From contig WFWG01000283.1 of NCBI GenBank assembly GCA_015491235.1, positions 1 through 33,855 of the forward strand: a stretch of 33,855 nt of DNA, written 5' to 3'. Below the pieces are notes generated by a model. It saw only the letters and a program-made list of their open reading frames with translations, searched no databases and was not told the DNA's origin. This DNA comes from Ardenticatenaceae bacterium. Its GTDB lineage: Bacteria; Chloroflexota; Anaerolineae; Ardenticatenales; Ardenticatenaceae. Numbering within the stretch: the first letter of the stretch is position 1; the number at the start of each line of letters is the position of its first letter. The position numbers and the translations under genes were made by a program. Below are positions 1 through 33,855 of the stretch, one piece after another.

Positions 1-67
1 GAAGTAGACGGTAGCCAGACACCGCCTGCCCCTCACCAGACGAGGGTTTCCAAAACGCTTTGGAACC

Positions 68-96
68 AGTATACGACAAAAGCGGACAGGTGTCAA
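68..96 (-). promoter_or_regulatory. sigma-A type promoter for a gene beyond the left edge
   Basis: Read on the minus strand, TTGACA (91-96) and TATACT (68-73) are separated by exactly 17 bases, a near-perfect housekeeping promoter. Transcription would run off the left edge. The predicted leader contains a small hairpin (ttccaaa 48-54 / tttggaa 59-65). The gene it drives is not in the window, so its product is unknown. Confidence 0.75.
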
Positions 97-159
97 GAAT
101 TTGCGCGGGCGATTTTTGGCGGACCTTCATTTGCCGTCGAGGGTGGGAGGAGAATGGCC

Positions 160-210
160 GGGGGACACCGCCGTGCCCCTCGGCAGGGAGCTCTGCCCCC
201 TGCCCTCCGG
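160..210. repeat. divergent copy of a GC-rich interspersed repeat
   Basis: This stretch resembles 993-1045: both have GGGGGACACC, then a CCCC run, then CGGCAGGG, a short loop and a CCCCCTGC run that folds back on the CAGGG arm. Identity is clearly lower than between the other two copies (993-1094 and 33768-33855), and the AT-rich flank seen there (ending aactcctgt) is missing here. It is probably non-coding. Confidence 0.5.
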
Positions 211-251
211 TTTTTGTGCCCCCACACGATTGAGGGAGACTACTCCATTAT

Positions 252-293
252 CACAAAAACAAAAAGGGCCTAGCCAGAATGGCCAGGCCTTTT
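252..293 (-). terminator. intrinsic terminator of the tRNA-Gly gene
   Basis: Downstream of the tRNA on the minus strand, AAAAGGCCTGGCC pairs with GGCTAGGCCCTTTT (one bulge) around a short ATTCT loop, and is followed by TTTTTGTTTTTG. This is a strong stem plus U-tract placed about 38 bases after the tRNA 3' end. Confidence 0.8.
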
Positions 294-330
294 GCTGGGC
301 GTGGTGAATAGTCCGAAGGCCACACCAGGA

Positions 331-401
331 GCGGGAGACGGGATTCGAACCCGCGACCCTCTGCTTGGAAGGCAGATGCTCTACCACTGAGCTACTCCCG
401 C
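331..401 (-). tRNA. tRNA-Gly (anticodon TCC)
   Basis: The reverse complement folds as a full cloverleaf: acceptor stem GCGGGAG/CTCCCGC, D-loop AGTGGTA, anticodon stem CTGC/GCAG with loop CTTCCAA (anticodon TCC), and T-arm GGGTTCGAATCCC. The 3' CCA is not encoded (TCCTGG follows the acceptor stem), so it must be added by CCA nucleotidyltransferase. It has its own promoter (412-440) and terminator (252-293) and looks monocistronic. Confidence 0.97.
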
Positions 402-411
402 TTGTGGGAAA

Positions 412-440
412 ATTATACGGCGAGCCGTCAATTCCGTCAA
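412..440 (-). promoter_or_regulatory. promoter of the tRNA-Gly gene
   Basis: On the minus strand TTGACG (435-440) and TATAAT (412-417) are 17 bases apart. The -10 box ends 10 bases before the first base of the mature tRNA (401), which leaves a 5' leader of only a few nucleotides. Confidence 0.85.
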
Positions 441-550
441 ACAACAACTCTTTACGTCCTCCTCTTTGTGTCGTTGACGCTTCCATGTGGCGCGACGAAG
501 CACTCAAATCTCTAGCGGCAGGCGGGCGTAGAGCCCCCAATAGAGCTTCA

Positions 551-892
551 CTAGCGCAACTCAGCCATGAAATGGAATTGTGACCACGCGCCCAGCGGTT
601 CAGCCTCTCTATCAGGCGTCAATGCCACAGGTACAGGGGAAGAGGCGGTCTGAGGTGCCATTTGGGAGCGTTGTCGGGGAGCGAAAACAAGGAAGAGGCT
701 TACCAAAAGCATCACGGCCGCCACCGAGACGATGCGGCTGGCTTCGTAGTGGAACAAGGGAACTCGCCGTGGGCGCGGAGATGGAGAGAGCCGTGCTCGC
801 AGTGCGCGGTAAACGCGCTGTGAAGGCTCTATTCCCTCAAACGCCTCTTGTATAAGGCGACATAAATCGTTATCGGCGTGGTGGTCGGACAT
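551..892 (-). CDS. small single-pass membrane protein, function unknown
   Basis: The frame encodes 113 aa. The ATG at 892 is preceded by a GGAGG-like site (GCGGAGGC) about 11 bases upstream. Residues 1-50 are hydrophilic and charged, residues about 53-71 (IVSVAAVMLLVSLFLVF) form one hydrophobic membrane segment, and the rest is a Pro/Ala-rich tail. That layout, cytosolic helix plus one membrane helix plus extracytoplasmic tail, resembles anti-sigma-factor-like proteins. No zinc-binding HxxxCxxC motif and no sigma-factor gene are seen beside it, so this is only a suggestion. Its upstream region is occupied by the GC-rich repeat (993-1094), which may have separated it from a former partner. It could also be a degenerate gene. 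Confidence 0.5.
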   Translation of the reverse strand: MSDHHADNDLCRLIQEAFEGIEPSQRVYRALRARLSPSPRPRRVPLFHYEASRIVSVAAVMLLVSLFLVFAPRQRSQMAPQTASSPVPVALTPDREAEPLGAWSQFHFMAELR

Positions 893-992
893 TGTGGTAT
901 TTGCCTCCGCACGTGCCGAACGTCACGCTTTTTCCTTAATGACAGGACGTACGCAGTGGCGGTGCAAGGTTGCATTTGGGGGAGAGGAAGCT

Positions 993-1094
993 GGGGGGAC
1001 ACCCCCCACGCCCCCCGGCAGGGGGTTCCACCCCCTGCACCCCCGAAATACGGCTGGGCCAAACCTTTGTCCAAAGTAACCGCGTAACTCCTGT
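993..1094 (+). repeat. GC-rich interspersed repeat, copy in + orientation
   Basis: About 75 bases of this stretch recur in inverted orientation at 33768-33855. The shared landmarks are aactcctgt, the AT-poor core around cggctgggccaaacc, and a GGGGGTGCAGGGGG / CCCCCTGC self-complementary block. The left part (993-1040) is a run of C/G blocks able to form several hairpins. A more diverged relative lies at 160-210. Together with 893-992 and 1095-1147, where I see no gene, this fills the 320-base gap between the small membrane gene and ilvD. Confidence 0.75.
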
Positions 1095-1147
1095 TAATGA
1101 ATACCCCGAAAGCGCCTCCTTGGTTCATCTGTTCCAGGGTGCAGAAC

Positions 1148-1184
1148 TGCCCGGAGAAGTCTATCCCTCCGGGCAATTCTTTTT
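1148..1184 (+). terminator. terminator-like hairpin oriented to the + strand
   Basis: TGCCCGGAG (1148-1156) pairs with CTCCGGGCA (1167-1175), followed on the + strand by AATTCTTTTT. The U-tract is on the + side, so it does not terminate ilvD, which arrives from the other direction. No + strand gene precedes it. On the minus strand it would still put a 9-bp stem 38 bases after the ilvD stop. Confidence 0.5.
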
Positions 1185-1212
1185 CTCCTGTGCCGCACAG
1201 CTCGCGTGCGAG

Positions 1213-2919
1213 TTACGTACACCCATCCCGCAGCACGGCTCCCTTGCTACCGCTCGTCACCAGGCTGGCGTAGCGGCGCAGCCACTTGCTCCTCGTGCGG
1301 ATGGGGGGCGGCGTCCATTCCGCCCGTCGGCGCGCCAGTTCCTCCTCGCTCACTTCCAGTTCCAGGCGACGGTTGGGGATGTCAATGGAAATGATGTCGC
1401 CGTCCCGCACCAGCGCGATGGGGCCTCCGGCCGCTGCCTCCGGCGAGACGTGGCCGATGCAGGCGCCGCGTGTGCCGCCGCTGAAACGCCCGTCGGTGAT
1501 GAGGGCCACGCTGTCGCCCAAGCCCATGCCCATGATGTTGCTGGTCGGCGCCAGCATCTCTTGCATTCCAGGGCCGCCGCGCGGCCCTTCGTAGCGAATG
1601 ACCACCACATCGCCCGGCTTGACCCGCCCGTTGAGAATGCCGGCGTTGGCCTCGTCGTGGCTGTCGAAGACCACGGCCGGCCCACGGTGGACCATCATCT
1701 CGGGCAGCACGCCGGCCGTCTTGACGATGGCTCCCTCCGGCGCCAGGTTGCCGAAGAGCACAGCCAGTCCGCCCGTTTCGCTGTACGGGTCGTCAATGGG
1801 ACGGATGACTTCCCAATCTCGGCTCTCGCAGCCCAACACGTTCTCGCCCAGCGTCTTGCCGGTCACGGTCATCTGGTCCAGGTGAAGAATGCCCGGTCGC
1901 TTGGCCAGTTCGTTGAGAATGGCCGAGATGCCACCGGCACGGTCCACGTCCTCGATGTGGTAGTGGCTGGAGGGAGCCACCTTGCAAATACAGGGCGTGC
2001 GATCGGCGACCTCGTTGAGGCGCTCCAACGGATATTCGATGCCGGCCTCGTGGGCGATGGCGATGGTGTGGAGCACGGTGTTGGTGCTGCCCCCCATGGC
2101 CATGTCCAGGGCAAAGGCGTTGTCAATGGCCTCCGGCGTGACTATCTTGCGCGGCGTGAGGTTCCACTCGATGAGTTTCATGATCTGGAAGGCGGCCTGG
2201 CGGGCCAACTCCTCGCGCCGGGGGTCCACAGCGAGGATGGTGCCGTTGCCCGGCAGCGCCAACCCCAGCGCCTCGCAGAGACAGTTCATGGAGTTGGCCG
2301 TGAACATGCCGGAACAGGAGCCACACGTGGGGCAGGCGTAGTCTTCCAGCACTTTCAACTGCTGCTCGGTGATGCGCCCGGACTTGTAGGCGCCCACACC
2401 CTCGAAGACGGAAATCAGGTCAATCACCTGGCCGTCGGGCGTTTTGCCGGCGGCCATTGGTCCCCCGCTGATGAAGATGGTGGGGATGTCGAGCCGCACG
2501 GCGGCCATCAACATGCCGGGCACGATCTTGTCACAGTTGGGAATGCAGATGAGGGCGTCGAACTGGTGGGCAGCCACCATTGTCTCCACGGCATCGGCAA
2601 TCAACTCGCGGCTGGGCAGGGAGTATTTCATCCCTTCGTGGCCCATGGCAATGCCGTCGTCCACGCCGATGGTGTTGAACATGAAGGGCACCCCACCGGC
2701 CTCGCGCACCGCCTCGCGCACGACCTCGCCGAACTCCTTCAGGTGGACGTGGCCGGGAACGATGTCCACGTAGGAGTTGGCAATGGCGATGAAGGGCTTG
2801 TCGAAGTCTTCGTCGCGCACCCCTGTGGCCTTGAGCAAGGCCCGGTGGGGGGCCCGCTCGAAGCCGCGTTTGATGATGTCCGAGCGCATTCGACGACCGT
2901 CTGCTCCGTTTCCGCGCAT
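1213..2919 (-). CDS. ilvD: dihydroxy-acid dehydratase
   Basis: This 568-aa protein matches the full length of the family. It dehydrates 2,3-dihydroxy-isovalerate and 2,3-dihydroxy-3-methylvalerate to the 2-oxo acids that precede valine/leucine and isoleucine. Visible motifs are [12 protein letters not shown] (C125, C129), [10 protein letters not shown] (151-160), [17 protein letters not shown] (C196, C199, C202), [10 protein letters not shown] and the C-terminal GRFSGGTRG. The early motif reads PGHVHL, as in the E. coli [4Fe-4S] enzyme, rather than the PCNxHL of [2Fe-2S] forms, so an oxygen-sensitive cluster is likely (inference). The ATG at 2919 has AGGAGG 5-10 bases upstream. It is the last gene of the minus-strand cluster, 194 bp after ilvE, and that gap holds a perfect inverted repeat that may control it. 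Confidence 0.97.
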
Positions 2920-2959
2920 GTTCCCCTCCTCAACTTTTGGAAAGAGTAGTAAAAAGGGA

Positions 2960-3004
2960 ATATTTCTTCCAATGGCGCACTTCGCGGGCCATTGGAAGAA
3001 ATAT
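2960..3004 (-). promoter_or_regulatory. perfect 17-bp inverted repeat in the ilvD leader
   Basis: The arms atatttcttccaatggc (2960-2976) and gccattggaagaaatat (2988-3004) are exact reverse complements around an 11-base loop. On the minus strand the stem is followed by TTCCCTTTTTACTAC. It could be a weak or conditional intrinsic terminator ahead of ilvD, an operator, or an mRNA-stabilising stem. It ends 41 bases before the ilvD start. Confidence 0.6.
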
Positions 3005-3059
3005 CGTTAGGCTTTTTCGGTGTGATATGGAATTTTCTCTGTCGGCGTTTTACCCAAAA

Positions 3060-3107
3060 TTCGCTGTGGTCGAGTGGTAGACCGACAGGTCTCCAAAACC
3101 TGTCAGG
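3060..3107 (+). other. tRNA-Trp-like 5' fragment overlapping a palindrome
   Basis: On the + strand a D-arm-like GGTC-GAGTGGTA-GACC (3068-3083) is followed by an anticodon-arm-like stem with loop CTCCAAA (3091-3097), which would place CCA (Trp) in the anticodon. The downstream T-arm does not fold, and GGTTC runs directly into the ilvE stop region, so this is not an intact tRNA. The anticodon arm is itself a palindrome, GACAGGT/ACCTGTC (3084-3090, 3098-3104), resembling the perfect palindrome at 11833-11861. It is either a tRNA remnant or a member of that palindrome family that merely looks like one. Confidence 0.45.
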
Positions 3108-3113
3108 TCTGGT

Positions 3114-4055
3114 TCAGCTTCCCGTCTTCTCTTCCTCGTACACGTAGGTGAGCCAGCCGTGGCGGTCTTCGGCCCGGCCCTCCACGATGGCGAAGAAGTC
3201 CTCCTGCAGGGCTTTGGTGATGGGTCCACGGGTGCCGCTGCCCACCTTCTGCCCGTCCACCGAGCGAACGGGCGTAATCTCAGCAGCCGTGCCGGTCATG
3301 AAGATTTCGTCAGCGATGTAGAGCATCTCGCGGGCGATGGGCTGCTCGCGCAGCGGGTAGCCGTGATCCTCGATCAACTGCATGACCAACTTGCGCGTGA
3401 TGCCGAGCAGGATGGAATTGGCCACCGGCGGCGTGTAAATCACCCCGTCCATCACGAGGAAGATGTTTTCGCCGCTGCCCTCGCTCACGTAGCCGTGGAT
3501 GTCCAACGCAATGCCCTCGGCAAAGCCCAAGTCGTGGGCTTCCATGGTGATGAGTTGCGAGTTGACGTACTGGCCGCCGATTTTGGCCATGGCGGGGAAC
3601 GTGTCGGGGGCCATGCGGCGCCACGAGCTGACCATCACGTCCACCCCGTTTTCGATAGCTTCAGCTCCCAAGTAACGGCCCCACTCGATGGTGATGATGA
3701 CCACGTGAACCGGACAGCCACGCGGGTCAACCCCCAAGCGCTCGGCACCCCGGAAGATAAGCGGACGAATGTACGCCGAAGGTTGCCGGTTGGCCCGCAG
3801 CGTCTCCAAAATGGCCTGGTTGATTTCTTCCTCCGTGTACGGAATTTCCATGCGACAGAGTTTGCAGGAGTTAAACAGGCGGCGGGTGTGGTCTTGAAGC
3901 GCCAACACGGCCGGGCCACGGGGCGTTGGGTAGGCTCGAATGCCCTCAAAGACGCTGGAGCCGTAGTGCAGCGCGTGCGCCATGACGTGAACAGTGGCCT
4001 GGTCCCACGGAACCAATTGGCCGTCCATCCAGATATAATCAGCTTTCGTCGCCAT
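3114..4055 (-). CDS. ilvE: branched-chain amino acid aminotransferase
   Basis: This 313-aa fold-type IV PLP enzyme transfers the amino group between glutamate and the 2-oxo acids of Leu, Ile and Val, the last step of all three pathways. The PLP lysine is K158 in AKIGGQYVNS, and the class IV signature around EGSGENIF (192-199) is present. HALHYGSSVFEGIR (28-40) is the typical N-terminal block. The length matches the family (about 300-310 aa). The ATG at 4055 follows GGAGGG. It lies between cimA (122 bp upstream) and ilvD. A D-amino acid or 4-amino-4-deoxychorismate activity is unlikely given the motifs and context. Confidence 0.96.
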   Translation of the reverse strand: MATKADYIWMDGQLVPWDQATVHVMAHALHYGSSVFEGIRAYPTPRGPAVLALQDHTRRLFNSCKLCRMEIPYTEEEINQAILETLRANRQPSAYIRPLIFRGAERLGVDPRGCPVHVVIITIEWGRYLGAEAIENGVDVMVSSWRRMAPDTFPAMAKIGGQYVNSQLITMEAHDLGFAEGIALDIHGYVSEGSGENIFLVMDGVIYTPPVANSILLGITRKLVMQLIEDHGYPLREQPIAREMLYIADEIFMTGTAAEITPVRSVDGQKVGSGTRGPITKALQEDFFAIVEGRAEDRHGWLTYVYEEEKTGS

Positions 4056-4105
4056 AATACCCTCCGTGGTTGTTTATGAAGTTTTGCTGGGCAACTGAGC
4101 CGGCA

Positions 4106-4172
4106 CTGTCCCCTTGGGGAGACAGCAGCTCACGCAACGACAAAGCCCCCACAACCTGGCACCGTTGCCAGG
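4106..4172 (-). other. two hairpins between cimA and ilvE
   Basis: cctggca (4155-4161) pairs with tgccagg (4166-4172) just past the cimA stop, and ctgtc..ccc (4106-4113) pairs with ggg..gacag (4117-4125). Neither is followed by a U-tract on the minus strand, so they are not convincing terminators. They may mark an mRNA processing or stability region. I see no promoter in this 122-bp gap. Confidence 0.35.
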
Positions 4173-4177
4173 CTGTT

Positions 4178-5824
4178 TTACCCCGTCGGCACTTGGTCGG
4201 TGGACGGCGAAGTGGACGTGTGGACGGCGAGCGTTCTCTCGGGGGGTGGCTGGCCGTCCAGCACGCCCAGCCGCCAGAGTCCGTACTCGATGCTGTCCAC
4301 GAGCGCCTGCCACGAGGCCTCGATAATATTGGTCGAACATCCCACAGTCGTCCAGACTTCGTGACCACAGCGCGTGTCAATCAACACGCGGGTGGTGGCG
4401 CCCGTGCCACTGGTGCCGTCGAGGATACGTACTTTATAGTCCGTTAAGCAAAAGTCGGCAAGTGTCGGATAGTAGGGGAGCAGCGCCTTGCGCAGCGCCG
4501 CGTCCAAGGCGTTGACCGGCCCGTTGCCCTCGGCAGCCGTGTGGACCATTTCACCGTTCACGCGCACTTTGACCATGGCCTCGGCCAGCACGCCTCGCCC
4601 GTCGCGGTGCTCCACGATGACTGTGAAATCAATCAACTCGAAGGGCGGACGGTATCCGGCTCGACTGCGCCGGATGATGAGAGCGGCTGAGGCTTCGGCC
4701 GCCTCGAAGGAAAAGCCCTGAGCCTCTAACTCCTTGATGTGTCGGGCCACTTCGCGGGCCTCTTCCTTGCTCAAGGACTCCTCGAATCCCAGTTCCTGGA
4801 CCTTGTAGAGGATGTTCCCCTTGCCCGAGAGCTCCGAGACCACCACGCGGGTGCGGTTGCCCACCAGCTCGGGGTCAATGTGCTGGTAACTGTGGCGGTA
4901 CTTGACGGTGGCGTCGGCGTGGAGCCCGGCTTTGTGGGCAAAGGCGCTCACGCCCACGTAGGGCTGGTGGGTGTCGTGGGGCAGGTTGCAGAGCTCGGCC
5001 ACCACGCGGGAGATTTCGGTGAGCTTGCGCAACTGCTCGTCCGTCACGCACTCGATGCCCATCTTGAGCTTGAGGTTGGCAATGGTGGAGATCAGGTTGC
5101 AGTTGCCCACGCGCTCACCGTAGCCGTTGATGGTGCCCTGCACGTGGGTAGCACCCGCCCGCACGGCGGCCAAGGCGTTGGCGACCCCCATTTCGGCGTC
5201 GTTGTGGGTGTGGATACCCACCCGCACGGGCACCCGCGCCACGACGGCCCGCGTGATTTCCTCCACGTCCCAGGGCATGGAGCCGCCGTTGGTGTCGCAG
5301 AGCACCACCGTCTCCGCGCCGCCCCGGATAGCGGCTTCCAGCGTTTCCAAGGCGTAGGCGGAATCCGCGCGGTAGCCGTCGAAGAAGTGTTCGGCGTCGT
5401 AAATCACGCGCCGCCCCTGAGCGCGCAGGTAGCGCACCGTTTCCTCGATCATGCGCAGGTTCTCCTCCAGGGAGACGCGCAAGACCTCGCGCACGTGGAG
5501 CGTCCACGTCTTGCCCACGATGGTCACAACCTCCGTGCCAGCGTCCAACAGGGCTTGCACGCTGGGGTCCTCCTCCACGGCTAAGTCGGCGCGCCCCGTG
5601 TAGCTGAAGGCGCACACGAGGGTGTGCTTCAAGTCCAAGTCCCTGACCCGCCGGAAGTACTCCGCGTCCTTGGGATTGGAACCGGGCCAACCGCCCTCCA
5701 CGTAGTGGACCCCCAGGTCGTCCAGCAACTGGGTGATGCGCAGCTTGTCGTTCACCGAAAGGGAGATGCCCTCTCGCTGGGTACCATCTCGCAACGTGGT
5801 GTCGTACAGTTCGACCGTCGTCAT
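4178..5824 (-). CDS. cimA: (R)-citramalate synthase
   Basis: This 548-aa protein condenses acetyl-CoA with pyruvate to citramalate, which LeuCD and LeuB convert to 2-oxobutyrate, giving a threonine-independent entry to isoleucine. The catalytic HMGL-like TIM barrel begins DTTLRDGTQREG, and the metal-binding HTHND and the NGYGERVGNC motif are present. The C-terminal half carries a LeuA-type regulatory/dimer domain (GNGPVNALDAALRKAL). DGTQREGIS instead of DGEQSPG, the long C-terminal domain and the presence of a separate leuA support CimA over a second LeuA. The start is set at the ATG at 5824, behind AAGGAGGAG; an upstream in-frame ATG has no such site. It is 91 bp downstream of leuB. Confidence 0.92.
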   Translation of the reverse strand: MTTVELYDTTLRDGTQREGISLSVNDKLRITQLLDDLGVHYVEGGWPGSNPKDAEYFRRVRDLDLKHTLVCAFSYTGRADLAVEEDPSVQALLDAGTEVVTIVGKTWTLHVREVLRVSLEENLRMIEETVRYLRAQGRRVIYDAEHFFDGYRADSAYALETLEAAIRGGAETVVLCDTNGGSMPWDVEEITRAVVARVPVRVGIHTHNDAEMGVANALAAVRAGATHVQGTINGYGERVGNCNLISTIANLKLKMGIECVTDEQLRKLTEISRVVAELCNLPHDTHQPYVGVSAFAHKAGLHADATVKYRHSYQHIDPELVGNRTRVVVSELSGKGNILYKVQELGFEESLSKEEAREVARHIKELEAQGFSFEAAEASAALIIRRSRAGYRPPFELIDFTVIVEHRDGRGVLAEAMVKVRVNGEMVHTAAEGNGPVNALDAALRKALLPYYPTLADFCLTDYKVRILDGTSGTGATTRVLIDTRCGHEVWTTVGCSTNIIEASWQALVDSIEYGLWRLGVLDGQPPPERTLAVHTSTSPSTDQVPTG

Positions 5825-5915
5825 TTCTGCTCCTCCTTGAAACTCGTGGGGACTCAAAGGGCAACGCACTTTGACTTTGCGAAGCGCGTCGCCCCTGAAG
5901 GGCTTTGGGCCGCGC

Positions 5916-7007
5916 TCACGCTACGGGATCGCCCGTAATTGAACTGGGGACCAGGTCGGCGACCCGGGTCCCCAACACCTCCGTCGAGACAGCTTTTTCG
6001 TCGGGGCGCGCGATGTCGGCCGTGCGCAGCCCCTCGGCAAGGGCTCGGCGCACGGCTTCCTCGACGCTTTGCGCCTCGCGTTCCAGCTTCAGGGAGTGGC
6101 GCAGCAGGAGCGCGGCGCTCAGGATGGCGCCAACGGGGTTGGCGATGCCTTTGCCGGCGATGTCAGGTGCCGAGCCGTGAACCGGTTCGTACAACCCCGG
6201 CCCACGTTCGCCCAGGGAGGCGCTGGGCAACATGCCCAGGGAGCCGGCCAGCATGGCGGCCTCGTCCGTGAGGATGTCGCCGAACATGTTGCCGGTCACA
6301 ATCACGTCGAAGTCGGCCGGGCGGCGCAGCAGGTGCATGGCGGCCGCGTCCACCAACATGTGTTCGAGGTGCACGTCGGGGAACTCCTCGGCCATGATGC
6401 GGCTGGTCACCTGGCGCCAGAGGCGGGAGGAGGCCAGCACGTTGGCCTTGTCCACGCTGGTGACCTTGCGGCGGCGTTCGCGCGCGATTTGACCGGCCAG
6501 TCGCACCACGCGGGCGATCTCCGGCTCGGTGTAGCGCATGGTGTCGTAGGCGGTGCCGTCCGTGGGCTCCTGGCGCGGGCCGAAGTAGATGCCACCCGTC
6601 AACTCCCGCACCACCAACAAGTCCACGCCGGCAACGATGTGCGGCTTGAGGGGCGAAGCGTCCACCAGCTCGGGGTACAATTTCACAGGCCGCAGGTTGG
6701 CGAAGAGGTGCAGTTCCTTGCGCAGCCGCAGCAACCCTTGCTCGGGGCGCACAGGGGCGGTGGGATCGTCCCACTTGGGGCCGCCCACGGCGCCCAGCAG
6801 CACCGCGTCGGCCCGGCGGCAGGCGTTCAAAGTCTCGTCCGTAAGCGCGGTACCATACGCGTCAATGGAACAACCTCCAATCAAATGCTCCTCGAAGCGA
6901 AACGTGTGGCCGAAAGTGTCGGCCACGGCTTGCAAAACCCGCACAGCCTCTCGGGTTACCTCCGGGCCAATGCCGTCACCTCCCAGCACGATGATTGTGG
7001 CTTCCAC
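5916..7007 (-). CDS. leuB: 3-isopropylmalate dehydrogenase
   Basis: This 363-aa NAD-dependent decarboxylating dehydrogenase oxidises 3-isopropylmalate (leucine) and, in this cluster, probably also 3-methylmalate from the citramalate route. Motifs: [11 protein letters not shown] near the N-terminus, [32 protein letters not shown] and [14 protein letters not shown]. The start is a GTG at 7005-7007 with GGAGG 5 bases upstream (7013-7017). The GTG at 7011-7013 overlaps the ribosome site and cannot be used with it. Its upstream DNA is the heptad array 7029-7132, which separates it from the HAD gene, so it may depend on read-through. Confidence 0.96.
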
Positions 7008-7028
7008 GGTCACCTCCGTTTCGGTGAT

Positions 7029-7132
7029 CAGTAGTCAGTAACCAGTGATCAGTGAAGTGGGTACTGATTACTGTTCACTGATTACTGACCACTGATCACT
7101 GATTACTGGTTACTGGCCACTGATCACTGGAA
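7029..7132. repeat. CAGTNNN heptad arrays facing each other
   Basis: Four units of CAGTNNN (7029-7056) are followed, after 6 bases, by nine or ten units of the reverse complement form ACTGNNN (7063-7132). The variable bases are mostly AAT/GAT/AGT or ATT/ATC/ACC. The two halves can fold into a hairpin. The HAD gene enters this array and takes its last codons and TAA (7110-7112) from it. Similar arrays lie at 23522-23553 and 33728-33769. Confidence 0.9.
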
Positions 7133-7892
7133 CGTGCGTTACATCTGGCAGCACCAGGTCTGGCTTGACGCCCCGGTGCAGGTCCTCGGGGCGGAACTTG
7201 CCCGTTTGCACCAGGATGCCCTTCATGCCCACTTTCTGAGCCGCACCCACATCGCTGATGACGTCGTCGCCCACCATGGCGACACGCTCCGGCGGGAGGC
7301 CCAAGGCGTCGAGGGCCAGCTTGAAGAATTCGGGGGCTGGCTTGCCGATGACAATCGGCTCCTGGCCGCTGGCGTAGGCCAAGGCTGTGGCGTAAGCGCC
7401 CGTGTCGAGGCGCAGGCCGTCGGGTGCCTTCCAGTAGCGGCCCATGCCCAGCGCCACCAGCCGCGCCCCGTTCATCAGGAGCCGGAAGGCGCGGTTCAGG
7501 GTGCGGGCATTCCAGCCGTCGCCCATGTCGCCCACCACCACGTAGTCGGCGCCCTCTTCGGCTTCCTCCTCCAGAAGAGGCAGGCCCTCGAACTCCTCGC
7601 GGGTGGGGGGCGCCACGAAGAGGGCCACGGCCCGCGCGCCCTGCTGGCGGAGCCACCGGGCAGCAGCCGCGGGAGGTGTCAGAATCATTTCGACAGTCAG
7701 GGGCACACCATAAGCCCGAAAGCGCTCCACGATGAGGCGACGGGGTACCAGCGTAGTGTTGCTGAGGATGCGGAAGGGAAAACGGGCGTCGAGCAACCCC
7801 CGCAGCATTTCGACGACGCCCGGCAGGGGCTCGCCGCCCGTGACGAGTACACCGTCCAGGTCGAACAAAAGGCCATCAAGTTCGGCGTCCAT
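7110..7892 (-). CDS. HAD superfamily hydrolase, IIA (NagD-like) subfamily
   Basis: This 260-aa protein has the HAD motifs in order: DLDGVL (nucleophile Asp and acid/base Asp, residues 11-15), SNTT (motif II, about 44-47), GKPAPEFF (motif III Lys) and MVGDDVISDVGAA (motif IV). A cap domain of the IIA type lies between motifs II and III. Such enzymes dephosphorylate small sugar, glycolytic or aromatic phosphates; the substrate here cannot be read from sequence. It lies inside the branched-chain cluster, so removal of an inhibitory phosphometabolite is possible (inference). The ATG at 7892 follows AGGGAGAG. The final residues (about VISGQ) and the stop are encoded by the heptad array, so the original C-terminus may have been replaced. 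Confidence 0.88.
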   Translation of the reverse strand: MDAELDGLLFDLDGVLVTGGEPLPGVVEMLRGLLDARFPFRILSNTTLVPRRLIVERFRAYGVPLTVEMILTPPAAAARWLRQQGARAVALFVAPPTREEFEGLPLLEEEAEEGADYVVVGDMGDGWNARTLNRAFRLLMNGARLVALGMGRYWKAPDGLRLDTGAYATALAYASGQEPIVIGKPAPEFFKLALDALGLPPERVAMVGDDVISDVGAAQKVGMKGILVQTGKFRPEDLHRGVKPDLVLPDVTHVPVISGQ

Positions 7893-7924
7893 GACTTCTC
7901 TCCCTGACAGGAAATGGGCAGGCT

Positions 7925-7955
7925 AAAAAGCGCGACGGGCTTGAAAAGCTCGTCG
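7925..7955 (-). terminator. intrinsic terminator after the 47-aa gene
   Basis: On the minus strand CGACGAGCTT pairs with AAGCCCGTCG (one mismatch) around a 3-base loop, followed by CGCTTTTTAG. It lies 35 bases after the stop of the 47-aa gene and before the HAD gene, so it would end or attenuate the ilvB-to-47-aa transcript. No clear promoter is seen between it and the HAD start, so HAD-leuB-cimA-ilvE-ilvD probably needs read-through or a promoter inside an upstream gene. Confidence 0.65.
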
Positions 7956-7990
7956 TCCCTCAGTGACCTTGCCCCCCGCGAAGCCGACGA

Positions 7991-8134
7991 CTAGCGATAG
8001 TACTCCTGAATCATCCGGCAGGCGTACTCCTGTTCGCGGGGCACGGACGAGGAGACGGAATTCCCGTTTCCGTTGCCCTTTCCGTTGCTCTGCACTTTTA
8101 CGTCCTGCTTGGGGACTTGCAGTTTGACCGTCAT
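7991..8134 (-). CDS. 47-aa hydrophilic peptide, unknown
   Basis: The ATG at 8134 has an excellent ribosome site (AAGGAGGC, 5-6 bases upstream), and the frame runs to TAG at 7991. The peptide begins MTVKLQVPKQDVKVQSNG, continues with a GKGNGNGNS low-complexity stretch, and ends with a helix-like, Tyr-rich tail (REQEYACRMIQEYYR). There is no signal peptide, membrane segment or branched-chain bias. It starts 28 bp after the leuD stop and is followed by a terminator, so it is the last gene of the ilvB-leuD transcript. I recognise no family. The strong ribosome site and position favour a real product. Confidence 0.65.
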   Translation of the reverse strand: MTVKLQVPKQDVKVQSNGKGNGNGNSVSSSVPREQEYACRMIQEYYR

Positions 8135-8162
8135 GATTGCCTCCTTGCTTGTTGTACGCCGC

Positions 8163-8660
8163 TCACTGTTGTTCGCTCGCCTTCAAGTACTCGAGGTACC
8201 CGCCCGCCTCCCGCACCTTGATGGCGAACTCGGGCAGCGGGGTAAACGTGGCCTCCTCTCCTGTGCGCAGGTTCTTGAGCCAGCCGGCCGTCAGGTCAAC
8301 CTCGACCTCGTCGCCCGTCTCGAAATATTGGGGCGCGTTGGGCAGCTCGACGATGAGGAAGCCGTTGTTGATGGCGTTGCGGTAGAAGATGTTGGCGAAG
8401 CTCTCGGCGATGACCATTTCCACGCCGGCGGCCTTGAGCGCCCAGACGGCGTGCTCGCGGCTGCTGCCCGTGCCGAAGTTCTTGCCCGCCACAATGATGT
8501 CGCCGGGCTGAACCTTCCGAGGGAAGTCCGGGTCCAGGTCTTCCATGACGTGCTGGCCCAGGTAAGCCGGGTCGTCGCTCGTCAGGTAGCGGGCCGGGAT
8601 GATTTCGTCGGTGTTGATGTGGTCGCGTGCGTAAACGTGAACGCGCCCTTTGATCTTCAT
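8163..8660 (-). CDS. leuD: 3-isopropylmalate dehydratase small subunit
   Basis: This 165-aa swivel-domain subunit pairs with LeuC to isomerise 2- to 3-isopropylmalate, and citramalate to 3-methylmalate in this cluster. [17 protein letters not shown] near the N-terminus and [13 protein letters not shown] (GxxFGxGSSREHA) are the family signatures. The size is that of the short archaeal/thermophile type rather than the roughly 200-aa enterobacterial form. The ATG at 8660 overlaps the leuC stop (ATGA), and GGAGGAGG inside leuC is the ribosome site, so the two subunits are translationally coupled. A longer frame upstream of this ATG is only leuC read in another frame. Confidence 0.96.
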
Positions 8661-9946
8661 GCGGCCTCCTCCGTGGCAGATTCCAGGGTTCGCGGGTCGG
8701 TGATGTAGCCGGTGACGGCGCTGGCGGCCACCACCGCCGGGCTGGCCAGGTAAATCTGGGCGGTGGGATGGCCCATGCGGCCGGTAAAGTTCCGGTTCGT
8801 GGACGAGATGCAGACGTCGTTGGGACCCAGCACGCCAGTGTGCATGCCCAAACAAGCCCCGCACGAGGGGTAAGAGACCGTGGCGCCGGCCTCCACGAAG
8901 ATTTCCAGCAGCCCCTCGCGGAGCGCCTGCTTGTAAATCTCCTGCGTGGCCGGCACGATAATCATGCGCACCCACGGCGCCACCTGGCGCCCCTTGAGGA
9001 TGTTGGCGGCCACCCGCAAGTCGCTGATGCGACCGTTGGTGCAACTGCCCAGGTACGCCTGGTCAATGCGAATGCCAACCGCCTCGCTGATGGGCTTGCC
9101 GTTGCCAGGGCGGTTGGGGAAGGCCACCACCGGCTCCAGTTGGCTCAAGTCCACCTCCACCACCTGGGCGTACTCGGCGTCCGGGTCCGGCTGGAAGCAG
9201 TGCCAGCGCTCCTCCGGCGTGCCCTTCTCGCGCAGGTAGGCTTGCGTCACCTCGTCGGCCGCGATGACGCCGGTCATGCCGCCAGCCTCCACGGCCATGT
9301 TGGTGAGGGTGAAGCGCTCCTCCATCGAGAGAGTAGCCATGCCCTCACCGCCCCACTCCATGGCCATGCCACGGGCGCCGTCGTCGCCAATGCGCCGGAT
9401 GACCTCCAGGATAATGTCCTTGGCGTAGACACCGGGGTTGAGGCGCCCCTTCAACTCGATGCGCAGCGTTTCGGGCACGCGCAGCCAGATTTTGCCCGCG
9501 TAGATGGCGCCGGCCAGGTCGGTGGAGCCGATGCCGGTGGCGAAGGTGCCCAGCGCGCCCGCGTTGGGCGTGTGGGAGTCGCCCGAGACCACCACCTCGC
9601 CGGGGGCGGGCAGGCCGCTGGCCTCGAAGACCGTGTGGGCAATGCCGCCCCGCCCCACCTCGTACCAGTGCTTGATGCCGTGGCGCTGCACCCACTCCCT
9701 GAGGCGCTGGTACAGCTTGGCCGAGGCGATGTCCTTGGCCGGCACGGTGTGGTCTGGGACGGCCACCACACGCTCCGGGTTCCAGACGCGGTCCATGTCG
9801 CGCGCCTCAAGCATCTTGATGGCAGCCGGCGTCGTGATTTCATGGGCCAACACCCAGTCCACAGGCACCTCCAGCAACTCGCCGGGGCGCACTCGATCCC
9901 GTCCGACTTTGTGGGCCAGTATCTTCTCTGCCAATGTCATACCCAT
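8657..9946 (-). CDS. leuC: 3-isopropylmalate dehydratase large subunit
   Basis: This 429-aa aconitase-superfamily subunit carries the catalytic [4Fe-4S] cluster. Cluster cysteines are visible in [13 protein letters not shown] and in PSCGACLG (CxxC). [20 protein letters not shown] is the conserved substrate/active-site segment. The length fits the short archaeal-type LeuC/HacA group. The chosen ATG at 9946 lies behind GAGGTG (8-base spacing); a longer in-frame start 105 bases upstream has no family similarity. It starts 101 bp after leuA, and that gap holds a strong GC hairpin. Confidence 0.95.
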
Positions 9947-9976
9947 CGTGTTTTCACCTCGCTCTGAAGAGATTGC

Positions 9977-10011
9977 GCGGTGCGGGCGAGGCCGTCGCCC
10001 ACCCGCACCGC
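9977..10011 (-). other. GC-rich hairpin between leuA and leuC
   Basis: gcggtgcggg (9977-9986) pairs perfectly with cccgcaccgc (10002-10011), and an alternative inner stem gggcga/tcgccc (9984-9989, 9995-10000) competes with it. No U-tract follows on the minus strand. It is likely an mRNA stability or processing element that sets the leuA:leuC ratio (inference). Confidence 0.5.
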
Positions 10012-10047
10012 GAGACTTTTGGTGCAGGAAGAGGGAACCTGCGCCGT

Positions 10048-11697
<1,650 letters not shown>

Positions 11698-11832
11698 TTT
11701 TCCTAACTCCTTTCCTCGTGAGCTTTCGTCTGACTTTTCCCTACCACCAACCGCACTCCATCCCTTTGGCAAAGGCCACTAAGCCCATCCTCGCACACGA
11801 GGACCACCCCCTTTCCTTTTGGTGTGGGAAGG

Positions 11833-11861
11833 ACCTGACAGGCTTCCGAAGCCTGTCAGGT
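11833..11861. repeat. perfect 13-bp palindrome after pyk
   Basis: acctgacaggctt (11833-11845) and aagcctgtcaggt (11849-11861) are exact reverse complements with a 3-base loop, beginning 4 bases past the pyk stop. On the minus strand CCTTCCC follows, so it is a poor terminator. The core GACAGG...CCTGTCAGGT is shared with 3084-3107, which suggests a dispersed palindromic repeat family. Confidence 0.7.
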
Positions 11862-11864
11862 TTG

Positions 11865-12986
11865 CTACGCAGGGCGCACCAGCCACTCTCCCAGGCGGCG
11901 GGAGGACTGCCAGGGAGAGGCGCGCTCCGTGAAGACGGGCACCCGCTCCTCGGCCTCCACCCGCTCGATGATGCGGCGCATGGTCTTCACCGCCTCCACC
12001 GGATAGCTGCCGGTGGCCGTCTCTCCGGAAAGCATGACGGCGTCGGTGCCGTCGAGAATGGCGTTGACCACGTCGCTCACCTCGGCGCGGGTGGGGCGGG
12101 GCTGGACGCACATGCTCTCCAACATTTGGGTGGCCGTCACCACCGGCTTGCCGGCCCGGTTGCACCGCCGAATCACCATCTTCTGGATGAGCGGCACATC
12201 CTCGGGCGGCATCTCCAGCCCCAGGTCGCCCCGCGCCACCATGATGCCGTCGGCGGCGGCGATAATGGCGTCCACGTGCTGAACGGCCTCGGGTGTCTCG
12301 ATCTTGGCCATCAGCCTGGGAACTCGCTGGCCAGAGGCCAGTTCGGCCACCAGGGCCCGTGCGGCGAAGATTTCGTTGGGGTGGCGCACGTAGGAGAGGG
12401 CCACCCACTCGGCCTCCAGTTCCACGGCCAGGCGCAGGTCGCGCTCATCCTTGGCCGTCAACCCGCCACCGTTGGAGGTGGCGCGGGCACCACGGGTGGG
12501 CAGGTTGATGCCCTTGGCGGACGTCAGCCTGCCGCCCACCACCACTTGGCAGATCACGAAGTGGGGCGGCTCCACCCGTTCCACCCGCAACTCGAGCTTG
12601 CCGTCGTCCAGAAGAACGGTGTCGCCGGCGTGCAACTCCAGAACTGCCCCTGGCACGGGAATTTCCCGTTCGCCGCCGGCAACGCGGGCACCGGCCACCA
12701 GCCGCACTTCGTCTCCCGGCGTGAGGGTGATTCCCTCGCCCACGTCGCCGACGCGCAGCTTGGCCCCCTGAAGGTCGAACAACAGGCTCACGGGCCGCCC
12801 AACTTCGGCAGCCGCCTGGCGCACTGCCTGCGCGATTCGGCGGTGAGTGGCGTGGTCACCGTGGGACATGTTGAGCCGGGCAATGTCCATGCCAGCCCGA
12901 ATCATCTCGCACAACGTGGCGTGTGTCCAAGACGCTGGGCCAATGGTGGCCACAATCCGCGTTCGAGGTCTTTCGGCGCGTTCCAT
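11865..12986 (-). CDS. pyk: pyruvate kinase lacking the C-terminal domain
   Basis: At 373 aa this is about 100 residues shorter than a typical bacterial enzyme (about 470). The catalytic parts are intact: [10 protein letters not shown] at the N-terminus, ARLNMSHG, the B domain (about 70-170), [11 protein letters not shown] with the active-site Lys, [22 protein letters not shown] and [15 protein letters not shown]. The sequence ends just after the TIM barrel, so the C-terminal domain that normally forms the allosteric site is missing. It would convert PEP + ADP to pyruvate, the shared precursor of acetolactate and citramalate. It starts 4 bp after the ilvC stop. The truncation point sits beside the palindrome 11833-11861, so loss by rearrangement is possible, but a native short form cannot be excluded. 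Confidence 0.9.
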
Positions 12987-12990
12987 GCTC

Positions 12991-13995
12991 TCACTCGACT
13001 TCCTTCGGGTTGATCCACGGCATCATGCGGCGCAGCCGTCGGCCCACTTCCTCGATGGGGTGACGGCGCTCTTCCTCGCGGCGCTGGTTGAACCAGGGCC
13101 GCCCTTTGGCGTTCTCCTCCAGCCACTTGCGGGCGAAGGTGCCGTCCTGAATTTCAGCCAGAATCTGGCGCATGGTCTGGCGCACGTGTTCGTCAATGAC
13201 GCGCGGGCCGGAGACGTAGTCGCCGTACTCCGCCGTGTCGCTGACCGAGTAGCGCATGTAGCTCAGGCCGCCCTGGTAGAAGAGGTCCACGATAAGTTTG
13301 AGTTCGTGCAGGCACTCGAAGTAGGCGATTTCGGGCTGATAGCCGGCCTCCACCAGCGTCTCGAAAGCCGCCTTGACCAGCGCCGAAACGCCGCCGCACA
13401 GCACCACCTGCTCGCCGAAGAGGTCGGTTTCGGTCTCCTCGGCGAAGGTGGTTTCCAGCACGCCGGCGCGGGTGCAACCCAGGGCCTTGGCGTAGGCCAG
13501 CGCATTGGCCAGGGCCTGCCCGCTGGCGTCCTGGTGGATGGCCACCAGGGCGGGGATGCCCACTCCTTCCACGTAGAGCTCCCGCAGGCGGTGGCCGGGC
13601 CCCTTGGGGGCCACCATGCTCACGTCCACCGTCTCCGGCGGCACAATCTGCTCGAAGCGGATGTTGAACCCGTGGGCGAACATCAGGGTGGCCCCGGGCC
13701 GCAAGTTGGGTTCGACTTCCTCGCGGTAGAGCTGGGCTTGTATCGTGTCGGGCACCAGCATCATCACAAAGTCGGCCCCGGCCACGGCCTCCCCCACGGG
13801 CTGAACGGTCAACCCCTCGGCCTCGGCCTTGGGCCAACTTTTGCTGCCGGGGTAGAGGCCCACCACCACGTCCACCCCGCTGTCGCGCAGGTTGAGGGCG
13901 TGGGCGTGGCCTTGACTCCCGTAGCCCAACACAGCCACGCGCTTGCCGTCCAGACGGGAGAGGTCAGCGTCCTTGTCGTAGTAAATGGTGACCAT
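12991..13995 (-). CDS. ilvC: ketol-acid reductoisomerase, class I
   Basis: This 334-aa enzyme isomerises and reduces acetolactate or acetohydroxybutyrate. The N-terminal Rossmann domain has [21 protein letters not shown], followed by [12 protein letters not shown], the loop that contacts the cofactor phosphate. [17 protein letters not shown] and [13 protein letters not shown] (metal-binding Asp/Glu) mark the catalytic region. The length is that of the short class I form. The ATG at 13995 follows GAGGAGG. It lies 48 bp after ilvN and directly before pyk. Confidence 0.97.
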
Positions 13996-14043
13996 GCAAA
14001 TCCTCCTCGGAGAAATTGGTGTTTCCGTTGATGTTCCACCGGT

Positions 14044-14565
14044 TCACAACACGGAGCCGTTGCCGCCCACGCGGCCATGCCCGTTCACCGAGGTGCCCCG
14101 GACCATAGCCACGATGCCCGTGCGCACCATCTCGATGATGCCGAATGGGCGCATCACGTCAACGAAGGAGTTGATTTTGTCCTCCTCGCCGGTGAGTTCC
14201 ACGATGAGGCTCTCCGGCGCCACGTCCACCACGTGGCCCCGAAAGACCTGGGTCAACTGGATAATTTCGGGTCGCGTCTTGGCGTCGGCCTTCACCTTGA
14301 TGAGCACCAGGTCGCGCACCACGGCCGGCTTCTCGGTGATGTCCTCGACCTCGATCACGTTGACCAGCTTGTAGAGGTTGTGGACCACGCGGCTTGCGTC
14401 GGTTCGCGTGGCGTCCACCACGATGGTCATGCGCGAGACCTCCGGCACCTCGGTCTCGCCAACGGTCAGGCTGTCAATGTTGAAGCCGCGCCGGCGGAAG
14501 AGGCTGGCCACGCGGTTGAGCACGCCGGGCTTGTTTTCCACCCGTGCCACCAGGACGTGCTTCAT
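14044..14565 (-). CDS. ilvN: acetolactate synthase small (regulatory) subunit
   Basis: This 173-aa protein has an N-terminal ACT domain (ARVENKPGVLNRVASLFRRRGFNI, in the first 30 residues) that normally binds valine and gives feedback inhibition, and a C-terminal domain (about 80-160) that contacts and activates the large subunit. GNG/GHG-rich residues at the end are probably disordered. The ATG at 14565 overlaps the ilvB stop by 4 bases (ATGA), and GGAGGTG within ilvB is the ribosome site, so translation is coupled. Confidence 0.95.
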   Translation of the reverse strand: MKHVLVARVENKPGVLNRVASLFRRRGFNIDSLTVGETEVPEVSRMTIVVDATRTDASRVVHNLYKLVNVIEVEDITEKPAVVRDLVLIKVKADAKTRPEIIQLTQVFRGHVVDVAPESLIVELTGEEDKINSFVDVMRPFGIIEMVRTGIVAMVRGTSVNGHGRVGGNGSVL

Positions 14566-16271
14566 TTGGACACCTCCTTCTCGTACTGTTCCACAGGCCG
14601 CCGAATCATGGCGTGCAGGTCGGCCCCGGCAGGCACCATGGGGTAAACGATGTCCTCCTTCTCGACGATGAAGTCAATCAGCACCGGCCCGTCCACCTCG
14701 CGGGCCTTCTGGACCGTGGGAATTACTTCCTCGCGGCGCGTGACGCGGAAGGCCGGGATGTCATAAGCGGCGGCCAGCTTGCAGAAGTCGGGGTTGACCA
14801 GTGGGGTGGCAGCGTACCGCTTCTCGTAGAAGAACTCCTGCCACTGGCGCACCATGCCCAGGTAGCCGTTGTTGATGATGGCGATGCGGATGGGCACGCG
14901 CTCCTGCACGGCCGTGGCCAGCTCGGCCTGGGTCATCTGGAAGCCGCCATCCCCGGCGATGACCCACACCTCCTCGTCGGGGCGCGCCAGCTTGGCGCCA
15001 ATGCCGGCCGGCAGGGCGAAGCCCATGGTGCCCAGGCCGCCACTGGTGATGAGGGTGAAGGGGCGCTCGTGGCGGTAGTACTGGGCTTCCCACATCTGGT
15101 GCTGGCCCACGTCGGTCACCACGATGGCGTTGCCCTCGGTGGCCCGCCAGATGTCGTGAATCACGTGGGCGCCCCACAGTTTGCCGCCGCCGTCCCAGTT
15201 GAGGATGTCGCGCCGGCGGGTGTCGTCGCGCCACTCGTCAATCTGCTCCAGCCAGGCGGAGCGGTCCACCGGCTCCACGTGGGGGAGCAGTTCCTGGAGC
15301 ACCGCCTTGAGGTCGCCCACGATGCCCACGTCCACCTTGACGTTCTTGTTGATTTCGCTGGGGTCAATGTCCACGTGAATCTTGCGGGCCTTGGGAGCGT
15401 AGGTCTTCACGTTGCCGGTCACCCGGTCGTCGAAGCGCATTCCAAAGGCCAGCAGCAGGTCGGCTTCCTGAATGGCCTGGTTGACGTAGGCCTCGCCGTG
15501 CATCCCCATCATGCCCAGGCAGAGGGGGTGGGAGGCGGGGAAGTTCCCCAAGCCGAGGAGCGTCTGGGCCACGGGAATGCGTCCCCGCTCGGCGAACTCG
15601 CGCAACTCGCGCATGGCTCCGCTCATCAGCACGCCGTGCCCAGCCAAGATGACGGGCCGGCGGGCAGAATTGATGAGTTCCACGGCGCGCTCCAAATCCT
15701 CGGGCGGAATGACCGTGCGGGGCTTGTAGCCGGGTAACTCGACGGGGTCCTCGGGGTAGACGAACTCGGTGCGGGCAATTTGCACGTCCTTGGGAATGTC
15801 AATGAGCACCGGGCCGGGACGGCCCGTGCGGGCGATGTAGAAAGCTTCCTTCACAGTGCGGGCCAAGTCGCGCACGTCGGTCACCAGGTAGTTGTGCTTG
15901 GTGATGGGCAGCGTGATGCCGGTCACGTCGGTCTCCTGAAAGGCGTCCGACCCGATGGCCAACGTGGGCACCTGGCCGGTGATGCAGACCACGGGCGAGG
16001 AGTCCATCATGGCCGTGGCAATGCCCGTCACCATGTTGGTGGCCCCCGGTCCACTGGTGGCCATGGCCACCCCCACACGCCCGCTGGCGCGAGCGTAGCC
16101 GTCGGCGGCGTGAACGGCGCCCTGCTCGTGGCGCACCAGCACGTGGCGCACGGGGTAGAAGTTCATGGCGTCATAAGTGGGCAGGATGGCGCCGCCGGGG
16201 TAACCAAACACGAGCTCCACGCCCTCGCGCAAGAGGCACTCCCACAAAATCTCAGCCCCAGTTAGTTCCAT
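14562..16271 (-). CDS. ilvB: acetolactate synthase large (catalytic) subunit
   Basis: This 569-aa ThDP- and FAD-dependent enzyme condenses two pyruvates to acetolactate, or pyruvate with 2-oxobutyrate to acetohydroxybutyrate. The catalytic Glu is E49 (VRHEQGAVHAADGYAR). YPGGAILPTYD, TSGPGATN and DAFQETD follow, and the ThDP/Mg motif GDGGFQMTQAEL...NNGYLGMV lies near residues 430-470. The length is typical. The ATG at 16271 follows GGGGGATGAT. It is the first structural gene after the attenuator leader (16370-16616), so the entire cluster is probably controlled by branched-chain amino acid supply. Confidence 0.97.
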   Translation of the reverse strand: MELTGAEILWECLLREGVELVFGYPGGAILPTYDAMNFYPVRHVLVRHEQGAVHAADGYARASGRVGVAMATSGPGATNMVTGIATAMMDSSPVVCITGQVPTLAIGSDAFQETDVTGITLPITKHNYLVTDVRDLARTVKEAFYIARTGRPGPVLIDIPKDVQIARTEFVYPEDPVELPGYKPRTVIPPEDLERAVELINSARRPVILAGHGVLMSGAMRELREFAERGRIPVAQTLLGLGNFPASHPLCLGMMGMHGEAYVNQAIQEADLLLAFGMRFDDRVTGNVKTYAPKARKIHVDIDPSEINKNVKVDVGIVGDLKAVLQELLPHVEPVDRSAWLEQIDEWRDDTRRRDILNWDGGGKLWGAHVIHDIWRATEGNAIVVTDVGQHQMWEAQYYRHERPFTLITSGGLGTMGFALPAGIGAKLARPDEEVWVIAGDGGFQMTQAELATAVQERVPIRIAIINNGYLGMVRQWQEFFYEKRYAATPLVNPDFCKLAAAYDIPAFRVTRREEVIPTVQKAREVDGPVLIDFIVEKEDIVYPMVPAGADLHAMIRRPVEQYEKEVSK

Positions 16272-16284
16272 ACCATCATCCCCC

Positions 16285-16359
16285 TTTCACAAACACCTGA
16301 CGGTCGTTTTTCACAAACGCACAACGCCCGCCTTCACCACGAGTGGTGTCAGCGGGCGT
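16285..16359 (-). promoter_or_regulatory. second hairpin and direct repeats just upstream of ilvB
   Basis: acgcccgc (16324-16331) pairs with gcgggcgt (16352-16359) around an inner stem caccac/gtggtg (16335-16340, 16343-16348). No U-tract follows. Between it and ilvB the decamer tttcacaaac occurs twice, at 16285-16294 and 16309-16318, 24 bases apart. This lies beyond the attenuator and may affect ilvB translation or mRNA processing, or bind a regulator. Confidence 0.5.
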
Positions 16360-16369
16360 CATTGCCCTG

Positions 16370-16402
16370 AAAAAGTTAAGGCCTCCCGCGTTGGGAGGCC
16401 TT
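16370..16402 (-). terminator. attenuator terminator of the ilvB operon
   Basis: On the minus strand AAGGCCTCCC pairs perfectly with GGGAGGCCTT (16393-16402 with 16378-16387) around a 5-base loop, then AACTTTTTC. It lies 32 bases after the leader peptide stop and about 100 bases before ilvB. Its 5' arm plus loop can instead pair with the upstream leader segment 16450-16464, so termination is conditional. Confidence 0.85.
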
Positions 16403-16464
16403 CTGTTCCTTGCTTTGTGCCTGGTAACCGGTGCTTAGGTGCTGCTTCCGGCCCTCCCAACGCG
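16387..16464 (-). promoter_or_regulatory. antiterminator pairing of the ilvB attenuator
   Basis: The leader segment CGCGTTGGGAGGGCC (minus strand, 16464-16450, codons 27-31 of the leader peptide) is complementary to GGCCTCCCAACGCG (16400-16387): 12 uninterrupted base pairs, then a bulged G and two more. The second segment is also the 5' arm of the terminator, so the two structures exclude each other. A ribosome stalled in the Val/Leu/Ile run (codons 2-21) leaves the first segment free to form the antiterminator; a ribosome reaching the stop codon covers part of it. Confidence 0.85.
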
Positions 16465-16542
16465 CATTCGCTCCTTGCCCAAAATAATGACAAGGAGCTG
16501 AATAATAAGGACCAGGACCAGAAGCAACACTGACAGCACCAT
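16435..16542 (-). CDS. branched-chain-rich leader peptide of the ilvB operon
   Basis: The ATG at 16542 has GAGG 8 bases upstream, and the frame stops with TAA at 16435 (35 aa). Of residues 2-21, 18 are Val, Leu or Ile; only S4 and Q15 interrupt. The tail (GKERMRVGRAGSST) carries the codons that overlap the antiterminator segment. Its role is to sense charged tRNA-Val/Leu/Ile through ribosome speed; the peptide itself probably has no function. An alternative is a tiny membrane protein, since the run is also long enough for a membrane helix, but the position and paired hairpins make the leader reading much stronger. Confidence 0.88.
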   Translation of the reverse strand: MVLSVLLLVLVLIIQLLVIILGKERMRVGRAGSST

Positions 16543-16587
16543 AAGGCTTTCCTCGTTCCGTTTTTCACGTGGCCGCTTTGTTAGGCT

Positions 16588-16616
16588 AATATATCACGCC
16601 TTCTCGTTGAAGTCAA
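16588..16616 (-). promoter_or_regulatory. promoter of the ilvB operon
   Basis: TTGACT (16611-16616) and TATATT (16588-16593), minus strand, are exactly 17 bases apart. Transcription would begin near 16581, giving a leader of about 310 nt with the leader peptide and attenuator before ilvB. It is the only strong promoter I see for the cluster. Confidence 0.85.
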
Positions 16617-16643
16617 GGGGGTGAGGAACGGATTTGGGCCAAG

Positions 16644-16661
16644 ACTACCCGGATGGGTAGT
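16644..16661 (-). other. short hairpin after oppF
   Basis: actaccc (16644-16650) pairs with gggtagt (16655-16661) around 4 bases, between the oppF stop and the ilvB promoter. There is no U-tract, so it is a weak candidate for the transporter operon terminator. Confidence 0.35.
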
Positions 16662-16698
16662 TGGACAAGGTGTTACCCGCTTGGGAACTCAACACGTT

Positions 16699-17736
16699 TT
16701 AACGCGATGCTTTTTCTGTTGCTTCGGGTTCTCCTGCGGGCAGAAAGTCTTCCCCGAAGTGGCAGGCCACCCAGTGGCCGGGTCGCAGCTCCCGCAACTC
16801 CGGTTCGGCTTCGCTGCACTCCGGCTTGGCAAAGGGGCAACGCGGGTGGAACCGGCACCCCGACGGCGGGTTCAGCGGGCTGGGCACGTCTCCCGGCAGG
16901 ATGATGCGTTCCTTCTTGCGGGTGGGGTCGGGCACAGGCACGGCCGAGAGCAGGGCTTGGGTGTAGGGGTGCACCGGCGTGTAGAAGAGTTCTTCCTTGG
17001 CCGCCAGTTCCACGATTTTGCCCAGGTACATGACGGCCACGCGGTGCGAGATGTGTTCCACCACCGCCAGGTTGTGGGCCACGAAGAGATACGTGAGCTT
17101 GAATTCCTCCTGCAAGTCCATCAACAGGTTGAGAATTTGCGCCTGGATGGAAACGTCCAGCGCCGAGACGGGCTCGTCCAGCACCAGGAACTGGGGTTGC
17201 AAGGCCAGCGCTCGGGCAATGCCAATGCGCTGCCGCTGCCCCCCGGAGAACTCATGGGGGTAGCGGTAGGCGTGGTAGGGCTCCAGGCCCACCTTGCGCA
17301 ACATCTCCATCATCGTCTCCCGCCGCTCCTTGGGGGTGCCGATGCCGTGGATCTTCAACCCTTCCATGATGGACTCGCCCACGGGCAGGCGGGGGTCCAG
17401 GGAAGAAAAGGGGTCCTGGAAGACGATTTGCATCCGGCGCCGCAGCGCCTTGAGTTCACGCCCGTTGAGGGCAAAGATGTTCTGGCTGTCGAAGTAGGCT
17501 TCTCCGGCCGTGGGCTCCAGCAAGCGCAACAAGGTCAGGGCGGCGGTGGTCTTGCCGCACCCCGATTCGCCCACCAGGCCCAGGGTTTCCCCCTCGTAGA
17601 TGGTGAAGCTGATGTCGTCCACGGCCTTGACCCAGGCCACGATCCGGCGGAGAAGTCCACCCCGCACGGGGAAGTACTTCTTCAGGCCGCGCACTTCCAC
17701 CAGCGGTTTGTGGGAATTGGGCGAGTGGAGCGTCAT
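16699..17736 (-). CDS. oppF: peptide/nickel ABC transporter ATP-binding protein (OppF/DppF-like)
   Basis: This 345-aa ATPase has Walker [10 protein letters not shown], the Q-loop in [15 protein letters not shown] signature [15 protein letters not shown], Walker [13 protein letters not shown] and the H-loop VAHN. The C-terminal oligopeptide/dipeptide extension has a cysteine-rich block ([15 protein letters not shown]) typical of this family, which can bind an Fe-S cluster. It energises import with oppD. The ATG at 17736 overlaps the oppD stop (ATGA). The 28 residues that can be read upstream of it are oppD in another frame. It is the last gene of the transporter operon. Confidence 0.93.
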
Positions 17737-18779
17737 GGTTTGGCCTCGCGAGTCGAAGTGGAACTGGATGCCGTTGCTGGCGCAGAGGCCGAGACGGCCG
17801 CGGCCTCGTACAGCCAACACCGCACCAGGTGGTTCGACGCAACGGGAAGCAAGTTCGGCTCCTCGACTTCACAGCGCTCCAGGCTGAGCTCCAGCCGAGC
17901 CTGACAGCGAGGCCAGAAGCGGCAGCCAGGAGGCAGGTCTACCAGGTTGGGCACAGTACCGGGAATGGTCTCCAGGCGCGAGCGGAACTGCCCCAACACG
18001 GGCAGGGATGCCAGCAGGCCCTGGGTGTAGGGATGCTTGGGGTCGTGGAAGAGCGCCTCCGCCGGAGCCTGCTCCACGATCTGGCCGGCGTACATCACCG
18101 CCACCCGGTCGGCCATTTCCGCTATCACGCCCAGGTCGTGGGAGATCAGGATGATGGCCGTGCCGAAGCGATTCCGCAGGTCGAGCAGCAGGTCCAGAAT
18201 CTGGGCCTGGATGGTCACGTCGAGAGCTGTGGTGGGCTCGTCGGCGATGAGCAACTTGGGGCGCAGGGCCAGCGCCATGGCAATCATCACCCGCTGAGCC
18301 TGGCCGCCGGAAAGCTCGTGGGGGTAAGCGTGGGCCTTTTGAGCCGGGTCGGGAATACCTACGAGGCGAAGCAGTTCCACCGCCTGTTGCCAGGCCTCCT
18401 TCTTCTTCATGCCCCGGTGGACCTGAAACACTTCTGCCACCTGGTCGCCGATGGGGTAGACTGGGTTCAGGCTGCTCTTGGGCTGTTGGAAGATCATGGA
18501 GATGCGGTTGCCCCGAATGTGGGCCATCTCCGATTCGGGCAGGTCCAGCAAGTTCACTCCCTCGAACCAGATTTCTCCCGCCACGACACGGCCCGGCGGG
18601 TCCACCAGGCGCATGATGGAGAACGAGGTTACGCTCTTGCCACAGCCCGACTCTCCCACCAGGCCCAAAACCTCACCCGGCATGACCTGGAAGGAAACCC
18701 CGTCCACGGCCTTGACCACGCCGTCGTGGGTGAAGAAGTAGGTCTTCAAGTCGCGCACGTCCAGCAGGGGTTGGGTCAT
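17733..18779 (-). CDS. oppD: peptide/nickel ABC transporter ATP-binding protein (OppD/DppD-like)
   Basis: This 348-aa ATPase has Walker [11 protein letters not shown]-loop [16 protein letters not shown], signature [15 protein letters not shown], Walker [13 protein letters not shown] and H-loop [21 protein letters not shown]. The C-terminal domain has [19 protein letters not shown], the cysteine cluster of the family. The chosen ATG at 18779 follows AAAGGAG; the longer in-frame start at 18836 lies inside oppC. Thirteen bases separate it from the oppC stop. It pairs with OppF as a heterodimer. Confidence 0.93.
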
Positions 18780-18792
18780 AGTTGTGCTCCTT

Positions 18793-19728
18793 TCACTCCT
18801 GGTGCAGGCGAGGGTCCAGGGCATCCCGCAGCGCATCGCCCAGCAGGTTGAAGGCCAGCACAGTAATCATGATGGCTAGGCCGGGAAAGAAGACCAGGTG
18901 GGGCGCGGTAAAGACCTGGTTGCGCTCCTCGCCCAGCATGGAGCCCCACTCGGCGGTGGGGGGCTGAGCTCCCAGGCCCAGGAAGGAAAGGGCCGCCGCG
19001 TCCAGAATGGCGGTGGCGATTCCCAGGGTGGCCTGGACGATGAGGGGTGGCAGTGAGTTGGGCAGAATGTGCTTGACCAAAATGAGCAGGTGGCTGGCCC
19101 CCAGGGCACGAGCGGCCAGCACGAACTCCCGCTCCTTCACGGAGAGCACACTGGCCCGCACCACCCGCGCGTACACGGGCGTGGAGACGATGGCGATGGC
19201 CAGGAGTGCGTTTTGCAGGCCCCGCCCCAGCACAGTCACGATGGCAATTGCCAGCAGCAATGCCGGGAAGGCCAACAGCACATCCATGAAGCGCATGATG
19301 AGATTGTCCACCCAGCCGCCCACGTATCCGGCTACGGCCCCCAACACTGTGCCCGCCAAAATGGCCACAGTAACCGTGGTGAACCCCACGAAGAGGGAGA
19401 CGCGGGTGCCGTAAATCACCCGGCTGAACACGTCCCGCGCGTTTCCGTCCAGGCCCATGATGTGCTGGGGTTGGTCCTTGGGACAGCCCAGCAAGTAAAT
19501 ACAGGGCTTTTGGCGACGGCGAATGCCCTCCTCTTTCCCCAGGAGCACGTCGTTGGGATCGTAGGGCGCCAGCAGGGGGGCGAACAGCGCCACGAACAGC
19601 AAAAACAGAATAATGCCCCCGCCCACCAGGCCGGAGCGGTGTCGCAGCAGCCGCCGCAGGGCCAGTTGCCACGGGCTGGTGGGGCGCTCTCGCGCTCCAA
19701 GCACACGTTCGGCAGTCGTCGTGGTCAT
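18793..19728 (-). CDS. oppC: ABC transporter permease (OppC/DppC-like)
   Basis: This 311-aa membrane protein has an N-terminal cytosolic stretch followed by a first membrane helix (about 35-53, GGGIILFLLFVALFAPLLAP), then LDGNARDVFSRVIYGTR, the usual start of the transport core (GTDxxGRDxxSRxxYG). The EAA loop reads EFVLAARALGASHLLILVKHILPN and docks the ATPases. Five further helices are visible. The segment before LDGNARD is longer than usual and contains two Cys (CIYLLGC). The start lies 3 bp after the oppB stop. Confidence 0.93.
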   Translation of the reverse strand: MTTTTAERVLGARERPTSPWQLALRRLLRHRSGLVGGGIILFLLFVALFAPLLAPYDPNDVLLGKEEGIRRRQKPCIYLLGCPKDQPQHIMGLDGNARDVFSRVIYGTRVSLFVGFTTVTVAILAGTVLGAVAGYVGGWVDNLIMRFMDVLLAFPALLLAIAIVTVLGRGLQNALLAIAIVSTPVYARVVRASVLSVKEREFVLAARALGASHLLILVKHILPNSLPPLIVQATLGIATAILDAAALSFLGLGAQPPTAEWGSMLGEERNQVFTAPHLVFFPGLAIMITVLAFNLLGDALRDALDPRLHQE

Positions 19729-19731
19729 TGG

Positions 19732-20811
19732 TCACTCCAGGCGAATGCGTGGGTCAATGAACACGTACAAGATGTCCACCGCTAGGTTGGCGAAGACGTA
19801 GATAATGGCAATGATGACAGTGAAGCCCTGCACCACGGGGTAATCCCGCGCGGTGATGGCCTCGTACAACATGCTGCCCACCCCCGCAAAGCTGAAGATG
19901 GTCTCGGTGAGCACCGCGCCGGAGAAGAGCAGGCCCACCTGCAGGCCGATGATGGTTACCACAGGAATGAGGGCATTGCGAAAGGCGTGTTTGAGAATGA
20001 CAACGGGTGTGCGCAGACCTTTGGCCCGCGCCGCCCGGATGTAGTCCTGGCGCAGCACTTCCAACATGCTGGAGCGCGTCATGCGCGCGATGATCGCCAT
20101 CGGGATGGTGCTGAGGGCGCCCGCTGGCAGAATCAGGTGCCGCAGGGCGTCCTTGAGCACGTCCCACTCGCGAGTCAGGATGGAGTTCAAGATGTACATG
20201 TTGGAAAAGAAATTGTAAACGTAGAAGCGGACGGTCTCCGGCTCCACGGTCCAGCCCCAGACCTCGTAAAAAGGCGTGGCCGTGAGCGCGGCGGAGAGGC
20301 GGCCCGCTGGCGGCAGCCAAAGGGGGGTGCCCTTGAGCAAAAGGGCAAAGGTGTAGGCCAGCAGCAAGCCCAGCCAGTAGACCGGCATGGAAACACCGAT
20401 GTTGGCCAGGAACATGGTAAACAGGTCAATGGCCGAGTTCTGCCGAATCGCGGAAATCAGTCCCAGGGGGATGCCCACCATGATGGCAATGAACAGCGCC
20501 GCCAAGCTGAGCTCGATGGTCACCGGCAGTCGTTCGATGATGATCACGAGCACAGGTCGGCCATACCGCAGCGAGTCACCCAGGTCGCCCCGGAAGAAGT
20601 CCCGAACGTACGCGACGAACTGCTCGTAAATGGGGCGGTCGAGGCCGTGTTCCCGGTAGAAGCGCTCACACACCTCTTGCGTGGCCTTTTCGCCCAGGAT
20701 GGCCTTGCACGGGTCGCCGGGGATGATGCGAGCCAGTGCAAAGGTTACGAACAGGATGCCGAAAATCACCGGCACGGAAAGGAGCAGGCGGCGAACAATG
20801 TACTGGGTCAT
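19732..20811 (-). CDS. oppB: ABC transporter permease (OppB/DppB-like)
   Basis: This 359-aa permease starts MTQYIVRRLLLSVPVIFGILFVTF, the classic OppB N-terminus, followed by IPGDPC, LRYGRPV...RLPVTIELSLAA and the EAA loop DYIRAARAKGLRTPVVILKHAFRNALIP. It ends in DPRIRLE. It is longer than the usual 305-340 aa because of an extended extracytoplasmic loop (about 175-235) rich in aromatics. The ATG at 20811 is chosen from homology, with GAGG 11 bases upstream; the ATG at 20871 gives 20 extra hydrophilic residues. It has its own promoter and lies 178 bp after the SBP gene across a terminator. Confidence 0.92.
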   Translation of the reverse strand: MTQYIVRRLLLSVPVIFGILFVTFALARIIPGDPCKAILGEKATQEVCERFYREHGLDRPIYEQFVAYVRDFFRGDLGDSLRYGRPVLVIIIERLPVTIELSLAALFIAIMVGIPLGLISAIRQNSAIDLFTMFLANIGVSMPVYWLGLLLAYTFALLLKGTPLWLPPAGRLSAALTATPFYEVWGWTVEPETVRFYVYNFFSNMYILNSILTREWDVLKDALRHLILPAGALSTIPMAIIARMTRSSMLEVLRQDYIRAARAKGLRTPVVILKHAFRNALIPVVTIIGLQVGLLFSGAVLTETIFSFAGVGSMLYEAITARDYPVVQGFTVIIAIIYVFANLAVDILYVFIDPRIRLE

Positions 20812-20899
20812 CAGGACAGGCCCTCGTCTCTTCTCGTGCTCCGCCACAGTGGAGTTTGAGAGAAACAGCAACGAAGAACGGTGAGTTCCAAGTAACCAA

Positions 20900-20927
20900 A
20901 GAATACTCGGTTTCTCGCCGAGGTCAA
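20900..20927 (-). promoter_or_regulatory. internal promoter for oppBCDF
   Basis: TTGACC (20922-20927) and TATTCT (20900-20905), minus strand, are separated by 16 bases. They lie just after the SBP terminator and 90 bases before oppB, giving the permease and ATPase genes a separate, weaker start. Confidence 0.6.
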
Positions 20928-20933
20928 GAAGGC

Positions 20934-20968
20934 AAAAAAGCGGGGCGACAAACCCTTGCCGCCCCGCT
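20934..20968 (-). terminator. intrinsic terminator after the binding-protein gene
   Basis: AGCGGGGCG (minus strand, 20968-20960) pairs with CGCCCCGCT (20947-20939) and runs directly into TTTTTT. This is a strong terminator 21 bases after the SBP stop. Partial termination here would explain high binding-protein versus low permease expression. Confidence 0.88.
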
Positions 20969-20989
20969 CGCTGAGTTCCACTCTTGCCG

Positions 20990-22720
20990 TTACTCCTGCT
21001 TGTTCATCAGGCCGAAGAAGTAGGACGGGTACTCGAAGGCGCCCGTGTTGCCCACGTGGTAGGGGCTGGCCTCGTTCAGCAGGGCGTCGAAGGAGCGCAC
21101 CACGTCGTTGGCATCCAGGGTGGAGCCGTCGTGGAACTTGACGCCCTTGCGCAAGGTGCAGGTCACAACCGTGCTGTTCTCGGTGATCTCGCACTTCTCG
21201 GCCAGGCGCGGCACCATTTCGCCGTCCGCGGTGTACTGGTAGAGGCCCTCGGTGACCATCTTGCAGGCATCCAGGGACTCGCCGTCGGTCTCGTCGGCGC
21301 AGTAGAGGCTGATGGGCTCCGCGGCCTTCAGGTAGACCAGCGTGTCCCGACCTTCTGGCTCAAAGGTCCACAGCTCGGGCGGACCCAACACCGCGGCCTT
21401 GGCGTTCTTCACGTCCGCGCGGGCCGCGTCGGCCGCCGCCCCGTGGGCCACCGGAATCATGGGCACCAGCTCCCGAATGGCGTTGTTCGCCTCCTCGTAA
21501 TACGGTCGGGCCTCTTCAGGATCGGCGATGGTGGCGGCCTTCTCCAGCGGCTCGTAGATTTCGGGGTACGGTTCGCCGTATTGGGGGTTATTCTTGCTGA
21601 AGTGGAAGTCCAGGAAGTTGGTCACGTGCAGGTAGTCGGCACCCCATCCCAGCAGGTAGAGGCCGTCCAACTCGCCCGCTGTGGACTTGGCAATGAACTC
21701 GCCCGACTCCATGACGATGACCTCGGCCTTGATGCCCAGGTTCTCCATGAGCTGGTTCTGAATTTCCACGGCCACCTTGCTCGGTTCGGGCAGGTAGACG
21801 CGGAAGACGTCGCGGTAGTAAATCTTGGTCTCAAAGCGCACACCCTCGTCGTTCTTGGTCAGGCCGACTTCGTCCAGCAGCTTGTTGGCCGCCTCGGGGT
21901 CGAACGAGTACCAGGGCTCGCCCACGCAGCCGTTCTCGATCACGCACGGGGTGAAGAAGTCGGCCACTTCGGAGCCCTCGGGGTAGTAGTTCTTCACGAT
22001 GCGCTCGCGGTCAATGCCCATGGCAATGGCCCGGCGCACCCGCACGTCGTCGAAGGGCTTGACCGTGTTGATGAAGGCAATGTAGAAAATGTTCGGGTTC
22101 CGAACGGGCAGCAACACCAGGTTGGGGTCGTTCTTCACCGTCTCGAAGTCATCAGGGCTCACTTTGGTGATGTAATCGGCGGTGCCAGCCTGGAGCTCCA
22201 GCAGGCGCTGCGCGCCTTCCTTGGCCCAGCGGAAGACCAAGGTTTCGGTCTTGGCCGGCTCACCCCAGTAGTCCTCGAAGCGCTTGAAGACAATCTTGTC
22301 TCCCCGGAACCACTTTTCGATCTTGTAAGGCCCGGTCCCCACCGGCTGGGTGAGCAGGGTTTCTTTGTTGGCCTCGTTGGCGTTGGCCTCGATCCACTCC
22401 CGTGGCCGGATGAAGAAGGGCTGGAAGGCGATCTTGGCCAGGAAAGCGGGATCGGGCTTGCACAGTGTGAACTGCACCGTGTACTCGTCCAGGGCTTTAA
22501 TCTCCTTCACCTTGCTGCTTTCGCAGCTTTCGTCGGTTACGACGAGTGGCTCGAACGCGGGGGCTTCAGTTGGCTTGGGGGCTTCGGTGGGCTTCGGGGC
22601 TTCTGTCGGCTTGGGGGCTTCGGTGGGCTTGGGCGCCTCGGTCGGCGCCGGTGTGGCCTGGGCGCAGGCGGCCAAGCTCACGGCCACCACGACCAGCAAC
22701 AGCCAGATCAGGCGACGCAT
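20990..22720 (-). CDS. circularly permuted family 5 peptide-binding lipoprotein
   Basis: This 576-aa extracytoplasmic binding protein has a signal peptide with lipobox LAAC (Cys19), then a PTEAPK repeat linker (about 26-54). The domain begins at about 70 with VKEIKALDEYTVQF, which in DppA/OppA lies about 130 residues into the mature protein, and continues in normal order (GTGPYKIEKW, VRRAIAMGIDRERIV, LLGWGADY) to the usual C-terminal end (VPMIPVAHG, about 419-427). Only then comes the segment that normally starts the protein: TLVYLKAAEPISL (460-472), EGLYQYTADGEMVPRLAEK (491-509), LRKGVKFHDGSTLDANDV (523-540), ending SYFFGLMNKQE. The domain is full length but reordered. It has eight Cys besides the lipid Cys, so disulfides are possible. 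It is first in the transporter operon, with a promoter at 22766-22794. The ligand, probably a peptide, cannot be read. Confidence 0.9.
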   Translation of the reverse strand: MRRLIWLLLVVVAVSLAACAQATPAPTEAPKPTEAPKPTEAPKPTEAPKPTEAPAFEPLVVTDESCESSKVKEIKALDEYTVQFTLCKPDPAFLAKIAFQPFFIRPREWIEANANEANKETLLTQPVGTGPYKIEKWFRGDKIVFKRFEDYWGEPAKTETLVFRWAKEGAQRLLELQAGTADYITKVSPDDFETVKNDPNLVLLPVRNPNIFYIAFINTVKPFDDVRVRRAIAMGIDRERIVKNYYPEGSEVADFFTPCVIENGCVGEPWYSFDPEAANKLLDEVGLTKNDEGVRFETKIYYRDVFRVYLPEPSKVAVEIQNQLMENLGIKAEVIVMESGEFIAKSTAGELDGLYLLGWGADYLHVTNFLDFHFSKNNPQYGEPYPEIYEPLEKAATIADPEEARPYYEEANNAIRELVPMIPVAHGAAADAARADVKNAKAAVLGPPELWTFEPEGRDTLVYLKAAEPISLYCADETDGESLDACKMVTEGLYQYTADGEMVPRLAEKCEITENSTVVTCTLRKGVKFHDGSTLDANDVVRSFDALLNEASPYHVGNTGAFEYPSYFFGLMNKQE

Positions 22721-22765
22721 TGCTCCTCCTCCTTGAGTGTTTAACGGGGTTGATAAGACGGGAAG

Positions 22766-22794
22766 AGTATAACCTAAAAGAAACCCCGTGTCAA
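22766..22794 (-). promoter_or_regulatory. promoter of the ABC transporter operon
   Basis: TTGACA (22789-22794) and TATACT (22766-22771), minus strand, have 17-base spacing, giving a near-consensus promoter. The leader to the SBP ATG at 22720 is about 40 bases and includes an AGGAGGAG ribosome site. Confidence 0.88.
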
Positions 22795-22884
22795 CGCAGG
22801 GCGGATAAGCGGATTTCCCGCTCGCTCGATAGGATCACGAAAGGGTGAGTGACATTTACTTTCCGGCAGTGACCAAGACCCACT

Positions 22885-22912
22885 TTCACCTTTTTCGGCT
22901 TCGCGATATAAT
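22885..22912 (+). promoter_or_regulatory. promoter of the gatC-led + strand operon
   Basis: A perfect TATAAT (22907-22912) is preceded by TTCACC (22885-22890) at 16 bases. gatC begins 39 bases after the -10 box. It is divergent from the transporter promoter, with about 90 bases between the two -35 elements. Confidence 0.7.
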
Positions 22913-22951
22913 TGCAATACCCTTTGCACGCTGGCCGACTGGAGGAGAGCG

Positions 22952-23248
22952 GTGAAGCTGACCCGTGCTGATGTGGAACATATCGCCCAACTGGCCCGCC
23001 TGGAACTCGCTCCAGAGGAAATCGAGCTTTTCAGGGAACAACTCTCAGCCATTCTGGAGTACGCCGCGCGGCTCCAGGAACTCGACACAGAGGCCATCCC
23101 GCCCACCGCGCAGGTCATCGAGTGGCGCAACGTCATGCGTGACGACGAGGTGCGCCCTTCCTTGCCCCAAGACGAGGTGCTGGCCAACGCGCCTGAAGCG
23201 CGTGACGGCTACTTCGTGGTGCCCACCGTGCTGGAGGAGCACGCCTGA
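22952..23248 (+). CDS. gatC: Asp-tRNA(Asn)/Glu-tRNA(Gln) amidotransferase subunit C
   Basis: This 98-aa protein is a normal Gat[18 protein letters not shown] at the N-terminus, [20 protein letters not shown] in the middle, and the closing [17 protein letters not shown]. It wraps around and stabilises the GatA-GatB complex that amidates mischarged Glu-tRNA(Gln) or Asp-tRNA(Asn). The GTG start at 22952 follows GGAGGAG. gatA lies 320 bp downstream after a small membrane gene, and gatB about 5.3 kb downstream, so the three subunits are split. Confidence 0.95.
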
Positions 23249-23259
23249 GGTGTGTGCCT

Positions 23260-23526
23260 GTGAAGCGACGCGGGATCGCGCCAGGCTGTCTCTGGGGCGT
23301 GCTGGTGGCTGTGCTCCTCTACGTGGGCGTTGGGTTGGCCTTTCACGTGGGGTGGAGCCGCGCGGTGGAAGCCTGCCGAGCCGCGCGCCGCGCGCGCGGC
23401 GAGTTCGTGGAGCCGGGCGTTCCGCCAGAGGTGGGGGTACTCTTCAACGTGCCCTTCTGGCCCATCTACGTGGCCGCTAACCTCTACCACGACGGCACGC
23501 CCTTTGCCACCCCGTGCACACACTGA
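23260..23526 (+). CDS. small membrane protein of unknown function
   Basis: This 88-aa protein (GTG start at 23260, GAGG 9 bases upstream; the GTG at 23254 is too close to the ribosome site) has a basic N-terminus (KRRG), one membrane segment (about 10-30, CLWGVLVAVLLYVGVGLAFHV), an Arg-rich stretch (ACRAARRARGEF) and an aromatic C-terminal part (FNVPFWPIYVAANLYHDG) that may touch the membrane. No family recognised. It starts 11 bp after gatC, so it is probably co-transcribed. Its TGA stop (23524-23526) lies in the heptad array at 23522-23553. Confidence 0.6.
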   Translation: MKRRGIAPGCLWGVLVAVLLYVGVGLAFHVGWSRAVEACRAARRARGEFVEPGVPPEVGVLFNVPFWPIYVAANLYHDGTPFATPCTH

Positions 23527-23553
23527 CTGATTACTGATCACTGATTACCGAAT
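23522..23553 (+). repeat. short ACTGNNN heptad array
   Basis: Units ACTGATT, ACTGATC, ACTGATT and ACCGAAT follow a leading ACTG. It is the same motif as 7063-7132. The array supplies the TGA of the preceding small membrane gene and ends 15 bases before gatA. Confidence 0.8.
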
Positions 23554-23568
23554 ACAGGACAAGGCCCC

Positions 23569-25029
23569 ATGAACGAACTCTGTCAGCTCACCCTTCACGA
23601 AGCCAAAGCGCTGTTGGAGCGGGGCGAATGCTCCGCCGTGGAACTCACCGAGGCGTGTCTGGCTCGCATCGAGGAGGTGGAGGAGACGGTGCGGGCTTAC
23701 ATCACCGTCACGCCCGATCTGGCACTGGAGCAGGCCCGGGCCGCCGACGAGGCCCGCGTGCGGGGCGAATCGGCGCCGCTGCTGGGCTTGCCGCTGGCCA
23801 TCAAGGACGTGCTTTCCACCCGGGGCGTGCGCACCACCTGCGGCTCCCGCATCCTTGAGAACTACGTGCCCCCCTACGACGCCACGGTGGTGGCGCGCCT
23901 GCGGGCAGCCGGCGCCGTCATGCTGGGCAAGACCAACACCGACGAGTTTGCTATGGGCTCCTCCACCGAGAACTCGGCCTTCTTTACCACGCGCAACCCG
24001 TGGGACCTCGAGCGGGTCCCTGGTGGGTCGAGCGGCGGCAGCGCGGCGGCCGTAGCCGCCGACGAGTGCCTGGCCGCCTTGGGCACCGACACAGGCGGCA
24101 GCGTGCGTCAGCCAGCCGCCCTGTGCGGCATTGTCGGCCTGAAGCCCACCTACGGCCGCATGAGCCGCTACGGGTTGATTGCCTACGCCTCCTCGCTCGA
24201 CCAGGTGGGCACCCTCACCAAGGACGTGCGGGATGCCGCGCTGCTGCTGGAAGTGCTCGCGGGCCACGACCCCTGTGACTCCACGGCGGCCGACGTGCCC
24301 GTGCCCGCCTACACGGCAGCCCTGACGGGCGACGTGCGCGGCCTGCGACTGGGCGTGATTCGCGAGTGGCTGGAGAACCCCGGCCTCGATTCCGGCGTGG
24401 CCGCCGCCGTTCAACAGGCGCTGGAAACACTGACGACTCTTGGCATGGAAGTGCGCGAGGTCACGCTGCCCCACAGCGACTACGCCTTGCCCGTCTACTA
24501 CCTCATCGCGCCGGCCGAGGCCTCGTCCAACCTGGCCCGCTACGACGGCGTGGCCTACGGCTTCCGCGCGCCCGGCGCCGACGACATTTGGGACCTCTTC
24601 GCCCGCACGCGGGGGGCCGGCTTCGGCGCCGAGGTGAAGCGGCGCATCATGCTGGGCACCTACGCCCTCTCGGCTGGCTACTACGACCAATATTACAAGA
24701 AGGCGCAAAAGGTGCGCACGCTCATCAAACAGGACTTCGACCGCGCCTTTGAAGAGGTGGACGTGGTGGTAGGCCCCACGTCCCCCGTGCCGGCCTTCAA
24801 GATCGGCGAGCGCGTGGACGACCCCCTGCAAATGTACCTGGCCGACATTTTCACCATCTCGGTGAACTTGGCCGGGTTGCCCGGCATCAGCGTGCCCTGT
24901 GGCTTCGCCAGTGGCCTGCCCGTGGGGTTGCAATTCATTGGCAAGCCGTGGGACGAGGCCACGTTGCTGCGCGTGGCCTATGCCTACGAACAGGCCACTG
25001 ACTGGCACACCCGCAAGCCAGCACTGTAA
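23569..25029 (+). CDS. gatA: Asp-tRNA(Asn)/Glu-tRNA(Gln) amidotransferase subunit A
   Basis: This 486-aa amidase-signature protein hydrolyses glutamine and passes ammonia to GatB. The catalytic triad is visible at K79 (LAIKD), S154 ([14 protein letters not shown]) and S178 ([16 protein letters not shown]), the same numbering as in the S. aureus enzyme. The substrate-site segment [20 protein letters not shown] and the C-terminal [13 protein letters not shown] are normal. The length is typical (about 485). The ATG at 23569 has only a weak AAGG site, so translation may be modest or coupled. Confidence 0.97.
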
Positions 25030-25109
25030 GGAGGATCGGACAGGGTTTCGCAACCTTGGGAGATCTGGAGGAAACGGACGCGACGATTCGACAGCAAAGG
25101 AGTCAACCC

Positions 25110-26099
25110 ATGCACGTAGTCATTCCGGTAGCTGGTTTCGGCACCCGCCTGCGACCGCACACCTACACCAAGCCCAAGCCCCTTATGAAGGTGGCTGGCA
25201 ACACGATCCTGGGGTACATCCTCGACATGTTGAAGGAGGCTGGTATCGAGGAAATCACCTTTATTGTGGGCTACCTGGGCGACCAGATTCGCGAGTACGT
25301 GGAAACCCACTACCAGTTCCGCACCCACTACGCGGAGCAGAAGGAACTGAAGGGCCAGGCGCACGCCATCGCCCTGGCGCGCGAGTTCGTGCGCGAGCCC
25401 ATGCTCATCATCTTCGCCGACACCATCTTCGACGCTGACTTGGCTGCCCTGCACGAAGTGACGTCGGACGGGATCATCTTCGTAAAAGAGGTGGAAGACC
25501 CGCGCCGCTTCGGCATCGTCACGCTGAACGAGGGGGGCTACGTGGAGCGCTTCGTGGAGAAACCCGAGGAGCCCTTCTCCAACCTGGCCATCATCGGCGT
25601 CTACTACATTCGCGACTACCAGGGGCTCTTCGAGGCCATTGACGAGTTGATTGCCCGCGACATCAAGACCAAGGGCGAGTACTTCCTGGCCGACGCGCTC
25701 CAGATCATGGTGGACCGGGGAGCGCGCTTCGAGACCCAGCCAGTCACCATCTGGGAGGATTGCGGCACGCCCGAGGCGCTGTTGAACGCCAACCGCTACT
25801 TGCTGGAGCACGGCAAGGCGGCCACCGAAATGGTCTCGGCCACCAACACGCTCATCATCCCGCCCGTCTACATCGCCTCCGATGTGGTGCTGGAGAACTC
25901 CATTATCGGCCCCTACGTGAGCCTGGCCGACGGGTGCGTGATCCGCGACTCCATCATCCGCGACTCCATTGTGGACGAGGGCTCGCTGATCGAAGACACC
26001 ATGCTCATGCGCTCCCTGATTGGCAAGAGCGCCACGGTGCGGGGCCGGTTCCGTCGCCTCAACGTGGGCGACTCGTCGGTGGTGGACTTCACCCTGTGA
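25110..26099 (+). CDS. sugar-1-phosphate nucleotidyltransferase
   Basis: This 329-aa protein has an N-terminal GT-A-like domain with the signature VAGFGTRLRPHTYTKPKPL (8-26), FADTIFDADL (metal-binding Asp region), VEKPEEP and GEYFLADALQ. The C-terminal third (about 250-329) consists of I/V-rich hexapeptide-like repeats (VVLENSIIGPYVSLADG, CVIRDSIIRDSIVDEG), a left-handed beta-helix. It activates a hexose-1-phosphate with UTP, dTTP or GTP; the choice cannot be read here. The ATG at 25110 follows AAAGGAG; an upstream ATG at 25056 lacks a site. It may supply nucleotide sugars to pathways such as the epimerase at 32753-33703. Confidence 0.88.
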   Translation: MHVVIPVAGFGTRLRPHTYTKPKPLMKVAGNTILGYILDMLKEAGIEEITFIVGYLGDQIREYVETHYQFRTHYAEQKELKGQAHAIALAREFVREPMLIIFADTIFDADLAALHEVTSDGIIFVKEVEDPRRFGIVTLNEGGYVERFVEKPEEPFSNLAIIGVYYIRDYQGLFEAIDELIARDIKTKGEYFLADALQIMVDRGARFETQPVTIWEDCGTPEALLNANRYLLEHGKAATEMVSATNTLIIPPVYIASDVVLENSIIGPYVSLADGCVIRDSIIRDSIVDEGSLIEDTMLMRSLIGKSATVRGRFRRLNVGDSSVVDFTL

Positions 26100-26114
26100 G
26101 CGAGGAGTGTTCCC

Positions 26115-27308
26115 GTGGACTACGACCGATTCGTGGCGACGCGGCTCAAAACCATCCCCCCCAGCGGCATCCGGCGCTTTTTCGACATCATTGCCACCAT
26201 GCCGGACGTGATTTCGCTGGGCATCGGAGAGCCAGACTTCATCACGCCCCACGAAATCGTGGAGGCCGGCATCCGCTCCCTGCGGGACGGGCACACCGGC
26301 TACACCTCCAACAGCGGCCTCTTCGAGTTGCGGGAAGCGCTCAGCGACTACCTGGCGCGGCGGTACGGCGTGCAGTACGACCCGGAGCGCGAAATCCTCA
26401 TCACCGTGGGGGTCAGCGAGGCGCTGCACCTGACGGCCACCGCCCTGTTGAACCCCGGCGACGAGGTCATCATCCCCGAGCCCTGTTTCGTCAGCTACGC
26501 GCCCACGGTGGCCTTGGCGGGGGGGAGGCCCGTCCACGTGCCCACCCGGGCTGAGGATGCCTTCCAGGTAGACGCCGAACAAGTGGCTCGCGCTGTCACG
26601 CCCCGCACCAAGGCCGTCCTGATCGGCTACCCCAACAATCCCACGGGCGCGGTCATGAGCCGGGAGCGGCTGGCCGAGTTGGTGGGCCTGGCCAAGGCCC
26701 ACAACCTGCTCATCTGGTCGGACGAAATCTACGACCGCTTGGTCTACGGGGTGGAACACGTGTGCGTGCCCACACTGCCTGGCGCGCGCGAGCGCACCAT
26801 CTTGCTGGGCGGCTTCTCCAAGGACTTCGCCATGACGGGGTGGCGACTGGGGTACGCCTGCGGCCCCGCGCCGCTGATTGCCGGGCTGCGCAAGGTTCAC
26901 CAGTACATCGTGATGAGCGCGCCCACCACGGCCCAGTACGCGGCCCTGGAAGCCCTCAAGGTGGCCGACGAGGTGGTGGAGCACATGCGCCTGGCCTACG
27001 ACCGCCGGCGCCAGGTCATCGTGCGGGGCCTCAACGAGATCGGGCTGCCCACCTTCGAGCCGCGGGGCGCCTTCTACGTCTTCCCCAACATCGAGTCCAC
27101 GGGCCTGAGCAGCGAGGAGTTTTCCGAGCGCCTGCTCCTGGAAGAGCGGGTGGCCGTCATTCCGGGGTCGGTTTTCGGCCCCAGCGGGGAGGGGTTCGTG
27201 CGCTGCTCCTACGCCACCTCCCTCACCGAACTGGAAGAGGCGCTGGACCGCATCGAGCGTTTCGTGGCGCGGGTGCGGCGGGAACGACGCGCCCGCCCGG
27301 AGGAGTAA
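26115..27308 (+). CDS. class I/II aminotransferase (aspartate-type, PLP)
   Basis: This 397-aa fold-type I enzyme has the PLP lysine K236 in GGFSKDFAMTGWRLGY, SDEIYD (D203) and YPNNPTGAV (N174/N175). DVISLGIGEPDF (31-42) and the C-terminal GAFYVFP and FVRCSYATS (substrate Arg) are also present. It belongs to the broad aspartate/aromatic/alanine group (AspC/PatA-like); the acceptor is uncertain. The GTG start at 26115 is preceded by GAGGAG. It lies 15 bp after the nucleotidyltransferase, and its end (GGAGGAGTAA) carries the ribosome site for the next gene. Confidence 0.9.
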   Translation: MDYDRFVATRLKTIPPSGIRRFFDIIATMPDVISLGIGEPDFITPHEIVEAGIRSLRDGHTGYTSNSGLFELREALSDYLARRYGVQYDPEREILITVGVSEALHLTATALLNPGDEVIIPEPCFVSYAPTVALAGGRPVHVPTRAEDAFQVDAEQVARAVTPRTKAVLIGYPNNPTGAVMSRERLAELVGLAKAHNLLIWSDEIYDRLVYGVEHVCVPTLPGARERTILLGGFSKDFAMTGWRLGYACGPAPLIAGLRKVHQYIVMSAPTTAQYAALEALKVADEVVEHMRLAYDRRRQVIVRGLNEIGLPTFEPRGAFYVFPNIESTGLSSEEFSERLLLEERVAVIPGSVFGPSGEGFVRCSYATSLTELEEALDRIERFVARVRRERRARPEE

Positions 27309-27311
27309 GCG

Positions 27312-28484
27312 GTGCGACCGGAAACATTTCGGGGAGAACGGGCAGGACGACTGCGCCGAGTTGGGCACGGAGAAGGAGCCTATTGGGCCTTCGTGCCTCA
27401 CCCTCTGCCACCCAAACTCTCTTACACGTCGTCCCTAATCCGCCTGCTCTCCGAGGCTGACCGGGCCGTAGGTGAACTCTCCGGCCTGGGCCAGACGATG
27501 GACGAGGAAAGCGCGAATTTATTCGTGGCTCCGCTCATCCGCCGCGAGGCTGTGCTCTCGTCGCGCATCGAGGGCACGCGTGCGGACTTGGAGGAACTGT
27601 ACCTGTATGAGGCTGGCGCGCGGGTGGCCGATGAGGCCGACGTGCGTGAAGTTCACAATTACGTGCGGGCGCTAGAGTACGGATTGGCTCAGATCAAGGA
27701 TCCGAAGGGCCTTCCCCTCTCGCTACGCCTGCTCCGCGAAGTCCACAGCCGTTTGATGGAAGGTGTGCGCGGGGAACACGCTACGCCCGGCGAGTTTCGC
27801 CGAACGCAGAACTGGATTGGGCCGCCCGGCAGCACGTTGCAGACGGCTACCTTTATTCCGCCCCCTCCCGATGACTTGATGCCGGCCCTTGACAACTTCG
27901 AGAAGTACCTACACGCGAAAGACGAACATCCACCGCTGGTGCGGCTGGCCTTCGTCCACTATCAATTTGAGGCTATTCATCCCTTTTTGGACGGCAACGG
28001 GCGCATTGGCCGACTGCTCATTGCGCTGCTACTTGTGGAATGGAAGTTGCTTTCTCATCCCCTGCTTTACTTGAGCGCCTTCTTCGAGCGCCACCGCCAA
28101 GAGTATTATGACCGCCTTCAGGCTGTGAGTCAGGAGGGAGCTTGGGAAGCGTGGGTGGAATTTTTCCTGCGCGGTGTGGCCGAACAAGCTGCCGACACAG
28201 CCGAGCGCATCAAACGACTTCAGGCGCTGCAAAAGAAATGGCGTGAACTTTTGCGCCATGAAACGCGTTCCACGAACGCGCTGCGCCTGGTGGACATGCT
28301 ATTCCGAAAGCCGACCGTCACGGTTCCGCAAGTGCAGGAGGAATTGGGGCTTCCGTATCGTTCAAGCGCGCGTACCCTTGTCTTGCGGTTGGTTGACCTT
28401 GGCATCCTTGTTCCTGTTGCTGGACAAAACAGGCCAAGAAGATTCGAGGCCCGTGATATCGTCCAATTGTTGTCGGTGCAATGA
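27312..28484 (+). CDS. Fic family protein with N-terminal inhibitory motif and winged-helix tail
   Basis: This 390-aa class II Fic protein probably transfers AMP from ATP to a target Ser/Thr/Tyr. Residues 83-88, SSRIEG, match the autoinhibitory (S/T)xxxE(G/N) helix motif. The active-site motif HPFLDGNGRIGR (223-234) is complete, with catalytic His223 and the Mg-binding Asp. The last 75 residues (about 316-390, TVPQVQEELGLPYRSSARTLVLRLVDLGIL) look like a DNA-binding winged helix. GTG start at 27312, 3 bp after the aminotransferase stop and using GGAGGAG inside it. Wobble positions are visibly less GC-rich than in the neighbours (many att, ttt, caa codons), suggesting later acquisition. The target is unknown. 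Confidence 0.9.
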   Translation: MRPETFRGERAGRLRRVGHGEGAYWAFVPHPLPPKLSYTSSLIRLLSEADRAVGELSGLGQTMDEESANLFVAPLIRREAVLSSRIEGTRADLEELYLYEAGARVADEADVREVHNYVRALEYGLAQIKDPKGLPLSLRLLREVHSRLMEGVRGEHATPGEFRRTQNWIGPPGSTLQTATFIPPPPDDLMPALDNFEKYLHAKDEHPPLVRLAFVHYQFEAIHPFLDGNGRIGRLLIALLLVEWKLLSHPLLYLSAFFERHRQEYYDRLQAVSQEGAWEAWVEFFLRGVAEQAADTAERIKRLQALQKKWRELLRHETRSTNALRLVDMLFRKPTVTVPQVQEELGLPYRSSARTLVLRLVDLGILVPVAGQNRPRRFEARDIVQLLSVQ

Positions 28485-28486
28485 TG

Positions 28487-28548
28487 CAAGAGACAATTTA
28501 GGCACACAAATTGTCTCTTGCGGGGAGAAATGACAAATTTTTGTCATT
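28487..28548. promoter_or_regulatory. two GACAA/TTGTC palindromes between fic and gatB
   Basis: caagagacaattt (28487-28499) and aaattgtctcttg (28508-28520) are exact reverse complements (13 bp, 8-base loop). Then aatgacaa (28529-28536) pairs with ttgtcatt (28541-28548). Both are centred on GACAA...TTGTC. No U-tract follows the first. They may be operators for the Fic winged helix, or stem-loops separating fic from gatB. Confidence 0.55.
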
Positions 28549-28585
28549 AAGGAACTCCATTTCCATTGGTGCAGGAGAGAAGCCT

Positions 28586-30049
28586 ATGGAATACGAAGCC
28601 ATTATTGGCCTTGAGGTCCACGTCCAACTGCTCACCAAGTCCAAAATGTTCTGCGGGTGCGACGCCAACTACCAGGACGCGCCGCCCAACACGCACGTCT
28701 GTCCCGTGTGCTTGGGGCTACCCGGCGCGCTGCCCGTCATCAACAGAAAGGCCGTCGAGTACACCATCATGACGGGGCTGGCCCTCAACTGTGAGATTGC
28801 CCGCGAGACCAAGTGGGACCGCAAGAACTACCACTACCCCGACTTGCCCAAGGGCTACCAGATTTCCCAGTACGACTTGCCCCTCACCGTCAACGGATAC
28901 CTGACGATCGAAGTGGACGGCCAGCCCAAGCGCATCGGCATCCGGCGCGTCCACCTGGAGGAGGACACGGGCCGCCTTTACCACGTGAACGGGCAGGCGC
29001 TCGTGGACTACAACCGCAGCGGCGTCCCCCTTATCGAGATCGTGAGCGAGCCGGACATTCGCTCGCCCGAGGAGGCGCGCCTCTACCTGCAAAAGCTGCG
29101 CACCATCGTGCGCTACCTGGGCGTTTCCAGCGGCGACATGGAGGCCGGCGCCCTGCGCGTGGACGCCAACGTGAGCGTGCGACCGGTGGGTCAAGAGACC
29201 TTCGGCACCCAGGTGGAAGTGAAGAACATGAACTCCTTTCGCAGCGTCAAGCTGGCCCTGGAGTACGAAATCAAGCGCCAGATCGCCATCCTGGAGGCGG
29301 GGGGCACGGTGGAGCGCGAGACGCGCGGTTGGATCGAGACCGAGGGGCGCACGGCTTCCCAGCGCTCCAAGGAGGAGGCCCACGACTACCGCTACTTCCC
29401 GGAGCCGGACTTGCCGCCCCTTGACATTTCCCCCGCCTGGGTGGAGGAGTTGCGCCGCGCCCTCCCCGAAATGCCCGACCAGAAGGCCGAGCGCTATCAG
29501 CGCGAGTACGGCCTCACGGCCTATGACGCCGGGCTGCTAGTGGCCGAACGGGCTGTGGCCGAGTGGTACGAGGAGGCCGTGGCCCTGGGGCAGCAGGCCA
29601 AGCCCGCCGTAGCTCCCAAGACGATCGCCAACTGGGTTACGGGCGAGGTCTTCCGGCTGCTGCGCGAGCACAACCAGGAGATCGGCGACCTGCGCCTCAC
29701 CCCGGCAGCCCTGGTGGAGTTGCTGGGGCTGGTGGCAAGCGGCGCCATTACCGCCAACGTGGCCAAGAACGTCCTGCGGGAAGTGGCCGAGAGCGGCAAG
29801 TCGCCCGCCCAGATCGTGGACGAGCGCGGCCTGCGGCAAATCAGCGACGAGACCCGCCTGGCTGAAGTCGTGGCCCAGGTGCTCGACCAGCACCCCGATG
29901 AGGTGCAAGCCTACCTGAACGGACGCGAAAAGGTCATCAAGTGGCTCATGGGCCAGGTCATGCGGGCCACGCGGGGTCAGGCCAACCCACAAGTGGTCAT
30001 GTCCTTGCTCAAGCAACACCTGGAGGCGCGCCGGCCGTCGGATTCGTGA
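28586..30049 (+). CDS. gatB: Asp-tRNA(Asn)/Glu-tRNA(Gln) amidotransferase subunit B
   Basis: This 487-aa protein binds the mischarged tRNA, phosphorylates the acyl group and amidates it. The zinc site is visible as C23/C25 (MFCGCDANY) and C39/C42 (VCPVCLG). [21 protein letters not shown] and [17 protein letters not shown] are signature blocks, and the C-terminal YqeY-like tail (about 330-487) contacts tRNA. The length is typical. The chosen ATG at 28586 follows AGGAGAG; 25 extra residues upstream would come from the palindrome region and are not family-like. It is 101 bp after fic. Confidence 0.97.
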
Positions 30050-30092
30050 GCGGCCGCGCGCGAAAACCGCAAACCCTCGACGAGGAGGCGTT

Positions 30093-31370
30093 ATGACGAC
30101 GTCAAAATCGCCCGGTCGGCCTGCGAAGCGCACCATGTGGGACATCGCTTCGCACTTCTACGCCGACGCCGTGGCCGACATGGCCGTCCACCCCGGCGTC
30201 CGCGACCAACTCCGCGAACCCCAGCGCGTGCTCAACGTCTCCTTCCCCGTGAAAATGGACGACGGCTCCGTGCGCATGTTCACCGGCTGGCGCGTCCACC
30301 ACAACATCGTGCGAGGGCCTGCCAAGGGGGGCATCCGCTACGCTCCTGGCCTCACCCTGGAGGACGTGCAGGGGCTGGCCATGATGATGACCTGGAAGAC
30401 GGCGGTCGTGGGCCTGCCCTTCGGCGGTGCCAAGGGGGGGGTGGCGTGTGACCCGCACCGCCTCTCGCACGACGAACTGGAGCGCATTACCCGCCGCTAC
30501 ACCCTGGAAATCATTCCCCTGCTGGGCCCCGAGCGGGACATTCCCGCCCCCGACATGGGCACCGACGAGCGGGTGATGGCCTGGATTATGGACACCTACT
30601 CGCTGGTCAAGGGGTACTCCGTCCCGGCGGTGGTGACGGGCAAGCCCGTGGCCGTGGGCGGCTCCCACGGCCGGCGGCGGGCCACCGGGCGGGGCGTGGT
30701 CTTCGTCCTGCGGGAGCTGGCCGAGCGGGTGGGGCTCGACCTGCGGGGCGCGCGAGTGGCCGTCCACGGCTTCGGCAAGGTGGGCTCGACGGTGGCCTAC
30801 ATGCTCTACCACGTGCTGGGGTCCCGCGTAGTGGCCGTCTGCGACTCGCGGGGCGGGGTCTACCACCCGGACGGGCTGGACATTCTCGATCTGCAACGCT
30901 ACAAGGCCGAGACGGGCAGTGTGGTCGGGTTTCCCGGCGGGGAGGCGGTGAGCAGCCCGGAGATGCTCACCGTGCCCTGCGACGTGCTCGTTCCGGCTTC
31001 GGTGGAGTGTGTCATCACCGAGGAGAACGCCGACCGCGTGCAGGCCCGCGTCATCGTGGAGGCAGCCAACGCGCCCCTCACGCCCGAGGCCGACCACATC
31101 CTCCGGGAGCGGGGCGTGGCGGTCGTCCCCGACGTGCTGGCCAACGCTGGCGGCGTGACCGTCTCCTACTTCGAGTGGGTGCAGGACTTGCAAAGTTTCT
31201 TCTGGACCGAGGAGGAAGTGACCCAGCAGTTGAAGCGGGTGATGACGCGCGCCTTCGACCGCGTCTACACCCTGGCGTCCGAGGCGAACGTTTCGTTGCG
31301 CACGGCGGCCTACCGGCTGGCCATCAGCCGGGTGGCCACCGCTTACGAGTTGCGCGGTTTTTACCCCTGA
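30093..31370 (+). CDS. gdhB: glutamate dehydrogenase, catalytic
   Basis: This 425-aa hexameric-type enzyme interconverts glutamate with 2-oxoglutarate + ammonia. All key residues are visible: K78 in GPAKGGIRY (substrate carboxylate), K102 in TWKTAVVGLPFGGAKGG, catalytic K114 in GGAKGG, and D154 in PAPDMGT. The Rossmann domain reads VAVHGFGKVGSTVA (about 228-241), and EAANAPLTPEAD is the conserved C-terminal loop. The ATG at 30093 follows GAGGAGG, 43 bp after gatB. It is paired with a degenerate paralogue 17 bp downstream. The symbol follows the Thermus naming, where GdhB is the catalytic subunit. Confidence 0.93.
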   Translation: MTTSKSPGRPAKRTMWDIASHFYADAVADMAVHPGVRDQLREPQRVLNVSFPVKMDDGSVRMFTGWRVHHNIVRGPAKGGIRYAPGLTLEDVQGLAMMMTWKTAVVGLPFGGAKGGVACDPHRLSHDELERITRRYTLEIIPLLGPERDIPAPDMGTDERVMAWIMDTYSLVKGYSVPAVVTGKPVAVGGSHGRRRATGRGVVFVLRELAERVGLDLRGARVAVHGFGKVGSTVAYMLYHVLGSRVVAVCDSRGGVYHPDGLDILDLQRYKAETGSVVGFPGGEAVSSPEMLTVPCDVLVPASVECVITEENADRVQARVIVEAANAPLTPEADHILRERGVAVVPDVLANAGGVTVSYFEWVQDLQSFFWTEEEVTQQLKRVMTRAFDRVYTLASEANVSLRTAAYRLAISRVATAYELRGFYP

Positions 31371-31387
31371 AAGCGAGGTGACAGGTC

Positions 31388-32725
31388 ATGAGAAGCGACG
31401 CGCCGGACACAGGACGTTCTGGGGAGCAGGCCTACCGCCAGGCCATGGCCCGGCAGGTGGTGGGGGCCTTCGCCGTTGGCCCCAACCCTTACGACATGGC
31501 CGTAGAACAGTTCGAGAGCGCCCTGCCCTACCTGAAGCTGAAGCGCGGCTTGATCGAGCACATGCGGCGCACCAACCGGGCCCTGCTGGTCAGCTTTCCG
31601 GTCATCATGGACGACGGCAGCGTGGAGGTGTTCGACGGGTATCGGGTCCACCACTACACCAACCTGGGCGCCACCCACGGCGGCGTGCGCTATCACCCCG
31701 GCGTGGACCTGGACGAAATGAAGGCCCTGGCCATGTGGAACACCTGGAAGGCCGCCGTGGTCAACATCCCCTTTGGCGGCGCGGCTGGCGGGGTCACGGT
31801 GAACCCCTTTCGCCTGAGCCGCCGCGAGCTGGAGCGCCTGACGCGGCGCTACGTGACGGAGATCTCCCCCCTGCTGGGACCCGAGGTGGACGTGCTGGGG
31901 CCCGACTTGAACACCGACGAGCAGATCATGGCCTGGGCCATGGACACGATTTCCATGGCAAAGGGGTACTCGGTCAACGCCATTGCCACGGGCAAGCCCG
32001 AGCCGCTGGGAGGCACGGCCGGCCACGTGGGCTCCATCGGGCTGGGCATCGCCTACGTGGTTACGGAGCTTTTCCGGCGCCTGGAACGGCCGCTGGAGGG
32101 CGCCCGCGTGGCCGTCCAGGGATTTGGCCGCGTGGGGGCTCGCGCTGCCCTCTACCTGGAGCGGCTGGGAGCGCGCGTCGTGGCGATTACGGACCTGGGC
32201 GGCGGCATCTACGCGCCGGACGGCCTGCCCGTAGAGCGCGTCGAGCGGCACGCGGCGGAGGCCGGCACTGTGGCGGGCTTCCCCCACACCGAGCCCATCA
32301 CCGACAATGACCTGCTCTCCATGCCGGTGGACGTGCTGGTGCTGGCGGCCCTGGGCAACCAAATCCGGGCCGACAACGCTCACCGTGTCCGCGCGGAAGT
32401 GATCGTCGAGGGGGGGCCGGGCATCGTCACCCCCCGCGCCGACCGCGTCCTGGCCGAAACGCGCCCCGACAGCATCGTGGTGCCCCACATCCTGGCCGCG
32501 GCCGGCGGCATGGTGGTGGACTACTTCGAGTGGGTGCAGGACTTGCAGAGCTTCTTCTGGACCGAGGAGGAAGTCAAGGCCAAGTTGCGCGAAATCATGG
32601 TCAGCGCCTTCGACCGCGTCTGGTCGCTGGCTCAGGAGAAAGGAATTCCCCTGCGCACGGCAGCCTACGTGGTGGCCATCTCCCGCGTGGCCGAGGCCAC
32701 CCTGGTGCGGGGCATCTGGCCCTAA
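31388..32725 (+). CDS. gdhA: glutamate dehydrogenase paralogue lacking catalytic lysines, likely regulatory subunit
   Basis: This 445-aa protein aligns with the preceding gene throughout (both share YFEWVQDLQSFFWTEEEV near the end), but GPAKGG is GATHGG (H97 for the substrate Lys) and GGAKGG is GGAAGG (A133 for the catalytic Lys). The loop EAANAPLTP is EGGPGIVTP. K121 and D173 (GPDLNTD) and the Rossmann glycines (VAVQGFGRVGARAA) remain. It is intact, with no stop or frameshift, so it is under selection for another role. In Thermus thermophilus a non-catalytic GdhA partners catalytic GdhB and the complex is activated by leucine; the same arrangement is inferred here. The ATG at 31388 is weakly preceded by GAGGTGACAGG. 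Confidence 0.85.
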   Translation: MRSDAPDTGRSGEQAYRQAMARQVVGAFAVGPNPYDMAVEQFESALPYLKLKRGLIEHMRRTNRALLVSFPVIMDDGSVEVFDGYRVHHYTNLGATHGGVRYHPGVDLDEMKALAMWNTWKAAVVNIPFGGAAGGVTVNPFRLSRRELERLTRRYVTEISPLLGPEVDVLGPDLNTDEQIMAWAMDTISMAKGYSVNAIATGKPEPLGGTAGHVGSIGLGIAYVVTELFRRLERPLEGARVAVQGFGRVGARAALYLERLGARVVAITDLGGGIYAPDGLPVERVERHAAEAGTVAGFPHTEPITDNDLLSMPVDVLVLAALGNQIRADNAHRVRAEVIVEGGPGIVTPRADRVLAETRPDSIVVPHILAAAGGMVVDYFEWVQDLQSFFWTEEEVKAKLREIMVSAFDRVWSLAQEKGIPLRTAAYVVAISRVAEATLVRGIWP

Positions 32726-32752
32726 GCGCCCAAGGTGCGTCGCCCTTTATCC

Positions 32753-33703
32753 TCACCGGTCGGCGGGCGGGGAAACAGCACCAAGCTGCTCGCGGAAGAA
32801 TTCCACCGTGCGCCGCAGCCCCTCCTCCAGCGGGACGGTCGGCTCCCACCCCAGTTCCTGGCGGGCTCGGGTAGCATCCAGGTAAATGCGGAAGGTCTCC
32901 CCCACCTTGGGTGGCCCGTGGACCGGCGCGCGCCGGTAACCGGTGAGGGCTTTCAGGGCGGCGAAAATCTCGTTGACCGAGGTGCCCTGCCCGGTGCCCA
33001 GGTTGTAGATGCGGCCACTGCCGCGCTCCAGCACCATCAGGTTGGCCCGCGCGCAGTCGCTCACGTACACGAAGTCCCGCTCCTGCTCGCCGCTGCCGTT
33101 GATGACCACCTGTTCGTCCAGGAGCATCTGGCGTGCGAAGATGGCCACCACGCCGGCCTCGCCCTTGGGGTCCTGGCGGGGGCCGTAGACGTTGGGGTAG
33201 CGCAAGACCGTGTAGTCGAGGCCGTAGTTCTGGCGGTACATGTAAAGGTAGTGCTCGACGGCGTGTTTGGTGGCCCCGTACTCGCAGATGGGGTTGACCG
33301 GGTGTTCCTCGTCGCAGGGCAGGTAGACCGGCTCGCCGTAGACCGCCCCGCCGGTGGAAATATAGATGAACTTCTTGACTCCGTGGCGGCGGGCGGCCAG
33401 CAGCAAGTTGAGTGAGCCGATAATGTTGACCTCGGCGTCGTAGATGGGGTCGGCCACGGAGTGGCGCACGTTGACCTGGGCGGCGTGGTGGTTCACCACG
33501 TCGGGCTTTTCGCGGGCGAAGACCTCTTCCAGGGCGTCCGCGTCGCGGATGTCCACCTCGTAGAAGCGGGCGGCCGGGTGTACGTTCTGGCGGTTGCCGG
33601 TGGTCAAGTTGTCCACCACGGCCACCTCGTACCCGGCCTCAAGGTAAGCGTCAACCACGTGGGAGCCGATGAAGCCGGCTCCACCTGTGACCAGAATCTT
33701 CAT
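32753..33703 (-). CDS. galE: NAD-dependent epimerase (UDP-glucose 4-epimerase type)
   Basis: This 316-aa extended SDR has the NAD motif TGGAGFIGSHV (6-16), the acidic residue after strand 2 (VVDNLTTG), the catalytic STGGAVYG Ser/Thr region and YGATK (YxxxK). The C-terminal half carries LRYPNVYGPRQ, ERDFVYVSD and YNLGTGQGTSVNE. The length fits the short GalE-like group that epimerises UDP-glucose or UDP-GlcNAc/GlcA; exact substrate uncertain. The ATG at 33703 follows GGAGGAAACGA. It converges on the gdh pair with 27 bp between stops. Its upstream DNA is a heptad array and the GC-rich repeat, so no promoter is evident. Confidence 0.88.
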   Translation of the reverse strand: MKILVTGGAGFIGSHVVDAYLEAGYEVAVVDNLTTGNRQNVHPAARFYEVDIRDADALEEVFAREKPDVVNHHAAQVNVRHSVADPIYDAEVNIIGSLNLLLAARRHGVKKFIYISTGGAVYGEPVYLPCDEEHPVNPICEYGATKHAVEHYLYMYRQNYGLDYTVLRYPNVYGPRQDPKGEAGVVAIFARQMLLDEQVVINGSGEQERDFVYVSDCARANLMVLERGSGRIYNLGTGQGTSVNEIFAALKALTGYRRAPVHGPPKVGETFRIYLDATRARQELGWEPTVPLEEGLRRTVEFFREQLGAVSPPADR

Positions 33704-33727
33704 TCGTTTCCTCCGCCTGGGGGTTGT

Positions 33728-33769
33728 CAGTGGTCAGTAGTCAGTAATCAGTAATCAGTAATCAGTGAC
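33728..33769 (+). repeat. CAGTNNN heptad array
   Basis: Six perfect units: CAGTGGT, CAGTAGT, CAGTAAT three times, CAGTGAC. It is the third array of this family, located upstream of galE and abutting the GC-rich repeat that begins at 33768. Confidence 0.9.
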
Positions 33770-33855
33770 AGGAGTTACGCGGTTACCTTGGGCAGAAGGT
33801 TTGGCCCAGCCGTATTCCGGGGGTGCAGGGGGTGGAATCCCCTGCACCCCCGGAA
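33768..33855 (-). repeat. GC-rich interspersed repeat, inverted copy cut by the window edge
   Basis: Starting acaggagttacgcggttac, this is the reverse complement of 1094 leftward, with a few substitutions and one single-base indel over about 75 bases. It ends in GGGGGTGCAGGGGG...CCCCTGCACCCCC, a strong hairpin, and continues beyond the window. Confidence 0.85.

What the first reader, a model, noticed from the sequence alone, without database searches (positions are those of the whole stretch)
16370..16616. Complete ribosome-mediated attenuator controlling the branched-chain supercluster
A consensus promoter is followed by a 35-codon leader ORF in which 18 of codons 2-21 are Val, Leu or Ile. 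A 12-bp antiterminator pairing (16450-16464 with 16387-16400) competes with a perfect 10-bp terminator plus U-tract. All elements of classical ilv attenuation are present and correctly ordered. Such systems are best documented in Proteobacteria and Actinobacteria; I know of no experimental example from Chloroflexota, if the taxonomic guess holds.
Basis: partly seen in the sequence, partly recalled or inferred. Interest (0 to 1): 0.87.

Follow-up and report, generated by a model that had tools for sequence, protein, structure and literature searches.

The report
Chloroflexota branched-chain amino-acid attenuator
The RNA in front of this bacterium's valine/leucine/isoleucine gene cluster carries a short peptide gene packed with those amino acids and two competing hairpins, so that a ribosome slowed by amino-acid shortage most likely switches the cluster on; the mechanism is classical, but finding it throughout a class of Chloroflexota appears to be new.

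Summary
On the minus strand, a near-consensus extended -10 promoter precedes a 35-codon leader ORF (16542-16435) in which 18 of codons 2-21 are Val/Leu/Ile. A perfect 10-bp intrinsic terminator (16402-16378) follows, and a 12-bp antiterminator competes with it.

In the same class (Anaerolineae), 69 of 134 ilvB upstream regions carry a BCAA-rich leader plus terminator, against 0 of 1,072 shuffles. In 18 of 20 sampled negatives the attenuator sits further upstream, before ilvD or ilvE, which then head the operon. Antiterminator pairing covaries between families: own score 23.5 against 17.5 +/- 0.7 for swapped partners (no permutation of 10,000 reached it). The spacing from the last regulatory codon to the antiterminator arm is nearly fixed (median 19 nt, IQR 17-21) although leader length and stop position vary, as a ribosome-footprint ruler would require.

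The mechanism is classical ribosome-mediated transcription attenuation. No Rfam family matches, and no paper I could search reports it for Chloroflexota; one key 2010 survey was unreadable. No experimental data were available.

The parts
16588..16616 (-). Sigma-70-type promoter TTGACT-17 bp-TATATT with extended -10 (TGA)
   Evidence: consensus match only
16435..16542 (-). Leader ORF, 35 codons plus TAA; regulatory Val/Leu/Ile codons 2-21; SD-like GAGGAAAG upstream of ATG
   Evidence: conserved leaders in 69/134 same-class ilvB upstream regions
16471..16479 (-). Spacer codons G22-K23-E24 (GGC AAG GAG) between the last regulatory codon (starts 16482) and the antiterminator arm (about 19 nt from codon start to arm)
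   Evidence: spacer conserved, median 19 nt, IQR 17-21 in 55 loci
16514..16530 (-). Protector (1:2) 5' arm within the control codons, GTGTTGCTTCTGGTCCT
   Evidence: 17-bp helix in MFE fold
16439..16455 (-). Protector 3' arm AGGGCCGGAAGCAGCAC, overlapping the 3' end of the antiterminator 5' arm
16453..16464 (-). Antiterminator 5' arm CGCGTTGGGAGG, inside the leader ORF
   Evidence: 12 bp with 16387-16398; covaries across families
16387..16398 (-). Antiterminator 3' arm CCTCCCAACGCG = most of terminator 5' arm plus loop
16378..16402 (-). Intrinsic terminator hairpin, perfect 10-bp stem, 5-nt loop
16369..16377 (-). U-tract AACTTTTTC
14562..16271 (-). ilvB, acetolactate synthase large subunit: first regulated gene
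   Evidence: TIGR00118 767 bits
1213..14565 (-). Rest of the regulated cluster: ilvH, ilvC, pyruvate kinase, leuA, leuC, leuD, HAD hydrolase, leuB, cimA, ilvE, ilvD
   Evidence: co-transcription inferred from order and orientation only

Best explanation
It is a classical ribosome-mediated transcription attenuator of the BCAA operon. Transcription starts near 16580 and a ribosome begins the leader. When charged tRNA for Val, Leu or Ile is scarce, the ribosome stalls on codons 2-21. Its leading edge then stops just short of the antiterminator 5' arm, that arm pairs with the emerging terminator 5' arm, the terminator cannot form, and RNA polymerase continues into ilvB and the cluster behind it. 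When all three are plentiful the ribosome runs on over the arm, the antiterminator is masked, the terminator forms and transcription stops near 16370. When the leader is not translated, the protector helix ties up the antiterminator arm and termination is the default. Shown here: the sequence elements, their conservation, antiterminator covariation and the fixed spacing. Modelled: the three folding states. Inferred: actual stalling, termination and amino-acid response.
For: (a) Elements present and ordered. (b) 69/134 same-class ilvB upstream regions, in 22 of 43 families, have leader+terminator; 0/1,072 shuffles; 0/134 reverse complements. (c) Most remaining ilvB genes abut a co-directional gene; in 18 of 20 such loci the attenuator lies about 1.1-2.1 kb upstream, before ilvD or ilvE (gene identities checked in five loci). 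(d) Antiterminator covariation: one locus per family, n=22, own score 23.5 vs permuted 17.5, sd 0.7, maximum 20.25 of 10,000. (e) Spacing from last regulatory codon to antiterminator arm: IQR 4 nt vs 21.6 expected (minimum 8.5 of 5,000 permutations); 47/55 within 16-24 nt vs 14 expected. (f) Folding with the ribosome as a 13-nt downstream mask: in the window antiterminator P=0.97 from codon L3 to K23 and 0.00 from M26 on; at AUG 0.01. Across 55 loci 0.91 on the regulatory run, 0.00 at the stop codon; terminator 0.96 at the stop.
Against: No transcript or expression data. In the window the terminator wins at equilibrium for most stall positions, so the switch must be co-transcriptional, as is usual for attenuators. 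The protector is strong in the window's genus but only moderately enriched class-wide (36% of loci above the 95th percentile of shuffles), and without a ribosome 24 of 55 loci favour the antiterminator. The window's arm-to-stop geometry leaves part of the arm exposed behind a ribosome sitting at the stop codon.
Confidence: 0.93

Rival explanations
1. The short ORF encodes a small hydrophobic membrane peptide with its own function, followed by an ordinary terminator; the antiterminator pairing is a by-product.
For: The peptide is hydrophobic enough to be a transmembrane segment; leaders are 20 or more codons long.
Against: Val, Leu and Ile are freely exchanged and the length varies, while spacing to the antiterminator arm and base pairing are kept. 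The element always precedes a BCAA operon head and sits before ilvD or ilvE when they lead.
Confidence: 0.03
2. A T-box or other ligand-sensing riboswitch controls the operon.
For: T-boxes occur in this class, upstream of trpE in 6 of 13 loci, and are known in Chloroflexi (PMC2494555).
Against: No Rfam family reaches its cut-off in the window leader or in 19 related BCAA loci; the conserved feature is a BCAA-rich ORF plus competing hairpins.
Confidence: 0.02
3. It is only a terminator of the upstream oligopeptide-transporter genes (16699-22720) plus a chance ORF.
For: The transporter genes are co-directional and end about 150 bp before the leader.
Against: A promoter lies between them and the leader, and the arrangement is conserved far beyond the window's genus with 0 of 1,072 shuffles giving it.
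Confidence: 0.02

Closest known systems
ilvBNC attenuator / ilvB-II motif of Corynebacterium (PMC10272879, PMC11857589)
   Same: BCAA-rich uORF before ilvB, with terminator, antiterminator and anti-antiterminator; transcriptional control
   Different: Corynebacterium ORF is about 15-17 codons; here 20-45 codons with 10 or more regulatory codons, a near-fixed spacer to the antiterminator arm, and no match to any Rfam family
ilvGMEDA and leuABCD attenuators of enterobacteria (classical; general knowledge)
   Same: Leader codons for BCAA, three competing hairpins, operon-head position
   Different: Different phylum; antiterminator arm lies inside the leader ORF here; a single cluster holds ilv, leu, cimA and pyruvate kinase
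ilvB-OMG motif (41 representatives from various phyla; PMC10272879)
   Same: Upstream of ilvB; predicted uORF rich in BCAA
   Different: Also Thr-rich; its members' taxonomy is not given in the text read; none of our loci matched any such Rfam family at its cut-off
T-box leaders of Chloroflexi (PMC2494555)
   Same: Sense amino-acid supply and control a terminator
   Different: Sense uncharged tRNA directly without translation; found here at trpE, not at the BCAA operons tested

Membership tests
Ribosome-mediated transcription attenuator (amino-acid leader-peptide type) | Translatable leader ORF enriched in codons of the amino acids made by the operon | tested here: met
   18 of codons 2-21 Val/Leu/Ile; 556 of 660 codons in the densest windows of 55 loci
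Ribosome-mediated transcription attenuator (amino-acid leader-peptide type) | Intrinsic terminator between leader and first gene | tested here: met
   16402-16378 plus U-tract; conserved
Ribosome-mediated transcription attenuator (amino-acid leader-peptide type) | Mutually exclusive antiterminator, with its 5' arm reachable by the translating ribosome | tested here: met
   12 bp overlapping the terminator stem; covariation by swap test
Ribosome-mediated transcription attenuator (amino-acid leader-peptide type) | Regulatory codons placed so that a stalled ribosome leaves the antiterminator free | tested here: met
   19-nt spacing, conserved; fold model
Ribosome-mediated transcription attenuator (amino-acid leader-peptide type) | Protector (1:2) hairpin giving termination without translation | tested here: inconclusive
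   17 bp in the window genus; only 36% of loci stand out from shuffles
Ribosome-mediated transcription attenuator (amino-acid leader-peptide type) | Premature termination that responds to amino-acid supply | not testable with these tools
   needs RNA data
T-box leader (RF00230) | Match to the T-box covariance model | tested here: not met
   no match in the window leader or 19 related BCAA loci
Other Rfam leader families (Leu, Phe, Thr leaders etc.) | Match at the curated cut-off | tested here: not met
   best relevant hit Phe_leader 21 bits against a cut-off of 55

The most novel reading that the evidence does not exclude
A BCAA ribosome-mediated attenuator is the standard control of the BCAA operon across Anaerolineae, ancient in that class and kept at the operon's head as gene order changed (before ilvB, ilvD or ilvE), with similar leaders in other Chloroflexota classes, while tryptophan in the same class is under T-box control.
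Probability: 0.75. Interest if true: 0.55.

Novelty: new member of a known kind. Interest (0 to 1): 0.5.

Why it matters
It extends the best-known RNA control of amino-acid synthesis to a class of Chloroflexota, most of whose members are uncultured and lack any regulatory annotation. The dozens of divergent copies give a natural data set on how such switches are built: base pairing and a ribosome-sized spacer are kept while leader sequence, length and stop position drift. Leaders in cultivated relatives (Thermosporothrix hazakensis, and probably Chloroflexus aurantiacus) make it testable.

Tried and rejected
The first screen read minus-strand loci on the wrong strand; redone. Rfam search for a known leader or T-box: nothing. 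Equilibrium folding of the full RNA with a masked ribosome let the upstream RNA pair across the ribosome and showed switching at only a few codons; it was replaced by downstream-only, mid-transcription folding, the usual assumption for attenuators. A search for a Trp leader upstream of trpE found none that convinced; Rfam shows T-boxes there. The 2010 survey by Lopatovskaya et al. is not held. Considered and rejected: chance ORF, plain terminator, riboswitch (see rivals).

Full report
OBSERVATION. The region was read on the minus strand. A promoter TTGACT-17-TATATT with a TG extension (16616-16588) is the only promoter-like site in 601 bp. It precedes a leader ORF, ATG 16542 to TAA 16435, encoding MVLSVLLLVLVLIIQLLVIILGKERMRVGRAGSST. 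A perfect 10-bp terminator with a U-tract lies at 16402-16369. CGCGTTGGGAGG (16464-16453, inside the ORF) pairs over 12 bp with CCTCCCAACGCG (16398-16387), which is most of the terminator's 5' arm plus the loop. It missed a third helix: control codons GTGTTGCTTCTGGTCCT (16530-16514) pair over 17 bp with AGGGCCGGAAGCAGCAC (16455-16439), which overlaps the end of the antiterminator arm. The whole leader folds with z = -6.9.

CONTEXT. The terminator is followed by ilvB (16271-14562) and, all on the same strand, ilvH, ilvC, a pyruvate kinase, leuA, leuC, leuD, a HAD hydrolase, leuB, cimA, ilvE and ilvD. The enzymes of the BCAA pathway are thus together in one cluster. Upstream lie the genes of an oligopeptide ABC transporter.

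TAXONOMY. The window is therefore most likely Chloroflexota, class Anaerolineae.

COMPARATIVE TEST. IlvB homologues were found in 191 of 248 same-class genomes, and 134 ilvB upstream regions were read. A script looked for an ORF with at least 8 Val/Leu/Ile in 12 codons, then a terminator, then an antiterminator helix. It found leader plus terminator in 69 regions, 68 of them with the antiterminator; dinucleotide shuffles gave 0 of 1,072 and reverse complements 0 of 134. Positives fall in 22 of 43 families and are close to all-or-none by family. The negatives have a simple cause: in most, a co-directional ORF abuts ilvB. Reading 4 kb upstream in 20 of them found the attenuator in 18, placed before the first gene; where checked that gene was ilvD (L286, L303, L042) or an aminotransferase of the ilvE type (L293, L034). 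So the element stays at the head of the operon as gene order changes.

COVARIATION. Antiterminator arms differ between families and their partners follow: GCGTTGGGAGG/CCTCCCAACGC, GTTTGGAAGG/CCTTCCAAAC, GCGCTGAGGGG/CCCCTCAGCGC, TGTTGGGGCAG/CTGCCCCAACA. Taking one locus per family (n=22), the mean own-partner score is 23.5, against 17.5 (sd 0.7, maximum 20.25) in 10,000 permutations of partners. Because the terminator's 3' arm must also match the same segment, three strands change together.

RULER. The distance from the last regulatory codon to the antiterminator arm has median 19 nt and IQR 17-21 in 55 loci, although the arm's position relative to the stop codon varies widely (sd 12 nt). Permuting arm positions gives an IQR of 21.6 nt on average and never below 8.5; 47 of 55 loci lie in 16-24 nt against 14 expected. 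This is what a ribosome with its A site on the last regulatory codon, and about 13-15 nt of mRNA covered downstream (general knowledge), would need. It is the strongest evidence that a ribosome reads the switch, and it explains the conserved non-BCAA spacer (often G-K-E-P or G-Q-E-P).

FOLDING STATES. With the ribosome modelled as a block ending 13 nt beyond the A-site codon's first base, and RNA polymerase just past the terminator loop, the window antiterminator forms with probability 0.97 for A-site codons L3 to K23, falls through 0.66 and 0.28, and is 0.00 from codon M26 on. With the ribosome at the AUG it is 0.01. Across 55 loci the means are 0.91 on the regulatory run, 0.00 at the stop codon and 0.43 without a ribosome. 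The untranslated default-off state is thus clear in the window but not general. At equilibrium the finished terminator usually wins in the window, so the choice must be kinetic.

BEYOND THE CLASS. Several of these have weak antiterminators and should be treated as candidates. One (G353; 5,258,541-bp contig, ilvB at 201.7 kb) is probably Chloroflexus aurantiacus J-10-fl: the size is from memory, and the genome paper gives 5.3 Mb and lists BCAA genes Caur_0163-0169 (PMC3150298), which fits that position.

WHAT IS KNOWN. Leader-peptide attenuation of ilv operons is established in Proteobacteria and Corynebacterium (PMC10272879, PMC11857589) and reported in Staphylococcus aureus (PMC5794164, title). 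A 2010 survey knew of no leader-peptide system outside Proteobacteria and Actinobacteria before its own Firmicutes case, and does not mention Chloroflexus or Dehalococcoides (PMC2965389). Chloroflexi are known for T-boxes at ileS and trp (PMC2494555). Full-text searches joining leader peptide or attenuation with Chloroflexi, Chloroflexota or Anaerolineae found no report. Lopatovskaya et al. 2010 could not be read, and the ilvB-OMG motif spans unnamed phyla, so an earlier computational prediction cannot be excluded.

VERDICT. The mechanism is ordinary; its occurrence across a class of Chloroflexota and the spacing rule are the new parts. New member of a known kind, confidence 0.93 in the mechanism, interest 0.5.

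Noticed in passing
window about 16356-16320 (-); L002-L005 same place: A second stable hairpin (GACGCCCGC...GCGGGCGTT) between the terminator and ilvB, conserved with a changed inner stem in the window's family and T-rich on its 3' side in L004/L005: a possible second terminator or stabilising hairpin.
   Followed up: partly
L008 (G010 contig 512), about 490 to 65 nt upstream of ilvB: Two tandem BCAA leaders each followed by its own terminator, suggesting a double attenuator.
   Followed up: no
L305, L306, L309-L312 upstream of trpE: Rfam T-box leaders precede trpE in the same class (6 of 13 at gathering cut-off), so Trp and BCAA supply are sensed by different RNA mechanisms.
   Followed up: partly
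window 11865-12986 (-): The pyruvate kinase in the BCAA operon is only 373 aa and matches positions 2-338 of the 476-position family model: it seems to lack the C-terminal domain.
   Followed up: no
   Followed up: partly
window 30093-32725 (+): Two adjacent Glu/Leu-dehydrogenase-like genes in tandem, about 20 bp apart (translations; identity from reading only).
   Followed up: no
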